Shown here piece by piece: positions 1 to 64,000 of a DNA stretch of 64,000 nucleotides. The position numbers were made by a program, and so were the translations under genes. The DNA comes from Bordetella sp. LUAb4. GTDB taxonomy: Bacteria; Pseudomonadota; Gammaproteobacteria; Burkholderiales; Burkholderiaceae_B. The stretch is taken from assembly GCF_021325795.1 (NCBI RefSeq), contig NZ_JAHPZX010000002.1, forward strand, positions 620,001 to 684,000. Direction: 5' to 3'. The first letter of the stretch is position 1. Every line of letters starts with the position of its first letter. The notes under the pieces were generated by a model. That model saw nothing but the letters and a program-made list of their open reading frames with translations, did not search any database and had not been told where the DNA came from.

Positions 1-546
1 CGTCGGTGCGTCCGGCCGAAGAGGCGGACGCGCCAGCGTGGCGCCTGCGTGACCCACGCAGCCCTGCAGTTATTTGCAGTAGTTCCGACTTGATCGGACA
101 GCAAGGCCTTGCCAGTAGGCGGGCGCGCACCTCAGCGCGCCGTATCACATCCTCGTGAAACAGCTGGTGACATAGCGTCGAACTTCTCGGACTCGACGTG
201 TGGGCAATGCTCGCCAGGCAGTCGACGGTGGCGCTAGTGTAGCGTGCGGCTCCGACCAGATGTTCCGAGATGGTCTAGCGCGTCGGCAGGTGAGCACGCC
301 GCCATCTGTTTAGAAACGTGCAGTTTGGACATGGTGCGCTCCGTCTTCACTGTCCGATTCGCAAACTTTTTTATCTTCTCGCTGAGTTTCGAAAACCGTA
401 CCGATATGGCCGTCTTGCTGGCACCGAACTCGCGCGCTAGGGCTGCGGCTTGATCCCAATGGTCTGCCCCTCAAGCCTTCCCCCCTCCCCGTGATGGAGG
501 AGTACCGTTAACGGGGCGGCGTGGCGGCCGACCGGTAAGAGCAAAA
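1..546. other. accessory DNA at left edge with ORF fragments
   Basis: No complete gene is recognised here. On the minus strand a start-less open frame runs from about 474 to 240 and reads like a helix-turn-helix region (AAALAREFGASKTAISVRF). A second minus-strand frame is open from about 265 to the left edge. Neither has a convincing start codon or ribosome binding site, so both may be decayed or frameshifted pieces of one gene. Base composition is lower in GC than the core genes to the right. The plus-strand frame at 244-453 looks like an antisense shadow of the helix-turn-helix frame. Confidence 0.3.
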
Positions 547-566
547 AAGCCACCCGTAGGTGGCTT
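541..566 (-). terminator. rho-independent terminator of the 82-aa ORF
   Basis: An 8-bp perfect stem (AAGCCACC / GGTGGCTT) with a 4-nt loop is followed on the minus strand by six T residues. It lies 5 nt past the stop codon of the small ORF at 571-819, so that ORF is very likely a real transcribed gene. Confidence 0.8.
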
Positions 567-570
567 ATAG

Positions 571-819
571 TTATTCGGTTATTGCGCGGTCCGGCTTATC
601 ACGGTCCGGGCGCGCAGGAGCGGGTCTATCAGGAGGAAGATCCGGCAGCCTGAACCAGTGATTATTTCGGCTGCTATTTCCAGTACCCCGAGAAAACTCC
701 CAGACACTCCCGTCATCTGCCAGTGCAAAAACTATTGTTCCGACTACTGGATGAACTTGCCCGTGGTTCCCGACCAACGGCCTAGCTGTTCCCGTAGCGA
801 TCTGGATGATTTTCGGCAT
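571..819 (-). CDS. small hypothetical protein (82 aa), accessory
   Basis: Unknown function. It is a soluble 82-residue protein. The middle contains FALADDGSVWEF and later HWFRLPDLP, a pattern of short beta-strands with spaced Trp residues like small mobile-element proteins that carry one propeller-like repeat. The C-terminus is Pro/Arg/Asp rich and probably disordered. The ATG at 819 is supported by a GGGAGGA ribosome binding site a few bases upstream, and a strong terminator follows the stop directly, so it is probably monocistronic. No signal peptide or membrane segment is seen. Confidence that it is a gene is fair; no function is offered. Confidence 0.6.
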   Translation of the reverse strand: MPKIIQIATGTARPLVGNHGQVHPVVGTIVFALADDGSVWEFSRGTGNSSRNNHWFRLPDLPPDRPAPARPDRDKPDRAITE

Positions 820-823
820 ATAT

Positions 824-842
824 CCTCCCGGTTGTGAGGAGG
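824..842 (-). promoter_or_regulatory. possible SD-sequestering hairpin ahead of the 82-aa ORF
   Basis: In the minus-strand leader the sequence CCTCC (842-838) can pair with the GGAGG of the Shine-Dalgarno (828-824), leaving a 9-nt loop. This could mask the ribosome binding site of the gene starting at 819. The stem is only 5 bp, so a role is inferred, not shown. Confidence 0.3.
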
Positions 843-1249
843 CTATTCAAACACGAACCTCTATTTTCGGATAGAAGGCTCTAGCGTCAAAAATCAAAAG
901 CTCCGCACATGTCCTGGGCTTCGCTTTTTCAGGGTGCAACAGCCCGCACGAATTGTCCCGCTTCGGATCTCACCTTTGAGGGACTCGTGTCGCAGAGTCA
1001 AACGCATTCGAAATCTGAGTTACTGGGTGTGCGGACAAAATCTTGGACTAATTTGGGAGTAACACCCTGGCCAATCGCTGTCCCAAACAATTGATAGCCA
1101 TTCCCCCAACACGGGCAGCCCAAACAACGACCCACCCGGCACTGCCGGCCAGGTCGCAGGCCCCTACGTGCCTTTGTCAGCCAGCTTGCAAGGATCCCTG
1201 GCCCACGGTCAGCATCTTGCCCCTTGCGGCGGTGCAAGACCGGAGCAAG
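843..1249. other. 407 bp without a recognised gene
   Basis: Several short overlapping frames exist but none has a good start. On the minus strand a 79-codon frame (998-1237) ends with a protein-like stretch, and a second frame starts by overlapping its stop and runs for about 37 codons to about 907. They could be a frameshifted remnant of one gene. No repeats, terminators or RNA genes were seen. Confidence 0.25.
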
Positions 1250-1813
1250 CTATTCCCCCTTGGAAAGCTCGTTTTGCATCTGCTCATGCGTCATCAGGCC
1301 ACTTTGATTGATGTCATCCAGCATTAATTTCGCTTGTCTTTCCCAGGAAAGCACTAACTTATGTAATTGTGGGGTTATCTCAGTTTCCTCCGCGATCACT
1401 GAGATTTGATAGCGCAAACTTCCAGCTCTGCCCGCTAGGCGCGCCAACGGTTCCCCAATTGAAGGATCGAGACAGGCCAACGCCGCGAGGTGACGATTGA
1501 GCAACTCCCCAGCAACCATGCGTCCTAGTTCTCGGAGGTAAGACCTATCCCCATCTTGGAGGTGAGTTCCAATATCCAGTTCACGAATTCGTTGGCAGAA
1601 AGAGCAAAGCTCGATCAATGCGGAGGCCATCGGCCCGACCTCGGCAACAACTACCCATAGGTGAATTCTGCCCAGGCTGCTGCGCTCAGACTCCCTTTTC
1701 CTGGCTTCACTCAAGCCAAACCAAAGCGCGACGCCGGCTGCGGCGAACGTTGCGACAGCGGAACCCCAAGTCGCAACAGCAGAAACCCAAGTCGCAAGAT
1801 CTCCTATCTGCAT
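1250..1813 (-). CDS. hypothetical single-TM membrane protein (187 aa)
   Basis: Unknown function. The N-terminus carries one hydrophobic segment (about residues 16-34), followed by a charged Glu/Arg/Ser stretch and a long, mostly helical soluble domain. The start at 1813 (MQIGDLATW) is chosen over an upstream in-frame ATG at 1846 because GGGGAGG lies 6-7 nt before it. The N-terminal codons contain a 21-bp direct duplication (about 1755-1796) that encodes two copies of an A-V-A-T-W/F motif. The layout of a short anchor with a cytoplasmic helical domain is common among accessory-region proteins. No catalytic motif is visible. Confidence 0.6.
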   Translation of the reverse strand: MQIGDLATWVSAVATWGSAVATFAAAGVALWFGLSEARKRESERSSLGRIHLWVVVAEVGPMASALIELCSFCQRIRELDIGTHLQDGDRSYLRELGRMVAGELLNRHLAALACLDPSIGEPLARLAGRAGSLRYQISVIAEETEITPQLHKLVLSWERQAKLMLDDINQSGLMTHEQMQNELSKGE

Positions 1814-1974
1814 TGAAGTCCTCCCCAATAGGATGGACGCCATCATACAAGCGGCGGCGCGCCGACTGGTGGATGCTCAAAAAGGGGGCCGATGGCGGGC
1901 AAAGTCCGCGCCTTCCGGGCAGGCTGCGACGTGAGGCCGAGCGGCAACGGATCGTGTCCCCTCTTGGTAAATCA

Positions 1975-2585
1975 TTATGAAATAAGTTCCGCAGCCTGGG
2001 ATTCAGCAGCAGGCTGGGCGGCGACGGCGCTTCCATAAGGCGTCCTAACAAATGCATGTTTCCTGCCTGCTAGTGCGGCATCCAGGCCCACTCGTTTGGT
2101 GGTGGAGCTCGCCACCTTCGCAAGGTCATGCGTGATGCGCTGGACGTTGCTGGCGATCCCGTTAGGGGCGGAGTAATGGACACCAAACACGCCAACCAGG
2201 TGGAGATTGCGCCACCGCATCGTCAATGTGTCGTAGGCGGCTTTCAGGCACGCTACGAAGGCATGGGCCTCGGCCTGATTACGGAAGGCAAACGGGGCGT
2301 GGAGATGGGCAGTTAGATCATTGGGTTCATCGATGTACCACACAGCCCGCCGACTTTCTTTGCCGAGCGTCTCGCGATAACATCGCGACGCTGAGAATTG
2401 ATTTCAGCAACTCCGCGCCGTGATCGCTGATGGGCGAGCCCGGCAATCGCGAAATCGCGGCCGTCGGATTTCCGAAACGTCGCAGGTAAGGTGACAGTGA
2501 TGAAGTACATCTGCCAATCCTGTCGTGCCAGGTGTTCCAGTCCTTGGCGAGCTTTGCACCGCATTTCGTTTCTACGCTTTGCCAT
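1975..2585 (-). pseudogene. broken gene, possible HUH/Rep-type endonuclease remnant
   Basis: Two overlapping minus-strand frames (2313-2585 and 1975-2343) read best as one gene with a frameshift near 2400-2440. The first frame gives a basic N-terminus then MYFITVTLP, like motif 1 of rolling-circle replication initiators. The second frame is open well upstream of its GTG start and reads YRETLGKESRRAVWYIDEP and then AHLHAPF, like the His-x-His metal site (HUH). The spacing of about 65 residues fits the family. The tail of the first frame is Arg-rich and unlike a protein core, which also points to a shift. No clear catalytic Tyr motif was identified. The family call is an inference; the broken frame is the stronger claim. 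Confidence 0.4.
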
Positions 2586-2778
2586 GGCGCGCTCCTGGGT
2601 ACCAGGACGGCCGGTCGTGGTCTGTGCTGCGTGCCTCTTTAAGCGTGGCTAGGCGCCGAGCCTGACGCAGCAATGCCTTAAACAGGTCGCGCCGCGCGCA
2701 GGCGTTAACCGACGCGCGCCGGCCCGCCGCCCAATTCGCGCACAGACTCATCCACTCCCCGCCGTGCGCGCCAGCCAC
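2572..2778 (-). CDS. small hypothetical protein (68 aa)
   Basis: Unknown. A GTG-started frame of 68 residues, rich in Ala, Arg and Cys with a probable long helix (about residues 25-48). Its stop overlaps the start of the broken gene at 2585 by 14 nt, an arrangement typical of phage or plasmid operons, so the two were probably co-transcribed. The Shine-Dalgarno is weak (GCGGGTA). It could be a spurious frame. Confidence 0.35.
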   Translation of the reverse strand: MAGAHGGEWMSLCANWAAGRRASVNACARRDLFKALLRQARRLATLKEARSTDHDRPSWYPGARHGKA

Positions 2779-2842
2779 TACCCGCGTAATCGAGCGGGCA
2801 AGGCTTGCCGAGACTTTGCTGAAGCTGGTAGAACTTCCATAT

Positions 2843-2904
2843 GCAGGTAGTACCTGCGAAAGCAGGCCAAAGCCTACCGCGCCAACGGTAGGCTTTGCTT
2901 TTTT
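2843..2904 (+). ncRNA. candidate small structured RNA
   Basis: Three consecutive structures lie on the plus strand: a perfect 15-nt palindrome (2843-2857), an overlapping CCTGC-GAAA-GCAGG hairpin with a GNRA-like loop (2853-2866), and an 11-bp stem followed by six T residues (2869-2904). No protein-coding frame on the plus strand ends just before it, so the terminator may belong to a short untranslated RNA. The alternatives, that it ends a transcript reading in from the left or is a remnant att/terminator, cannot be excluded. Confidence 0.35.
2869..2904 (+). terminator. strong rho-independent terminator
   Basis: Perfect 11-bp stem (AAAGCCTACCG / CGGTAGGCTTT) with a 6-nt loop, then GC and six T residues on the plus strand. 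In the minus direction the hairpin has no T tract. Confidence 0.75.
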
Positions 2905-2906
2905 GA

Positions 2907-3023
2907 TTAGTCCTTTTTCAGCGGATTTTGCTGCTTGTAGAGATACCAGCTAATCACAAAAACCAAGTCCCCAGGCAACCCAAAACTCAAGATCTTTTGG
3001 GGATATGCTGTGAGCCCAGTCAC
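2907..3023 (-). CDS. possible 38-aa hydrophobic peptide
   Basis: A GTG-started minus-strand frame of 38 residues has one hydrophobic segment (about residues 11-30, FGLPGDLVFVISWYLY) and a Lys-rich end (NPLKKD). This profile fits a small membrane peptide such as a holin-like or toxin-like protein. No good Shine-Dalgarno was seen, and an overlapping longer frame in another register looks less protein-like. Kept because the translation looks natural; confidence is low. Confidence 0.25.
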   Translation of the reverse strand: MTGLTAYPQKILSFGLPGDLVFVISWYLYKQQNPLKKD

Positions 3024-3299
3024 GAAGGCCACAAGGAGCCGCAGCGGCAATCCAGATGGCTGGCCGTTTGCTCATCCCGCTGTTGCCAAGTTGGCTCCCC
3101 TCATCCGGTCGAAGCAGACAGGGCCACTGGCAATCGCCAGTTTCAAGCGCTGGCATACCGAGCACGGCACGCCGACGCCGGCCACACTCGCTAGTGTGGC
3201 ACTCCGTTAACAAGAACGAAAAGGCGTGCATCAAAGGACACAAACGTCTTCATGCAGCAGAAGCGCATTGCCAAGGGTGGCCCGATCTAGAATCTGTGG

Positions 3300-4076
3300 A
3301 TGGCTCCCGTTCACTCCCAACCTCAAACCACCATCAACCAAATCGGCGCAAGGGTACGCGACATCCTTGGGGATACGCCGCACTATCTTTCCCGCGATGA
3401 CTTCGTGTTGCGGAGGATTCTGAGAGATTGCGATGGGTTGATGATGGCCGATCCCGTACAAGGCCATCTTGCGACCGCCATGGCGCTTCAGCTGTGTGGC
3501 GATGAGCAGGGCGTACGGCATCACTTCACCAGCGCCAAACAATTGACGCCGGACTCCGACGGGCAGATCACCCACCTCTGGGCGCAGGCCTCCGCAAATC
3601 TGGGACTGTTCAGCGAATCGCATCGAGCGTTGGCTGACAGCCTTAAAGCCGAGTCGGGGTTCTTCCCATACCGGACCGGCTTGGCTATCACGGTAGGCGC
3701 GTTTCACCTGCTCTTTGACCGGCTCAACAAAGCCGTGCGCATGAACGTCCCTGTTCTCGACAACTTTCCTCTGGAAAAAGCCCGTCAGACTCTCTCCGCG
3801 CTGGATAGCGAACCGGCGTCAGACGAAGACGTTGCAGCGATGCTAGACGTGGCTGGCGGTGTGATGCGCGACCGTAAGATGTTCTACCTCGACCATGGCC
3901 CCAGATGGGACATCCTGCCAGAGGCGGGCATACACCTCGTGCATTTCGCCTTCCGCGTTCAAGGGAGTCCTGCCGAAGTAGCCGATATGAATGTCGAGCT
4001 AGCCACGCGAACGGCCGAGCGCGTAGACCGCATAGCCCTCTCCTTCCATGTCAGTTTCACGGGGCAGCGCGCATGA
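3300..4076 (+). CDS. TPR-like helical protein, partner of downstream HEPN protein
   Basis: A 258-residue soluble protein with no signal peptide. Residues about 52-120 read as degenerate tetratricopeptide-type helices (GHLATAMALQLCGDEQGVRH, then ASANLGLFSESHRALADSL). The C-terminal third is predicted alpha/beta (GIHLVHFAFRVQG, RIALSFHVSF). The stop overlaps the next ATG by 4 nt (ATGA), so the two products are probably made together and may act together. The ribosome binding site is weak. Lower GC than the core genes and a position in a variable region suggest horizontal acquisition. The exact function is unknown; a regulatory or antitoxin-like role toward the HEPN protein is inferred from context only. 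Confidence 0.6.
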   Translation: MAPVHSQPQTTINQIGARVRDILGDTPHYLSRDDFVLRRILRDCDGLMMADPVQGHLATAMALQLCGDEQGVRHHFTSAKQLTPDSDGQITHLWAQASANLGLFSESHRALADSLKAESGFFPYRTGLAITVGAFHLLFDRLNKAVRMNVPVLDNFPLEKARQTLSALDSEPASDEDVAAMLDVAGGVMRDRKMFYLDHGPRWDILPEAGIHLVHFAFRVQGSPAEVADMNVELATRTAERVDRIALSFHVSFTGQRA

Positions 4077-4459
4077 GTACTCACAGCGAACAGATCTTTA
4101 CTGCGGGCGAGAAGGTTCTCAATGCCGCCGATTGCGAAGCAGACCTGCGCGCGGCGATAGGTAGGTTCTACTATTCCGTCCACCATCAAGCGAAGGCATT
4201 TCATCGGAAGCTCAAGCTTCCCGGCATGGTAAAAATGGGCGGAGGTAGTCACATCGAACTATGTTCACAACTGATGTATCCGACGATCCCGCCTACCGAC
4301 CCACTCTATCTAAAGTCCAAAAGACTCGGCGTTCTTTGCAAAGCTCTGTTGACAGAAAGAATCCGGGCCGATTACAGACTTGACGAAGACATCTCCATCA
4401 AGGACGCAAATGGGTCGCGTGATCTCGCCACAGAGGCGCTGAAGATCGAACAACAATAA
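4073..4459 (+). CDS. HEPN-domain protein (128 aa)
   Basis: The protein fits the small four-helix HEPN fold (the family with R-x-YY near the N-terminus and RxRADY near the C-terminus). Visible hallmarks are AAIGRFYYSVHHQAKAFH at 28-44 and RIRADYRLDEDISIKDA at 96-112. R31 and H37 give an R-x5-H spacing like the HEPN ribonuclease motif, although in this subfamily the catalytic pair can lie elsewhere. Known HEPN proteins act as RNases in toxin-antitoxin and defence systems, or as inactive scaffolds. The start at 4073 overlaps the upstream stop (ATGA). The gene ends 4 bp from the convergent truA stop with no terminator between. The usual MNT nucleotidyltransferase antitoxin is absent. Confidence 0.65.
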   Translation: MSTHSEQIFTAGEKVLNAADCEADLRAAIGRFYYSVHHQAKAFHRKLKLPGMVKMGGGSHIELCSQLMYPTIPPTDPLYLKSKRLGVLCKALLTERIRADYRLDEDISIKDANGSRDLATEALKIEQQ

Positions 4460-4463
4460 GTGA

Positions 4464-5258
4464 TCAAGACCCGGCAGGCAGGATCAGGCGGGTGCCGTCC
4501 AGTTCGCCTAACGTGAAGTGTTCCGGATATTCGATGGCGGCGAGGTACAAGCCATCGGGCATGAAAGTGGGGGCGCCCTTGGTGCGATCGCGTGCGGCAA
4601 GTAAGTCGGCCATCCATGCCACCGGTTTGCGACCCTGCCCCACTTGCAATAACGCGCCCATCAGGTTGCGCACCATGTGATGCAGGAAGGCATTGGCACG
4701 CAAGGTGACGACGATGAGGTCGCCGCGTGTCGCGATGTCCAGGCTGTGCATGACGCGCACCGGATGCTTGGCCTGGCATTGCGATGACCGAAAGCTGCTG
4801 AAGTCGTGCTGGCCCAGCAGCGCTGTGGCCGCCTGGCGCATTGCCTCGATATCCAAAGGCTGGAAACACCAGCCCGCACGCCCGGCCCACATCGGCGAAC
4901 GTACGCGATCGTTGATCAGCAGATAGACGTAGGTACGGCTGGCCGCCGAAAAACGTGCATGGAAATCATCCTGTACCACCCGCGCCCAACGCACGGCAAT
5001 GCTGGGCGGCAGCAGCGCATTGACGCCGCGTACCCACGATTCCTCGCGCCGCTGCGCCTCCGTGTCCAGATGCACGACCTGCATGGCCGCATGCACGCCA
5101 GTATCCGTACGACCCGCGCATATCGTGGCGACCGGACGGTCGGCGAATTGCGCAAGCGCGGCCTCCAGCGTGTCCTGCACGGTTTTCCCATGCGGCTGGG
5201 TCTGCCAACCGTTCCAGGCGGCCCCATCGTACGCCACGCCTAAAGCAATACGCGGCAT
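4464..5258 (-). CDS. truA: tRNA pseudouridine(38-40) synthase TruA
   Basis: Isomerises uridines 38-40 in the anticodon arm of many tRNAs. The 264-residue length is standard. The catalytic Asp is D52 in [11 protein letters not shown], and the second half-domain shows [15 protein letters not shown]. It starts only 3 nt after the fimV stop (fimV lies upstream on the minus strand), so it is probably co-transcribed with fimV. In many Burkholderiales trpF, trpB and trpA follow truA. Here the accessory HEPN operon follows instead, in the convergent direction, which marks an insertion or rearrangement boundary. Confidence 0.95.
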
Positions 5259-5261
5259 CGA

Positions 5262-7475
5262 TCAGGAACGAGCGGGGTTGCGCGGAGCGACGCCGGGCTC
5301 GCGACGGATGGATGCATCCGTGGGCTTGGAATCGAGATCGAGGTCGATGCCGTCAAGGCGTCGGTCGATGGCCGCGGGATCGATTTCCGTGGCATAGAGG
5401 TCTTCGTCCAAGTCATCGTCCTCGTCGTCCTCGCGGCGCGCGCCGGCACGGCGCAACAGCCACGCGATGACGAAGGCGATCAAGGTCAAGACCAGCGTCA
5501 TGACGATCAGCAGATTGTCCGAAAGCCAGCGTGGCAACGCGGAGGTCGGCTGTGCGGCCTTGCCGCCAGCACTGGCGCTATTGCCGCCATTCGCACTGGT
5601 CGCACCGGCCGCGCGGTCCGCGTCGGCAGCGCCGCCCAAATTGGCGGATCCCGAAGCCGACGACGCGGTCGCGCTTCCCGACGGGTTGGCGCCGGGTGTC
5701 GAAGCACCTGGGTTTGAAGAGGATGTGCCGCTGTTCGAACCTGCACCGGTCGGGCCGGTCCCGGTGCTTGCGCCGGTACTGCTAGTCGCACCGCCGGCGC
5801 CTGCCGTTCCGCTTGCGGCGCTGCCGCTGCCCGCGCCGCCGGAGCCCGCTGCACCGCCGGAGTTGGCCGCACCGGCCGAACCCGGGTTGTTCGCGGAGCC
5901 AACAGCGGCGTTACCGGTATCCATACCGGTCCCTGTATTAGCGCCGGCATTGGCACCGGTCGCACCGGCGCCCGCATTGCCCTGAACATTGCCACCAGGC
6001 TGCCCCGTAGCGCCGCCTTGTCCCGCCGCCCCAGCTTCACCGGAACCAGTGCCAGTGTTGCTGCCAGCGTCAGTGCCAGCGCCTGTTCGAGCACCAGCCC
6101 CGGCCCCCATGGTGCCCGGCTGCCCACCCGCGCCCGTCGTCGCATTCGCCGCCGGCTGACCATTTGGACCCGCTTGGCCACTGGCACCGAATTGACCACC
6201 CGCAGCAGCCTGCCCGCCGGCCTGACCGGTCGCACTGGCCTGGCCGCCCGCGGCAACACCCCCGGCGCCCTGGCCACCCGCGCCTGCGCCGCCACCAGCA
6301 CCCTGCCCCGCTTGCGCGATAGCCCCGGGCCCGCCCGGCAAGGTCAAGCCAGTCACCGTCAGGCCCGAACCACCAGCGCCGGAAGCACCAGCGCCGGAAG
6401 CACCAGCACCTGACCCGCCAGCGCCCTGGCCTCCCTGCCCCTGCTGCGCCAACGCAGCATTCAAATCCTTGACGTTGCGTTCCAACTCATCGACACGCGA
6501 CCTGGCATCCTGAGTGGCCTTGGCGCTCGACGTTTCGGCGTCCGCGCGCGATTGGGCAGCGGCCTCAGCCCCCTGCCCCGGCACCCCGCTGGACAATCTC
6601 AATCTATCCTGTGCGCCAGCATCCGGCTGCACCGCGGGCGCACCCGAACCCACCTGGCCTGAGGTGGTCGGCGCCGGCACAGCGGCCGTGCCACGGCCGG
6701 CGGCGCCCGCCAGGCCCGCGCGATAACGCGCATACGCTTCCGCCTGCTCCAGGAATATGCGACGAGCCTCACCCGGATCGATGGCCCGCACGGTAGACGC
6801 ATCCGGCACCACCAGCCGCGCCCCCGCCTTGACCCGGTTCATATTGTTGCCGATGAACGCCTGCGGATTGGCGCGCCACAGGGCCACGAGCATCTGATAG
6901 ATGGTGGCGTCGGCCAACGCGTGGCTCTGCGCGATGCCATACAGCGTATCGCCCTGGCGCACCGCCACACTGCCACCACCACCGCTACCCCGCGCCGACG
7001 TCCCCACCGTCGCCTGCGAAGTCAAACCCGGAAAACCTTGCGCGCTCTGCATCACCGTCAACTGCACCAGCCGCTGTCCAGCGCCGCTACCAATACTCAG
7101 CAGCACATCCACCGCTGGATCCGTCGCCACTTCCGCAGAGGTCAACCGCACGATCCGCTGCGAAGCATCGGCGCCGACTTCCGCCGTCAGCCTCATGCTG
7201 GCGAGCGACACCGGCGGCTTCAGGCCCGCGCGCTGCCACGCCTCGGCATCAGCAACGGCGATCCGCAAGCTGGCCCGTTCGTCCGGCGTCAGGTCCGTCA
7301 GCGGGATCACCACCTGCAAGGGAGCGTTCTGCGCCGACACCACCCGGCTATGTCCCAGACGCGCCGCCCAGGCCGGCTGCACGGCCACGGCCGACGCCGT
7401 CAACAACACCGCGATCGCGCAGCGGGTCGCGGTCAGGGAAGAACGGGGGGACAGGCGCGCGTTGCGTGACGTCAT
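5262..7475 (-). CDS. fimV: FimV/HubP-like LysM inner-membrane protein
   Basis: A polar-hub or pilus-associated protein family. With the start at 7475 the product has 737 residues: a signal peptide ending near residue 37 (AWA), a FimV N-terminal domain, a LysM peptidoglycan-binding domain (about 169-223, VRQGDTLYGIAQ), a short coiled region, a very long Gly/Ala/Gln/Ser low-complexity region, one membrane span (about 653-674) and an acidic cytoplasmic tail of about 63 residues. The C-terminal TPR/FimV_C module of Pseudomonas FimV is missing. A much longer upstream frame exists but has no family support; an ATG at 7505 is an alternative start. It lies between asd and truA as usual in Burkholderiales. 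Confidence 0.85.
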   Translation of the reverse strand: MTSRNARLSPRSSLTATRCAIAVLLTASAVAVQPAWAARLGHSRVVSAQNAPLQVVIPLTDLTPDERASLRIAVADAEAWQRAGLKPPVSLASMRLTAEVGADASQRIVRLTSAEVATDPAVDVLLSIGSGAGQRLVQLTVMQSAQGFPGLTSQATVGTSARGSGGGGSVAVRQGDTLYGIAQSHALADATIYQMLVALWRANPQAFIGNNMNRVKAGARLVVPDASTVRAIDPGEARRIFLEQAEAYARYRAGLAGAAGRGTAAVPAPTTSGQVGSGAPAVQPDAGAQDRLRLSSGVPGQGAEAAAQSRADAETSSAKATQDARSRVDELERNVKDLNAALAQQGQGGQGAGGSGAGASGAGASGAGGSGLTVTGLTLPGGPGAIAQAGQGAGGGAGAGGQGAGGVAAGGQASATGQAGGQAAAGGQFGASGQAGPNGQPAANATTGAGGQPGTMGAGAGARTGAGTDAGSNTGTGSGEAGAAGQGGATGQPGGNVQGNAGAGATGANAGANTGTGMDTGNAAVGSANNPGSAGAANSGGAAGSGGAGSGSAASGTAGAGGATSSTGASTGTGPTGAGSNSGTSSSNPGASTPGANPSGSATASSASGSANLGGAADADRAAGATSANGGNSASAGGKAAQPTSALPRWLSDNLLIVMTLVLTLIAFVIAWLLRRAGARREDDEDDDLDEDLYATEIDPAAIDRRLDGIDLDLDSKPTDASIRREPGVAPRNPARS
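6371..6415 (-). repeat. 15-bp tandem repeat x3 inside fimV
   Basis: Three in-frame copies of CACCAGCGCCGGAAG (the last diverged) encode a Gly-Ala-Ser-Gly-Ala motif in the low-complexity linker. The unit length is a multiple of three, so copy-number change keeps the frame. Confidence 0.8.
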
Positions 7476-7553
7476 AAGCCGATGGGATCCACGGTGGGAG
7501 GGCATGTAGCTGCGATGGAAAAGTGTAACGTACCTGCCTTGATGCTGAAATGA

Positions 7554-7576
7554 CAAGGGCACCCGGGGTGCCCTTG
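7554..7576 (-). terminator. hairpin between asd and fimV
   Basis: CAAGGGCACCC pairs with GGTGCCCTTG in a strong stem with almost no loop. On the minus strand it is followed by a weak T-containing stretch, so it probably ends or attenuates asd transcription. The tail is poor for a classic terminator. Confidence 0.5.
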
Positions 7577-7629
7577 TTGCAGCGCGTTCTGGTCGGCGAC
7601 TAGTCCATAAGGCTGGCCGCCGGGCCGGA

Positions 7630-8760
7630 TCAAGCCTCCGCCAGCGCGATACGCAGCATGCGGCGCAGCGGTTCCGCGGCGCCCCACAACAGCTGATCGC
7701 CCACGGTGAAGCCGCCCAGATACTGCGAACCCATCGACAGCTTGCGCAGACGGCCAACCGGGATGTCCAACGTCCCCGTCACGGCCACCGGCGTCAGGTC
7801 GCGTATGGTCGCTTCCTTGGTGTTGGGAACGACCTTGGCCCACTGCGTGCCGTTGGCGATGATGTCCTGGATCTCATCCAGCGGCACGTCGCGCTTGAGC
7901 TTGATGGTCAGCGCCTGGCTATGGCAACGCATGGCACCGATGCGCACGCACAGGCCGTCGATCGGCGTAACCGGCGTACCGAAGGCTTCGCCGCGGCCAA
8001 GGATCTTGTTGGTCTCGGCCTCGCCCTTCCACTCTTCCTTGGACATGCCGTTACCCAGGTCCTTGTCGATCCAGGGAATCAGGTTGCCGGCCAGCGGTAC
8101 CAGGAAATTATCGGTCGGCAGGTTCTCGTCCTTCTGCTTGGACAACACGCCACGATCGATGTCCAGGATGGCCGAAGCCGGGTCGTCCAGCAGCGGCTTG
8201 ACAGCATCATTGAGCAGGCCGAACTGGGTCAGCAGTTCGCGCATGTGCTGCGCGCCGCCACCCGAAGCCGCCTGGTAGGTCATGGACGTCATCCACTCGA
8301 CCAGGTCGTTGTTGAACAGGCCGGCCAAACCCATCAGCATGCAGCTGACGGTGCAATTGCCGCCAATGAAATTACGCACGCCGCGCTTGAGCGCCGCGTC
8401 GATCACCGGGCGATTGACCGGATCCAGCACGATGATGGCGTCGTCGGCCATGCGCAGCGTGCTGGCGGCATCGATCCACAAGCCTTGCCAGCCGGCGCCG
8501 CGCAGCTTGGGGTAGACCTCCGATGTGTAGTCCCCGCCTTGGCAGGTCACAATAATCGGCAGTTTTTTAAGAGCGTCAATGTCGTAGGCGTCTTTCAGCG
8601 CGCCAGCGCCGTCAGCCCAGGCGGGCGCCGCGGCGCCCGCGTTGCTAGTGGAGAAAAACACCGGTTCGATCAGCGCGAAGTCTTTTTCGTCGCGCATGCG
8701 TTGCATCAAAACCGATCCGACCATGCCACGCCATCCGACGAGGCCCACTGCATTGCTCAT
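7630..8760 (-). CDS. asd: aspartate-semialdehyde dehydrogenase
   Basis: Reduces aspartyl phosphate to aspartate semialdehyde with NADPH, the branch point to lysine/diaminopimelate, threonine and methionine. The 376-residue length matches the gammaproteobacterial-type enzyme. The N-terminus carries the nucleotide-binding [11 protein letters not shown]. The catalytic cysteine is C136 in GGNCTVSC, and the substrate site continues in [11 protein letters not shown]. The 262-bp upstream spacer separates it from leuB and probably holds its own promoter. The start at 8760 gives the family N-terminus directly. Confidence 0.97.
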
Positions 8761-9022
8761 TTCTTTACGCTCTTAAAGATTCATGGTTGTTTGGGAGAAA
8801 ACGGAATTCCGTCGGAATAGACGGGTTTTTTGCCGCGGAGCCATCGTGCGACGGCCAGATGCGTCCCCGAAGCGGGACGGCGAACGAGACGCCCCGGAGG
8901 GCGTACCGCGCAGCGTGTCCGGTCTTTTTGGACCGAAACACTCCACAATTTAGCAGAAAGTGCCGGTCTTCCCCGAACTGCCGGCGAGGCACGCGGCCCC
9001 GCCGGTGTGGTTTGACGGTTTT

Positions 9023-10102
9023 TTACGACGCCAAGGCCTTGATGACCGCATCACCCATCTGAGCCGTACCCACCTTGGTGGTGCCCGCTTCATAGATGTC
9101 GGCGGTACGCAGCCCTTCGGACAACACGCGGCGCACAGCGGCCTCGATGCGGTCGGCCTGGCCGGCCAGATCCAGCGAATAGCGCAGCATCATCGCGGCC
9201 GACAGGATCGTGGCCAGCGGATTGGCCACGCCCTTGCCCGCGATGTCCGGCGCCGAACCATGGCTGGGTTCATACAGCCCCTGGTTGGACGAATTCAGCG
9301 AAGCCGAAGGCAGCATGCCGATCGAGCCCGTCAGCATCGCGGCTTCGTCCGACAGGATGTCGCCGAAGATGTTGCCGGTGACGATCACGTCGAACTCACG
9401 CGGGGCGCGCACCAACTGCATGGCGGCGTTGTCCACGTACATATGCGACAGCGTCACATCGGGGAATTCGCGGCTGACGTCGATGACGATGTCACGCCAG
9501 AACTGCGAGGTTTCCAGCACGTTGGCCTTGTCCACGCTGCACAGGCGCTTGCTGCGCTTACGCGCGGCCTCGAAGCCCACGCGCGCGATCCGGCGCACTT
9601 CCGACTCCGCGTAACGCATGGTGTCGTAGCCTTCACGCTCACCGGCGAACGCGCCATCGGGCGCGCTGCGTTGACCACGCGGCTGGCCGAAATAGATATC
9701 ACCGGTCAGTTCACGGATGATCAGGATGTCCAGGCCCGACACCACTTCCGGCTTCAGCGACGAGGCATTGGCCAGTTCGGGATAGAGGATGGCCGGGCGC
9801 AGGTTGGCGAACAGGCCCAGGGAACGGCGCAGGCCCAGAATGGCCTGTTCCGGACGGAACTCGCGCGGCAGGCTGTCGTATTTCCAGTCGCCGACCGCGC
9901 CGAACAGCGTGGCCTGCGATTCCTGCGCCAGCTTCAGCGTGGCGGGCGGCAGCGGATGCTCGAATTTGTCGAAGGCGGCGCCGCCCACGGGCTCTTCCTT
10001 CACGTCGAAGGGCACGTCCAGCGCCTTGAGCACGCGCACGGCCTGCTCGACGATTTCCGGGCCGATACCGTCGCCGGGGAGAACAGCAATCTTATGGGTC
10101 AT
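9023..10102 (-). CDS. leuB: 3-isopropylmalate dehydrogenase
   Basis: Catalyses the NAD-dependent oxidative decarboxylation of 3-isopropylmalate, the third step of leucine biosynthesis, in the cytoplasm. The 359-residue length is normal. Visible motifs are [11 protein letters not shown] at the N-terminus, [14 protein letters not shown], and the cofactor-site signature [14 protein letters not shown]. It follows leuC and leuD on the same strand with a 185-bp spacer that contains a short tandem repeat array, so leuB may be partly uncoupled from leuCD. Confidence 0.97.
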
Positions 10103-10158
10103 TACGAGATCCAGATCGAAAATAAAAGCATTGATACGTCGAATCCGCAGGCCGGAGT

Positions 10159-10203
10159 CCTATGGCGGATTCGCTTATGGCGGATTCACTTATGGCGGGT
10201 TCG
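10159..10203. repeat. 15-bp tandem repeat x3 in the leuD-leuB spacer
   Basis: Three near-identical units of CTTATGGCGGATTCA. Further partial GGATTCA units continue to about 10250. The array is untranslated on either strand in the genes called here. Confidence 0.85.
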
Positions 10204-10287
10204 TATTGCAGGTCACACCGCGGATTCATAGTGCCGATTCACACGGCGAACCCAGGGGCAGGCAGGGCCCGCCCCTGGCAACCGACC

Positions 10288-10941
10288 TCACACCAACGGG
10301 CGGCCGCTATGCAACCAGGGATGGCGCGCCAGGCGCTCGGCTTCGAACGCGCGGATCTTGTCGGACTGACGCAGCGTCAGGCCGATGTCGTCGAAACCGT
10401 TGACCAGACAGTACTTACGGAAGGGCTCGATGTCGAACCCGATCTCGCGGCCGTCGGCGGCAACGACAACCTGGCGCTCCAGGTCAATGCGCAGCTTGTA
10501 GCCGCCAAACGCCTTGACCTCGTCGAACAGGCGCGCCACTTCGAATTCGGACAGGATCACCGGCAGCAGCCCGTTCTTGAAGCTGTTGTTGAAGAAGATG
10601 TCGGCATAGGACGGCGCGATGATGGCGCGAAAGCCATATTGCGACAACGCCCACGGCGCGTGCTCGCGGCTGGAGCCACAACCGAAGTTCTTGCGTGCCA
10701 ACAGCACGCTGGCACCCTGGTAGCGCGGCTGGTTCAGTACGAAGTCCGGGTTCAGCGGACGCTTGCTGTTGTCCATGCCGGGTTCGCCATGGTCCAGATA
10801 GCGCAGTTCGTCGAACAGATTGGGGCCGAAGCCGCTACGTTTGATCGACTTGAGAAACTGCTTCGGAATGATCAGGTCGGTGTCGACGTTTTCGCGGTCG
10901 AGCGGGGCCACCAGGCCTTCATGAGTCGTGAATGCTTGCAT
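10288..10941 (-). CDS. leuD: 3-isopropylmalate dehydratase small subunit
   Basis: The small subunit of isopropylmalate isomerase, pairing with LeuC for the second step of leucine biosynthesis. The 217-residue length is typical. The swivel-domain signature is clear: [14 protein letters not shown] near the N-terminus and [15 protein letters not shown] in the centre. Its start is 14 nt from the leuC stop, so it is translated from the same mRNA. Confidence 0.97.
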
Positions 10942-10955
10942 GATCTGTGTGCGCC

Positions 10956-12359
10956 TTAACGAAGAGTGCGGACGTCGACGAAGTGGCCGGCGACTGCCGC
11001 CGCGGCCGCCATGGCGGGGCTGACCAGATGGGTGCGGCCACCCTGGCCCTGGCGCCCTTCGAAGTTACGGTTGGATGTGGAAGCGCAACGTTCGCCCGGT
11101 TCCAGGCGGTCGGCGTTCATGGCCAGGCACATGGAACAACCCGGCTCGCGCCACTCGAAACCGGCGGCGATGAAAATCTTGTCCAGACCCTCACGTTCGG
11201 CCTGCTGCTTGACCAGGCCCGAACCCGGCACCACCATGGCCTGCTTCACATTGGCCGCCACGCGACGGCCGCGCGCCACGGCCGCGGCGGCGCGCAGATC
11301 CTCGATGCGCGAATTGGTGCAGGAGCCGATGAACACGCGATCGATGCGGATGTCGGCCATCGGCGTATTGGGCTTCAAGCCCATGTATTGCAGGGCGCGC
11401 TCCATGCCGTCGCGACGCACATCATCTTTTTCCCGATCGGGATCCGGCACGCGATCTTCGATGGACAGCACCATTTCAGGCGAAGTACCCCAGGTCACCT
11501 GCGGACGGATGTCCTTGGCGTTGATTTCCACCACGCGGTCGAACTTGGCGCCGTCGTCGGTGTGCAGGGTGCGCCAGTACTGGACAGCCTGGTCCCACAG
11601 CACGCCGGTGGGCGAGAAGGGACGGCCGCGGAAGTATTCGATGGTCTTGTCATCGACCGCCACCATGCCCGAGCGCGCGCCGGCTTCGATGGCCATATTG
11701 CACACCGTCATGCGGCCTTCGACCGACAACGCGCGGACCGTGCTGCCGCCGAACTCGATGGCGTGGCCGGTGCCGCCGGCGGTACCGATGATGCCGATCA
11801 CGTGCAACACCAGGTCCTTGGCCGTACAGCCGAAGGGCATGTCGCCTTCGACCTTGATCAACATGCTCTTGTTCTTCTTCATCAGCAGCGTCTGGGTGGC
11901 GAGCACGTGCTCGACTTCCGACGTGCCGATGCCGAAGGCCAGCGTGCCGACCGCACCGTGGGTGCTGGTGTGCGAATCACCACAGACCACCGTCATGCCC
12001 GGCAAGGTAGCGCCCTGCTCCGGTCCGATGACGTGCACGATACCTTGGCGCAGGTCATTCATCTTGAATTCGGTGATGCCGTACGTGTCGCAGTTCTTGT
12101 CCAGCGTATCGACCTGCAGGCGCGAAATGGGATCGCTGATGCCCTGCTCGCGATGCAGGGTGGGCACGTTGTGGTCCGCCACCGCCAGGTTGGCGTCGAC
12201 GCGCCACGGTTTGCGGCCGGCGTTTTCCAGCCCTTCGAACGCCTGCGGGCTGGTCACTTCATGGACCAGGTGGCGATCGATATAGAGCAGACAGGTGCCA
12301 TCGGACTCTTGGTTGACGACGTGCGCGTCCCAGAGTTTGTCGTAGAGGGTTTGGGCCAT
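10956..12359 (-). CDS. leuC: 3-isopropylmalate dehydratase large subunit
   Basis: The 4Fe-4S aconitase-family large subunit, converting 2-isopropylmalate to 3-isopropylmalate with LeuD. With the start [10 protein letters not shown] at 12359 it has 467 residues, the usual length. The GTG three codons upstream (12368) gives an unusual extension, while GGTGAAG before 12359 fits a ribosome binding site. Cluster ligands are in [14 protein letters not shown] and the C-terminal GCSMCLAMN. It is the first gene of leuC-leuD-leuB. The upstream spacer carries paired direct repeats that may be regulatory. Confidence 0.96.
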
Positions 12360-12418
12360 GAGCTTCACCGAATCAGGGGAAAACCAAGAAGGAAGCCGAT
12401 TATGCCCCTGCGCCTAAG

Positions 12419-12450
12419 CTAGTACAACGGCAGCAGTAATACTAGTACAA
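12419..12450. promoter_or_regulatory. direct repeats upstream of leuC
   Basis: CTAGTACAA occurs twice, at 12419-12427 and 12442-12450, 23 bp apart (about two helical turns), roughly 60-90 bp ahead of the leuC start. Spacing on one helix face suits a regulator dimer, but the protein is not known and this is inferred only. Confidence 0.35.
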
Positions 12451-12495
12451 GCAGTACCACGCAGCGGCACGCCAATGCTGCGGCGCACATTGCGC

Positions 12496-12531
12496 AACGG
12501 GGGTGACGCGCTGTTGCCCGTCACCCCCGTT
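12496..12531 (-). terminator. hairpin downstream of aroC
   Basis: Perfect 13-bp stem (AACGGGGGTGACG / CGTCACCCCCGTT) with a 10-nt loop, about 20 bp after the aroC stop. No T tract follows on the minus strand, so it may act as an mRNA-stabilising 3' end or a Rho-aided terminator. Confidence 0.6.
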
Positions 12532-12551
12532 CAGAACCCATGTTTTGCGGT

Positions 12552-13613
12552 CTACGCGCCGCGCTGCCCGCGCTGGCGCAGGGCATGGTCGATCAGCACC
12601 AGTGCCATCAACGCTTCCGCGATGGGCGTCGCGCGGATGCCGACGCAAGGGTCATGACGGCCCAGGGTCTGCACGGAAGTGGGATTATTGGCCCGATCGA
12701 CGGAACGGCGTTCGACCCGGATACTGGACGTCGGCTTGATCGCCAGGGAAACCGTCACCGGCTGGCCTGAAGAGATCCCGCCCAGCACACCGCCGGCGTT
12801 ATTGCCCAGGAAACCGTCGGGCGTCATCTCGTCGCCATGCTGCGAACCGCGCTGGGCGATGCTTTCAAAACCCGCGCCCATGGATACACCCTTGACGGCG
12901 TTCAAACCCATCATGGCGTGGGCGATATCGGCGTCCAGGCGATCGTAGACCGGCTCGCCCCAGCCGGCGGGCACGTTTTCGGCAACGACCTCGATACGCG
13001 CGCCGATGGAATCGCCATCACGGCGCAGCTCGTCCATGAAGGCTTCCAGCTCGGCCACGATGCTGGCGTTGGGCGCGTAGAACGCGTTGCGCCCCACTTC
13101 GTCCCAGCTTTCGAAGGGAATCTTGATGGCGCCCAACTGGCTCATATAGCCGCGTATGCGCACCCCGTGATTTTCCGCCAGCCACTTCTTGGCAATGGCA
13201 CCGGCAGCCACGGTGGGCGCCGTCAGGCGGGCGGACGAACGGCCGCCGCCGCGCGGGTCGCGCACGCCGTATTTCTTGAAGTAGCTGTAGTCGGCATGAC
13301 CAGGGCGGAACGTATCGACCAGATTCGCGTAGTCCTTGCTGCGCGCGTCCGTGTTGCGAATCAGCAGGCCGATAGGCGTACCCGTCGTGACACCCTCGAA
13401 CACGCCCGACAGGATTTCCACCTGATCAGCCTCCTGGCGCTGCGTCACGTGACGGGACGTGCCGGGACGACGCCGATCGAGTTCAGCCTGGATATCAGCG
13501 GCCTCCAGGGGCAATCCGGGCGGACAGCCATCCACCACGCAGCCGATGGCCGGACCGTGCGACTCGCCGAAATTCGTAACGCAAAAAAGAGTGCCTAAGG
13601 TATTGCCGGACAT
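12552..13613 (-). CDS. aroC: chorismate synthase
   Basis: Converts EPSP to chorismate using reduced FMN, the last shikimate-pathway step. The start at 13613 ([10 protein letters not shown]) gives 353 residues, the family length; a frame extended by 21 codons is not typical. Signatures seen are [19 protein letters not shown] near the N-terminus, [19 protein letters not shown], and the C-terminal [10 protein letters not shown]. It appears monocistronic, with a stem-loop after the stop and a long, relatively AT-rich leader region before it. Confidence 0.97.
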
Positions 13614-14180
13614 GGTGAAGAACTGGAAAATGCGTGACCCGCGTCCCGGAAGAGGTCGCGGCATGGGGGAAATCAAAGTGGATTATGACATTGCCAGCGG
13701 AAAACCGGCTGGGCTGGATCCGTCAGGAGCGCGACGGCGAATTTGACGGAAAAATTGCATGCAACGAAAAAGACGGCAATAAATTCTCATAATGAGGAGA
13801 TTTGTCGATAATTTTCGTTGTTGATTGATAGGTCGCTCCCACCGCACAATGCTAACCCACTGAAAACACTGGATGCTTTCTGTATCACGGCCTTGCGCGT
13901 CCGTCCGTGTCTTCCGAGCAACCTGGCTTTTTCATTCGCGTAGCCTCGCGCCGGGATGTCTAACGACACCCTGGCTGGTTTGTCGTTTGCGCTGCGCTCC
14001 CATCCTTGTTAATAGGGACAGAGACTGCATGTACGCTCGCTTTCCACAGCTGCACGGCTCGCGCCTGGCAGCGGACTCGCTCGCAATTCGGTCGCTACGC
14101 CCGGGCTCGACCCGTGGGCGCGGCGCGCCGGCGCCTTGAGCGCTTTGAGCGCCCACCCGCAAGCCCAGCCCCAGGCCCCC
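13614..14180. other. 567 bp spacer, divergent promoters expected
   Basis: The spacer lies between aroC (minus) and the diguanylate cyclase gene (plus), so both promoters should lie here. The part from about 13740 to 13860 is clearly AT-richer than its surroundings. An 88-codon plus frame (13873-14139) and parts of a long minus-strand frame cross it, but neither has family-like composition. If the cyclase started at a TTG at 14136 the spacer would be slightly shorter. Confidence 0.4.
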
Positions 14181-15473
14181 ATGACGCTGCCGCCCGCCCC
14201 GCCGCCCGCCCAGGCTCCCAGCCTGCCGCAGGACGACGCCTGGCAGCCGCCGGCCGACGTGCCGCGCCGACGCGGTTTGGCCATCGCCCTGGCCGCGCTG
14301 TTGGGTGCCATGGTCCTGCTGATCATCATGGCGGGCGCGACGCTGTACGAGCAGTCGCGCACCGCCTCGCAGCCCAATGGCGACGATGCCGCGTTTTATA
14401 GCTACCGCCTGGTTTCGCAGGTCAATGGCCTGGCGACGGCCGCCAACCGTGCCGCGGGTGGCGGCGACCCACGCGATTTCAACCAGCGGCTGCAAGCCCT
14501 GTCCACTTTCGTCAATCCCGGCACCGCTGAAAGCGCTGCCGGCCTGGCCCTGCTGCGCGCCATCCCCGCCGCCGACCGCGACCTGATCGGCCTGGACGAT
14601 CAACTGCGCACATGGCACGACACCGCGGAAATCAAGGACCCGGTGCGCGTGCGCCAGGCCGCCGTCGAAGTGTCCGACCGCGCCGAGGAATTGCGTGGCA
14701 TCGCCGACCGCATCGCCAACGCGGTCCAGCGCGAACAAAGCACCATCACGCACGGCAATCGCGCCCAGCTGGCGCAAGGCTTCCGTAATCTCGAGTGGAC
14801 CCTGGCGGGCCTGATCGCCGGCACGGTGATCCTGGCCATCTGGCTGCTGGTGCTCAATCGCCATGCGCGCCACTTCAACCAGCGCATGGCGCAGGCCAAC
14901 GCCCGGCTGGAATCGGCGGTGGCGCACCGCACGCGCCAATTGGTCTGGCTGGCCAACACCGATCCCCTGACCGGCCTGAAGAACCGGCGCGCCTTCATGG
15001 AGACCGCCGAAGCGCAGATTCTGCAATGCCGTCGCTACCCCCATCCGCTGGCCGCGCTGTTGATCGATATCGATCACTTCAAGTCCATCAACGACCGCTA
15101 CGGCCACCACGTGGGCGACCAAGCCATCCGCCGCGTCACGGACACGATCACCAATACCCTGCGTGACAGCGACATCGTCGGCCGCTTCGGTGGCGAGGAA
15201 TTCGCTGCATTGATGCCGCACACCGACCTGCCGGCCGCGCTGGTCGCCGCCGAACGGCTGCGCCAGGCCGTGGCCGGCATGAAAATCGGCCTGCTCGAAG
15301 GGGGTCCTCTGAGCATGACCATCTCCATCGGCCTGGCCCTGCATGAGCCGGGGCTTTCGCTGGATACCTTGCTGATGCGCGCCGATATGGCGCTGTATCG
15401 TGCCAAGAGCGGCAGCCGCAATCGCGTCGAGATCTACGGCCGCGAACGCGAAGAAGTCGCACAGCAGCAGTAA
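14181..15473 (+). CDS. membrane diguanylate cyclase (GGDEF)
   Basis: Makes cyclic di-GMP from two GTP. Layout: a Pro-rich N-terminus, membrane span 1 (about 32-56), a periplasmic sensory region of about 150 residues without a recognised fold, span 2 (about 205-226), a short coiled linker, and a GGDEF domain (about 265-425). The active-site motif is intact (GGEEF at 337-341), and an RxxD inhibitory site (RDSD, 328-331) sits in the right place. NTDPLTGLKNRR begins the domain. The start is uncertain: ATG 14181 is used, TTG 14136 is possible, and neither has a good ribosome binding site. The next gene is a degenerate GGDEF-EAL protein. Confidence 0.9.
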   Translation: MTLPPAPPPAQAPSLPQDDAWQPPADVPRRRGLAIALAALLGAMVLLIIMAGATLYEQSRTASQPNGDDAAFYSYRLVSQVNGLATAANRAAGGGDPRDFNQRLQALSTFVNPGTAESAAGLALLRAIPAADRDLIGLDDQLRTWHDTAEIKDPVRVRQAAVEVSDRAEELRGIADRIANAVQREQSTITHGNRAQLAQGFRNLEWTLAGLIAGTVILAIWLLVLNRHARHFNQRMAQANARLESAVAHRTRQLVWLANTDPLTGLKNRRAFMETAEAQILQCRRYPHPLAALLIDIDHFKSINDRYGHHVGDQAIRRVTDTITNTLRDSDIVGRFGGEEFAALMPHTDLPAALVAAERLRQAVAGMKIGLLEGGPLSMTISIGLALHEPGLSLDTLLMRADMALYRAKSGSRNRVEIYGREREEVAQQQ

Positions 15474-15521
15474 CGGCCGACCTTTCCTCGCGCAACGGGT
15501 CCAGCGCCTTCGCCCAGGCCT

Positions 15522-15591
15522 GGATCCTCGCCTTGCCCACGCCAGGATCCTCGCCTTTGTCCCGGCCGGGATGCTCGCCTTTGCCCAGGCA
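15522..15591. repeat. 23-24-bp tandem repeat x3 after the cyclase gene
   Basis: Three imperfect units of GGATCCTCGCCTTTGCCC plus 5-6 variable bases follow about 50 bp after the stop codon. They are intergenic and not a hairpin array. Confidence 0.75.
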
Positions 15592-15723
15592 CACCTGGCC
15601 GCGTACACTAGCGCCGCATTCAACCGGCCACGATAATCACAACGCGAAGACCATCGTGACCGCTGCCGTACCTGAACGATTGCACGCCGCGCACGTACAA
15701 CGTAGCAACTTCGAGTATCCACC

Positions 15724-17403
15724 ATGTCCCTATTGCGCACGACCCTGCTTGGCATCGCGGCCGTCACCGCGCTGCTGCTGATTGGTTCCCAGGCGCTTAC
15801 CCTCTACACGGCGGCCAGCGCGCTCGATCACGTGATACTGGCGCTGACGGTGGTGGTGGCCGGACTTTGCTGGGCCGCCAGCGCCGTCGTCCTGCTGCGC
15901 TGGCTGGACCGGCGGCTGCTAGCCGAACTGAGCCGACGGCTGCGCGCCCTGGGGAGTCACGACAGCGGCCAGGATAGAAACGAGACCAGGGATGAAACCC
16001 GGGAAGAGACCCGCGGGGAGACCCGTGGCCAGCCCCGCAGCGAGACCCGCGCCGTGCCCCCGCTGCCGCCGATGCGCGAGTTCGCCGATGTGAACGACGC
16101 ACTGGCACGGGCGAGCGACCTGTTCCGCGCCACGGCGGAAGAAGCCAGCGCTCGCATCGAATCGATGCAGGTGGAACTCAATCTCGACCCCGTCACGCGC
16201 CTGCCCAATCGCCGCTATTTCCATAACGAACTCCGCCGCGCGCTGACCCTGGCCGACAGCGCCGGCCACGTCCTGATGTTCCGCCAACGTGATCTGATCG
16301 AGATCAACCGCCGCATGCCGCGCGAAAATGTCGACCAATGGCTGCGTTCGCTGGCTCACAGGCTGGACCAGCTCCTGGGCCGCCGCCACGCGCCGCCCTA
16401 CCTGCTGGCACGGCTGAATGGTTCGGACTTCGCGCTGCTGATGCCGGCTGCCACGCCGGCGCAAGCCCTGCAGGCCGGCGAAAAATTGCGCCTGGAATTG
16501 CGCGCATTGCGTCTGGCGCTGGGCGAGCAGCGCTGGTGCCGCTGGGCGTTGGCCATGGACCACTATCGCCCGCAAGACCAGGCCAGCGATCTGCTGGCGC
16601 GCCTGGACCACGCCTTGATGCGCGCGGAAAGCAGCGACGACGACGCGATCGAACGCGCCAACGACGAAAACCGCGGCGACAACACCGGTGAACATCAATG
16701 GCGCGACACCCTCATCGCCGGACTGGACCAGCATAGGTTTTCCCTCGACGTCCAGGGCCTGCGCGGCGCCGACGATACCGTGCTGCGCAACGAGGCAACC
16801 CTGGTCCTGCATGATGCCGACACGCCAGCGCCTGTCACCGCCACGCGCTTCATGCCCGCCGCGATCCGCCTGGGCCTGAGCGCGGAATGCGACATCCAGG
16901 CAGTACGGCTGGGCCTGGACTGGCTGGTCTCGCACCAGGGGCAGTTGGCCATCCGCCTGGCGCTGGCCTCGCTTGCGCAGTCCAACTTCCTGCCCCGTCT
17001 TGGGCAATTGCTGCGCGACCGCCCCATGCAGACGGCGCGGCTGGTCCTGGAGATCGACGCGCATGGCCTGGCCGACAACTATGCCGCCGCGCGCACGCTG
17101 TGCGAAGTGGCCACCGACGCGGGCGCGCGGGTGGGCGTGCGCCGCCTGTCGAAAGACTTCGCCGCCATGACGCGTCTGCATCAGTTGCCGATCTCCTACG
17201 TCAAGCTGGGCGGTGAATTCATCAAGGGAATGACGCAGAGTCCCGGCAGCCGTCATCTGGCCGCTTCGGTCAGCGACACGGCCCGCCAGTTGAGGATCGA
17301 TGCCTATGCCGTCGATATCCCTGACGACAAGACTGAAGCGCTATTGCGCGAGCTGGGCATCATTCCCGCGTGGAGCGATGCCACGACGGGCGTAAGTGCG
17401 TGA
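15724..17403 (+). CDS. degenerate GGDEF-EAL membrane protein (LapD-like receptor?)
   Basis: A 559-residue protein with two N-terminal membrane spans (about 5-28 and 37-60) and almost no periplasmic loop. A charged tandem region follows (about 86-108, repeats of R-x-E-T), then a GGDEF domain and an EAL domain. Both active sites look lost: the GGDEF position reads NGSDF, and the EAL position reads RNEAT before LVLHD. Such proteins usually bind c-di-GMP and signal rather than make or cleave it. LapD is one example, but the large periplasmic LapD domain and a lapG neighbour are missing. It follows the intact cyclase after 250 bp and may respond to its product. Confidence 0.8.
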   Translation: MSLLRTTLLGIAAVTALLLIGSQALTLYTAASALDHVILALTVVVAGLCWAASAVVLLRWLDRRLLAELSRRLRALGSHDSGQDRNETRDETREETRGETRGQPRSETRAVPPLPPMREFADVNDALARASDLFRATAEEASARIESMQVELNLDPVTRLPNRRYFHNELRRALTLADSAGHVLMFRQRDLIEINRRMPRENVDQWLRSLAHRLDQLLGRRHAPPYLLARLNGSDFALLMPAATPAQALQAGEKLRLELRALRLALGEQRWCRWALAMDHYRPQDQASDLLARLDHALMRAESSDDDAIERANDENRGDNTGEHQWRDTLIAGLDQHRFSLDVQGLRGADDTVLRNEATLVLHDADTPAPVTATRFMPAAIRLGLSAECDIQAVRLGLDWLVSHQGQLAIRLALASLAQSNFLPRLGQLLRDRPMQTARLVLEIDAHGLADNYAAARTLCEVATDAGARVGVRRLSKDFAAMTRLHQLPISYVKLGGEFIKGMTQSPGSRHLAASVSDTARQLRIDAYAVDIPDDKTEALLRELGIIPAWSDATTGVSA

Positions 17404-17597
17404 TGCGCGAACGCCGCAATGACGCCGCGGCGGCGATCGCTGAAGCGGCGACGGCGAGAGTAGCAATAACGGGAGCAGCAATTGTTGAAGCAACGGTCAT
17501 GGTAGGAGCAAAGCTTGAAGCCGCAGCCATTGACGCAGCGCAAGCAATGCGGCAGCAACCATTGAAGCAGCCAGCCTTCTGAGAGATACTTTCGGCC
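17404..17597. other. spacer rich in GCA/GAAGC simple repeats
   Basis: A 194-bp spacer between the GGDEF-EAL gene and the kinase has many GAAGC and AGCA elements. Open frames on both strands (plus to 17582, minus 17360-17635) give Ala-rich sequences that look like by-products of the repeat, so no gene is called. Confidence 0.4.
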
Positions 17598-18767
17598 GTG
17601 CAGAACCTCCTGAACACGTTCTCCTTTGCCAGCACCGGCGCCTATTGCGCGCTCGGCGCCGCCGTGCTCATTTTCCTGGTGAGCGGGGCCGCCTGGACGC
17701 GGCGACGTTCGGCCGCCAGCGCCGGCGCCACCGTGCTGGCGGCTATCGCGATTTTCCTGCTGCTAAGCGGCGCCGTCGTGGCGGCTTATGCCGGCGCGCT
17801 GCTAACGCTGGTGCTGGCCATCGCCTTCGTTCTCAAGGCGTCCGGCCAGGATGCATCCGGGCGCGACACGCCCGGGCGGACGCAGCAACCCCCGACCACG
17901 GGCCACGCCGCGGGCACCGGAATGGGTACGGGCATGAGCACTGGCATGGGCAACGGCATCGGCAACGGATTAGGCGCCGCGGCCGGCGGCGCCCAGGCCC
18001 TTGCCAAATCAGCCACGCTATCGACGATGCCATCGGGCGACGGGCATGCGCTGATCGAACAGCGCCTGTCGGCACTGGCCGATGCCCTGGAACGTCAGCG
18101 TCAAATGCACTCCTTGATGTCGCACGAGATGCGCGCGCCCGTATCCACCATCAGCATGGCCACCCAGTCGCTGGAAATGGTGCTGGCCGGCAGCGGCGAG
18201 GAAGTCGACCGGCGCCTGGACCGCATCAGCCGCGCGGTAGTCCGCATCACGGAGTTGATGGACCAGTTGTTGAGCCAATCGACGCTGGAAGACGACGCCA
18301 TGGCGCCGCAACGCACCCGCGTGGAACTGGGCGAGCTGGCGCGCGAAGTCGCCGCCGGCCTACGCGGTGAAGCCGCGCATACGCTGCAAGTGCTGGCGCC
18401 GACGCCCGTCGAGGCATGGTGCGATGGCCCGTTGAGCGGCGTGGTACTGCGCAATCTGATCCACAACGCGATCAAATACTCGCCCGCCGACCAGCCGATA
18501 GAAATCGAAGTACGCGCGGCCGCCGACGGTGCCATGGCCACGATTACCGTGACCGACCATGGGCCGGGCATCGAGAAAGACGTGCAGGAAAAGATTTTCG
18601 ACCCGCATTTCCGCCGCGCCGCCCATCGCGAAACCAAGGGCTTGGGTTTGGGCCTGCATCTGGTGCGCAAGATATGTGAACGCCAAGGCGGACAACTGAC
18701 GGTGGCGAGCGAACCGGGCCACGGGGCCCGGTTTACGATGGCGCTGCCGACCAGGCAGGAAAGCTGA
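17598..18767 (+). CDS. membrane sensor histidine kinase
   Basis: A 389-residue kinase with a GTG start and about three closely spaced membrane helices (15-33, 43-62, 63-80), with essentially no periplasmic sensor. A Gly/Met/Thr linker of short GTGM/GMGNG repeats (about 106-128) precedes the HisKA domain, with phospho-acceptor H176 in LMSHEMRAP. The ATPase part shows NLIHNAIKYS, DHGPGI and GLGLGL. It is convergent with the response regulator at 18871-19596, and only a tandem repeat array lies between, so they are likely partners. The signal sensed is not evident; a membrane-internal stimulus is plausible. Confidence 0.85.
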   Translation: MQNLLNTFSFASTGAYCALGAAVLIFLVSGAAWTRRRSAASAGATVLAAIAIFLLLSGAVVAAYAGALLTLVLAIAFVLKASGQDASGRDTPGRTQQPPTTGHAAGTGMGTGMSTGMGNGIGNGLGAAAGGAQALAKSATLSTMPSGDGHALIEQRLSALADALERQRQMHSLMSHEMRAPVSTISMATQSLEMVLAGSGEEVDRRLDRISRAVVRITELMDQLLSQSTLEDDAMAPQRTRVELGELAREVAAGLRGEAAHTLQVLAPTPVEAWCDGPLSGVVLRNLIHNAIKYSPADQPIEIEVRAAADGAMATITVTDHGPGIEKDVQEKIFDPHFRRAAHRETKGLGLGLHLVRKICERQGGQLTVASEPGHGARFTMALPTRQES

Positions 18768-18796
18768 ACTCAGCCTCGCGTTTGGGCTTCAACCCG

Positions 18797-18861
18797 GGCT
18801 TGAGACCCCGGCTTAAGACTCCGGCTTAAGACCCAGGCTTCAGAGCCAGGCTTCAGACTCG
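18797..18861. repeat. 13-bp tandem repeat x5 between convergent kinase and regulator
   Basis: Five contiguous units of GGCTTMAGACYCC fill most of the 103 bp between the two stop codons. No T-tract terminator was seen there. Confidence 0.9.
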
Positions 18862-18870
18862 GCTGTCGCC

Positions 18871-19596
18871 TCAGGCCGCGAACACGTAGCCTTGCCCACG
18901 GACGGACAAGACCGGCAGCTTCATCCCGCTGGATTGCGCCTTGGCGCGCAGACGGCTGACCAGCACGTCGATACGCCGCAATTCGAAATCGCTGGGATTG
19001 GTGGGATTGAACAACTCCGACAGCGCCTGGCGGCTGACAACGTTGCCACTGGCCTCCATCAAAGCATTCAGGAACAAACGCTCCTGCGCGCTCAGATGCA
19101 GCGAAGCGCCTTCCGGCGACACCAGAATCCAACCACCGTCCTGCAGGGACCAGGCCTGCGACGCACTGCGGTCGGCGCCCGGCGTCGGCGCGGGGCCGCG
19201 CGACAAGCGCATGCGCCGCGCCAGACTGCGGATCACGGAACTCAGCTCAAGCAGGTCGACCGGCTTGGTCATGTAGATATCGGCGCCGCCTTCCAGGCCG
19301 CGCACGCGATCTTCCAGGGCGGCCCGGCCTGTCAGCATGACGATGCCGACAGGGTGCAGGGCACGCAGGCGCGTGGCGACGGAAAAACCATCCTCACCGC
19401 CTTGTACATTCGCGTCCAATATGACGACATCGCAAGGTTGGGTTTCGATCTGGCGATAAAAATCCGCGGAATTCCCACATGCGAAAGAGACGCGGAACCC
19501 ATAACCCCCCAGTCCCAGCACTAACTCTTCACGAAAATCCGCATCATCCTCTAACAGACCGATACACAGGACCCCGTCTGCGGCTTGCGTTTGCAC
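18871..19596 (-). CDS. OmpR/PhoB-type response regulator
   Basis: A 241-residue DNA-binding regulator. The receiver domain shows the acidic pair in LLEDDAD, phospho-acceptor D61 in VVILDANVQGGEDG, Thr in VMLTGRA and Lys in MTKPVDL. A winged helix-turn-helix follows (about 145-240, LSAQERLFLNALMEASGNVV to VRGQGYVF). It probably works with the kinase at 17598-18767, to which it is convergent, so the two are on separate transcripts. The region upstream of its start is AT-rich and may be autoregulated. Confidence 0.9.
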   Translation of the reverse strand: MQTQAADGVLCIGLLEDDADFREELVLGLGGYGFRVSFACGNSADFYRQIETQPCDVVILDANVQGGEDGFSVATRLRALHPVGIVMLTGRAALEDRVRGLEGGADIYMTKPVDLLELSSVIRSLARRMRLSRGPAPTPGADRSASQAWSLQDGGWILVSPEGASLHLSAQERLFLNALMEASGNVVSRQALSELFNPTNPSDFELRRIDVLVSRLRAKAQSSGMKLPVLSVRGQGYVFAA

Positions 19597-19864
19597 GATA
19601 CATATTCCTTCGGGAAATGCGCCAAGTCACGCCGGAACGGTATTTCTCCCGGAAATAATGCGTGACCTCCTAAGCCAGCGCTCGGCATCGGCCCTGGCAA
19701 CATAGCGAAAAGCCGGATAAAAGATCGAAAATATGAGTCTTTTTATCTCTTATTTACAAATCCTTCCCGCTTTGCGGAGGATGCACCAAAAGCGCATACA
19801 TTGCAATAAAGGATGTCTGTTCTATCTAATGAGAAGCAGAATACTTTCAACAGATGCGACTTTT
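19597..19864. other. AT-rich spacer
   Basis: A 268-bp spacer between the response-regulator start and the selO stop. Bases about 19710-19870 are strikingly AT-rich compared with the rest of the window. The short frames inside (19733-19987 plus, 19822-20046 minus) do not look coding. Confidence 0.5.
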
Positions 19865-21340
19865 TCACGACGAACAACTAACTTCAAGGTCGCTTGCCCA
19901 ATCAGGAGGCAGGCTGGCGTAAATTTCCGCCCCAGCGTGAACATCGAAAGGATTCCTAAGTATCCGCAAAAGTTCGACAAGAACTGAAGTATCACCCTGC
20001 TTGGCTGCGCGAATTGCATTTTCTGCAAGATGATTCCGCAACACATAGAGAGGATTGATACGATTCATCGCTAGCGCGCGCGCCTCGCGGTCCCCGCCGA
20101 GGTCATCTTGCCGTGCTGACCACTGTTGCAACCACGCCGCAGCGGCGTCCCTGTCCATGTACAAATCCAGAAATGGCTGGGTCTGGCCAAGCAAGGCGTC
20201 GCTCAAGTGGCGGAAAGTCAAAGTGAAGTCGGCGCGCTGGTCATGCATGAGCTTCAGCAGACCGTCCAGCAGTGCTTCGTCGTCGACGCGCCAGGAGCCG
20301 ATGCCCAACTTGGCCGCCATGCCGTCGTGAAAAGCCGTGGTGAACTGGGGTTCGAAGGCCTCCAGTTCCGCCTTCACCGCGTCGACGTCACCAATCAGCA
20401 CATTCAGGGCACCGCCCAGACGGTACAGATTCCACAAGGCCACCGACGGCTGCCGATTCCAGGCGTACCGTCCCTGGTTGTCGGAGTGATTGCACACGTG
20501 ATCGAGACGGAAGGCGTCCATGAAACCATAGGGGCCGTAGTCCAGCGTCAGGCCCAGGATGGACATATTGTCGGTATTCATGACGCCATGGCAGAAACCG
20601 ACGTGCTGCCACTGCGCCATCAGCCGCGCCGTGCGCCCGATGACCTCGCGCAACAGGGACAGATAGGGCGCAGCGCCCTCGCCCGCCGTCCGGCAAGCCG
20701 GGTAGTAGTTATCGATCACGTAATCGGCCAGTTGGCGCAGCAGCTCGGGTTGGCGGCGCGACGCCCAGTGCTCGAAGGAACCGAAACGGACGAAACTGGG
20801 CGCCATGCGGGTGACGATGGCGGCGGTTTCCACCGTTTCGCGTATCACGGGGTCGTCGGACACGACCAGCGCCAGCGCGCGTGTGGTGGGGATGCCCAGC
20901 CCATGCATGGCTTCGCTGGCCAGGTATTCGCGCACCGACGAACGCAGCACCGCGCGGCCATCACCCATACGGGAGTATGGCGTCAGTCCCGCGCCTTTCA
21001 GTTGCAACTCCCAATTTCCTTGCGGTCCGCGCACCTCGCCCAGCAGATGCGCGCGGCCGTCACCCAATTGGCCGGCCCAGACACCGAACTGGTGCCCGCT
21101 ATAGACGGCGGCCAGGGTGGCGCCACCCGGCAAAGGATCCAGGCCCGCGAAAACACGCAGAAACGCCTCGCTGCCCAAGGCGCGGGGATCCAGCCCCAGC
21201 AGGGCCGCCGCGTCCTCGTTGGCATGCAACAGGCGTGGGGCAGTCAGTCCTTGCGGCTCGAGCCGGGTATAGAAATCCGGCGGCAAGGCCGCGAAGGAGT
21301 TGTTCAGTGACAGTTCGTCCAGCGAGGCAGCCAGGGACAT
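19865..21340 (-). CDS. selO: protein adenylyltransferase SelO (YdiU)
   Basis: A pseudokinase-fold enzyme that transfers AMP from ATP to protein Ser/Thr/Tyr residues, linked to redox stress. The 491-residue length fits. Motifs are YSGHQFGVWAGQLGDGRA, the Gly-rich LQLKGAGLTPYSRMGDGRA, and the active-site regions HGVMNTDNMSI and LDYGPYGFMD. The C-terminus ends EVSCSS, which has the conserved Cys (Sec in eukaryotes) three residues from the end. It is alone on the strand, followed by the AT-rich spacer. Confidence 0.93.
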   Translation of the reverse strand: MSLAASLDELSLNNSFAALPPDFYTRLEPQGLTAPRLLHANEDAAALLGLDPRALGSEAFLRVFAGLDPLPGGATLAAVYSGHQFGVWAGQLGDGRAHLLGEVRGPQGNWELQLKGAGLTPYSRMGDGRAVLRSSVREYLASEAMHGLGIPTTRALALVVSDDPVIRETVETAAIVTRMAPSFVRFGSFEHWASRRQPELLRQLADYVIDNYYPACRTAGEGAAPYLSLLREVIGRTARLMAQWQHVGFCHGVMNTDNMSILGLTLDYGPYGFMDAFRLDHVCNHSDNQGRYAWNRQPSVALWNLYRLGGALNVLIGDVDAVKAELEAFEPQFTTAFHDGMAAKLGIGSWRVDDEALLDGLLKLMHDQRADFTLTFRHLSDALLGQTQPFLDLYMDRDAAAAWLQQWSARQDDLGGDREARALAMNRINPLYVLRNHLAENAIRAAKQGDTSVLVELLRILRNPFDVHAGAEIYASLPPDWASDLEVSCSS

Positions 21341-21450
21341 GATCGAAGCTCGATAAAAGTGAGAATGAAGTGGGGACCGTCAAAGTCAGGTCACCCCCTG
21401 AGTACGATCCTCGGCACACACCCGAATGCGGCCGCCAGGGCCAGCCCCAC

Positions 21451-21834
21451 TCAGGTCCGCGTGGCCAGTTTGCGTCGCCGCGCGGCACGCTTGGCCGGCC
21501 ACACATACATAATGGCGCTCACGAAAAATACCAGGGCCAGCGCAAGCTCCAGACCCGCCAATGCCGCCGAGACAGGCGCCAGGTCGGACATGACCCGCAC
21601 CGCGCCCTCCATGATGTAAAGCAGCGACAACATGCTGGCCCATTGGTAGGTGTAGAGATCGCCCCGCACGATGCCGCCCAGCGGCAGCGCCAGCGGCAAG
21701 GCCTTCAGGAGCATCCACGACCCGCCTGGACGCAACGGCGCCAGGACGGTTTCCCAAAGGACACACAATACGAGCAGGGCGACCAGCGCAACCGTCGCAA
21801 CGCCACGCAGCCAGGAGTTGGTTTGACCATTCAT
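21451..21834 (-). CDS. DUF2069-family membrane protein
   Basis: A 127-residue inner-membrane protein with about four hydrophobic helices (VATVALVALLVLCVLW, ALPLALPLGGIV, SMLSLLYIMEGAVR, LELALALVFFVSAIMYV) and a basic tail. DUF2069 genes commonly neighbour yihY and wrbA in betaproteobacteria, as with yihY here, although wrbA is not present. The start at 21834 (MNGQTNSW) is chosen; a longer frame to 21921 would overlap the divergent yihY start. Function unknown. Confidence 0.8.
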   Translation of the reverse strand: MNGQTNSWLRGVATVALVALLVLCVLWETVLAPLRPGGSWMLLKALPLALPLGGIVRGDLYTYQWASMLSLLYIMEGAVRVMSDLAPVSAALAGLELALALVFFVSAIMYVWPAKRAARRRKLATRT

Positions 21835-21851
21835 GCTGCTATTATCGCCTG

Positions 21852-23165
21852 ATGAATCACCCAGTACAGTCGGCCGCCGCAACGCCGGCAGGGCCCGAAG
21901 CGCCACCGCAGCGAACCTCATGGACGGGTCGCACGGTCAGGCTTTTGCGTTTTGCCGCCAGCAGGACCGCCGAAGAAGAGTTGTTGCAGGTCGCATCCAG
22001 CCTGACTTTCACCACCGTCCTGGCCCTCGTCCCCATGCTGACCGTGGTGCTGTCGCTGTTCACCGCGTTCCCGGTGTTCCAGGAATTCCGCGTTGCGCTG
22101 GAAAATTTCCTCAGCACCAGCCTGATGCCGCCGGCGGTGTCGGACAACATCATGAACTACCTGAACCAGTTCGCCCGCCAGGCCTCGCGCCTGACGGCGA
22201 TCGGTGGCGCGTTCCTGGTGGTCACGTCGATCCTGCTGATCATGACGATCGACAAGACGTTCAACGATATCTGGCATGTGACCCGTCAGCGCCCCCTGGC
22301 CCAGCGGGCCCTGATCTACTGGGCCGCGGTGACCTTGGGACCCGTGGTGGCGGGCGGCAGCCTGTGGGCCACGTCATTCCTGGCGCGGGAATCCATGGGG
22401 CTGGTTCGGGACGTGCCCAACCTGATCGGCCTGACGGTGTCCGTGCTGCCGCTGGCCTTGACCGGATTGGGCTTCGCCGCCCTGTTCTTCATCGTGCCCA
22501 ACCGCCGGGTCTACTGGCGCGACGCCCTGGCCGGCGGCATCGGCACGGCCATCGTGCTCGAACTCATGAAGGCGGCTTTCGCCTATTACCTGACCCGTTT
22601 CCCCACATATACGGTGATCTACGGGGCATTCGCCACCCTGCCGATTTTCCTGTTGTGGATCTATTTGTCGTGGCTGGCCATTCTGTTCGGCGCCACGGTC
22701 GCCGCCAGCCTGCCGCTGTTGCGCATGGGGCGGTGGGAAGTCAATCGCGAGCCGGGCGCCACCTTCATAGACGCCATCGGCGTGCTGCGCTGCCTTTACG
22801 AGGCACAGGGCCAGGTGCCGTCCGGCCGCAGCGCCAGCGGCATGGCCGCCACGCTGCATCTGCATCATGATGAATTGAACTCGGTGCTGGAAGGCTTGAG
22901 CGACCTGGGCATGGTCACACGTACCCAGGATCTGCGCTGGATCCTGTGCTGCGATCCGCAGCGCACCCGCCTGGATGCCGTCATCGACCGCTTCCTGCTG
23001 GACCGCGGCCAGCCGCGCCTGAAAGATTTCCCGGAAGTCATCGCCATTGCCCAGGCCGCCCTGGAAGGCCGCGCCGCGCCCACGCTGGAAGAACTCATGC
23101 AGGAAGCGCAGAATACGGACTCGGGGTCGGCGGACATCCTTAGAATCGAATCAATCAAGAAATAA
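21852..23165 (+). CDS. YihY/UPF0761-family membrane protein
   Basis: A 437-residue protein with a six-helix YihY (formerly BrkB/RbN) membrane domain in the first 295 residues, including SSLTFTTVLALVPMLTVVLS and the loop PNRRVYWRDALAGG, then a soluble C-terminal domain of about 140 residues that resembles a winged helix (SVLEGLSDLGMVTRTQDLRW). The old RNase BN assignment for this family is not supported; its function is unclear. It is divergent from the DUF2069 gene with 17 bp between starts, so the promoters overlap. The CBS gene follows 29 bp downstream. Confidence 0.9.
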   Translation: MNHPVQSAAATPAGPEAPPQRTSWTGRTVRLLRFAASRTAEEELLQVASSLTFTTVLALVPMLTVVLSLFTAFPVFQEFRVALENFLSTSLMPPAVSDNIMNYLNQFARQASRLTAIGGAFLVVTSILLIMTIDKTFNDIWHVTRQRPLAQRALIYWAAVTLGPVVAGGSLWATSFLARESMGLVRDVPNLIGLTVSVLPLALTGLGFAALFFIVPNRRVYWRDALAGGIGTAIVLELMKAAFAYYLTRFPTYTVIYGAFATLPIFLLWIYLSWLAILFGATVAASLPLLRMGRWEVNREPGATFIDAIGVLRCLYEAQGQVPSGRSASGMAATLHLHHDELNSVLEGLSDLGMVTRTQDLRWILCCDPQRTRLDAVIDRFLLDRGQPRLKDFPEVIAIAQAALEGRAAPTLEELMQEAQNTDSGSADILRIESIKK

Positions 23166-23194
23166 TCCCGGGTTCGCCCTAGGAGGAAATCATC

Positions 23195-23662
23195 ATGTTG
23201 AAAGTCAGTGAAATCTTGCGGGTCAAGGGCGATACGCTCTTCACCGCCACCCCGGACACGCCGGTGTCCCGTGCCGTCGAAATCATGGCCGAACAGGACA
23301 TCGGCTCGGTGGTCATCATGGAATCAGGCATGCTCTGTGGCATGCTGACTTTCCGTGAAATCATCCGCCACGTCCACGCCAGCGGCGGCAACGTGGGCAA
23401 TGCCACCCTACGCAGCATCATGGACGACGCGCCGGTCAGCGTCACGCCCAACACCAGCGCCGACGAAGTCCAGCGCCTGATGCTGGAACGCCACGCCCGC
23501 TACATCCCCGTCATGGACGGCCCGATGCTGATGGGCGTGATTTCCTTCTACGACATGGCACAGGCCATCGTGGCGGCCCAGCAGTTCGAAAACAATATGC
23601 TGAAGGCCTATATCCGCGACTGGCCCATGGACGAAGAGAACACGGCGGCGCCGGGAGCCTGA
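23195..23662 (+). CDS. tandem CBS-domain protein
   Basis: A 155-residue cytoplasmic protein made of two CBS motifs (about 5-62 and 72-130), with the typical DTPVSRAVEIMAEQDIGSVV and NTSADEVQRLMLERHARYIPV. Stand-alone CBS pairs bind adenosine nucleotides and act as regulators, but the partner is not known. It has a very strong ribosome binding site (AGGAGGAAATC before ATG), 29 bp after yihY, so it is probably co-transcribed. A 24-bp repeat lies just beyond its stop. Confidence 0.9.
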   Translation: MLKVSEILRVKGDTLFTATPDTPVSRAVEIMAEQDIGSVVIMESGMLCGMLTFREIIRHVHASGGNVGNATLRSIMDDAPVSVTPNTSADEVQRLMLERHARYIPVMDGPMLMGVISFYDMAQAIVAAQQFENNMLKAYIRDWPMDEENTAAPGA

Positions 23663-23678
23663 GGGCCGGCCAGCGGGG

Positions 23679-23734
23679 CCACGGGGTCACGCGGCAGCAG
23701 GGCCACGGGACCACGGGGTCACATGGCAGCAGGG
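23679..23734. repeat. 24-bp direct repeat x2 after the CBS gene
   Basis: CCACGGGGTCAC plus GCGGCAGCAGGG or ATGGCAGCAGGG, at 23679-23702 and 23711-23734, separated by an 8-nt partial copy. It lies between convergent genes. Confidence 0.8.
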
Positions 23735-23744
23735 CCGCGGAATA

Positions 23745-24821
23745 TCAAGCGGCGACGGCCGCCAGGTCGTCACCGTCCTGGCCCAGGCCTTCGCCCTGGC
23801 CCTGAGGCTGATCTTCGTTTTCAGGCAGATCGTCCCTGCCGCCGCGCTGGCGCGGATCATGCAGGCTGCGCCAGGCTTCGTAAATCAGGCCAGGGTCCTC
23901 GTCGCGCAGGCGCGCGGCGTCGGACAGGATGCGGCGCCAGCGGCGCGCACCCGGCTGGCCGTTGACCAGGCCCAGCAGGGGCCGTACCAGAATGCGCAGC
24001 GGCACGCCCCTGGCAACCTGGCTGGCGGCGTAGCGCGTCATCGCATCCACCACTTGGGCATCGCCAGGCAGACGCAGGGACGGCCACAACTGGTGGGAAA
24101 TTTCCGAAAGTACGCGCGGCGTATGCCAGGCCGCGCGGCCCAGCATGACGCCGTCGAAGCGCTCGAGCGCCTGCACGCAAGCATCGGCCACATCCAGGCC
24201 GCCGTTGAGTACCACGGTGCAATCGGGGAAATCCTGCTTCAGGCGCAGCGCATCGTCATAGCGCAGAGGCGGAATCTGCCGGTTGTCCTTGGGTGACAGG
24301 CCCTTGAGCACGGCGTTACGCGCGTGCACGACAAACACCCGGCAGCCCACGTCATACAGCTTGCCAACGAAATCCCGCAGGAAGCCATAGGACTCGTCGT
24401 AATCCAGACCCAGGCGGTGCTTCACCGTGACAGGCACGTCCACGGCGTCCTGCATGGCCTTGACGCAATCGGCCACCAGGTCCGGCTCGGCCATCAGGCA
24501 GGCGCCGAAAGCGCCGCGCTGCACCCGTTCGGACGGGCAGCCGCAGTTCAGGTTGATCTCGTCATAGCCGTATTGCTGGCCCAGCCGGGCCGCCTGGGCC
24601 AGCGCCTCGGGTTCGCTGCCGCCCAACTGCAGGGCCACGGGATGCTCCGCCGCGTCGAAGTCCAGGTGACGCGCGACGTCGCCGTGCAGCAAGGCACCGG
24701 TGGTGATCATCTCGGTGTAGAGGCGCGCGTGAGGCGCCAGCAGGCGATGGAAATAGCGGCAATGCCTATCCGTGACATCGATCATCGGAGCGACGCACAG
24801 CCGCCAGTCGGGAGCAGACAC
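23745..24821 (-). CDS. dusA: tRNA-dihydrouridine(20/20a) synthase DusA
   Basis: An FMN-dependent reductase that converts U20/U20a of tRNA to dihydrouridine. The DusA type is shown by DWRLCVAPMIDVTDRHCRYF, the Tyr-Thr-Glu-Met sequence, and NLNCGCPSERVQRGAFGACL with the catalytic Cys. The start at the GTG at 24821 gives 358 residues and the family N-terminus; the frame extends to 24941, but that would run nearly into the divergent thrB start. The C-terminal 30 residues are a Gln/Gly/Asp-rich tail not usual for DusA, reading into the repeat-containing spacer. Confidence 0.93.
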   Translation of the reverse strand: MSAPDWRLCVAPMIDVTDRHCRYFHRLLAPHARLYTEMITTGALLHGDVARHLDFDAAEHPVALQLGGSEPEALAQAARLGQQYGYDEINLNCGCPSERVQRGAFGACLMAEPDLVADCVKAMQDAVDVPVTVKHRLGLDYDESYGFLRDFVGKLYDVGCRVFVVHARNAVLKGLSPKDNRQIPPLRYDDALRLKQDFPDCTVVLNGGLDVADACVQALERFDGVMLGRAAWHTPRVLSEISHQLWPSLRLPGDAQVVDAMTRYAASQVARGVPLRILVRPLLGLVNGQPGARRWRRILSDAARLRDEDPGLIYEAWRSLHDPRQRGGRDDLPENEDQPQGQGEGLGQDGDDLAAVAA

Positions 24822-24947
24822 AGGAAATCGTCCAGGAAAAATATGGGCGTATTTTACGTCCTGGGGACTGGAGGCGCCCGGCGGTAGTCTAAAATTGCGC
24901 CGCTCGCCCTGCCAGACAGGGTGCCACCTCCAAACCGACACGATCCG

Positions 24948-25934
24948 ATGGCTGTATTCACGACCGTAACCGACACCGACGCCCGCGACCTTCTGCAGGG
25001 CTACGACCTGGGCGAATTGGTATCGCTACGCGGCATTACGGCAGGCATCGAGAACACCAATTACTTTCTCACCACCACGGGCGGGGAGTACGTATTGACG
25101 GTTTTCGAGGTACTGACCTACGAGCAACTGCCTTTTTATATCGAACTCATGCACCTGCTGGCCGAGCGCGGCGTGCCGGTCCCGCAGCCGCAGACGCGGC
25201 GCGACGGCACGCGCCTGACCCGCATGCACGGCAAGCCCTGCGCCATCGTGTCCCGGCTGGACGGCGGCTATGAACCCGCCCCGGGGGTCGAGCACTGCCG
25301 CCTGACGGGCGCTACCCTGGCGCGGGCGCATCTGGCCTCGCACGATTTCTCCATGCGCCAGCCCAATCTGCGCGGCCTGGATTGGCAACTGCGCACGGCG
25401 CCCACGGTGCGTCCCTTCCTGGACGCGGAACAGGACGCCCTGCTCTCCCAGACCCTGGACGAATTGCAGCGCCTGTCCGCCACGCCCGCCTGGCAGACCC
25501 TGCCGGCCGGCCCGTCGCACTGCGACCTGTTCCGCGACAATGTGCTGTTCACCGGCACCTTCGAGGCGCCCCGCATGGGCGGCTTCATCGATTTTTACTT
25601 CGCCGGTTGCGACAGCTGGCTGTTCGACGTGGCCGTCAGCATCAATGACTGGTGCATAGACCGCGCCAGCGGCGCGATCGTGCCGGAATTGGCACGCGCC
25701 TGGCTGCAAGCCTATGCGGAGGTCCGGCCCTTCACCGCCGAAGAAAGGCAGATCTGGCCGTCCATGCTGCGCGCCGCCGCCGTACGCTTCTGGCTGTCGC
25801 GCCTTTATGATTTCTATTTGCCACGCCCGGCACAGACGCTCAAGCCGCACGACCCGCGCCATTTCGAAAGAGTGTTGCAGTTGCGCCACCGCGTGGTTCC
25901 GGAAGCCTTGCCCGTCAGCGGCCTGGCCCCATAA
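24948..25934 (+). CDS. thrB: homoserine kinase (ThrB type II, APH fold)
   Basis: Phosphorylates homoserine for threonine synthesis. A 328-residue protein of the aminoglycoside-phosphotransferase-like family. Visible are the N-terminal GITAGIENTNYFL, the catalytic loop SHCDLFRDNVLF, and the metal-binding IDFYFAGCDSWLFDVA. The start at 24948 (MAVFTTVTDTD) is chosen over a codon at 24921. The BPSS1780-type gene follows 40 bp later on the same strand, so the two may share an mRNA. Confidence 0.95.
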   Translation: MAVFTTVTDTDARDLLQGYDLGELVSLRGITAGIENTNYFLTTTGGEYVLTVFEVLTYEQLPFYIELMHLLAERGVPVPQPQTRRDGTRLTRMHGKPCAIVSRLDGGYEPAPGVEHCRLTGATLARAHLASHDFSMRQPNLRGLDWQLRTAPTVRPFLDAEQDALLSQTLDELQRLSATPAWQTLPAGPSHCDLFRDNVLFTGTFEAPRMGGFIDFYFAGCDSWLFDVAVSINDWCIDRASGAIVPELARAWLQAYAEVRPFTAEERQIWPSMLRAAAVRFWLSRLYDFYLPRPAQTLKPHDPRHFERVLQLRHRVVPEALPVSGLAP

Positions 25935-25974
25935 TCAGGCAACATATATCACCTTGGCAGCGTAAGTACGAAAC

Positions 25975-26778
25975 ATGCAAGCAGCAGCCCTTCCCGCGAC
26001 CGCCGGCTGGCAATGGGCTCGCGACGGACTTCGCCTTTTCATGCGCCAGCCGCTCCCGCTGTTCGCCTGGGCGCTAGCCATCAGCCTGATGGTCCTGTTC
26101 GCGACCTACACCCCGCCCGTCGGCCCCCTCTTCTTCGTCGCCCTGATGCCGGTGGTGACGCTGATGACACTGTCGGCCTGCAAGCACATCGAGGCGGATC
26201 GCACCATGCTGCCTTCGATGTGGCTCAAGCCGCTGCAGAAGCCCGGGGTGTTCAAGAAGCTGATGATCATGGGCCTGAGCTACGCCGGCCTCTGCCTGCT
26301 GGCGGGCTTCCTGGCCTTCATGCCCTTCGCCGACGCGCTTACCGAAGGCGTGCGGGCAGCCTCGGTCACGCAAGACTTGACGCCCTTCCTGATGGCGGTG
26401 CGTGGGCCATTGCTGGTATTCGCCATTCTGTACATCATCATCGCCGCGATGTTCTGGCACGCGCCCGTGCTGGTCGCGTGGCATGGGGTGCGCCTGGGGC
26501 AATCGCTGTTTTTCTCCGGCATCGCCTGCTGGCGCAACAAATGGGCTTTCCTGGTTTATGGGCTCACCTGGGTGGCCGCCTTTCTCACCATCAGCTACTG
26601 CGGTGACGTGCTGGTGATCCTGGGATTACCGCGGCACCTGGTCGGCATCCTGCAGATTCCCGTCCACATCGCGGCGGGCGGCGTTCTCTACAGCAGCTTC
26701 TACCCGGCCTATACCTCCGTTTTCAATATCAACAACGCCAGCCTGCAGTTCGACAACGGACACGGCACGGAGGCATGA
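25975..26778 (+). CDS. BPSS1780-type integral membrane protein
   Basis: A 267-residue protein with about six membrane helices and no signal peptide. The family is widespread in betaproteobacteria and typically neighbours thrB. The N-terminus reads GWQWARDGLRLFMRQPLPLF, and a cytoplasmic Lys-rich loop (WLKPLQKPGVFKKLM) sits mid-protein. Function unknown. Its last 51 codons overlap antisense with the convergent DUF192 gene at the end of the tad operon. Confidence 0.8.
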   Translation: MQAAALPATAGWQWARDGLRLFMRQPLPLFAWALAISLMVLFATYTPPVGPLFFVALMPVVTLMTLSACKHIEADRTMLPSMWLKPLQKPGVFKKLMIMGLSYAGLCLLAGFLAFMPFADALTEGVRAASVTQDLTPFLMAVRGPLLVFAILYIIIAAMFWHAPVLVAWHGVRLGQSLFFSGIACWRNKWAFLVYGLTWVAAFLTISYCGDVLVILGLPRHLVGILQIPVHIAAGGVLYSSFYPAYTSVFNINNASLQFDNGHGTEA

Positions 26779-27060
26779 GGCCAGCCGGCGCGGCGGCAAG
26801 CCGGCGACGACCTTGATGACCCGCCTGGCGCGATCCAGAAAAAACAGGTCCAGCGCGTAGCGCATGCCCAGTGTGTGCACGGCGCGGCACGGATGCAGCC
26901 ATACGCCGACCGCCCTGCGTGGCGGGCGCCGGCCGGCCAGGCCGCGGAACCGGGCGCACCAGCGCCGCAGAGGCAGCACTCGCGGTGGCCGCGGTGCCGG
27001 TGATTTCGGCAGTGGCCCGGGGGCCCGTAGTCGCTGCCTTCGGGCTGATGACAAACTCAC
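26626..27060 (-). CDS. DUF192 protein at end of tad operon
   Basis: A 144-residue protein. The DUF192 core is visible: FRGLAGRRPPR, VWLHPCRAVHTLGMRYALDL, FFLDRARRVIKVV and the closing VVELQAG. The start is set at GTG 27060, whose GTGA overlaps the tadC stop by 4 nt. The long upstream part of this frame is only the shadow of tadC. It overlaps the convergent BPSS1780-type gene by 153 bp, and the conserved VVELQAG itself is antisense to that gene, so the overlap is not just a runaway tail. The last 36 residues probably add nothing to the fold. Role in the pilus unknown. Confidence 0.65.
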   Translation of the reverse strand: MSLSSARRQRLRAPGPLPKSPAPRPPRVLPLRRWCARFRGLAGRRPPRRAVGVWLHPCRAVHTLGMRYALDLFFLDRARRVIKVVAGLPPRRLASCLRAVSVVELQAGVVDIENGGIGRVEAAVENAARRDVDGNLQDADQVPR

Positions 27061-27935
27061 TGCAGCGCCTCGCGCAATTGCATGACGATGGGAAAGCCCA
27101 ACACCACGAAGGTGCAGGGAAAAATACACGTCAGCAGTGGCAAGAGCATCTTCACTGGCGCCCGCATGGCCTGCCGCTCGGCCCGCTGAAAACGTTCCGC
27201 CCGCCGTTGCTCCGCCTGCACGCGCAGGATGGGCCCCAGGCTCATGCCCAGGCTGTCGGCCTGCGCCAGCGCCGTGACCAGGATGCGCACGCCATGCAGA
27301 TCCGTGCGCACGGTCCAGGCATGCAGGGCATCCAGCCGCGCCATGCCGGCCCGCATATCGCCCAGGGCCCACTGCAGCTCGTCGCGCAAGGGCCCCGGCG
27401 GCCCGTATTCGACGGCCTGCTGCAGGGCCCCTTGCAGATTCAAGCCCGCTTCCACACACAGCGTGGCCATATCCAGCAGGAAAGGCAGTTCCTTTTCCAT
27501 GCGCCGTGCCCGCGTGCGCGCCCGCCCACGCAAAGCATGCCTGGGCAGGGCGGCGCCCAGACCAGCCCCTATCAGGCCGGCGGTCAGCCACATGCGCGAG
27601 CCGGCCTGCGCGCCCCACAGGCCGGCCAGCAGCAACGCCACCGCCGCCGCGCACAAGGCGGACAGATAGCTTGCCGCGATCACATGCGCCGGCGTCAGCA
27701 AACGTTCCAGCCCTGTACGTTCAAGCAGGCGGCGCAACCTTGCCCGGCTGCGCCAGGACAGGAAAAGCCAGCCGCTGCGCGCGATGCTGTCCAACCATGG
27801 CCAGACGGCGCGCCACAGCGGCGGCAAACCCGGCCGGTCCGCTTGCCCGCGCCACAGGGGCAGCAACCAGCCGCGCAGCAACAGCGCCAGGCAGGCGGCG
27901 CACAGCGCGGCGAGCGTCACGGCGACGCCGATCAC
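27057..27935 (-). CDS. tadC: Flp pilus inner-membrane platform protein TadC
   Basis: A type II secretion F-domain protein that with TadB forms the inner-membrane platform on which the CpaF ATPase acts. 292 residues, with N-terminal membrane helices (1-25 and about 85-130), the T2SF domain (KELPFLLDMATLCVEAGLNL ... LDALHAWTVRTDLHGV) and a C-terminal double helix ending LLPLLTCIFPCTFVVLGFP. It lies 80 bp after tadB and overlaps the DUF192 start. Confidence 0.92.
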   Translation of the reverse strand: MIGVAVTLAALCAACLALLLRGWLLPLWRGQADRPGLPPLWRAVWPWLDSIARSGWLFLSWRSRARLRRLLERTGLERLLTPAHVIAASYLSALCAAAVALLLAGLWGAQAGSRMWLTAGLIGAGLGAALPRHALRGRARTRARRMEKELPFLLDMATLCVEAGLNLQGALQQAVEYGPPGPLRDELQWALGDMRAGMARLDALHAWTVRTDLHGVRILVTALAQADSLGMSLGPILRVQAEQRRAERFQRAERQAMRAPVKMLLPLLTCIFPCTFVVLGFPIVMQLREALQ

Positions 27936-28015
27936 GGCGGCGCCCCTCGCGTATCAGCCATGTGCGGCCCCCCCTCTCGTGCAGGCCATATTCGTCCCCC
28001 GTCTGCCGCGGGCGC

Positions 28016-28864
28016 TCAGATGTCGATGTCCACGATGCGCCGTATCCAACATACGCCGGCGACCTCCAGCACCACCAATATCGACAGGACCGACCAACCC
28101 AGCGCCGTGTGCCACAAGGGCTGCATCGATACGGGATCCAGATACGCGAGCACCACGGCCATGCCGGGTGCCAGCAATCCCACTACCCACGCTTGCAGGC
28201 GTCCTTGCGCGGTCAAGGTCAAGACCCGGTCGCGCAGCAGTTGCCGCGCGCGCAGCATGGCGGCGATGCGCTCCAACGTCTCGGCCAGGTTGCCGCCGCT
28301 GTGTGCCGCCACCCGCAATGCCGATACGAGCAAACCCGTGGCCTCGGAAGGCAGCCGCGCCTGCAGGTTGCCCAGCGCGGCGTCGAAGGACAGTCCCAGA
28401 CGCTGTTCGCGCAACATGAGTCCGAATTCCTGCGTGAGCGGTGGCGCCGATTGGTCGACGATATGCCGCAGGGCGCCGGCGACGCTGGCACCGGCTCGCA
28501 GGCCGGCCGCCAAGGCCTGCAAGGTGTCCGGCAGTTGAGCGTCGAAACACGCATGGCGGCGCCGTCGCAGCGCGGTGATAAGCAGATGGGTCGCGCGTAT
28601 GGGCGCGGCACCGCCCGCCAGCGCCACCACCACGCTGCCGGTGACGGCGTAAAGCAAGCCGGCGAACATCACGCACAGCAGCACGTTGGCCGTCCACAGC
28701 TGGCGGGCATCGACGAACAGGAAGACCTCGCTGAGCCGCATCCCCGCCTCGTCGGTATAGATCCGCCGATAACGCCCCAGCGCCGTGGCGAACCAGCCGT
28801 AGCTCAGGCTGCAGGCCAGCATCGCGCACAGCGCCGTGCCGGCGGCGATCGCCCATAGCATCAT
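28016..28864 (-). CDS. tadB: Flp pilus inner-membrane platform protein TadB
   Basis: 282 residues, T2SF domain. Two N-terminal membrane helices, then LPDTLQALAAGLRAGASVAG and LGNLQARLPSEATGLLVSAL typical of TadB, and two C-terminal helices. It starts within the stop of the FHA-CpaF gene (ATGA overlap), which implies translational coupling. It works as a heteromer with TadC. Confidence 0.92.
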   Translation of the reverse strand: MMLWAIAAGTALCAMLACSLSYGWFATALGRYRRIYTDEAGMRLSEVFLFVDARQLWTANVLLCVMFAGLLYAVTGSVVVALAGGAAPIRATHLLITALRRRRHACFDAQLPDTLQALAAGLRAGASVAGALRHIVDQSAPPLTQEFGLMLREQRLGLSFDAALGNLQARLPSEATGLLVSALRVAAHSGGNLAETLERIAAMLRARQLLRDRVLTLTAQGRLQAWVVGLLAPGMAVVLAYLDPVSMQPLWHTALGWSVLSILVVLEVAGVCWIRRIVDIDI

Positions 28865-30552
28865 GCCGCCCTCTCGCCCATGCCTGGCACCGGCCGCGCG
28901 CTACGGCGATCGAACAGGCAAGCCTGCGGTCCGCGTCCCTCTTCGCGCCAGCGTTCCACCAAACGCGGCGCCAATGCGCAACCCTGGAAATAACCTGGCC
29001 CGCTACGATCGAAGCGGAAAATCTCCTGAGTCTGGATGCAACCGCTTTCCATGCCCGTAATCTCCGTGATGGATGTGATCACGCGACGGCCATCGGCCAG
29101 GCGAGCCTGCTGCACGATGATGTGAATGCTCGACGCAATGTGTTCGCGCACCGCCGCCAGCGGCAGATCCATGCCCGCCATCAGGATCATGGTTTCCAGG
29201 CGGGCCAAGGCGTCACGCGGGCTGTTGGCGTGCAGGGTCGTCATCGACCCTTCATGGCCGGTGTTCATGGCGGCCAGCATGTCGAAAGCCTCCGCCCCGC
29301 GGCACTCACCGACGACGATGCGGTCCGGGCGCATGCGCAGCGCGTTGCGCACCAGGTCACGGATTTCGATGCGCCCGCGTCCCTCCTGGTTGGCCGGGCG
29401 CGCTTCCAGGCCGACCAGATGGGCGTGATGCAAGCGCAGTTCGGCCGCGTCCTCTATGGTGACGATGCGCTCGTCAGGCGGGATGGCGTTGGACAGAATA
29501 TTCAACAAGGTCGTCTTGCCGGAACCGGTGCCGCCCGCCACCACCAGGTTCACTTTCTCGCGCACGCACAGCGTCAGGAACTGCATCATCGCGGCATCGA
29601 GCGAACCGATGCGCTGCAGGTCTTCCATCGTCAGCGCGTGCCGGGGAAATTTGCGTATGGTCAGGCAGGCTCCTTTCAGGGCAATGGGCGCCACCACCGC
29701 ATTGACCCGCGAGCCGTCGGGCAGGCGCGCGTCCACCATGGGTGCGCTTTCGTCGATGCGCCGGCCGACAGGCGCGACGATTCTTTCGATGACGCCCAGA
29801 ACCGCCTGTTCGCTGCTGAAGACGGCCTCGTGGCGCGACAAGCGGCCCCGGCTTTCGATATAGATTTCGTCATGGCGGTTGACCATGATTTCGCTGATGG
29901 CGGGATCTTCGAGCAGGGGCGACAAAGGACCCAGCCCCACGGCTTCGTCCAGCACCTGGCGCAGCAAGGCGCGCCGGTCCGCCTGCGGCGGCAGGCGCGT
30001 ATCGTCGCGTACCAGGTCCTCCAGCAGGCGTTGCGCTTCACTGCGCAGCATGGCATCGCTCATGCGGGCGACGTCACGCCGGCGCAGATCCAACGCGTCC
30101 AACAGAGCAGCATGCAGGCGCTGGCGATGGGGCAGCATTTCCAGAGCGGCCGGGTCCCGCTTATCGTCCTTGGCGTCGTCATCCGGCGGACAGCCCACGG
30201 CGGGCACCAGGCGAAGCGCGCCGCCCATCTCCGGCGGCGGCGTCCCGGTCGCGGTGACGGGATGATCGAGCAGGCGCACGCGGATCAGGCAGGGCCCTAC
30301 CAGGATCTCGTCGCTCGGTCCCAAGGGACCATGCTGGGCGATACGCTGCCCATTGACCAAGGTACCAGCGAGCGACCCGAGATCGTCGATCATGATGTCC
30401 CTGGCCACCACGGATAAGCGTGCGTGTTCGCGACCCACGCGCCAATGGCGTATGCGTATGTCGCAGTGGGATCCCCGGCCCACCAGCACCGGGGCGTCGA
30501 GCCGCACGAGGCGGTTCGCGCCATCATCGAAATGCAAGTCCAGTTCCAGCAT
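28861..30552 (-). CDS. cpaF: CpaF/TadA pilus ATPase with N-terminal FHA domain
   Basis: The hexameric secretion ATPase powering Flp pilus assembly, here fused to a forkhead-associated domain. With the start at 30552 it has 563 residues. The FHA domain is at about 8-95 (GRGSHCDI at 25-32, REHAR at 41-45, DDLGSLAGTLVNG at 56-68), then an acidic linker and the ATPase (LSPLLEDPAISEIMVN, Walker A AGGTGSGKTTLL at 339-350, the His-box region TLHANSPRDALARLE). FHA domains bind phosphothreonine, so phosphorylation could control the pilus motor. The key FHA Arg, Ser and Asn positions appear present. A longer upstream frame to 30759 is the shadow of cpaC. Confidence 0.93.
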   Translation of the reverse strand: MLELDLHFDDGANRLVRLDAPVLVGRGSHCDIRIRHWRVGREHARLSVVARDIMIDDLGSLAGTLVNGQRIAQHGPLGPSDEILVGPCLIRVRLLDHPVTATGTPPPEMGGALRLVPAVGCPPDDDAKDDKRDPAALEMLPHRQRLHAALLDALDLRRRDVARMSDAMLRSEAQRLLEDLVRDDTRLPPQADRRALLRQVLDEAVGLGPLSPLLEDPAISEIMVNRHDEIYIESRGRLSRHEAVFSSEQAVLGVIERIVAPVGRRIDESAPMVDARLPDGSRVNAVVAPIALKGACLTIRKFPRHALTMEDLQRIGSLDAAMMQFLTLCVREKVNLVVAGGTGSGKTTLLNILSNAIPPDERIVTIEDAAELRLHHAHLVGLEARPANQEGRGRIEIRDLVRNALRMRPDRIVVGECRGAEAFDMLAAMNTGHEGSMTTLHANSPRDALARLETMILMAGMDLPLAAVREHIASSIHIIVQQARLADGRRVITSITEITGMESGCIQTQEIFRFDRSGPGYFQGCALAPRLVERWREEGRGPQACLFDRRSARPVPGMGERAA

Positions 30553-30568
30553 GGTGTGCTCCGTACTC

Positions 30569-32209
30569 TCAAGGTGAATCAAGCGGCGCGGCCGGATGGC
30601 GCTTCCCGGGGGTGGCCGCGGGGGCAACGCCGGTGACGGGTGAGGCAGGACCGGCGACGGCAGCCGCCACCGCGCGCTCCGCCCCGGCTTCCCACTGGGA
30701 ACCGCGGCCCCGGTAAGGGTCCCAATGCCGCGCGGGCGCGGCGCCGCTGGTTGGGGCAAGGGCCGCAGGCTGCAGCAGGCGCGGCGCGGCGTCGAACGAT
30801 TCGCGCAAGACGGCCTGGCCCCGCCTGACAGTGGTGCGCATGGCGGGATCCTGACCGGTGACCACCGTCGGCGTAACGAAGATGGCCAGCTCGGTTTCCT
30901 GGACCTCTTCGCGGCGGCTGCCGAACAAGCCGCCTATCCATGGCAGCCGGCTTAAACCTGGCAGACCGGTCGTGGCGCGTACCTTGCGACGCGACAGAAA
31001 GCCGCCAATGACCAACGTGTGGCCGGACCGTACGTTGAACTCCGTCACGGCCCGGCGGGTCTTCAAAGCAGGCCCCGCCAAGGACGGCAGCGCCGCATCC
31101 ACCGAACTGGCCTCCACTTCGATGCGCGAGCGCACGGCACCGCTGGCGCCGATGGAGGGCGTGATGCGCAAGGACACGCCATACGGTTTGAACAGGGTCT
31201 TCGCCTGGCCGTTGCGATCCGTCGTTGCATAGGGCACTTCGCCACCCGCCAGGAACTCGGCCGTGGCGCCACTGCGTGCCAACAGGCGCGGCTGGGCCAG
31301 CACCACGGCTTCGCCCGACTGTGCCAGCAGGTTCAAGCGCGCCCCCAGCAAGGCGTTCAGTCCCAGATAGCCGGACAAAGGCGCCGCGCGTAAGGGAGTG
31401 GCGATGGGCGCGCTACCCGGCCGCTTTTCCAGGCGGCCACTGGACAGGGCATCCAGGCTCACGCCGGTGTAGAGGCCGCCTTCGGTAGCGGCATCCCAGC
31501 GCATGCCCAATTCGGATAGTTGTCCGCGCGGCAGTTCGATCACCTGCACGTCCAGCTGGACCATGCGGTCCCAGCCGACCTTGCCGGTGAAGTCCAGCAC
31601 CTGCGGATAACGTTCCGCCAGCGCCGCTACCCTGTCCTGATCCGCGTCGCTAAGATCATTGCCCTCGATCACGACATGCTCGCCGACCGCGACCCCGCGC
31701 GCGCCTGGAATGCGGGCCAGCAAGGTATCGATTTCGGCGCGGGCGCTGTGCGTGCCGGCCGGCAGGACACGCAGGTGATAGGCCTTGCGCCGGCCGGCCG
31801 CCCAGACATGCAGCGACGATTCGCCGGCGGCGCGCGCGAATACGATGACGTCGCGGCCGTCCGCGGCCAGGGCCTGCAGGACCCGCCCGTCTCCCACCGC
31901 CACGCGCTTGACGCCCTTGTGCGACAGCACACGGGTCTCGCCGACGAGCATGTCGATGATTTGGGCGGTTTCCCCGGCAGAGGGGCGTGCGCGCTCGGCA
32001 TGGGTGGCAGGACTGGGCACGGAACTGGGCGCGGAACCGGCCGCGATGCTGACTGCCGGACTAGCCATCAACGCGGCGCACAGAATCAGATGGCCCATGC
32101 GAGGCAGGCTCGTCATTCGATAGCCGGTGGTCATCCGGTAGGGGGCCGTTATGCAGCAGACGAGCGTTATGCGAAGGCCCGTCATGCAATAGAGCTGGGA
32201 AATTCTCAT
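30569..32209 (-). CDS. cpaC: Flp pilus secretin CpaC/RcpA
   Basis: The outer-membrane secretin channel of the tad system. 546 residues, with an unusually long N-terminus before the hydrophobic export signal (MGHLILCAALMASPAVSIAA, about 38-57). The pilus-formation N-domain (VGETRVLSHKGVKRVAVGDG), a BON-like part and the secretin domain (LLARSGATAEFLAGGEVPY ... HTLVIGGFLSRRK) follow, with a Pro/Ala-rich tail. ATGs at about residues 26, 32 and 38 are alternative starts. The first ATG overlaps the cpaB stop by 4 nt, which supports it or reinitiation nearby. Confidence 0.9.
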   Translation of the reverse strand: MRISQLYCMTGLRITLVCCITAPYRMTTGYRMTSLPRMGHLILCAALMASPAVSIAAGSAPSSVPSPATHAERARPSAGETAQIIDMLVGETRVLSHKGVKRVAVGDGRVLQALAADGRDVIVFARAAGESSLHVWAAGRRKAYHLRVLPAGTHSARAEIDTLLARIPGARGVAVGEHVVIEGNDLSDADQDRVAALAERYPQVLDFTGKVGWDRMVQLDVQVIELPRGQLSELGMRWDAATEGGLYTGVSLDALSSGRLEKRPGSAPIATPLRAAPLSGYLGLNALLGARLNLLAQSGEAVVLAQPRLLARSGATAEFLAGGEVPYATTDRNGQAKTLFKPYGVSLRITPSIGASGAVRSRIEVEASSVDAALPSLAGPALKTRRAVTEFNVRSGHTLVIGGFLSRRKVRATTGLPGLSRLPWIGGLFGSRREEVQETELAIFVTPTVVTGQDPAMRTTVRRGQAVLRESFDAAPRLLQPAALAPTSGAAPARHWDPYRGRGSQWEAGAERAVAAAVAGPASPVTGVAPAATPGKRHPAAPLDSP

Positions 32210-33162
32210 GGCCGTTCTCCTTTCGTGGCGCGCGCGGCGGCCCGGGTCCGGCTGACCAAACCCTTGGGCAGGGGTGCATCGAAGAACTCGCCGGGTGCGG
32301 CGCGGGCGGCGTCTTCCTCGCTCAGGCCTTCATCTCCAGCCTGGTCGCCATACAGGATGGACACCGCCGGCACGGGCCGCTCGGCATGCACGCCCAGCAA
32401 ACCGGCCAGGTCCCCCCTTGCGGCCACGGGAGCCGGCTGTTCATCGCGGTGATGGCGAAGAATCGCTGTGATGATGCCGTCCTGGCGCGCGGCGACCAGC
32501 TTCACGGCATCCTCGGGACCGGCATCCAGGGTGATGGTGGAATACGTCGCACCGTCCGCACCCTGCACATCGAGAGCGCCGGGTGCGTCGGGGGCGCCGG
32601 GTGCGTGCTCCTCACCCTCCCGACCAGCGTGCCGTCCCGTCGCCAACACGCGCACACCCTGTAGCAAGGGTGCGGTAATGCGCCGGTGCTGATGTTCGAA
32701 CGACACATATAGATCGAGCAGATCTCCCGCCTGCAACATGCCGGACAGCGAATTGATGTCGTCTACCGGTATCGTGATGGCGCGTCGCCCCGTCGCCACG
32801 CGGCGCGACAGGGCCAGGGGTCCGGCACTGGTCAGATGTGCCACGAGCAAAGGCTCGCCCGCGCGCAGTCCATGCGTCAGCACACTGCCACTGACCTCGG
32901 CGACGTGTTCCGGCGGCAGGCTGCCGCTGACAGCCCATAACTCTGGAATATCCCGTACAGCGAGATGATCGGCCTCGACATGGATGCCGGCGTCGAGGTC
33001 ACGTGCCGCCACCAGGCGCGGCACGGTAGGCACGCGCAGCTCAGCTTCGATCTGCGCGATGCGGCCCTGGATATGGTGGCGCGCCGCCCATGCCGACAGC
33101 AGACCCGCGGTGAGCGCGATGGTCGCCATGAGCCAGCGTTGACGGAAAAGGACATGCGCCAT
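32206..33162 (-). CDS. cpaB: Flp pilus assembly protein CpaB/RcpC
   Basis: A periplasmic SAF-domain protein thought to stabilise the secretin and bind peptidoglycan. 318 residues: one membrane anchor (about 11-29), an SAF domain (VPRLVAARDLDAGIHVEADH ... VLTHGLRAGEPLL) and a C-terminal domain with TGRRAITIPVDDINSLSGML. A short APGAPDAPGAL insert (about residues 187-197) is coded by local GC-rich repeats. It overlaps cpaC and starts 6 nt after the upstream gene's stop. Confidence 0.92.
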   Translation of the reverse strand: MAHVLFRQRWLMATIALTAGLLSAWAARHHIQGRIAQIEAELRVPTVPRLVAARDLDAGIHVEADHLAVRDIPELWAVSGSLPPEHVAEVSGSVLTHGLRAGEPLLVAHLTSAGPLALSRRVATGRRAITIPVDDINSLSGMLQAGDLLDLYVSFEHQHRRITAPLLQGVRVLATGRHAGREGEEHAPGAPDAPGALDVQGADGATYSTITLDAGPEDAVKLVAARQDGIITAILRHHRDEQPAPVAARGDLAGLLGVHAERPVPAVSILYGDQAGDEGLSEEDAARAAPGEFFDAPLPKGLVSRTRAAARATKGERP

Positions 33163-33168
33163 GGCCGC

Positions 33169-33846
33169 TCACTCCCGCCAATCCAGCACGGTGACGATGG
33201 CGCTGCCGGGCGGCTGCTCGACAACGACGACGGACAGTTGCGCGGATGCCTTGAACCAGCGACCGGGGAAAGCCGTATCCGCTTCGCTGGCGCGCCACCC
33301 CTCGCGTTGCAAGGCCACACGCAAGCGCTGCCGCAGGTCGGCGGGCGTTGCGCCATGCGTCCAGACCTGCTGCGCGCCAGTGACCCGCGCCTCCCGCCAA
33401 CGGACATCGAAATGCAGTCGTGCGCCTTCGGGTTGCCAGGGCACCGGTGGCAGAGGAGCGCGTGATTCCTGGTCCAGCGGCAAATGGGACAACGTTCCTT
33501 GGACCCAGCCACGTCCGCCGTCCGTCAAGCGTGCCGACCAATGGGACTGTGCATCCATGCCGGATAGCACGACGAGGCCCGGCGCCACCAGCAGATCCCG
33601 CAACGCCGGCAATTGGTTCGACAGCCATTTGGCGATTTCGCGTATGTCACCGGGCGCTTCGAAAATCCATCCGGTCATTGGCTGCCCCTGCACCTGCAGT
33701 TGCTCGCCCGCCGACAGATAGCGTCCACCGGCTGGCAGTACGGGAGCGGGCGGGGCGGCAGGAACGGATGCGGCCAGCACCCGGCACGTCAACGCCATGA
33801 TGAAAAACAATCCGATCCTCAGGGCCGCAGTGCACGATAGCTTCAT
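33169..33846 (-). CDS. tad-operon periplasmic protein of unknown function
   Basis: 225 residues with an N-terminal signal peptide (about 1-25, RIGLFFIMALTCRVLAA), then a soluble domain with several Trp residues and a predicted beta-rich C-terminus (QLSVVVVEQPPGSAIVTVLDW). There is no match to known Tad proteins by eye. Its place between the pseudopilin and cpaB suggests a periplasmic or outer-membrane assembly factor, possibly in the role of TadD or RcpB. The start at 33846 follows the pseudopilin stop by 18 nt. Confidence 0.7.
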   Translation of the reverse strand: MKLSCTAALRIGLFFIMALTCRVLAASVPAAPPAPVLPAGGRYLSAGEQLQVQGQPMTGWIFEAPGDIREIAKWLSNQLPALRDLLVAPGLVVLSGMDAQSHWSARLTDGGRGWVQGTLSHLPLDQESRAPLPPVPWQPEGARLHFDVRWREARVTGAQQVWTHGATPADLRQRLRVALQREGWRASEADTAFPGRWFKASAQLSVVVVEQPPGSAIVTVLDWRE

Positions 33847-33864
33847 GACTATCCCCGTCCTCGC

Positions 33865-34581
33865 TCATCGATCCGACGCGCGCCACTGCCGCGCGCCGTC
33901 ATGTGCCACGAGGCGTTCGTTCGGGACCAGATCGGCCCAGCGCGATAGCCAGTCGAATTCAGGCGTGGCGCGTCCCCATCCCGCATCGATACGACGCAAG
34001 GCAAGCGCTGCTCGCTGTCCGGCACGCCGCGTACGGTCCGCGGCCCCGCGCCACCCTGCACGGTTATCGGCGATCCGTTGCTGCGTCTGGCTATCGCCGG
34101 CAGCGTGTCCCGCGCCGCTGATCAGCGCGGTATGCCGACGCAGGAGACCCGCGCCAGTGCCCGCGCCCTGCCTGACGGCATCGGCGTCAGCGTGCGCGGC
34201 GAGCAGCCCGTCATTCGCCATATTCCAATCCCGCCGCAGATCCGCCGTTGCGGCGCCGCCGGGCATCGAAAAGCCCACTTGCTTCGAAAAACCTGTTTTC
34301 TTCGAAAAACCTGTTTGCTTCAAGACGCCTTGTTCTATCGAAAGGCCTGCGGCCGCCGATGGATAAGCACCGACGGGCTCCGAGGCGATGGAAGACGCAT
34401 AGCCGTCGCCGCCATGAGCCGCATCGAAAACCTGCAGGCGACTTGCATGAGTGACGCGCAGGCCATGGCCATGCCACTCCCCTAACATCGCCACGCCGCC
34501 TGACAGGGCCAGCAGCAAGGCAATGACAAGATTGGCCTCCAAAAGGGAAAAGCCTGCTTGTCGCCCCGATTCACCGCGCAT
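33865..34581 (-). CDS. type IV pseudopilin in tad operon
   Basis: 238 residues with a classic class III N-terminus: a short basic leader, then cleavage after G10 in GRQAG/FSLLEANLVIALLLAL, with Glu at +5. This type IVa-like signal is unusual in a tad operon, whose minor pilins (TadE/F) normally differ. The body is low in hydrophobic content, Ala/Gly/Asp/Arg rich, and contains three in-frame GFSKK-like repeats. Its start overlaps the TadG-like stop by 11 nt. A prepilin peptidase is needed but not encoded in the window. Confidence 0.75.
   Translation of the reverse strand: MRGESGRQAGFSLLEANLVIALLLALSGGVAMLGEWHGHGLRVTHASRLQVFDAAHGGDGYASSIASEPVGAYPSAAAGLSIEQGVLKQTGFSKKTGFSKQVGFSMPGGAATADLRRDWNMANDGLLAAHADADAVRQGAGTGAGLLRRHTALISGAGHAAGDSQTQQRIADNRAGWRGAADRTRRAGQRAALALRRIDAGWGRATPEFDWLSRWADLVPNERLVAHDGARQWRASDR
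34266..34319 (-). repeat. 18-bp tandem repeat x3 in pseudopilin gene
   Basis: Three contiguous units of TCGAAAAACCTGTTTTCT encode repeated T/V-G-F-S-K residues (about residues 88-105). The unit is AT-rich and unlike its GC-rich surroundings. Confidence 0.85.
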
Positions 34582-36046
34582 CGCTGTCCCCCGCAGGGTT
34601 AGCGGATCCGAGCCCGAATCCGCGCAGTGAGCCGCTCATGGACCCGCCTATAGATTCCTTCGTCGATTCACCCGCCGCTCCGTCGCGCGCCGCCACCAGA
34701 TGCGCCTGCCAATACGGACGAAACAGCGTGGCGATCTCGACTCGCCTGTCGTCGCGTGGCCGCGGCCTTACGAAATACGTTTCAGCCGCACTGCTCACCG
34801 TCACATGCTCGCCCGCTTCGAGCCCGGCGTAGGCGTATCGTCCTTGGGCATGGGGCGCGCCGCCGCCTGATAACGCGGGCAGAAGCTCCGCCGGTTGGCG
34901 CAACACGATCTCGAAACCGGCGGGCCGCGCGGCCCGATCCAAAGGCACCTCCGCGTAAGCTGCCATGCCGCGCCCCTGCCAACGTTGCCGCTGCTGCGAG
35001 GCATACGCGTAGGCCAGTGGATTGTTGTGGCCATTGAGCAAATCCCACCCGGCGTTCTCCTGCACCCACCGCCAAAAGCTCTGACGCGAAAAATCCGCCG
35101 GCGCGCGCGGCAGTACTTCATCAACCGCCTGCTGGCCAGGGTTGCGCACCTTGCCCCAACCCATTGCGTACTCACGGTAGTAGCACCCGATATATTTGTT
35201 CGAACGCAAGGCATGATGCGACTGCGTATCGACCGATTCCCAGGTGCCTTCGCGCGTCAATGAGGTGCCGCCGATGCGACGCAATTGATGCCTCAACGTC
35301 GGACAGCGGTAGCTGACCGGCCAGGGATTGAGCGCCAGGCCTTTGCGCGGACCAAGAAAGGCGTAACGGTCGGTGGCACGCAAGACCATGGGACGGAAGG
35401 TTCCCTCCAGGTGTCCCGAATAACGCTGCACGAATCCCGGCCAGTGATCTTGCGTGAAGGCCAGCGCCAGGCGGTCCCGCTGCACCGCCGCCCCCAGCGC
35501 GGGCCGCGGCCATTCGGGATAGTTCGCATGCAGCACCGTACGCATGGCTTGCTGCCGGGTCTCGGGCAAATCCCGCAATACGGCCCGCGCCGCGCGCGAC
35601 AGCACGTCGTGCACCAAGGCATCGTGGCGCGCATGCGCATCGGCGAAGCGGTCCAGCGCGCCCGCCACGCCCTCGATACGGACAGCGCGGGCATAAGCCA
35701 TGGCGTGCGCCGGACCGTAGAACATTCCAATCAACATAGCCGGCGGATTGCCACGCCGAAAGCGCGTCGCCTCGTTCTGCCCGAACTGGGTCCAACTGGC
35801 CAAGGTGGCCACATGCGCCAAGGCGATCTGATGCGCCACCTGGGTACGATTGATATACGCCAACAGATTCAGCGCCCGGGCCTGGACCAACGCGCCGCTA
35901 TAGGCGGCGGCGTCGGCCGCGTGCGTCAGGCGAACGCGGGCGGCGACGGTGTTGCCATGATCATGCAGCACCACCAGCGACAGCACCCCAACCGACACGA
36001 GGCCCAACGCCAGAGGCAAGGCATAACCGCGCGCCCGCGCTCTCAC
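34571..36046 (-). CDS. TadG-like pilus assembly protein
   Basis: 491 residues with a GTG start overlapping the pilin stop by 4 nt. The N-terminus matches the TadG-like N-terminal domain: RGYALPLALGLVSVGVLSLV as the membrane anchor, then RLTHAADAAAYSGALVQARA and LLAYINRTQVAHQIALAHVA. The rest is a large periplasmic region without a von Willebrand motif that could be recognised. In tad systems such proteins are envelope-spanning minor components. The C-terminus is Gly/Ser rich. Confidence 0.8.
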   Translation of the reverse strand: MRARARGYALPLALGLVSVGVLSLVVLHDHGNTVAARVRLTHAADAAAYSGALVQARALNLLAYINRTQVAHQIALAHVATLASWTQFGQNEATRFRRGNPPAMLIGMFYGPAHAMAYARAVRIEGVAGALDRFADAHARHDALVHDVLSRAARAVLRDLPETRQQAMRTVLHANYPEWPRPALGAAVQRDRLALAFTQDHWPGFVQRYSGHLEGTFRPMVLRATDRYAFLGPRKGLALNPWPVSYRCPTLRHQLRRIGGTSLTREGTWESVDTQSHHALRSNKYIGCYYREYAMGWGKVRNPGQQAVDEVLPRAPADFSRQSFWRWVQENAGWDLLNGHNNPLAYAYASQQRQRWQGRGMAAYAEVPLDRAARPAGFEIVLRQPAELLPALSGGGAPHAQGRYAYAGLEAGEHVTVSSAAETYFVRPRPRDDRRVEIATLFRPYWQAHLVAARDGAAGESTKESIGGSMSGSLRGFGLGSANPAGDSDAR

Positions 36047-36477
36047 TTTCCTCCTCCCGCGGCCGAGGCGTTGTTGGTGAAAGACTTGAGCGACTTGTCC
36101 CTGAGCTGGCCATTGGCCTTGCCCGCGGCGGCCTTGGCCCGCCGGCTGGCCTCGCTACCATCCTCGCCCGCCAGTTCCCGCGCCATCGCCGCGGTCTGCG
36201 CGCGCACCACTTGCCCGAACAGCTGATAGACCGCGATCGCCGCAACGGCCACCAGGGCCACGACGACCACGTATTCGGTCATTCCCTGCCCCAGTTGCGC
36301 CAACCGCCCTCGTCGCGCAGGCGGCCGGGGTGGCGCCGTCGATATGCAAGGCAGGCAGAATGCCCAGGACGGCAAGGTCCGCGCCGCCGCCTGCCGTCCG
36401 CTCAAGCGTCGAGTGAAAAAGAGTGGATAGAAACGATCGGCCAGAACCCGATCAGCGGTCTGAGTTGGTCCCCACAT
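36043..36477 (-). CDS. Flp-type pilin/pilin-like protein, first gene of tad operon
   Basis: 144 residues. The mature part should begin after G63 (LAQLG/QGMTEYVVVVALVAV), with Glu at +5 followed by Tyr, the Flp-pilin rule. The leader would be about 63 residues, far longer than the usual 10-25. No start codon lies closer in this frame, so either the leader is really long or a non-standard start is used. The C-terminal half is Lys/Ala rich and soluble, larger than a 50-residue Flp major pilin. It could be the main pilin of this variant system or a TadE-like protein. GGGGA precedes the ATG. Confidence 0.7.
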   Translation of the reverse strand: MWGPTQTADRVLADRFYPLFFTRRLSGRQAAARTLPSWAFCLPCISTAPPRPPARRGRLAQLGQGMTEYVVVVALVAVAAIAVYQLFGQVVRAQTAAMARELAGEDGSEASRRAKAAAGKANGQLRDKSLKSFTNNASAAGGGK

Positions 36478-36571
36478 GACAGTCCCCGAAAAGAAATGGA
36501 AGAGACTTCAGTGTGGGCGCGTCCTCGTCGACCCGCTATCCGCAAATGCCGACGTGGGCAAAAACATCCAA

Positions 36572-36592
36572 AACGCGAACGCTCATCGCGTT
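36572..36592 (-). terminator. terminator after the 199-aa membrane gene
   Basis: 7-bp stem (AACGCGA / TCGCGTT) with a T-rich flank on both sides, about 17 bp past the stop at 36609. It could work in both directions and insulates the tad operon promoter region. Confidence 0.55.
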
Positions 36593-36608
36593 TTTTCTAC
36601 TGCGCTGA

Positions 36609-37208
36609 TCATCGAGCGCCGTTAGCGACCTCTCCCATCGCATCGGCGTCGATTGCATGGACATCGTTCGCATTTAGCGCGGACGCCTTGGCCACGTCAT
36701 GCATATGACGCCCCATGCGCCAGAACAACAGCACGAAGGGAGCTGGCGTGACTAAAAGAAGCATGCCACCCATTCCCATGAGGGCGATGAACAAAGCGCC
36801 AGGAGCGTGCAGGAACGTGAGGAGCGCCGCCAATAGCGCCGCCTGGGCTACCACCAGCATCGAGCCGACGATAAACCTTACGCAAAGGGCGACGTGCAGC
36901 GCAAAAAATCGGGGAAGAAACTCACGCCCGTTGGCGCCGCCGTTCCGGAAGTAGACGTAGATCATCCCAGCAATCTGCGTCAGCACCGTCAACCAGCACG
37001 ACCAGCACACCTCCGAATCCATGCTCAATGACGTTATCGACTCGGAATCTCGCGAAAGCGCAATAGCCATAGCGACCATGGAAAACAGAAGCCCGAACGA
37101 CTGGAACACAAGAAAATACCCAAACTGCGCGCGCACAGACAAAGTTCCCGTACTTAACTTCTCCTTAACAAACCGGATACTCCAAATCAACCTATGTTCA
37201 ATTTTCAT
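36609..37208 (-). CDS. hypothetical membrane protein (199 aa)
   Basis: Unknown. It starts MKIEHRLIWSIRFVKEKLST and has four likely membrane helices (VFQSFGLLFSMVAMAIAL, WLTVLTQIAGMIYVYF, LVVAQAALLAALLTFL, FIALMGMGGMLLLVTPAPFVLLF). The C-terminus is acidic and soluble. The start at 37208 is preferred: an in-frame ATG at 37232 would lie inside the upstream terminator hairpin. Codon use and GC are lower than in the flanking operons, which suggests a later acquisition. It sits alone between two terminators. Confidence 0.6.
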   Translation of the reverse strand: MKIEHRLIWSIRFVKEKLSTGTLSVRAQFGYFLVFQSFGLLFSMVAMAIALSRDSESITSLSMDSEVCWSCWLTVLTQIAGMIYVYFRNGGANGREFLPRFFALHVALCVRFIVGSMLVVAQAALLAALLTFLHAPGALFIALMGMGGMLLLVTPAPFVLLFWRMGRHMHDVAKASALNANDVHAIDADAMGEVANGAR

Positions 37209-37236
37209 AAAACGCCAACGCAATGTGCTCATTAAG

Positions 37237-37262
37237 CAAAAAAGGACGCACAGCGTCCTTTT
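37237..37262 (-). terminator. terminator of the YdeP-type gene
   Basis: 10-bp stem (AAAAGGACGC / GCGTCCTTTT) with a 3-nt loop and a six-base T run on the minus strand, about 58 bp past the stop. Confidence 0.8.
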
Positions 37263-37320
37263 CCACGAGGGATACGTGCGGCTGCCGCACCTCCCTAAGG
37301 AACAGCACATTACCGTTGGT

Positions 37321-39669
37321 TCATGCCGCGGCACGCGAAACTGAAGCGAACTCGGCGGTGGTATTCACGCTCGACTGACGCAACATCACCGGTATCGATT
37401 TCGATGTCGGCGTGTTCGATACATCGCCAACGCTGTTCAAGGGCACAAGTGGATTGGTCTCGGGATAATACGCACCCAGGCACCCTTGCGGAATGTCGTA
37501 CTCCACCAGCAGGAAGCCATCCGCGCGCCGTTCCACGTCGTCGTCCCATACGGTGAAGATGTCGACCCGGTCACCCGCCTGCAAGCCCATGCGTGCCAGG
37601 TCCAGCTTGTTGATGAACAGCACGCGCCGCTGGCCGAACACGCCGCGGTAGCGATCGTCCATCGCATAGATCGTGGTGTTGTACTGGTCATGCGAACGCG
37701 TGGTCATCAGAACCATGACCTCATCCCCATGCCGCTGCCGTGCGCGATGTATCGGCGTGTCCGTTTCAATCTGCGCGACGATGAAATTCGCCTTGCCGCT
37801 GGCCGTCTTCCAGTCACGCTCGCGCGAAGCCACGCGCAAATGAAAACCACCCGGCTGCGCGATGCGCCGGTTGTAATCCTCGAAGCCGTCGAACACCGCT
37901 TCGATGGCATCGCGCACGCTGGCGTAGTCGTCCGCGTAATACAACCAGTCCACCTTGCCGCTGCCCAGCGTGGCATGCGCCATCTGCGCGATGATGGCCG
38001 TCTCCGACATCAGATTGGGCGAAGCCGGTTTGTTCATGCCATAGGACACATGCACCATGCTCATCGAATCCTCGACCGTGACGCCTTGCGCCACCCCGCC
38101 GCGCATATCGATTTCGGTGCGCCCCAGCGTCGGCAGGATCAAGGCTTCCTTGCCGTGCACCAGATGGCTGCGATTCAATTTGGTGGTGATATGCACCGAC
38201 AGATCACAACGGCGCAAGGCTTCCCACGTGCGCGGCGTGTCCGGTGTAGCCATGGCGAAGTTGCCACCCAGCCCGATCAGCACTTTGACATGCCCTGCTT
38301 CCATCGCCTCGATGGTCTCGACCACGTCGTAGCCATGCTCACGCGGCGGTTCGAAATCAAAGACGCGGCCCAGGCGGTCCAGAAAGGCCTGCGTCGGCTT
38401 GTCCTCGATGCCCACCGTGCGATTGCCCTGCACGTTGGAGTGCCCGCGCACCGGGCAAAGGCCGGCGCCCTCGCGGCCGATATTGCCTCGCATCATCATC
38501 AGATTGGACAGCATCTGGATGGCAGCCACTGAGTTCTTGTGCTGGGTCAAGCCCATGCCCCACGTGGCGATCACACGCTTGCCGTTCACGTAGATATGCG
38601 CCAGGTTTTCGATCTCGGCGCGCGCCAGCCCTGCTTCGCGTTCCAGCGGCGCCCATTCCTGCGCGCGCAGATCCTCTGCAAAGGCCTCGAAACCCGCGGT
38701 GTGCGCCAGGATGAAATCCACATCCAGCACCCGCTCCGCACCCGTTGCCACGGCCGCATCATCCAGCTCCAGCACCCGTTTGGCCACCCCTTTGAGCAAG
38801 GCAAAATCGCCGCCCAGCCGCGGCTGCACGAACGTCGTGGCGATACGCGTACCACCCCCCGTCAGCATCTCGACCGGACTTTGCGGATCGGCGAATCGTT
38901 CCAGGCCCCGCTCACGCAAGGGGTTGATGGAGACGATATTGGCACCACGTCGCGCGCATTCGCGCAGCTCGCCCATCATGCGGGGATGATTGGTGGCCGG
39001 ATTCTGGCCGAAGATCAGCAAGGTGTCCGCGTGCTCGAAATCGTCCAATGTCACCGTGCCCTTGCCGATACCCACCGTGCCGGGCAAACCACGGCTGGTG
39101 GCCTCGTGGCACATGTTCGAGCAATCGGGAAAGTTGTTGGTCCCGTACATGCGAACCATCAACTGATAAAGAAACGCCGCTTCGTTGCCCGTGCGGCCCG
39201 AGGTATAGAACGCGGCCTGGTGAGGATTCTCCAGACGTTTCAGATGCGCGCCGATCAACTCGAATGCCTGTTCCCAGGCGATCGGCACATAGCGGTCGCT
39301 CGTGGCGTCGTAGACCATGGGATCGGTCAGGCGGCCATGCTGCTCCAGTTGATAGTCGCTCTGCGTCATCAGCTCGGCCACCGTATGGCTGGCGAAGAAC
39401 GCCGGTGTCACGCGCTTGGCGGTGGCTTCCGCCGCCACGGCCTTGACACCGTTCTCGCAGAATTCGAAGGTCGATGCATGCTGCTTGTCGGGCCACGCAC
39501 AACCGGGGCAGTCGAAACCATCGGGCTGGTTCTGGCGCAGCAAGGTTCGATAGTTGCCGCCGGTGACCTTCTCCTTGATCAGGTTGACCGCGACCGCTTT
39601 GAGCGCGCCCCAGCCCGCCGCCGGGTGCTGGTAAGGCGCGATGCGCGCTTTCTTGCTGGGGGTGTCCAT
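37321..39669 (-). CDS. FdhF/YdeP-family molybdopterin oxidoreductase
   Basis: 782 residues with the start at 39669. A DMSO-reductase-family enzyme related to formate dehydrogenase alpha subunits. The N-terminus DGFDCPGCAWPD replaces the usual 4Fe-4S cluster site, the YdeP hallmark. A Cys that may ligate Mo is in CSNMCHEAT, and the bis-MGD regions include GQNPATNHPRMMGE, NIVSINPL and TTRSHDQYNTTIY. Its natural substrate is unknown; E. coli YdeP is linked to acid resistance. It is transcribed divergently from a MocR regulator that may control it. The frame upstream of 39669 has no family support. Confidence 0.92.
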   Translation of the reverse strand: MDTPSKKARIAPYQHPAAGWGALKAVAVNLIKEKVTGGNYRTLLRQNQPDGFDCPGCAWPDKQHASTFEFCENGVKAVAAEATAKRVTPAFFASHTVAELMTQSDYQLEQHGRLTDPMVYDATSDRYVPIAWEQAFELIGAHLKRLENPHQAAFYTSGRTGNEAAFLYQLMVRMYGTNNFPDCSNMCHEATSRGLPGTVGIGKGTVTLDDFEHADTLLIFGQNPATNHPRMMGELRECARRGANIVSINPLRERGLERFADPQSPVEMLTGGGTRIATTFVQPRLGGDFALLKGVAKRVLELDDAAVATGAERVLDVDFILAHTAGFEAFAEDLRAQEWAPLEREAGLARAEIENLAHIYVNGKRVIATWGMGLTQHKNSVAAIQMLSNLMMMRGNIGREGAGLCPVRGHSNVQGNRTVGIEDKPTQAFLDRLGRVFDFEPPREHGYDVVETIEAMEAGHVKVLIGLGGNFAMATPDTPRTWEALRRCDLSVHITTKLNRSHLVHGKEALILPTLGRTEIDMRGGVAQGVTVEDSMSMVHVSYGMNKPASPNLMSETAIIAQMAHATLGSGKVDWLYYADDYASVRDAIEAVFDGFEDYNRRIAQPGGFHLRVASRERDWKTASGKANFIVAQIETDTPIHRARQRHGDEVMVLMTTRSHDQYNTTIYAMDDRYRGVFGQRRVLFINKLDLARMGLQAGDRVDIFTVWDDDVERRADGFLLVEYDIPQGCLGAYYPETNPLVPLNSVGDVSNTPTSKSIPVMLRQSSVNTTAEFASVSRAAA

Positions 39670-39849
39670 ACTCGTGATCCGCTTCTGATTCGCTCGTGAT
39701 TGCTGATGGCGCAGCCGCCGGTGATGGCACGCAGACACCTGATGAGGCAAGGTTACGCGGCTGTTCATCCCACGGGGTGCACACCTGCATCGGCAAAAAA
39801 AGAGCACAGTTCGGAGAAACTGCTTAGAATCGTCGAACTGTACTCTCAA

Positions 39850-39876
39850 TCAACTGCTCTTAGTCAACTGCTCTTA
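39850..39876. promoter_or_regulatory. direct-repeat operator candidate between YdeP gene and MocR
   Basis: TCAACTGCTCTTA occurs twice in tandem (39850-39862 and 39864-39876, 14-bp period) in the 300-bp divergent spacer. MocR/GntR-type regulators bind direct repeats near their own promoters, so this is the best candidate for the site. The rest of the spacer holds no gene. Confidence 0.5.
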
Positions 39877-39969
39877 ATCAATCTTTGAAGTGGGAGTCCA
39901 CGTGAAGACATTGAATCGACTTCTTCAAAGGATTGCCCTTCCCCATTTCCACTGGGGACTTGCTCCTCC

Positions 39970-41433
39970 ATGAAGCTGTACCAAAAGCTCGCGGCCGACC
40001 TTCAGCACCAGATCGACAGCGGTGTGCTGCGCGCCGGCGACAAGCTGCCGTCGATCCGCCAGACGCATCGGCAGCATGGCCTGAGCGTCACGACCGTGGT
40101 GCGCGCCTATTCCCTGCTGGAAAGCCAGGGCTTGATTGAAGGCCGTCCGCAGTCGGGCTATTTCGTGCGCGCTTCGGCAACCGCGGGAAGTCCTGACGCC
40201 ACCCCGCCGGACGCTGGCTTGTCACCATCGCGACCGCAGCCGGCGTCCGCGCCCGTCGACGTCAGCCGCCTGGTACTGGCAACGCTGCGCGCCATCGGCA
40301 GCGGCAGCGCCGTACCCTTGGGTTCACCTTATCCCGACCCGCGCCTGTTCCCGTTCCAGCGCCTGAGCCGCCATGCCCACGCCATTGCCCGCCAGTTTCC
40401 CCTGCTGGGTGTGCCGGATGAACTGCCGCCCGGCAATGCGGATTTGATACGCCAGATCGCCCGCCGCTACCTGGAAAACGGCGCCCGCGTCGATCCCGCG
40501 GAAATCGTCGTCACCCTGGGCGCCACCGAGGCCATCAACCTGTGCCTGCAAGCCGTGGCCAAGCCCGGCGACACCATCGCGGTGGAATCGCCGACGTACT
40601 ACGCCATGCTGCATGCGATCGAGCGCCTGGGCATGCGGGCGCTGGAAGTCGCCACCGATCCGGAAACGGGCATCGATGTGGACGCGCTGGCCGACATCCT
40701 GCGCCGGCAACGCGTAGCGGCCTGCATGGTGATGCCCAACTTCCAGAATCCGCTGGGCTATCAGATGCCCGATGCCAACAAACGGGCCCTGGTCGACCTG
40801 GCGACGCGCCATGACATGCCCATCATCGAAAGCGACGTTTACCACGAACTGCATTACGGCCCCACCCATCCGGGTTCATTGAAGATGCACGATCGGCGCG
40901 GCCTGGTGCTGCATTGCGCTTCGTTTTCCAAGAGCCTGGCGCCCGCCTACCGCATAGGCTGGGCCATGCCCGGGCGCTATCGCGATCAGGTCGAAAAGCT
41001 TAAATTCCTCAATACGCTGACCACGCCCTCGATCCCGCAACGGGCCATCGCCGCCTACCTGCAGCATGACGGCTACGAGCGCCATCTACGTCGCATGCGC
41101 AAGATGCTGGCACAACAGGCGCGCATGATGATGGCCGCGGTGCAGCGCTTCTTCCCGCCCGGCACGCGCACGTCCAATCCGCGCGGCGGCTATGTCCTGT
41201 GGGTGCGCCTGCCGCCGCCGCTGGATGCCATGCGGCTGTATCGCCTGGCGCTGGCGCGCGGGATCACCGTGGGGCCCGGTCACATGTTTTCAATCGGCAA
41301 CAGTTACCATAACTTCATCCGGCTCAACTACAGCTATGCTTGGTCGCCGGAAATAGAAAGTGCCCTGGTAACCCTGGGGAAACTGGCGGCCTCCTGTCTG
41401 CACAAGGACGCAGCCGCTGCAAGGAGTCGATGA
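39970..41433 (+). CDS. MocR-type regulator (GntR HTH + aminotransferase domain)
   Basis: 487 residues. The GntR winged helix is at about 1-70 (LYQKLAADLQHQIDSGVLRA, GDKLPSIRQ, SVTTVVRAYSLLESQGLIEG), then a fold type I aminotransferase domain that should bind PLP, with the Lys in HCASFSKSLAPAYRIGW and the Asp/Tyr region MPNFQNPLGYQMPD. Such proteins sense an amine or amino acid through PLP chemistry. It is divergent from the YdeP-type gene and overlaps the next small regulator (ATGA), so the two are co-translated. Confidence 0.92.
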   Translation: MKLYQKLAADLQHQIDSGVLRAGDKLPSIRQTHRQHGLSVTTVVRAYSLLESQGLIEGRPQSGYFVRASATAGSPDATPPDAGLSPSRPQPASAPVDVSRLVLATLRAIGSGSAVPLGSPYPDPRLFPFQRLSRHAHAIARQFPLLGVPDELPPGNADLIRQIARRYLENGARVDPAEIVVTLGATEAINLCLQAVAKPGDTIAVESPTYYAMLHAIERLGMRALEVATDPETGIDVDALADILRRQRVAACMVMPNFQNPLGYQMPDANKRALVDLATRHDMPIIESDVYHELHYGPTHPGSLKMHDRRGLVLHCASFSKSLAPAYRIGWAMPGRYRDQVEKLKFLNTLTTPSIPQRAIAAYLQHDGYERHLRRMRKMLAQQARMMMAAVQRFFPPGTRTSNPRGGYVLWVRLPPPLDAMRLYRLALARGITVGPGHMFSIGNSYHNFIRLNYSYAWSPEIESALVTLGKLAASCLHKDAAAARSR

Positions 41434-41783
41434 TGGTTCTTCCCCAAGATAGCCACCTTGAACGCACGGATGACGAGCACCAGGCCGTGCCCGCCGTGGT
41501 CTCCCAACACGCGCTTGCCGAAAACCCCGGCAGCGACAATCTGGATCCCGCCCTGGCCGCGCTTCTGCAGGCATTCTGGGACACCCACCAGGAAGCGCCA
41601 GGCAAACGCCTGTCCCTGGCCCGCCTGAGCAAACGCGCCGACCTTCCCATGAGCACCCTGCGCCGCACCCTCACGCAACTCGAAGACGGCGGCCTGGTCA
41701 CCGTGTCGATAGACGAAGACGGTACCGGCAGCGCCATGCCCACGCCCGAACTGCTGGGGCTGATCGAGGATCTCCTGGGCTGA
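41430..41783 (+). CDS. small winged-helix regulator (117 aa)
   Basis: 117 residues with a flexible acidic N-terminus and a winged-helix segment (LSLARLSKRADLPMSTLRRT, LTQLEDGGLVTVSIDEDGTG). It starts at ATG 41430 overlapping the MocR stop by 4 nt. Pairing of a MocR and a second DNA-binding protein in one operon suggests joint control of the divergent YdeP-type enzyme. The family was not pinned down. Confidence 0.75.
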   Translation: MMVLPQDSHLERTDDEHQAVPAVVSQHALAENPGSDNLDPALAALLQAFWDTHQEAPGKRLSLARLSKRADLPMSTLRRTLTQLEDGGLVTVSIDEDGTGSAMPTPELLGLIEDLLG

Positions 41784-41850
41784 AGCCCGCCGGGTGCGGG
41801 TACGTATCCGCCATTCATGCTGCAAACGATCAACGATGCCAGCAAGAAGG

Positions 41851-41876
41851 AAAAACGCCACCCTCGCGGGTGGCGT
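41851..41876 (-). terminator. terminator of the entericidin gene
   Basis: 8-bp stem (ACGCCACC / GGTGGCGT) followed by a five-base T run on the minus strand, 25 bp past the stop. In the plus direction it may also help end the MocR operon. Confidence 0.75.
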
Positions 41877-41901
41877 CTTGAACTGCAATCAAATCCGCCG
41901 C

Positions 41902-42033
41902 TTATTTTTCCGCGGCATTGCTGATGGCGTTACCCGCACGGCTGATGTCCTTGCCGGCACCTGCCATGGTGTTGCAACCGGTCAGCACCAACGCGAAGAC
42001 CACCGATACGGCCATTATGATTTTCGAGCGCAT
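41902..42033 (-). CDS. entericidin A/B family lipoprotein
   Basis: A 43-residue small membrane lipoprotein: basic start, hydrophobic core, lipobox LVLTGC (Cys about residue 20), then NTMAGAGKDISRAGNAISNA, the entericidin pattern. Entericidins act as a stationary-phase lysis toxin/antidote pair in enterobacteria; single copies like this one are common in proteobacteria and more likely envelope-stress proteins. AGGAG lies before the ATG at 42033, and its own terminator follows. No second entericidin gene is adjacent. Confidence 0.9.
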   Translation of the reverse strand: MRSKIIMAVSVVFALVLTGCNTMAGAGKDISRAGNAISNAAEK

Positions 42034-42154
42034 TATGCGATCTCCTAGCGATAGAACACGCCGGCGTCCGCGATGACGCCGCGCCGGCGCCTGAATCATA
42101 CGATCATCACACACGATTCGGCCAGCCCCACGAAGCCCCGAATGCGGGATTCAT

Positions 42155-42190
42155 AAGAAAAGCCGCAAGGCATTCATGCACCTTGCGGCC
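42155..42190 (-). terminator. terminator of ppa
   Basis: 9-bp stem (GCCGCAAGG / CCTTGCGGC) with a 10-nt loop and a TTTTCTT tail on the minus strand, about 40 bp past the ppa stop. Confidence 0.8.
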
Positions 42191-42227
42191 TGTGGCGTAC
42201 GCAGCCGGGGCTTACTTCTTTTCCGGC

Positions 42228-42764
42228 TTACTTATCGCCCTTGTTGTAGCGTTCGACGCTGCTGACGATTTCCTGATGCGCGGCGTCCACGCCCTTCCAG
42301 CCCTTGACCTTCACCCACTTGCCCTTTTCCAGGTCCTTGTAGTGTTCGAAGAAATGCTGGATGCGGTTGATGTCTTCCACCGGCAGATCTTCGTAGGACT
42401 TGATGTTGCGGTAAGGGGGGTACAGCTTTTCCACCGGCACGGCCAGCAGCTTGGCGTCGCCGCCGGACTCATCGTCCATTTCCAGCACGCCGATGGCGCG
42501 GCACTTCACCACGGCACCGATCTGGATCGGGAACGGCGTGAGCACCAGCACGTCGGCGGGATCGCCGTCTTCCGACAACGTCTGCGGAATGTAGCCGTAG
42601 TTGCACGGATAGTGCATGGCGGTGAGCATGAAGCGGTCCACGAAGATCGCGCCGGACTCTTTGTCGACCTCGTACTTGACGGGATCGGCGTTCATGGGGA
42701 TTTCGATGATGACGTGGAACTCTTCCGGCAGCTTTTTGCCGGGGCTAACGCGGTCGAGGCTCAT
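42228..42764 (-). CDS. ppa: inorganic pyrophosphatase
   Basis: Hydrolyses pyrophosphate in the cytoplasm and pulls biosynthetic reactions forward. 178 residues, the normal length of family I. The metal-binding signature [11 protein letters not shown] and the Lys/Tyr residues of KYEVDKESG and YNKGDK are seen. It lies 90 bp after hemY and ends in a clear terminator. Confidence 0.97.
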
Positions 42765-42853
42765 GGTTCTAACCTTTAGTCTGAAAACGGTTTCGAGAAA
42801 ATGGGATGAATATCGTCGGACGGTAAAAGCCGGGTCGGACGGTGAGCGCCGGC

Positions 42854-44503
42854 TCAGGCGCCGCCGCCTGGTTTGCCGTCGTCGGGTTTGTCGACGCGAG
42901 GTTTGTCGACGCGAGGCTTGTCGCCGCGGGGCTTGTCGCCTGACCTGTCGCTCGCCACGGAAGGCGCCTCACGGGTTTCCGGCGGCACCTCGTCCAAGCC
43001 CGCCACCGGCAAAGGTGCGCTGTCGAAATAATCGTCCAGCTCGGCGGGCGGCTCGGCATCGGCCACCGCCGGCTCAGCCGGCATGATGGTCGGATCCAAC
43101 AGATTCAGTTCGGTCAGGGACCGGGCGTCCGGGTCCAGCACATAATCGGCCGCGGGTGCGAACTCAGGCACCGGATCATGCACGGTGGCCGGCATCGGCG
43201 CCGGCGCTTCCGACGCATCGGACAGGAAACCGCTCTCGGCATCCAAAAGGCGCGGGTCGTCGTGCATGTCGGCAGCCGGCAAGGCTTCGTCCACCGCCAG
43301 CACCGGCAGGGCCACGCCCATTGCTACCGCGGTCGCCTGGCGCCAATGGCGAGCGGCGTCGGTGGGTCGATCCAGGCGATCGTACAAGCTGCCCAACAAG
43401 GCATGCGTGCCAGGATCGGCGCGGCGGCTGACACTGCGCAACAGATAGCGTTCCGCCTGGCCCCACAACTGGCCGACCAGGCACAAGGTACCCAACGCGG
43501 TCAGCAGGTCAGGATCGGTTGGACGCTGCTGTAGCCAGGTCTCGGCACGCTGCAGGCGGCGCGGCACCTGCAGGGCGTCGCAACGCGCGTAGGCCGCCAC
43601 CAGGCGCGGGTCGAATTTGCGCGCGATAGCGGCGTCCAGGATACGCGCCGCTTCGTCGCCCTCACCCGCCGCCTCGAAGACGGCCGCGGCCGCCAGGGAG
43701 ATCTCCGGCAGAACGCGCTCGTCGGTCTTCATGTCCTTCCAGATGGCGCGCCAGCCGTCACCGTCGGCAGCGGCACGCAAGCGCGCGGCGCCGGCCACGT
43801 CGATCACGTGCATGGCCTCGTCCTTATCCATGGCGCCGCGCCGCAACAGCCCGCGCGCCAGGGTGAACACCCGGTCGTGATGATTCAAGGCGCGTTCCGC
43901 GCGCAGCAGCAGGCGCAAGGTATGCAGATGGCGCGCACCGCCATCCTGCAGCGGCTCGAGTACCTGCAGCGCCTGCTGCGGACGGCCCTGCTCCAGCAGC
44001 ATATCGGCGCTGACCGTGGCCACGGCCTCGATCAGGCCGGGATCGGTACCGGCATGCTCGCGGGCGCGATCCAGCATCACGTCACGCCGCACGAACTCAC
44101 CCAGGCCTTGCGCCGCGCGCGCCGCCGACAGCGCCGCCAGCACGCGCCGATTGCGCGCTCGCGTCTGGTCCAGCAACTTGGTGAGATCTTTTTCGGCATG
44201 GGCGAAGCGGCCTTCCAGCAAGCCGATCCAACCGCGTTCCAGCAACTCGTGGTCACGTGCCTGCGCACGGCGCCCGCGCCAGGCCCGCACCCGTTCCGGG
44301 ATGGCCAACAGCCACGCCAGCAGACGCAGGCCGATATAAATGGCCAGGAACATGCCCACCAGCAGCAACACCGCCAACGTCAGCGACATCTCGATGCGGT
44401 AGGGCCAGACCAGGATCAATACGTTGCCCGGGTGTGCGCGCAGCACCACCGCCACGGCAACCGCGACAACCGCCAGCAATAACGTCCAGAACCAGGCGCG
44501 CAT
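42854..44503 (-). CDS. hemY: HemY-type membrane TPR protein
   Basis: 549 residues: two N-terminal membrane helices (about 3-22 and 38-60, the HemY_N domain), then TPR-like repeats ([38 protein letters not shown]). The family accompanies hemD-hemX in the tetrapyrrole operon, but its enzymatic role in haem synthesis is not shown. Unlike shorter homologues it has an acidic, Pro-rich C-terminus of about 150 residues ending in tandem D-K-P-R repeats. It starts 3 nt after the hemX stop. Confidence 0.9.
42885..42944 (-). repeat. 15-bp tandem repeat x4 at 3' end of hemY
   Basis: Four units of GGTTTGTCGACGCGA (the last two diverged) encode repeated D-K-P-R-x residues near the C-terminus of HemY. Confidence 0.9.
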
Positions 44504-44506
44504 GGA

Positions 44507-45724
44507 TCAGTCCCGTCCGCGCGTGTTGGCACCCGTGGCGCCCGCGGCACGCAAAGCGGCCACGGCGTTCAGGCTGTCGGCGACGTCAGGCACCGGGACG
44601 GAGATTTCCGTCTGCGTCAGTTCACGCGCCAAGTTCAACGCCGCCAGCGTATCGGCGGAACGGCGGTCGAAATAGGTGTCCAGCGTGCGGTTGACCGATT
44701 CCAGCTCGCTCTTCCAGATGGCCGGCTGGCGCATCAGCAAGGACAGCTGGACGGACAGCAGGCGCTGGCGCAGCGTCGAGCGCAATTGCAGCGCCTGTTC
44801 CGGCGACAGCAGCAAGGCCGACGGTTCATCGACACGCTGCACCCGGATCAGGTCACCCAGTTCCCGCACCAGCACCGTGCCGCTACGCGCCGGCCAGGAT
44901 GCGATTTCGGCGCGCCAGCGTTGCCACCAGGCGGCATCCGCGGGCAAGGTTTCCGCTGCCGGGGGCGGCGCCACGGGCGCAGCGGCCGGGGCCGTACCGG
45001 CGGGGGCACCGGGCGCGATCATGCCGGGGGCCACCGCGTCCGGCGCCAACAGCGGCGCCTTGCCGACCAGGGCCACCAGGCGTTCGATACGGGAGGACTG
45101 TGCCGGCACATCGACGGTGGGTACGGCGCGCAGGCGATCGAGGTCGCCGTTGATGGCCTGCTGCAGGCTGGCGAAACGCGGCCGGTCGGCACGGGCCAGA
45201 CGGGATTGCGCGGTTTCCAGTGCCACGATGGCATTGCTGACGTTGCCGGCCAGGCGCAATTGCTGGCTGGCGATGGTCAGCATGCGTTCGACGTCGTTGG
45301 CCAGCACCTCGTCGCTGGAGCTGTCATTGAAGGCCTGCCAGGCCTGTTCCAACGCCACGTATTGGCTTTGCGTGTCGCGCAGCGCGTTTTCCAGGGCGGC
45401 GGCCTTGCCCGCCTGCGCTTGGGCCAAGGCCAGGGCCTGATTGGCCTCGCCGCGGGTCTGCGCCAACGCGCCGTTCAGGTTGTCGAGACGGGTGGCGACT
45501 TCACGGCCGGCGGCCAGGAACTCACGGCGCTGCATGAAGAGCGCCGCGGCCAGGACGATCGCCAGCACAATGACGACGACCAGGGCGGAGACGGCGGGGG
45601 AAACGCCGCTCTTGCGCGCCGGACGCGGCGGCGGAGCGGCTGCGGGCTTGCCCGCGGACGGCGGCGTGGCGCCGGATGCGGCCGGAGGCACGGCCGGCTC
45701 GGTGGCAGGGGTATTGTCTGTCAT
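44507..45724 (-). CDS. hemX: HemX-type membrane protein
   Basis: 405 residues, annotated in many genomes as uroporphyrinogen-III C-methyltransferase but without a methyltransferase domain visible here. It has a Pro/Ala-rich cytoplasmic N-terminus, one membrane span (about 44-64), a long coiled-coil region (about 75-135) and the HemX core (DVERMLTIASQQLRLAGNVS ... SALLLSPEQALQLRSTLRQR). It sits between hemD and hemY as usual. An Ala/Pro insert (about residues 233-262) is low-complexity. Confidence 0.9.
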   Translation of the reverse strand: MTDNTPATEPAVPPAASGATPPSAGKPAAAPPPRPARKSGVSPAVSALVVVIVLAIVLAAALFMQRREFLAAGREVATRLDNLNGALAQTRGEANQALALAQAQAGKAAALENALRDTQSQYVALEQAWQAFNDSSSDEVLANDVERMLTIASQQLRLAGNVSNAIVALETAQSRLARADRPRFASLQQAINGDLDRLRAVPTVDVPAQSSRIERLVALVGKAPLLAPDAVAPGMIAPGAPAGTAPAAAPVAPPPAAETLPADAAWWQRWRAEIASWPARSGTVLVRELGDLIRVQRVDEPSALLLSPEQALQLRSTLRQRLLSVQLSLLMRQPAIWKSELESVNRTLDTYFDRRSADTLAALNLARELTQTEISVPVPDVADSLNAVAALRAAGATGANTRGRD

Positions 45725-45769
45725 GGGGCGATTGTATTCGCTACGAAAGTGAAACGCGCGTGTGTCGAC

Positions 45770-46606
45770 CTAACAGGCGGAAACAAAAGCTTCAAACAGT
45801 GCATCATTGTCAGGAACATGCACACTGATGGCAGCTTCGGCAACCTCCTCCTGGTCAGTCATCCGCCGCGCCAGGGCGGGATGAGTCACTATGAAACGAC
45901 AGCCGCGCCACCATGGCAATACCCCGGCGCGGACCACGTTGGCCAGCACGGCGCTGATGCCCTCCCCGCTGGTCAACAGCCATGTCGGCCGCAGTGCCTG
46001 ATCACGCCAGGCGCGCAATTGCGCCAGCTCGGCATCGTCCCATTGCGCTGGCGCCCGGTGATAGGCCGCGTGCGCTTGCACCTCGACCCCGGCCGCGCGC
46101 AATTGCTCGGCCAGCCAATCCCGTCCCTGCGTGCCCCGCACGATAAGGACACGGCGTGGCAGCGGACCGCGCCGACGCAGTTCATGCCACAGGGCTTCGG
46201 AGTCATGGCTGGGCGCATCGGGGCCTGGATGGATCAGCGTGGCGCCGTCGAAGGCGCCGCTCGCGCGCAGCGCGGCGGCGCTGCCCGGTCCGACGGTGGC
46301 GACGGCACAGGATGCCGGCCAGGCCACCGAGGCGTCATGGCGGTTAGCGCCGCCCCGGCCGTCATTGCCAGGGCCACCAGTGAGATACGCTCCCCGCCAC
46401 TGCGCCAGATAATGCCGCGCGGCGTTGCCACTGACGAAAACCGCCAGGTCATAAGCCCGCGGCAGCGGCAAGGCCGTGGCGTCGCACGCCAGCGTGGCCA
46501 ACGTCAGCGCCGGCCAGTCACGCACCTGCCAGCCAGCCGCCGCCAGGCGTTGCGTCAGCACCTCGTTACTACCCTCGGGCCGCGTCAGGATCGCGATATC
46601 GGACAT
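45770..46606 (-). CDS. hemD: uroporphyrinogen-III synthase
   Basis: Closes and rearranges hydroxymethylbilane to uroporphyrinogen III. 278 residues from the start at 46606 (MSDIAILTRPEG). Family features include LAVFVSGNAARHYL, ATVGPGSAAAL and LIVRGTQGRDWLAEQLRAAG, with LLTSGEGISAVL near the C-terminus. It leads hemD-hemX-hemY. hemC, which usually precedes it, is not present; a terminator and the terC genes lie directly upstream. Confidence 0.93.
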   Translation of the reverse strand: MSDIAILTRPEGSNEVLTQRLAAAGWQVRDWPALTLATLACDATALPLPRAYDLAVFVSGNAARHYLAQWRGAYLTGGPGNDGRGGANRHDASVAWPASCAVATVGPGSAAALRASGAFDGATLIHPGPDAPSHDSEALWHELRRRGPLPRRVLIVRGTQGRDWLAEQLRAAGVEVQAHAAYHRAPAQWDDAELAQLRAWRDQALRPTWLLTSGEGISAVLANVVRAGVLPWWRGCRFIVTHPALARRMTDQEEVAEAAISVHVPDNDALFEAFVSAC

Positions 46607-46640
46607 GCTACTCGTATGGCCAGTCGGCGAATATAAAACG

Positions 46641-46679
46641 CAATGGACAAGCACGACACGGGTTCGGGCTTGTCCATTG
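46641..46679 (-). terminator. terminator between terC operon and hemD
   Basis: Perfect 12-bp stem (CAATGGACAAGC / GCTTGTCCATTG) with a 15-nt loop and a CGTTTTAT tail on the minus strand. It isolates hemD from the upstream terC genes, so hemD needs its own promoter in the short remaining gap. Confidence 0.7.
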
Positions 46680-46719
46680 GACGGCCGCACCGGGAACCGG
46701 TACGGCCGGGTGCCAGCTA

Positions 46720-46842
46720 TCAGGAGAAGCTGGCGGCAACCACCGTTGCAATCACGCCCAGGATGGCCAGGACGAACAGCCCTTGCAGCAGGCTCAGGCC
46801 GCTTTCGGATTGCTGGAGGTTAGTGGTTCTACGCAGACTCAT
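46720..46842 (-). CDS. 40-aa pilin-like hydrophobic small protein
   Basis: A short ORF whose ATG overlaps the terC stop by 4 nt. The translation has a basic N-terminus, then SGLSLLQGLFVLAILGVIAT and VVAASFS. This resembles the N-terminal helix of type IV pilins (G, then a long aliphatic helix), but with Gln in place of the +5 Glu and no globular domain. It is followed by a proper terminator, so it is likely a genuine third gene of the terC transcript. Function unknown: a small membrane subunit or regulator of TerC is possible. Confidence 0.6.
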   Translation of the reverse strand: MSLRRTTNLQQSESGLSLLQGLFVLAILGVIATVVAASFS

Positions 46843-47549
46843 TGAAGCGCTTCCTTGGAGACGACTTTACGGCTGGCAAACCAGCGGCCCATCAGGACCA
46901 CCAGCAGTGCGCCGACGATTTCAGCCCCCAATTTAACCATACCGGGCTGCTCCCCGAAGTTGCGCGTGATCAAAACATCGGTCACCAGCATGCCGCCCGC
47001 GATCCAGCCCAACAGCGCGGCACCCAGGGTGATCACCAGCGGATAGCGGTCGATCAGCTTCAGCACCAGGGTCGAGCCCCAGACGATGATGGGCACGCTG
47101 ACCACCAGGCCGAACACCACCAGGCCGATCTGGTGATCCGCGTGGGCGCCCTGCGCCGCGCCGGCGATGGCGATGACGTTGTCCAGGCTCATGACGAAGT
47201 CGGCAATGATGATGGTCTTGATCGCCGCCACGATAGACGTGCCGCCCTTGATCTTGTCATGGGCATCGTCTTCCGGAATCAGCAGCTTGACGCCGATCCA
47301 CACCAGCAGCAGCGCGCCGACGATCTTCAGGGCCGGAATATTGAGCAGCGTCAGTGCGAAGGCGATCAGCACGACCCGCAGGATGATGGCGCCGGCGGTA
47401 CCCCAAAGGATGCCCTGCATGCGTTGTTTGGGTGCCAGGTTGCGACACGCCAACGCGATGACGACGGCATTGTCACCGCCAAGCAGGATATCGATCAGGA
47501 TGATCTGGAAAACCGCCGACCAACTAAGCGTCTGGAAAAATTCAAGCAC
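46839..47549 (-). CDS. TerC-family membrane protein (copy 1)
   Basis: 236 residues, about seven membrane helices, with the two TerC signatures ILLGGDNAVVIALACR and VMSLDNVIAIAGAAQG whose Asp residues are thought to bind metal. TerC proteins are linked to manganese or calcium export and to metal loading of exoenzymes. The start is GTG 47549 with GGGGGTAG upstream; the longer frame adds a non-conserved basic stretch. It lies 107 bp after copy 2, with tandem hairpins in the spacer. Confidence 0.9.
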   Translation of the reverse strand: MLEFFQTLSWSAVFQIILIDILLGGDNAVVIALACRNLAPKQRMQGILWGTAGAIILRVVLIAFALTLLNIPALKIVGALLLVWIGVKLLIPEDDAHDKIKGGTSIVAAIKTIIIADFVMSLDNVIAIAGAAQGAHADHQIGLVVFGLVVSVPIIVWGSTLVLKLIDRYPLVITLGAALLGWIAGGMLVTDVLITRNFGEQPGMVKLGAEIVGALLVVLMGRWFASRKVVSKEALQ

Positions 47550-47583
47550 GTTACTACCCCCGAAACATGATGCGTTGCTGCCT

Positions 47584-47624
47584 GGACGGTGAAGCCGTCC
47601 CCCCGTCGTAAAGATACGACGGGG
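47584..47624 (-). promoter_or_regulatory. tandem hairpins in the terC-terC spacer
   Basis: On the minus strand a 10-bp stem (CCCCGTCGTA / TACGACGGGG, 4-nt loop, 47601-47624) is followed by a 6-bp stem (GGACGG / CCGTCC, 47584-47600), 35 bp before the second terC start. No T tract follows, so it could be a leader structure or RNA-stabilising element. It does not show the conserved bases of the yybP-ykoY manganese riboswitch. Confidence 0.4.
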
Positions 47625-47656
47625 TTGGACCACGAATCGGAATTGTAGTTCAGCTT

Positions 47657-48355
47657 TTAGTCAGCTCGACGCCGGGCGATGAGGATTTTCCCTAGGGCCA
47701 GCACCAACAAGGCACCCGCCACCCCCACCATCGTGGCAAAACCGTGCTGCGTCACGCCCAAGGCCGTGTCGATACGGGCGATCGGTTCCTGCAAGGCGGG
47801 ATCTCCGACCAACAGTTCACCAGCGATGAATCCCAGCAGCGCCGCGCCCACCCACACGATGAGGGGGAAGCGTTCGATCACCTTCAGCAGCAGCGTGCTG
47901 CCGAAAATCACCAGCGGGATACTGATTGCCAGGCCCAACACCAGCAGTGTGGTATCGCCCATGGCGGCAGCGGCCACGGCCACCACGTTGTCCAGGCTCA
48001 TCACCAGGTCGGCGATCATGATGGTGCGAATCGCCGACATCAACGAACCATGCGTCTTGCCGTCACCGTCATCCTCGTTCTCCGGCAGCAACAAGGTCAC
48101 GCCGATATAAACCAGCAGAACCGCGCCTATCAGCTTCAGCCACGGCAACAGCAGCAGCTTGGCGGCGACCAGCGTCAGCACGATACGCATGATGATCGCG
48201 GCGGCGGAGCCGATGACGATGGCTTTTTTCTGTTGCTCGGGCGGCAAGGCCCGCGCGGCCAAGGCGATAACGACGGCGTTATCGCCAGACAGAAGAATGT
48301 TTACCCAGATGATTTGCAGCAATGCGAGCCAGAATGCAGCTTGTGATAATTCCAT
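47657..48355 (-). CDS. TerC-family membrane protein (copy 2)
   Basis: 232 residues, start at 48355 with AGAGGGG upstream. Signatures are ILLSGDNAVVIALAARALPP and VMSLDNVVAVAAAAMG. It differs enough from copy 1 that the duplication is old. The cytoplasmic loop is acidic (ENEDDGDGK). It leads the terC2-terC1-small ORF transcript. Confidence 0.9.
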   Translation of the reverse strand: MELSQAAFWLALLQIIWVNILLSGDNAVVIALAARALPPEQQKKAIVIGSAAAIIMRIVLTLVAAKLLLLPWLKLIGAVLLVYIGVTLLLPENEDDGDGKTHGSLMSAIRTIMIADLVMSLDNVVAVAAAAMGDTTLLVLGLAISIPLVIFGSTLLLKVIERFPLIVWVGAALLGFIAGELLVGDPALQEPIARIDTALGVTQHGFATMVGVAGALLVLALGKILIARRRAD

Positions 48356-48652
48356 ACCCCTCTTTCCTCGGATCCCCCGAAGTGTTGATAGCCATGAACA
48401 GGAATGAATTGCGCTGACCGCCTTGTGCGAGCAATGGCAGGTTCTATATGTATGTAGCGCGGTTTGTGCCGGCATTATAAAGAGCTGAAAGCAAATATTC
48501 AGCTACTTGTCGGCAATCTGGAGGGTAAACGATGGGTTTTTACGGGAGTTGACGGAAGAAAAACGCCCATTCCTTTCGTTTTGCTGAATTACAGCTTAAA
48601 TGTGGCGCCAATCGATCCATCATGTGGACAAGCGGCAGGTGCGATGTTCCGG
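48356..48652. other. spacer between terC2 and sucD
   Basis: About 300 bp of lower-GC sequence that should contain the terC promoter on the minus strand. A plus-strand frame (48464-48712) crosses the sucD terminator and is not called. No known riboswitch was recognised. Confidence 0.4.
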
Positions 48653-48681
48653 CCAAAAAAAACCCGCCACCAGGGCGGGTT
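48653..48681 (-). terminator. terminator of sucCD
   Basis: 8-bp stem (AACCCGCC / GGCGGGTT) followed by eight T residues on the minus strand, about 85 bp after the sucD stop. Confidence 0.9.
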
Positions 48682-48765
48682 CTTGCGGTCAAGGCCGGTT
48701 TCCCAGCCTTGACCACGACAAGCAGAAGACGGCGGCTTGGAACCGGCGGCTTACAACGAAGCGGC

Positions 48766-49647
48766 TTACAGCACCGACTTCAGCAGCTTGCCCATTTCCG
48801 ACGGGTTGCGGGTCGTGCGGATGCCGCAGCTTTCCATCACTTCCAGCTTGGCGTCGGCGGTATCGGCACCGCCCGAGATCAGCGCGCCGGCGTGGCCCAT
48901 GCGCTTTCCCGGAGGCGCGGTAACGCCGGCGATGAAGCCGACCACCGGTTTCTTCATGTTGTCCTTCGCCCACAGCGCGGCGTTGACTTCATCCGGACCG
49001 CCGATTTCGCCGATCATGATGACGGCGTCGGTGTCGGGATCGTCATTGAACAACTTGAGCACGTCGATGTGCTTCAGGCCGTTGATGGGATCGCCACCGA
49101 TACCGACGGCGCTGGATTGGCCCAGGCCCAGTTCGGTGACTTGGCCCACGGCTTCGTACGTCAGCGTGCCGGAGCGGCTGACGATGCCGATGCGGCCCTT
49201 GCGGTGGATGTGGCCGGGCATGATGCCGATTTTGATTTCATCGGGCGTGATCAGGCCGGGGCAGTTCGGGCCCAGCAGCAGGGTCTTGCTACCGATGGCC
49301 TTCATACGGTTGCGCACTTCCAGCATGTCGCGCACGGGGATGCCTTCGGTGATGCAGATGGCCAGGTCCAGTTCGGCTTCGACGGCTTCCCAGATGGCGG
49401 CGGCAGCGCCGGCGGGCGGTACGTAGATCACCGAAACGGTAGCGCCGGTGTCGGCCTTCGCTTCCTTGACCGAAGCGAAAATGGGAATACCTTCAAAGTC
49501 TTCACCCGCCTTCTTCGGGTTCACGCCAGCCACGAAGGCGGCCTTACCGTTGGCGTAGTCGCGGCACATGCGGGTGTGGAACTGACCCGTCTTGCCCGTG
49601 ATGCCTTGGGTGATGACTTTGGTGTCCTTGTTGATCAAGATCGACAT
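48766..49647 (-). CDS. sucD: succinyl-CoA synthetase alpha subunit
   Basis: Forms the CoA-binding subunit of the TCA-cycle enzyme making ATP from succinyl-CoA. 293 residues. The N-terminal CoA site ([20 protein letters not shown]), GPNCPG, and the phospho-His region [16 protein letters not shown] are intact. 21 nt after sucC. Confidence 0.98.
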
Positions 49648-49668
49648 TTATGAATCCTTGGCTATATC

Positions 49669-50829
49669 TTATTTGACGGCGGCAACGACTTTGGTGGCCG
49701 CTTCGGCCATGGTGTCGGCGCTGATGATGGGCAATCCGGAATCGGCGAGCATCTTCTTGCCGAGTTCTTCGTTGGTGCCCTTCATGCGGACGACCAGCGG
49801 AACGCTCAGGTTGACGGCCTTGCAAGCGGTGATCACGCCTTCGGCGATCACGTCGCAGCGCATGATGCCGCCGAAGATGTTGACCAGAATCGCCTTCACG
49901 CCCTTGTTCTTGAGCATGATCTTGAAGGCTTCGGTGACCTTCTCGGCCGTGGCGCCGCCGCCAACGTCCAGGAAGTTGGCGGGTTCGCCGCCGAACAGCT
50001 TGATGGTGTCCATGGTGGCCATGGCCAGGCCGGCGCCGTTCACCAGGCAGCCGATGTTGCCGTCCAGCTGGATGTAGGCCAGGTCGAACTTGCTGGCTTC
50101 GACTTCAGCGGGATCTTCTTCGTCCAAGTCGCGGTAGGCAACGATTTCCGGATGACGGAACAGGGCGTTGGGATCGAAGTTGAACTTGGCGTCCAGGGCA
50201 ATGACATTGCCCTTGCTGTCGCGGTTCAGCGGGTTGATTTCGACCAGCGAGGCATCCGTTTCCATGTAGCACTGATACAGCTTCTGGAACACGTCCACGG
50301 CTTGGGCGGTCGAGTCGGCGGGCATGCCGATGGCGTCAGCCACCTTCTTGCCCTGCTCGGCGGTCAGGCCGGTCAGCGGGTCGATGTATTCGGTGACGAT
50401 CTTTTCCGGCGAGGAGTGAGCCACTTCCTCGATGTCCATGCCGCCTTCGCTCGAAGCGATCAGGGCGACCTTCTGCGTGGCGCGGTCGGTGACCAGCGAC
50501 ACGTAGTATTCCTTCTGAATGTCGGCGCCTTCTTCGATGTACAGGCGATTGACCTTCTGGCCTTCCGGGCCGGTCTGGTGCGTCTTGAGCTGCATGCCCA
50601 GGATCTCGCTGGACAGCTTGCGCACGTCCTCGATCGAGCGGGCCAGCTTCACGCCACCCCCCTTGCCGCGGCCACCCGCGTGAATCTGCGCCTTGACGAC
50701 CCAGACCGGACCTCCCAGCTTCTCCGCTGCTGCAACGGCTTCGTCGACGGAGAGGGCGGGAATACCGCGCGGCACGGGCAAGCCAAATTTCTTCAGCAGT
50801 TCCTTGCCTTGATACTCATGGATTTTCAT
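49669..50829 (-). CDS. sucC: succinyl-CoA synthetase beta subunit
   Basis: The ATP-grasp subunit of succinyl-CoA synthetase, 386 residues. Visible are [20 protein letters not shown], the nucleotide site [23 protein letters not shown], and the Gly-rich [11 protein letters not shown]. It starts 10 nt after the DUF2889 gene's stop, so the three genes form one operon. Confidence 0.98.
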
Positions 50830-50839
50830 GTGTTACCTG

Positions 50840-51439
50840 TCAGGTCGTATGGGAAAAAAAAGAAGTGTCTGAGGCGGCTTGGTCAGCGTTGTCCTCGCCG
50901 ACGTACCACTTCGGGTAATGCGTCTGGACCACCGGGCCCGTGACGTCGAGCGCATGGCAGCCATCCAGCTGGAAGGGCCGCTTTTGCGATGTTTCGGCTT
51001 TCTCACGACGCCGGCCGGCCATGGACTGCACCGCGGCGGTGGGCAGCACCAGGGACAACTCGGTCATGTGAGTACAGCCCTGCACGCGGCCAAACCTTTC
51101 CTTGACGCTCTGACGAAAATTTTTCACCAGATTCATGCCCACCAGGTCCTGGTAGGCCGCTTCGATGCAGGTGCAATGCTCGCCATAAGGGGCGGCATCG
51201 TAGGCAGCCTGCGCCGCGACGATGGTGTAGCTTTCGTCGATGGTAATACGCAGGTGCATATGGTGTATAGGGCGACCGGCGGGCATGGACGAGCCGTCGC
51301 TCTTGAGAAAATCGTAGTCCTTGACGTCGATCAGTTCCGCCTCGAGGTCCCACAGATCATCGTCGCGCGCGTACCCCTGCACACGGATGGATCGTGTGTG
51401 CATTGGGGTGCGCGAGGTGTCCGGCGGCGGCAAAGGCAT
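50840..51439 (-). CDS. DUF2889-family protein
   Basis: 199 residues, cytoplasmic, function unknown. The family pattern is clear: MPLPPP, HTRSIRVQGYARDDDLWDLE near the start and GCTHMTELSLVL in the centre with Cys and His that could bind metal; HCTCIEAAYQDLVGMNLVKN is a second Cys/His group. The ATG at 51439 is used because homologues start MPLxPP; an ATG 12 codons later is possible. DUF2889 often sits ahead of sucC in betaproteobacteria. The last 40 residues vary in the family. Confidence 0.85.
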   Translation of the reverse strand: MPLPPPDTSRTPMHTRSIRVQGYARDDDLWDLEAELIDVKDYDFLKSDGSSMPAGRPIHHMHLRITIDESYTIVAAQAAYDAAPYGEHCTCIEAAYQDLVGMNLVKNFRQSVKERFGRVQGCTHMTELSLVLPTAAVQSMAGRRREKAETSQKRPFQLDGCHALDVTGPVVQTHYPKWYVGEDNADQAASDTSFFSHTT

Positions 51440-51509
51440 GCAGTTCGGCCAAGGTCAGGTTGTTGCAAGGCAACAAAACCGGAAAAGTATAACCCGGGGC
51501 GCATTTCAT

Positions 51510-51543
51510 AAAAAAGCGGGGCGGAACCCCTCGGTTCCGCCCC
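51510..51543 (-). terminator. terminator of metE
   Basis: 11-bp stem (GGGGCGGAACC / GGTTCCGCCCC) with a 4-nt loop and a six-base T run on the minus strand, about 150 bp past the metE stop and beyond the tandem repeats. Confidence 0.9.
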
Positions 51544-51629
51544 CTGGAATTGCGGCAGGATGGTCATGCTGGCGCCGGACTCAGACCGGCGCCTGGCCAG
51601 CTCCGTACTTGCTCGGATCCTAACCTGCC

Positions 51630-51693
51630 CAGACCGGTATCTGCTCAGATTGGTATCTGCTCAGATCGGTATCTGCTCAGATCCGCGCCTGCT
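51630..51693. repeat. 16-bp hairpin-forming tandem repeat x4 after metE
   Basis: Four contiguous units of CAGATCGGTATCTGCT begin at the metE stop codon. Each unit contains CAGAT and ATCTG as an inverted repeat, so the metE 3' untranslated RNA could fold into a row of small hairpins. The last unit is diverged. Confidence 0.9.
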
Positions 51694-53990
51694 CAGGCCG
51701 CCTCGCGCAGCTTGCGCGCCGCATCGACCATGCTCACCAGCGCGGCTTCCGTCTCCGGCCACGCGCGGGTCTTCAAGCCGCAATCAGGATTGACCCACAA
51801 GCGTTCCTTGGGCAGGCGCGCGGCGGCCTTGCGCATCAGATCGACCATCCAGCCCACTTCCGGCACATTGGGCGAATGGATGTCATACACGCCGGGACCG
51901 ATGTCGTTCGGATAGCGGTAATCCTCGAAAGCCTTGAGCAGCTCCATGTTCGAACGCGATGTTTCGATGGTGATCACGTCTGCGTCCATGGCGCCGATCG
52001 ATTCAATGATGTCATTGAATTCCGAATAGCACATATGGGTGTGGATCTGCGTATCGGCCCGCACGCCACTGGTCGACAGGCGGAAGCAATCCACCGCCCA
52101 GTCCAGGTAGGCCTGCCAGTCGGCCCGGCGCAGCGGCAACCCTTCGCGGATGGCCGGCTCGTCGATCTGGATGACGCGGATGCCGGCCTGCTCCAGGTCG
52201 ACCACTTCGTCGCGCAGGGCCAGGGCCAATTGGCGGCAGGTCTGGGCGCGCGGCTGATCGTCGCGCACGAAAGACCATTGCAGGATGGTGACCGGGCCGG
52301 TCAGCATGCCCTTGACGGGTTTGTCTGTCAGCGATTGCGCGTACGCCGACCATGCCACCGTCATCGGCGCCGGACGGGCCACGTCGCCGAAAATCACGGG
52401 CGGCTTGACGCAACGCGAACCATAGCTCTGCACCCAGCCGTTCTTGGTGAACGCAAAGCCAGCCAGCAGCTCGCCGAAGTACTCGACCATGTCGTTACGT
52501 TCGGGTTCGCCGTGCACCAGCACGTCCAGGCCCACTTTTTCCTGGAAGCGGATGACTTCCTCGATTTCCTTGCGAATGGCGTTTTCGTAGGCCGAATCGC
52601 TCAGCGCGCCCGCCTTCCAGTCGCGCCGCAGGGCACGGATTTCCTGGGTCTGCGGGAAGGAGCCGATGGTGGTCGTCGGATAGGCGGGTAGCTTCAGTTC
52701 GGCCTGTTGCTGGGCGATGCGCTCGCCAAAAGCCTCGCGTTCCAGCTTGACGTCGGCGGACGCGGCCAGGCGAGCGGCGACGGCCGGGTTATGGATACGG
52801 GGCGACTTGGCGCGCGCTTGCAGCGCCGCGCGTTGGCTGGCCAGTTTTTCGCGCACCGCCGCATCGCTGCTGCCGCCCAGGGCCTGGCCCAGCGCGCTCA
52901 GTTCGTCCAGTTTCTGCACGGCGAACGACAGCCAGCTCTTGAGTTCCGGATCCAACTCGGTTTCGAAAGCCAGATCGACCGGCACGTGCAACAGCGAGCA
53001 CGATGGCGCCAGCCACAGGCGCTCACCCAATTGCTCACGCACCGGCGCCAACGTCTGCAGGGCGGCGTCCAGGTCGGTGCGCCAGATGTTGCGCCCGCTG
53101 ATGACACCGGCCGACAACACTTGATCGGTACGCAAGGCGGCGACCACGCCGGCCAGTTGCTCCGGCGCACGCACCAGGTCGACGTGCAGGCCGGCCACGG
53201 GCAGCGCGGCGGCGGTCCGCAGATTGTCTTGCAGGCCGTCGAAGTAAGTGGCCAGCAGCAGCTTGACGGGCGCCTTGGCCAGCTCGGCATAGACACGGCC
53301 ATAAGCAGCGCGCCAGGCTTCGGGCAGGTCCAACGCCAGGATGGGTTCGTCGATCTGCACCCATTCGACGTTCAGCTTGGCCAGGCGGCCCAGCACGTCG
53401 GCGTACACGGGCAGCAGCGCATCCAGCAGGGCCAGCTTGCCTTCATCACCGGCACCGGCTTCAAAAGCGTCGCCCTTGCCCAGCCACAGCCAGGTCAGCG
53501 GACCGGGAATCACCACCTTGACGGCGTGGCCCAGGGCCTGGGCCTCACGCACCTGATCGAACAAAGCCGTACGCGCCACGCGGAAGGTTTGCTTGGGGGT
53601 CAGTTCCGGGACGATGTAGTGGTAGTTGGTGTCGAACCACTTGGTCATTTCGCAAGCGGCGGCGGGCGTGCCGGTCGGCGCGCGGCCACGGCCCATGCGG
53701 AACAAGGTGTCCAGCGTGACGGGCTGGTCATCCTTCTGCGCGAAACGCGAAGGCACGGCGCCGAGCAGCGTCGTCCATTCCAGGATGTGGTCGTACCAGG
53801 CGAAATCACCCACCGGCACGAACTTCAGGCCGGCGTCGGCCTGCACTTTCCAATGACGGGCGCGCAGTTCGCGGCCCGTGGCTTCCAATTCGTCCTGAGT
53901 CGCCTTGCCGGCCCAGTAGGCCTCAACCGCACGCTTCAGTTCGCGTTGGGCACCGATACGCGGGAAACCCAGAGTATGAATGATCGTCAT
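51693..53990 (-). CDS. metE: cobalamin-independent methionine synthase
   Basis: Transfers a methyl group from 5-methyltetrahydrofolate (polyglutamate) to homocysteine. 765 residues, the standard double-barrel length. The N-terminus is [20 protein letters not shown]; zinc ligands lie in [10 protein letters not shown] and NPDCGLKTR. It is divergent from metR with a MetR box in the 111-bp spacer, so it should be activated by MetR with homocysteine. The stop is followed at once by the tandem repeats and then a terminator. Confidence 0.98.
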
Positions 53991-54079
53991 GATTTTTTAG
54001 ATAAAGAGAGGCCTGTTCAAGTTCAAGCATTGTGCGCGCAAAGCGACTTGAGGCAAAATCAATGTTTGCATTAATTTCA

Positions 54080-54092
54080 TGAAATTGATTCA
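54080..54092. promoter_or_regulatory. MetR binding box between metE and metR
   Basis: TGAAATTGATTCA matches the MetR consensus TGAA-N5-TTCA exactly. It lies about 10 bp ahead of the metR start and 90 bp from the metE start, so it can serve both metE activation and metR autorepression. An adjacent TTTCATGAAA palindrome overlaps it. Confidence 0.8.
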
Positions 54093-54101
54093 TACAAAGC
54101 C

Positions 54102-55034
54102 ATGTTAGAAATTCGCCACCTTGAAACGCTGGCCGCCATCCGTGATGGGGGCAGCCTGCTGGAGGCCGCGGAGCGGCTGCACCTGACGCAGTCCGCCCTG
54201 TCGCACCAGTTGCGTGAGCTGGAGGCCCGCCTGGGCACGCCCCTGCTGAACCGGCGCACCCGGCCCGCGCGACTGACGACGGCGGGGCTGCGCGTGCTGG
54301 CCCTGGCCGACGACGTCCTGCCGCGCATGCGCGCCACGGAGCGTGAACTGCAGCGGCTGGCCGCCGGACGTACTGGCCGCCTGCATATCGCCATCGACTG
54401 CCATTCCTGCTTCCAGTGGCTGATGCCCGCGCTGGACGCTTTCCGCGCGCAGTGGCCGGAAGTGGCGCTGGACCTGTCGGCGGCGTTTTCCTTCGCGCCC
54501 CTGCCCGCTCTGGTGCGCGGTGACCTGGATTTGGTGATCACTTCGGATCCGCAGCCGCTGGAAGCGCTGGAATACGAGCCGCTGTTCACGTATGAAGTGG
54601 TGTTGGCCATGTCGGAGGCCAATCCTTTGGCTGGCGCACGCCACATACAGCCGGAACAATTGGCCGACCAGATCCTGGTCACCTATCCCGTCGACAAGCA
54701 GCGGCTGGACGTCTTCACGCGATTTCTCGATCCGGCCGACGTGGAACCGGCCGGCGTGCGCAAGGCGGAGTTGACGCCCATCATCGTGCAACTGGTGGCC
54801 AGCAATCGGGGCGTGGCGGCCCTGCCGAACTGGGCATTGACGGAATATTTGGACCAGGGTTGGCTGCGTGTGAAGCCGCTGGGGCCCCAGGGCGTGTGGA
54901 GCACGCTATCCGCGGCCGTGCGGTCCGAGGACATGGATGCGCCCTACATCAAGGACTTCCTGAAGATCGCCAGGGAGGTGTGCTTCCGCAACCTGACGGG
55001 CATCAAGGCAGTACAGCGGGATAGCAAGGGGTAA
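54102..55034 (+). CDS. metR: LysR-type regulator MetR
   Basis: 310 residues. N-terminal winged helix-turn-helix (LEIRHLETLAAIRDGGSLLE, QSALSHQLRELEARLGTPLL), then the periplasmic-binding-like effector domain (AIDCHSCFQWLMPALDAFRA) expected to bind homocysteine. Its position divergent from metE with a perfect MetR box supports the assignment. No clear ribosome binding site precedes the ATG, so translation may be weak. Confidence 0.95.
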   Translation: MLEIRHLETLAAIRDGGSLLEAAERLHLTQSALSHQLRELEARLGTPLLNRRTRPARLTTAGLRVLALADDVLPRMRATERELQRLAAGRTGRLHIAIDCHSCFQWLMPALDAFRAQWPEVALDLSAAFSFAPLPALVRGDLDLVITSDPQPLEALEYEPLFTYEVVLAMSEANPLAGARHIQPEQLADQILVTYPVDKQRLDVFTRFLDPADVEPAGVRKAELTPIIVQLVASNRGVAALPNWALTEYLDQGWLRVKPLGPQGVWSTLSAAVRSEDMDAPYIKDFLKIAREVCFRNLTGIKAVQRDSKG

Positions 55035-55110
55035 TAGATAAGGTAGCCAAGACAAGGTAGCCAGCCGTCACGGCGGTTCAAAGCGACGGGGCGGCGCGCG
55101 ATGCCGCGCT

Positions 55111-55146
55111 GGCTGCGGCTGCGGCTGCGGCTGCGGCTGCGGCTGC
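55111..55146. repeat. 6-bp (GGCTGC) tandem repeat x6 after recX
   Basis: Six perfect copies of GGCTGC begin 4 bp beyond the recX stop, between convergent metR and recX. A perfect hexanucleotide array of this kind is prone to slippage but lies outside coding sequence. Confidence 0.9.
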
Positions 55147-55150
55147 GGCG

Positions 55151-55906
55151 CTATTCTTCATCGTCGTTGCCGCCCAGGATGCGGCGTATGACGTCGCTGG
55201 CGAAGCCGCGCCCCGTCAGGAAGCGGGCCTGCTTGGCATAGGCGGCGCGATCGGCTGGCAGCTCGCCAAAGCGCTTGTCCCACACGGCGCGGGCACGCTC
55301 GTATTCGGTAGCGCGCAGGTTTTCCCGCAACTCGCTCACTTGGCTCTCGTCCACGCCTTTAGCGCGTAACTCCTGCACGATACGAGCCGCGCCCTGACGC
55401 TCGGCACGTCGATGGACCAGGCTTTGCGCGAAGCGCTCGGTGGACAGCCACCCTTCCCGCTCCAGATCGTCGAGCACCTTATTGAGCTCGTCCTCGCTGT
55501 CGGCGTGCGGCTTCAGCTTGCTCGCGATCTCTTTGCGCGCGTAATCGCGGCGGGACAGAAACCCGACCGCACGTGCCTTCAGGCTGGGGCCACGGTGCAT
55601 CTGCGGGCCGGCGGCCTGCGTGGAAGCGGTCGTGCCGTCTTCGGAGGCACCCTTCTCAGTCCAACCGTCTTCGGTCGAATCATCGCGGGCGGCAGGGGTT
55701 CGCGAGCCTGACCGCGTCCCCGGCGATTTCCGCGCCCGGGAGCGCAACTCGGACGTACGGGTGTAGGTGTCGTCAGCGCCATCGTCGGCGCCGCCAGCGC
55801 CCGAGGACTTCCCCCGGGCCAACTGCTCGAAGCCGCCGTCATCATCATCGTCAGCGCCGGACCGACCAGCCCGGCGCGGGCGCGAAGGTCCGGAGCCCCA
55901 GCTCAT
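55151..55906 (-). CDS. recX: RecX regulatory protein with long disordered N-terminus
   Basis: Inhibits or tunes RecA filaments. The RecX core, three-helix repeats, is in the last 150 residues (SLKARAVGFLSRRDYARKEI, DLEREGWLSTERFAQSLVHR, YAKQARFLTGRGFASDVIRR). The first 100 residues are Ser/Gly/Asp/Arg rich and very likely disordered, making the 251-residue product much longer than the usual 150-160. An internal start would be needed to give a standard RecX, and no clear one was seen. It follows recA by 6 nt. Confidence 0.9.
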   Translation of the reverse strand: MSWGSGPSRPRRAGRSGADDDDDGGFEQLARGKSSGAGGADDGADDTYTRTSELRSRARKSPGTRSGSRTPAARDDSTEDGWTEKGASEDGTTASTQAAGPQMHRGPSLKARAVGFLSRRDYARKEIASKLKPHADSEDELNKVLDDLEREGWLSTERFAQSLVHRRAERQGAARIVQELRAKGVDESQVSELRENLRATEYERARAVWDKRFGELPADRAAYAKQARFLTGRGFASDVIRRILGGNDDEE

Positions 55907-55912
55907 GCTGGA

Positions 55913-56977
55913 TCAATCCTCTTCGGCTTCCGCCTCGCTGGCGGCAAAGGTATTGGCACGAACGACGACACCCTGGTTCTCGCGCACGCGGTTTTCGATC
56001 TCCAGCGCCATTTGCTTGTGCTCTTTCAAGTACTCGCGCACGTTGTCCTTGCCCTGGCCGATGCGTTCGCCGTTGTAGCTGTACCACGCACCCGACTTGT
56101 CGACCACGCCCGCCTGCACACCCAGGTCGATGATCTCGCCTTCCCGCGAAATACCCGTGCCGTACATGATGTCGAATTCAGCCTGCTTGAACGGCGGAGA
56201 AACCTTGTTCTTGACGACCTTGACGCGGGTTTCGTTGCCGATGACCTCGTCGCCCTTCTTGATCGAACCGATACGGCGGATGTCCAGGCGCACCGAGGAA
56301 TAGAACTTGAGCGCATTGCCGCCGGTGGTGGTTTCGGGGTTGCCGAACATCACGCCGATCTTCATCCGGATCTGGTTGATGAAGATCACCATGCAGTTGG
56401 TGCGCTTGATCGTGGCGGTGAGCTTGCGCAGGGCCTGGCTCATGAGACGCGCCTGCAGGCCAGGCAGCGAGTCGCCCATTTCGCCTTCGATTTCCGCCTT
56501 GGGCACCAAGGCCGCCACGGAGTCGATGACGATCAGGTCGACCGAACCCGAACGCACCAGTGCGTCGGTGATTTCCAGCGCCTGTTCGCCGGTGTCGGGT
56601 TGCGAAATCAGCAAATCCGTCAGGTTGACGCCCAGCTTGGAAGCATATTGCACGTCGAGCGCGTGTTCGGCGTCGACGAACGCGCAGGTGCCGCCGATTT
56701 TTTGCATTTCAGCGACGACTTGCAAGGTCAGCGTGGTCTTGCCCGACGATTCCGGACCATAGATTTCAACGACACGGCCGCGCGGCAAACCGCCAACGCC
56801 CAAGGCGATGTCCAGGCCCAGCGAGCCGGTGGAGACCACCTGGATATCGTGCGATACCTCGTTGTCGCCGTAACGCATGATCGAACCCTTACCGAACTGC
56901 TTTTCGATCTGCGAGAGCGCGGCGGCCAATGCTTTGGCTTTCTCGGCGGCGGCGCCCTTGCTGTTTTTGTCGTCCAT
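55913..56977 (-). CDS. recA: recombinase RecA
   Basis: An ATP-dependent strand-exchange and SOS co-protease protein, 354 residues. The N-terminus has [13 protein letters not shown]; Walker A is [24 protein letters not shown], the loop L1 region [14 protein letters not shown] and [20 protein letters not shown] are all present. Its promoter region carries a near-match to the LexA box. recX follows in the same transcript. Confidence 0.99.
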
Positions 56978-57049
56978 TAGGTGTCCTGTGTGAGTCCGGA
57001 TGTAGCGAATTTGGATTTGGTGAACGCTGAATTATGGCATCCGATTCTA

Positions 57050-57065
57050 CTGTACAAAAACCCAG
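57050..57065. promoter_or_regulatory. near-consensus LexA (SOS) box upstream of recA
   Basis: CTGTACAAAAACCCAG matches the CTGT-N8-ACAG LexA consensus with one mismatch (CCAG for ACAG), about 73 bp before the recA start. The longer half-sites ACTG and CAGT are symmetric. The mismatch should weaken repression. Confidence 0.55.
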
Positions 57066-57259
57066 TGTGACAAGCCCATCCCGATAATCGTGCGCTGTTT
57101 GCCGTTCGGGTGCTGCTCGCGTATTCCCGATATGGGCAAGCCCGGCGCGCCATGCCAGAATCGTGCCGGAAGTGTGGAGATAGACAAAGACCGGGCCACG
57201 AATCCGGTTCCACCCCTGGCTGCGATTTCAAATAACCAACACCCTGCGAGCCCGGTTCC

Positions 57260-57949
57260 ATGCGTATTTTGATTGCTGAAGACGACAGCATCCTGGCTGA
57301 CGGCTTGTCACGCTCGTTGCGCCACGGCGGCTATGCGGTGGACGCCGTGCGCGACGGCATGGCCGCCGACCTGGCGCTGACCGCGCAGGCCTTCGACCTG
57401 CTGATCCTCGACCTGGGCCTGCCACAGTTGGCCGGCCTGGAAGTCCTGCGCCGGTTGCGCTCGCGCAATTCCCATCTGCCGGTGCTGATCCTCACCGCCG
57501 CGGACAGCGTGGAGCAGCGCGTCAAGGGCCTGGACCTGGGCGCCGACGACTATATGGCCAAGCCTTTCGCGCTGTCCGAACTGGAGGCGCGCGTGCGCGC
57601 GCTCACCCGGCGCGGCGCCGGCGGCGGCGCCACGCTGGTGCGCCACGGCCGGCTGGTGTTCGACCAGACTGGCCGCGTCGCCATGGTCGATGAACAGACG
57701 CTGGATCTGTCGGCGCGCGAAGTCAGCCTGCTGGAAATCCTGTTGATGCGCAGCGGCCGCATGGTCAGCAAGAACCAATTGGTGGACCACCTGTGCGAAT
57801 GGGGCGAGGAAGTCAGCACCAACGCCATCGAAGTCTACGTGCATCGCCTGCGCAAGAAGCTCGAACCCAGCGGCGTGAAGATCATGACGGTGCGCGGCCT
57901 GGGCTATTGCCTTGAACGGGAACCCGGTGCGAGCTTTCTTTCGAACTGA
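57260..57949 (+). CDS. OmpR-type response regulator (TctD-like)
   Basis: 229 residues. Receiver domain with the acidic pair EDD at 7-9, phospho-acceptor D51 in LLILDLGLP, LTAADS and Lys in DDYMAKPF, then a winged helix ending TVRGLGYCLE. Overlaps the kinase gene by about 23 nt. Most similar in layout to the tricarboxylate regulator TctD/BctD or QseB; the tctCBA transporter genes are not adjacent, so the ligand is open. Confidence 0.9.
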   Translation: MRILIAEDDSILADGLSRSLRHGGYAVDAVRDGMAADLALTAQAFDLLILDLGLPQLAGLEVLRRLRSRNSHLPVLILTAADSVEQRVKGLDLGADDYMAKPFALSELEARVRALTRRGAGGGATLVRHGRLVFDQTGRVAMVDEQTLDLSAREVSLLEILLMRSGRMVSKNQLVDHLCEWGEEVSTNAIEVYVHRLRKKLEPSGVKIMTVRGLGYCLEREPGASFLSN

Positions 57950-59465
57950 ATCGCCCTCGACGACCCCGCTGAACCAGGAAGCGCTGGAGGTCGTGCGCGC
58001 GGGCGCGCGCGGCCCCAGCTTCCGCCCTCCGCGCCGTTCCCTGCTGGGCGAAATACTCGACTGGATGCTGGCGCCGCTGTTCCTGCTGTGGCCGATGAGC
58101 GTCGCCATCACCTATGTGGTGGCGCAGCACATTGCCGATGTCCCCTACGACCGCTCGCTGGCCAACACGGTCAACCTGCTGGCCCATCAGGTGCGCGTGG
58201 TGGACGGCAAGCCGGCCTTGCCCATGAACGACACGCTGCGGCAGGCCTTGCGCGCCGACGAAACCGCCAGCCAGTTCTGGCTGGTGGTCGACAGCCAGGG
58301 CCGGTACGTGGCGGGAGATCGTGGCCTGCCCCTGCCCAAGGCCGCCAGCACCGCGGAACCCGGCGTGGTCCGCTTCGACGACGACAGCTTGCGCGGCTTC
58401 GCCATCCGGGTGGCCTACACGCGGGTGGATCCGCGCAGCCAGGCAGGTGCCCAGGACGTCGGCCCCGTCACCGTGATGGTGGCCGAAACCGGTGAAAAGC
58501 GCGCGCAGTTGGCCAACGAGATCATCAAGGGGGTCATCATTCCCCAGTTCGTGGTGCTGCCGATCGCGGTGCTGCTGGTGTGGTTTGGCCTGTCGCGTGG
58601 CGTGGCACCGCTGAACGCATTGCAGCAGCGCCTGCGGGCGCGCCGGCCCGACGACTTGTCGCCTATCGACGACCGTGCCGCGCCCACCGAGATCGCGCCC
58701 CTGGTCGGCGCCATCAACGACCTGTTGGACCGCCTGTCGGCCACGGTGCAGACTCAGCGACGTTTCGTCGCCGACGCCGCGCACCAGTTGAAGACGCCGC
58801 TGGCGGGCCTGCGCACCCAGGCCGAACTGGCCCTGCGCGATGCCAGCGCCGACGAAATGCAGGCCAGCCTGCGCCAGCTGGTGACCGGATCCGAACGCGC
58901 GACCCGCTTGGTGAATCAGCTGTTGCTGCTGGCCCATGCCGAAAATCCCGCTGCCGTCGGCATGACGCCCATCGACCTGGCCGATGTGGCACGCGAGCAC
59001 ACCACGCAATGGGCGCCGCAGGCCTTGTCCCTGCGCACCGATCTCGGCTTCGAGGATCCGGACGGCGTGGTCCCCATCGCGGGCAATCCCATCCTGCTGG
59101 GCGAGTTGCTCAACAACCTGCTCGACAACGCCCTGCGCTACACGCCGCGCGGCGGCCGCATCACCGTACGGGTGCGCCGCCACGAAAATTACGCCGTGCT
59201 GGACGTCGAGGACTCCGGCCCCGGCATCGCCGTAGCCGAACGGGAACGCGTCTTCGACCGCTTCTACCGCGTGCTGGGCACCCCGGCCGATGGCAGCGGC
59301 CTGGGCCTGGCGATCGTGCGGGAGATCGCCGGCAAGCATGACGCCGTGGTGACCATTTCGGATAACACCGACGGCACCGGTCTTGAGCGCGCCACGCCGG
59401 GTACCCGCTTCACGGTGACCTTTCCCCTGGGACCATCTTTACACAAAGATACACTTTTCAAATGA
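57927..59465 (+). CDS. sensor histidine kinase (TctE-like)
   Basis: About 512 residues with a GTG start at 57927; a TTG at 57912 would add five residues. Two membrane helices flank a periplasmic domain of about 150 residues resembling the 2CSK_N/TctE sensor (MSVAITYVVAQHIADVPYDR starts it). HisKA has FVADAAHQLKTPLAGLRTQA with the phospho-His; the ATPase shows NNLLDNALRYTPRGG, DSGPGI and GSGLGLAI. It is coupled to the response regulator. The MHS transporter follows 127 bp later and may be its target. Confidence 0.9.
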   Translation: MRAFFRTESPSTTPLNQEALEVVRAGARGPSFRPPRRSLLGEILDWMLAPLFLLWPMSVAITYVVAQHIADVPYDRSLANTVNLLAHQVRVVDGKPALPMNDTLRQALRADETASQFWLVVDSQGRYVAGDRGLPLPKAASTAEPGVVRFDDDSLRGFAIRVAYTRVDPRSQAGAQDVGPVTVMVAETGEKRAQLANEIIKGVIIPQFVVLPIAVLLVWFGLSRGVAPLNALQQRLRARRPDDLSPIDDRAAPTEIAPLVGAINDLLDRLSATVQTQRRFVADAAHQLKTPLAGLRTQAELALRDASADEMQASLRQLVTGSERATRLVNQLLLLAHAENPAAVGMTPIDLADVAREHTTQWAPQALSLRTDLGFEDPDGVVPIAGNPILLGELLNNLLDNALRYTPRGGRITVRVRRHENYAVLDVEDSGPGIAVAERERVFDRFYRVLGTPADGSGLGLAIVREIAGKHDAVVTISDNTDGTGLERATPGTRFTVTFPLGPSLHKDTLFK

Positions 59466-59592
59466 CGTCTTATAAAAACGTCAGTCCCTCGTCAGCCTCT
59501 GGTCCTAACTTGCAGCCTAACCCGGATTGATAACCATCGACCGGGAGAAAGAGCACGGCGCCCGATCGCCGGCCACCCTTCGAGGAGACATC

Positions 59593-61275
59593 ATGAACAC
59601 CACACCTATGCCGCGCGCAGGGGGAGGGGCTGCGACCCCCCCCATGACCCGCAACGAACGCAAAGTGATTTTTGCGTCGTCGCTGGGCACTGTTTTCGAG
59701 TGGTACGACTTTTATCTGTACGGCTCGCTGGCGCCCATCATCGCCATGCACTTCTTTTCGGGGGTCAATCCGACGGCGGGCTTCATCTTCGCTTTGCTCG
59801 CCTTCGCCGCGGGCTTCGCGGTGCGCCCCTTCGGCGCGTTGGTGTTCGGCCGGCTGGGCGATCTGGTCGGGCGTAAGTACACCTTCCTGGTCACCATCGT
59901 CATCATGGGCCTGTCCACCTTCCTGGTGGGCTTGCTGCCCAGCTACGGATCCATCGGCATCCTGGCACCTGTCTGCCTGATCGTGCTGCGGCTGCTGCAA
60001 GGTCTGGCGCTGGGTGGCGAGTACGGCGGCGCGGCCACCTATGTGGCCGAACACGCACCGATGGGCCGGCGCGGCTTCTACACCAGCTGGATCCAGACCA
60101 CCGCGACGCTGGGCCTGTTCCTGTCCCTGCTGGTCATCCTGGGCGTGCGCAGCTACGCCGGCGAGGAAGCCTTCCGCGACTCCTGGGGCTGGTGGCGCGC
60201 GCCGTTCCTGCTGTCCTTCGTCCTGCTGGCGATTTCGGTGTGGATCCGCATGCAGTTGAGCGAATCGCCCACCTTCCAGCGCATGAAGGAAGAAGGCAAG
60301 GGTTCGAAGGCGCCGCTGACCGAATCGTTCGGCCAATGGAAGAACCTCAAGGTCGTCATCCTGGCTTTGCTGGGCCTGACCGCCGGCCAGGCCGTGGTCT
60401 GGTACACGGGGCAGTTCTACTCCCTGTTCTTCCTGACGCAGACGTTGAAGGTCGACGCCAACACCGCCAACATCATGATCGCGGTGGCGCTGTTGCTTGG
60501 TACGCCCTTCTTCGTGATCTTCGGCTCACTGTCGGACCGCATCGGCCGCAAGCCCATCATCATGGCGGGCTGCCTGATCGCGGCGCTGACCTACTTCCCC
60601 ATCTTCCAGGGCATCACGCACTTCGCCAACCCGGCGCTGGAAAAGGCACAGGCCAATGCACCGGTGACGGTGTTCGCCGACCCGGCCACGTGCTCCTTCC
60701 AGTTCAACCCGGTGGGAACGTCATCGTTCACCAGCTCCTGCGATGTGATCAAGTCCTTCCTGGCGCGCAACTCGGTCAACTACAAGAACGAGGCCGCGCC
60801 CGCGGGCTCGGTGGCCAAGGTGCGCATCGGCAATGACGAATTCACCTCGTTCGAAGGGGCCGGCGTGCCGACGGCGGACTTCAAGGCCAAGGTCGCCGAC
60901 ATGGACAAGACGCTGACGGCGGCGATCCGTGCCCACGGCTATCCCGCCAAGGCCGATCCCGCGCAGGCAAACAACGTCATGACCGTGGTGTTGCTTACCA
61001 TCCTGGTGATCTACGTGACCATGGTGTACGGCCCCATCGCCGCCATGCTGGTGGAGATGTTCCCGACCCGCATCCGCTATACGTCGATGAGTTTGCCCTA
61101 TCACATCGGCAACGGCTGGTTCGGCGGCTTCCTGCCTCCCCTGGCCTTCGCCATCGTGGCCGCGACCGGGAACATTTATGACGGCTTGTGGTACCCCATC
61201 GTCATCGCCGCGATGACCCTGGTCATCGGCACCCTGTTCATCCGCGAAACCAAGGATGTCGACCTGAACGACTGA
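59593..61275 (+). CDS. MHS-family (MFS) transporter with long periplasmic insert
   Basis: 560 residues from the ATG at 59593, which has GAGGAGA upstream. The metabolite:H+ symporter pattern is clear: GTVFEWYDFYLYGSLAPIIA, RPFGALVFGRLGDLVGRKY, RLLQGLALGGEYGGAATYVA, and the second half GSLSDRIGRKPIIMAGCLIA. An insert of about 115 residues sits between helices 8 and 9, with two Cys in CSFQFNPVGTSSFTSSCD that could form a disulfide on the outside. This insert occurs in one subgroup of MHS proteins. Substrate likely a carboxylate, inferred from the TctDE-like neighbours only. Confidence 0.9.
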   Translation: MNTTPMPRAGGGAATPPMTRNERKVIFASSLGTVFEWYDFYLYGSLAPIIAMHFFSGVNPTAGFIFALLAFAAGFAVRPFGALVFGRLGDLVGRKYTFLVTIVIMGLSTFLVGLLPSYGSIGILAPVCLIVLRLLQGLALGGEYGGAATYVAEHAPMGRRGFYTSWIQTTATLGLFLSLLVILGVRSYAGEEAFRDSWGWWRAPFLLSFVLLAISVWIRMQLSESPTFQRMKEEGKGSKAPLTESFGQWKNLKVVILALLGLTAGQAVVWYTGQFYSLFFLTQTLKVDANTANIMIAVALLLGTPFFVIFGSLSDRIGRKPIIMAGCLIAALTYFPIFQGITHFANPALEKAQANAPVTVFADPATCSFQFNPVGTSSFTSSCDVIKSFLARNSVNYKNEAAPAGSVAKVRIGNDEFTSFEGAGVPTADFKAKVADMDKTLTAAIRAHGYPAKADPAQANNVMTVVLLTILVIYVTMVYGPIAAMLVEMFPTRIRYTSMSLPYHIGNGWFGGFLPPLAFAIVAATGNIYDGLWYPIVIAAMTLVIGTLFIRETKDVDLND

Positions 61276-61356
61276 TGGATAGCCAGGCCACGGCACCCTG
61301 AGTGCCGTGCGCCTACGTCCCCTGCTGGGCAGGATGCTGCACCTGCCTGGCCTTGG

Positions 61357-61383
61357 AAGCTCCCCCTGTGGGAGCTTTTTTTT
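61357..61383 (+). terminator. terminator of the MHS transporter gene
   Basis: 8-bp stem (AAGCTCCC / GGGAGCTT) with a 5-nt loop and an eight-base T run on the plus strand, about 80 bp past the stop. Confidence 0.9.
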
Positions 61384-61413
61384 ATGCCAGTTGCCGTACG
61401 GACAAGGCGACAC

Positions 61414-61446
61414 AAAAAAAAACGGCCCGCCTATCAGGCAGGGCCG
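61414..61446 (-). terminator. terminator of the small membrane protein gene
   Basis: Nine-pair stem with one bulge (CGGCCC.GCC / GGC.GGGCCG) and a nine-base T run on the minus strand. It is 180 bp past the nearest minus-strand stop (61626). Confidence 0.8.
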
Positions 61447-61499
61447 CTACGGGAGCACACGATGTCGCGCTGTTTTAAGGCTCGCGGGGAGCGCGGCAT

Positions 61500-61609
61500 C
61501 GGTGTCAGAGGGCGTTCATGCAGTCAGGGGACAGGGGGATCAATCATCCTCTGACGGATTGCATAACCGTCTTCCGAGCCGGCAGTCTAAGTGCCCACCT
61601 CTGACACCG
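61500..61609. repeat. 12-bp perfect inverted repeats flanking 86 bp
   Basis: CGGTGTCAGAGG (61500-61511) and CCTCTGACACCG (61598-61609) bound an 86-bp segment without a gene. The size and perfect ends recall a miniature element or insertion-sequence scar, although no target-site duplication is obvious. It lies between the small membrane gene and its terminator. Confidence 0.45.
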
Positions 61610-61625
61610 TCCTGAAAAATGCCAT

Positions 61626-61844
61626 TTACTTTCTCATGCCGGCGCCAACCACCACCACGCCGACGACGATGGCGGCGATACCTGCCCAGCCAGGAATGGG
61701 CACCGACTTCTCCGTTTCCGCGGTCGCCTTGACCGACCCGATCTGCAGCACGGTGTCTTCCGATTTGTAGCTGAAGCCCCGGTAGACCAGGGCGGCGATA
61801 CCCAGCACGATCAGCAGGGCGCCAATGATGGTCGTGGATTTCAT
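61626..61844 (-). CDS. small two-helix membrane protein (72 aa)
   Basis: 72 residues: helix 1 (TTIIGALLIVLGIAALVYRG), a short periplasmic or cytoplasmic loop rich in Lys/Glu/Thr, and helix 2 (WAGIAAIVVGVVVVGAG), ending MRK. It resembles a common family of proteobacterial small membrane proteins of unknown role. A far-downstream terminator ends its transcript. The GAGGACCACC before the ATG supports the start. Confidence 0.75.
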   Translation of the reverse strand: MKSTTIIGALLIVLGIAALVYRGFSYKSEDTVLQIGSVKATAETEKSVPIPGWAGIAAIVVGVVVVGAGMRK

Positions 61845-61984
61845 GGTGGTCCTCGCTTAAGGATGAGAAGAGATGGGCGGAACATACCGCGTGCCATTTG
61901 GCGCGTCAGTGACAGAACGTGTCCTGTGTCATGATCGGCGACAAGGCCCATGTCGTATAGAATCCACCCTTTTGCCCCGACGCC

Positions 61985-62887
61985 ATGTGGTTCAAGAATC
62001 TAAAGATCTACCGTCTCTCCGCGCCCTGGACCGTCTTGGGCGACGCACTGGAAGACGCGCTCGCCAAGCACGCCTATCAGGGCGGCAATAACCTGGAAAT
62101 GCAGAGCCTGGGCTGGATTGCCCCGCGCGAAAACGGCGGCCTTGCGCACGTCGTCAACGGCCAGATCCTGCTGTCGCTGCGGGCCGAAAAGAAGCTGTTG
62201 CCGGCCACCGTCGTCAATCAGGTGACCAAGGCGCGCGCCCAGGAAATCGAGGAGCAGCAAGGCTATAAGCCGGGCCGCAAGCAGATGAAGGAAATCAAGG
62301 AGCGCGTCACCGACGAGCTGCTTCCCAAGGCTTTCAGCATCTATCGCGACACCCGCGTCTGGATCGATCCGAAAAACCATTGGCTGGTGATAGACGCCGC
62401 CGCCTCGGCCAAGGCCGACGAGGTGCTTGGCCTGCTGGCCAAGAGCATCGATCCCTTCCCGGTCGAGGGCCTGTACGTCAATCAATCGCCTGCTTCGGCC
62501 ATGACCGGCTGGCTGGCGTCTGATGAAGCGCCGTCGAACTTCAGCATCGACCAGGACACCGAACTGAAATCGTCCGGTGACAGCGGCGCGGCGATCCGCT
62601 ACGTCAAGCACTCGATCGATACCGATGACGTGCGTCGCCATATCCAGAATGGGAAGCAGTGCACCCGTTTGGCCATGACGTGGTCCGACCGCATTTCCTT
62701 CGTCCTGACCGAAGGCCTGGACGTCAAGCGCGTGTCGCCGCTGGATGTACTCAAGGAGAACACCGACGCGATGGCGCAGAACGACGACGAGAAGTTCGAT
62801 TCCGACATGGCCTTGATGACGGGCGAATTGGCCAAGCTGATGGCCGAGATGGTGGAAGCACTGGGCGGCGAGAAGAAAGGGATTTGA
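61985..62887 (+). CDS. rdgC: recombination-associated protein RdgC
   Basis: A ring-shaped DNA-binding protein that limits RecA loading. 300 residues, the family length. The N-terminus [15 protein letters not shown] and the regions [40 protein letters not shown] and [20 protein letters not shown] match the family. Transcribed alone, divergent from the small membrane gene. Confidence 0.95.
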
Positions 62888-62918
62888 GCAGGACGGGGCT
62901 TGATTGCCCCACCCACGC

Positions 62919-64000
62919 TCAATACCCTGTCATTTCAAGGTACCCCGTGCCTCCCGGTGACAGGCGCACCGGGCCTTCCCAGTAAGGGAAGGAGGTTCCC
63001 ATCCACGCCTTGGGCTGCAAGGCATCGGCCGTGACATCCACATCGCCGCCCGTCGTGCCGGCGATGCGCACGCGCCAGCGGGTGGGAAGTTTGCGCCCGT
63101 CATCCAGTTGGGTCCATGTCATGGGATCGAGCTGGATCTGGTCGCCACGCAACGCCGTCGAGTGGCCGTCCGGGCCTATCCACGTGCCCGCGCGGTAAGG
63201 CGTACCCTTGGCCTGGCGTACCTGGAACAGCATTACCTTGGCACCCGAGGCCAAGTGCAGCGAAAACCAATCCCAGCCGCGCTGATCGGCGGACAGCGGC
63301 TGGCTGCTCCACTCGCGATCCAGCCAGGCCGTGCCCTGTACGTGATGGACCTTGCCCGCGCGTTCGATGTCACCGCTGACGCGATAGAAGGGTTGGCTGT
63401 AGTAATACGACGCCTGCCCCTGCCCCGATTTCTCGCTGTAGCCAGCATCACCATGCAGCACCAGCGGCCCATCGGCCTCGAGCGCCAGCCGATAGCGAAA
63501 ATCCTTGCCGTTCGCCTGCATCGTCAGATGATCGATGTCGGGCCCCTGCAACGACCAATCGTCGATCCAGGCACTGAACGCCGGAGACTGGCCACCCGAT
63601 AGCGATTGATCCCGAGTAGCCAACGCGGCCCGGCTTTGGCTTTGGCCGTCATCCGATGCCTGCCGGGCAGGTAGTACGCGGATATGGACGCCGGCCTGTC
63701 CAATGCCACCGCGTGCGAATTTTTCCGCGAATTGATGCGAGGTCGCGTCGGTCAGCGCCGCGTGGGCCATCCATACGTTCGGACTTTCCCACCCAGCCTG
63801 TTCGGGACCGGGACGCAGGGCTGAACGGAACAGCGTCCATTGGGCGCCCCAATCCCTGCCCTCCTCGTCCTTCATGTCCGCCGTCACGTACCACCATTCG
63901 ATGCGATAGCCGTCATGGGGACCGTGGTCCTGCGGAAAAACCAGCGGCCGGCCGCGCGTCACGCGCGCGTAGTCATCCGCGTCGCGCCCAAGGCCCGCAA
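62919..64000 (-). CDS. AttH/lipocalin-like protein, 5' end outside window
   Basis: At least 360 residues, cut by the right edge: the frame remains open past 63962 (GRDADDYARVTRGRPLVFPQ). The AttH/CrtC-like double-lipocalin fold is marked by DGYRIEWWYVTA, GAQWTLFRSALRP, VWMAHAALTD, DREWSSQPLSADQRGWDWFS and the closing YWEGPVRLSPGGTGYLEMTG. These secreted or periplasmic proteins usually follow an ABC permease gene of the FtsX/LolE type, which would be expected just beyond the edge. Ligand unknown. A GTG at 63962 exists, but homologues begin further upstream. Confidence 0.85.
   Translation of the reverse strand, partial: AGLGRDADDYARVTRGRPLVFPQDHGPHDGYRIEWWYVTADMKDEEGRDWGAQWTLFRSALRPGPEQAGWESPNVWMAHAALTDATSHQFAEKFARGGIGQAGVHIRVLPARQASDDGQSQSRAALATRDQSLSGGQSPAFSAWIDDWSLQGPDIDHLTMQANGKDFRYRLALEADGPLVLHGDAGYSEKSGQGQASYYYSQPFYRVSGDIERAGKVHHVQGTAWLDREWSSQPLSADQRGWDWFSLHLASGAKVMLFQVRQAKGTPYRAGTWIGPDGHSTALRGDQIQLDPMTWTQLDDGRKLPTRWRVRIAGTTGGDVDVTADALQPKAWMGTSFPYWEGPVRLSPGGTGYLEMTGY

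What the first reader, a model, noticed from the sequence alone, without database searches (positions are those of the whole stretch)
3300..4459. Two-gene TPR-like + HEPN operon in a variable region
A TPR-like protein and a small HEPN protein overlap by ATGA in a low-GC accessory segment next to truA. HEPN proteins are frequent RNase effectors of toxin-antitoxin and anti-phage systems. The usual MNT partner is replaced here by a larger TPR-like protein, so this may be an uncommon or undescribed HEPN module. R31-x5-H37 and RIRADY are the visible motifs. That it is a defence system is inference.
Basis: partly seen in the sequence, partly recalled or inferred. Interest (0 to 1): 0.7.

Follow-up and report, generated by a model that had tools for sequence, protein, structure and literature searches.

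The report
Phage-borne TPR and HEPN gene pair
Two overlapping genes encode a likely RNA-cutting toxin of the HEPN family and a larger partner protein that probably restrains it; similar pairs turn up in phages, so it looks like an undescribed kind of phage-carried competition or defence module.

Summary
In detail: a 258-aa gene (3300-4076) overlaps a 128-aa gene (4073-4459) by ATGA, in an 11-kb island beside truA that two sister genomes lack. The small protein is HEPN-T (UPF0332/AF0298-like); the large one is TPR-like by a confident model, with a C-terminal alpha-beta-beta-alpha-beta domain, CTD. R31-x5-H37 is not the active site: H37 is not conserved. H60 and R96-xxx-D100-Y101, the alternative HEPN-T site, are. 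MNT, the usual partner, is absent. TPR-type partners accompany 33 of 80 loci from genomes and 63 of 73 from viral contigs; the nearest relatives are viral contigs. Of five phage records hit, four were opened and three carry the pair. Six paper searches did not turn it up. Best reading: a temperate-phage toxin/neutraliser (abortive-infection-like) module in which the CTD restrains HEPN and TPR senses. Toxicity, RNase activity, binding and defence are inferred. Against: 21 of 30 TPR-CTD loci opened from a phylum search show no HEPN-T gene beside them (three cut by contig ends), and bacterial neighbours show no clear defence-island signal.

The parts
3300..4076 (+). TPR-like partner gene (258 aa): TPR helical hairpins about residues 8-147, helix 158-169, then the CTD
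3822..4073 (+). C-terminal alpha-beta-beta-alpha-beta domain (CTD, residues 175-258), the part shared with partners that lack the TPR region
   Evidence: residues 151-258 modelled alone, pLDDT 92.1; hhalign to 8 short partners E 6e-10; beta versus gamma groups E 2e-6
4073..4076 (+). ATGA overlap of the stop of the first gene with the start of the second
   Evidence: sequence; 31 of 96 TPR-type relatives have a 4-nt overlap
4073..4459 (+). HEPN-T protein (128 aa), probable RNase effector
   Evidence: family-profile matches to 2hsb and 9xbd; weak PF05168 matches in 4 of 9 family members, best E 0.037
4250..4252 (+). codon of H60, probable alternative catalytic histidine in the helix 2-3 insert
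   Evidence: H in 31 of 32 genomic and 62 of 62 viral TPR-type relatives; aligned H in 2hsb and 9xbd
4358..4375 (+). RIRADY motif (R96 to Y101): position of the HEPN motif, with D in place of H
   Evidence: R96, D100 and Y101 in 32 of 32 and 62 of 62; motif position from PMC3710099
1..4467 (.). window part of an 11.1-kb island between tRNA-Val(gac) and truA; it continues upstream of the window to about -6662
   Evidence: flanks lie about 160 bp (G303) and 690 bp (G300) apart in sister genomes; tRNA; terminase and IS21 genes upstream

Best explanation
The pair is a temperate-phage-type accessory module of two genes. The second gene makes a HEPN-T protein that, as a dimer, cuts RNA with a non-canonical site (H60 with R96/D100/Y101; the dimer is assumed from other HEPN proteins). 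The first gene, coupled by the ATGA overlap, makes a partner whose C-terminal CTD binds the HEPN protein and holds it inactive without any nucleotidyl transfer, while its TPR part senses a trigger, most likely a protein of an incoming phage. On triggering, the HEPN protein is released, RNA is cut and the infected cell stops: an abortive-infection or toxin-antitoxin logic. Shown here: gene order, overlap, family assignment, conserved residues, TPR and CTD folds as predicted, correlated divergence, presence in phages. Inferred: toxicity, RNase activity, binding, direction of control, trigger, defence.
For: HEPN-T membership with the alternative active site conserved. Partner upstream and close: 74 of 96 TPR-type pairs overlap and 19 more have 0-20 nt between them. 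Correlated divergence. CTD is the constant part: it also occurs with 8 short partners lacking TPR and in 119- and 98-aa ORFs upstream of HEPN (E 8.5e-7, and a weak 0.012). Phage-borne: 63 of 73 viral-contig loci are TPR-type; phages PG1, 10N.286.54.E4_PE001 and ST405-OXA48phi1.3 carry it; among 144 neighbours of 54 viral pairs, integrase and repressor families are the commonest named ones. The closest relative, L176 (49% and 54% identity), follows a gene that reads like a CI repressor and is linked through L224 to the L168 neighbour that matches repressor PHROGs. One genome has a TPR-CTD gene 9 nt before a protein with the DUF4209 HEPN domain, a family that PMC3710099 lists as keeping the motif. 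A prophage HEPN RNase with defence activity (Tha) is precedent (PMC11087260, passages).
Against: No functional data. The canonical Rx4-6H is absent, and HEPN domains without it may not be RNases. Of 30 TPR-CTD loci opened from a phylum-wide search, 21 show no HEPN-T gene beside them; in three of these the contig ends within about 160 nt, so 18 of 27 with room, and 15 of the 21 match the CTD profile at E 1e-3: the partner family also exists alone. Phage YP3 has the HEPN protein with no recognisable TPR partner. One relative (G046) has S for D100 and N for R31. TPR-type HEPNs are not one clade in the tree (at least 8 changes forced by supported branches, short alignment). At 38 bacterial loci only seven PADLOC names appear among 144 neighbours, each model in one protein.
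Confidence: 0.55

Rival explanations
1. The TPR-CTD protein is not a neutraliser but a required subunit: it recruits the HEPN protein to a target (ribosome, tRNA or a phage protein), and only the complex is active.
Confidence: 0.22
2. The HEPN protein is a non-catalytic nucleotide- or RNA-binding domain, and the pair is a phage regulator (lysogeny or late-gene control) rather than a toxin module.
For: The canonical Rx4-6H motif is missing; [quoted passage not shown] Pairs lie next to repressors and integrases or among late genes.
Against: H60, R96, D100 and Y101 are nearly invariant over very diverged sequences, unlike a decayed site. The place in the three annotated phages differs each time.
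Confidence: 0.15
3. It is an ordinary HEPN-MNT toxin-antitoxin system whose nucleotidyltransferase is encoded elsewhere.
For: Both belong to the HEPN-T/PF05168 sphere; PADLOC PDC-M05B models match up to 6 of 57 relatives, best E 2.8e-5; PDC-M05 is a nucleotidyltransferase plus a HEPN protein (PMC12988326 passages).
Against: No NTase match in the window's partner or 8 relatives; MNT-paired relatives form one clade apart (20 rows, support 100/96) and differ at R26, which is R in 94 of 94 TPR-type and 1 of 18 MNT-type sequences. The rest of the genome was not searched for MNT genes.
Confidence: 0.04

Closest known systems
HEPN-T family, UPF0332/PF05168 type (AF0298, PDB 2hsb; PDB 9xbd)
   Same: Sequence family, R-xxx-D at the motif position, histidine in the helix 2-3 insert
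   Different: Listed as stand-alone or fused to MNT, or in sacsin (PMC3710099 Table 1); here with a TPR-CTD partner
HEPN-MNT toxin-antitoxin (type VII; candidate PDC-M05)
   Same: Two adjacent genes, partner first, small HEPN second
   Different: No nucleotidyltransferase; MNT-paired HEPNs are a clade apart; D in place of the motif H
LA2681 HEPN family, 'Fused to TPR, and in operon with TPR' (PMC3710099 Table 1)
   Same: HEPN next to TPR
   Different: LA2681 is listed as keeping Rx4-6H; no LA2681 model among the Pfam matches of the 9 HEPN members scanned
Tha of Staphylococcus prophages (PMC11087260, abstract and passages seen)
   Same: Prophage-borne HEPN effector; a possible model for triggering by an incoming phage protein
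   Different: Tha-1 is one 301-aa protein with canonical R265-x4-H270; no TPR-CTD partner
PADLOC HEPN_IX
   Same: 37 of 57 HEPN members match at E up to 0.1, best 2.5e-6
   Different: The window protein has no match. That HEPN_IX belongs to a retron type is recalled, not checked

Membership tests
HEPN-T (PF05168/UPF0332-like) | Sequence-profile relation to solved members | tested here: met
   57-member profile: 9xbd E 3.6e-11, 2hsb E 1.1e-9. The window protein alone has no Pfam match at E up to 10, and 4 of 9 members match PF05168 only weakly
HEPN-T (PF05168/UPF0332-like) | R kept, D for H at the motif, plus conserved H in the helix 2-3 insert | tested here: met
   definition from PMC3710099. 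Helix positions are taken from the alignment to 2hsb; the HEPN fold was not predicted here
HEPN-T (PF05168/UPF0332-like) | RNase activity | not testable with these tools
   needs bench work
HEPN-MNT toxin-antitoxin (type VII) | MNT nucleotidyltransferase partner | tested here: not met
   No NTase family among Pfam matches of the window's partner or 8 relatives; MNT group is a clade apart
HEPN-MNT toxin-antitoxin (type VII) | Canonical Rx4-6H motif (kept only in a subset of MNT-paired HEPNs, PMC3710099) | tested here: not met
   R96-xxx-D100-Y101 instead; the 18 MNT-type relatives in that call also have D
Two-gene toxin-antitoxin organisation | Partner gene first, close to the HEPN gene | tested here: met
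   74 of 96 overlap, 19 with 0-20 nt gap, 2 larger, 1 not scored. Only upstream partners were looked for
Two-gene toxin-antitoxin organisation | Toxin toxic alone, neutralised by partner | not testable with these tools
   needs bench work
LA2681 HEPN with TPR | Conserved Rx4-6H | tested here: not met
   D100 in 94 of 94 TPR-type relatives; family feature from PMC3710099 Table 1
LA2681 HEPN with TPR | LA2681 sequence family | tested here: inconclusive
   No such Pfam match among 9 members; I did not check that Pfam holds this model
Tha | Single protein with C-terminal HEPN and R-x4-H | tested here: not met
   Two proteins, D in place of H; Tha features
Anti-phage defence system | Protection against phage | not testable with these tools
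   Indirect support only: occurrence in phages

The most novel reading that the evidence does not exclude
The TPR-CTD protein is a general, exchangeable sensor and brake for HEPN RNases: the CTD docks HEPN proteins (HEPN-T, and in one genome a protein of the distant DUF4209 HEPN family), while the N-terminal part is swapped (TPR, short or none) to sense different triggers. Temperate phages spread it as an exclusion cassette, and solo TPR-CTD genes are orphan brakes or antidotes.
Probability: 0.3. Interest if true: 0.75.

Novelty: new variant of a known kind. Interest (0 to 1): 0.6.

Why it matters
[quoted passage not shown] A phage-borne relative in which the modifying enzyme is replaced by a TPR-CTD protein would mean control without AMPylation, and would give a compact two-gene system for testing how TPR sensors gate HEPN toxins.

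Full report
OBSERVATION. The two ORFs are as described: 3300-4076 (+, 258 aa) and 4073-4459 (+, 128 aa), sharing ATGA. Neither window protein alone matches Pfam, PADLOC or NCBIfam at E up to 10, so the assignments rest on relatives.

THE PAIR IS REAL AND CONSERVED. In 300 genomes of the order, 8 have a match to the HEPN protein and 5 to the large protein, counting the window's genome. Of those 8, seven have the adjacent pair (the window, G007, G033, G119, G106, G124 and G221, the last twice); G078 has only a 74-aa frame and no partner was seen; G046, found through the large protein, also has the pair. In 369 genomes of the class, 11 match the 9-row HEPN profile: besides the window, G487 and G580 have the pair, G484 and G629 have only 119- and 98-aa ORFs upstream that match the partner's C-terminal part (E 8.5e-7 and a weak 0.012), and six weaker hits have other upstream ORFs, several reading like MNT. 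In the window's genus 1 of 6 genomes has it. A scan of genome contigs kept 80 of 91 loci, 33 with a TPR-type partner; a scan of viral contigs gave 73 loci, 63 with one. Of 96 TPR-type pairs, 31 overlap by 4 nt, 43 overlap otherwise, 19 have a gap of 0-20 nt, 2 a larger one and 1 could not be scored. HEPN and partner distances correlate over 66 non-redundant pairs (r = 0.56; 0 of 2000 permutations).

WHAT THE HEPN PROTEIN IS. Family profiles match UPF0332 AF0298 (2hsb) and a HEPN protein (9xbd): E 5.7e-5 and 6.6e-4 with 9 rows, 1.1e-9 and 3.6e-11 with 57 rows. Anantharaman et al. 2013 (PMC3710099; section 5 part 1 and section 6 read, other passages seen; [quoted passage not shown] In the window protein this corresponds to R96-xxx-D100 (with Y101) and H60. 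R96, D100 and Y101 are kept in 32 of 32 genomic and 62 of 62 viral TPR-type relatives, H60 in 31 of 32 and 62 of 62; H37 in 0 of 32 and 1 of 62 (after dropping four short ORFs). In the 13-row set not chosen by the helix-2 pattern, R26, H60, R96 and Y101 are invariant, D100 is 12 of 13, R31 12 of 13, H38 11 of 13, and H37 occurs only in the window (some counts read from the alignment by eye). R26 separates partner types: R in 94 of 94 TPR-type, 1 of 18 MNT-type. In the HEPN tree MNT-paired members form one clade (20 rows, 100/96), TPR-type members do not form a single one (8 changes forced by supported branches; few columns), and the window's nearest rows are viral-contig loci L176, L174 and L172.

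WHERE IT LIVES. In the window's genome, 11.1 kb (window -6662 to 4467) lie between tRNA-Val(gac) at -6807 to -6731 and truA; in G303 and G300 the same flanks are about 160 and 690 bp apart; in three other congeners the left flank is inverted relative to truA and was not used. The island holds a terminase-small-subunit match (E 2e-8; the protein also matches Achromobacter phage CF418P1 at 40% identity), a weak terminase match and IS21 genes, so it looks like a decayed phage island; no phage-integrase family was found in the 10 ORFs scanned (one of them outside the island), the one integrase-core match being the IS21 transposase. Five phage records hold the HEPN protein; four were opened. Three carry the recognisable pair: Pseudomonas phage PG1 between the tape-measure and DNA-circularisation genes, Vibrio phage 10N.286.54.E4_PE001 beside the P2-like gene A, Klebsiella phage ST405-OXA48phi1.3 a little upstream of the tape-measure gene. 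Yersinia phage YP3 has HEPN without a recognisable partner. For 54 viral loci (19 of 73 left out as near-copies or fragments) 144 neighbours were scanned: integrase families match 8, a repressor family 6, head and tail families several (first 25 of 300 families shown). In L176 the pair follows a gene that reads like a CI repressor (my reading, supported only through its similarity, by way of L224, to the L168 neighbour that matches repressor PHROGs), a place like that of lambda rexAB (recalled).

AGAINST A SIMPLE STORY. At 38 bacterial loci (TPR-type and other partner types), 144 neighbours gave seven PADLOC names at E 1e-10 (RmrA, RmrT, RtcR, mad1, mad3, mad8, capP), each model in one protein, and the Pfam families shown (25 of 86) are mostly metabolic or regulatory with 3 integrases: no clear defence-island signal, though no control set of loci was run. 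In a phylum-wide search 121 of 398 genomes match the TPR-CTD profile at E 1e-8, many being plain TPR hits; of 30 loci opened, chosen from the full-length matches, 9 have HEPN-T next to the gene (one, L249, has the same coordinates as L123 and is probably the same locus) and 21 do not; three of the 21 (L254, L257, L263) are cut by the contig end within about 160 nt; 15 of the 21 match the CTD profile at E 1e-3. So the partner family also exists alone. In G335 a TPR-CTD gene is followed 9 nt later by a 606-aa protein with the DUF4209 HEPN domain (E 1.5e-23), and the sequence RNKLAH is visible in it; a single case, but it puts the same partner beside a different HEPN family.

MECHANISM AND NOVELTY. 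Best reading: an RNase toxin (HEPN-T with alternative site) restrained by the CTD of a TPR sensor, spread by temperate phages, acting as exclusion or abortive infection. Family, order, residues, predicted folds and occurrence in phages are shown; toxicity, binding, trigger and protection are inferred. It differs from HEPN-MNT in lacking the nucleotidyltransferase, from LA2681 HEPN-TPR in the motif, and from Tha in being two genes. Six paper searches and passages of PMC12988326, PMC13092281, PMC9122126 and PMC11087260 gave no description of this pair; supplements were not searched, and PMC13092281 reports four validated HEPN systems whose operons I did not see. I rate it a new variant of a known kind.

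Noticed in passing
L103, L107, L116, L121, L122, L127, L149, L153, L155 (upstream ORF of HEPN): HEPN-T genes of Planctomycetota, a cyanobacterium, a Clostridiales MAG and others are preceded by small 103-204-aa ORFs, neither MNT nor TPR by eye, that share a strand-helix pattern by eye; possibly another neutraliser family.
   Followed up: partly
L069:9482-12190 (G335): TPR-CTD gene followed 9 nt later by a 606-aa protein with a DUF4209 HEPN domain.
   Followed up: partly
L254-L269, L271, L274-L277: TPR-CTD genes without HEPN-T seen beside them (three cut by contig ends), sometimes in the same genome as a HEPN-linked copy (G670, G714, G738); possible orphan antidotes or a separate role.
   Followed up: partly
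L273:583-2790 (G707): Two tandem TPR-CTD-like genes upstream of one HEPN-T gene.
   Followed up: no
L079, L080 (Alcaligenaceae): HEPN-T paired with a 281-302-aa partner not matched by the 33-row TPR profile; perhaps another sensor part.
   Followed up: no
L005:47-1174 (G221): One of the two pairs in G221 lies near a gene that reads like the P2 late control D protein (my reading, no search), so probably a prophage copy.
   Followed up: no
window -6662 to 4467 (L156 and window): 11-kb island beside tRNA-Val with terminase and IS21 genes, no att-like repeat found.
   Followed up: partly
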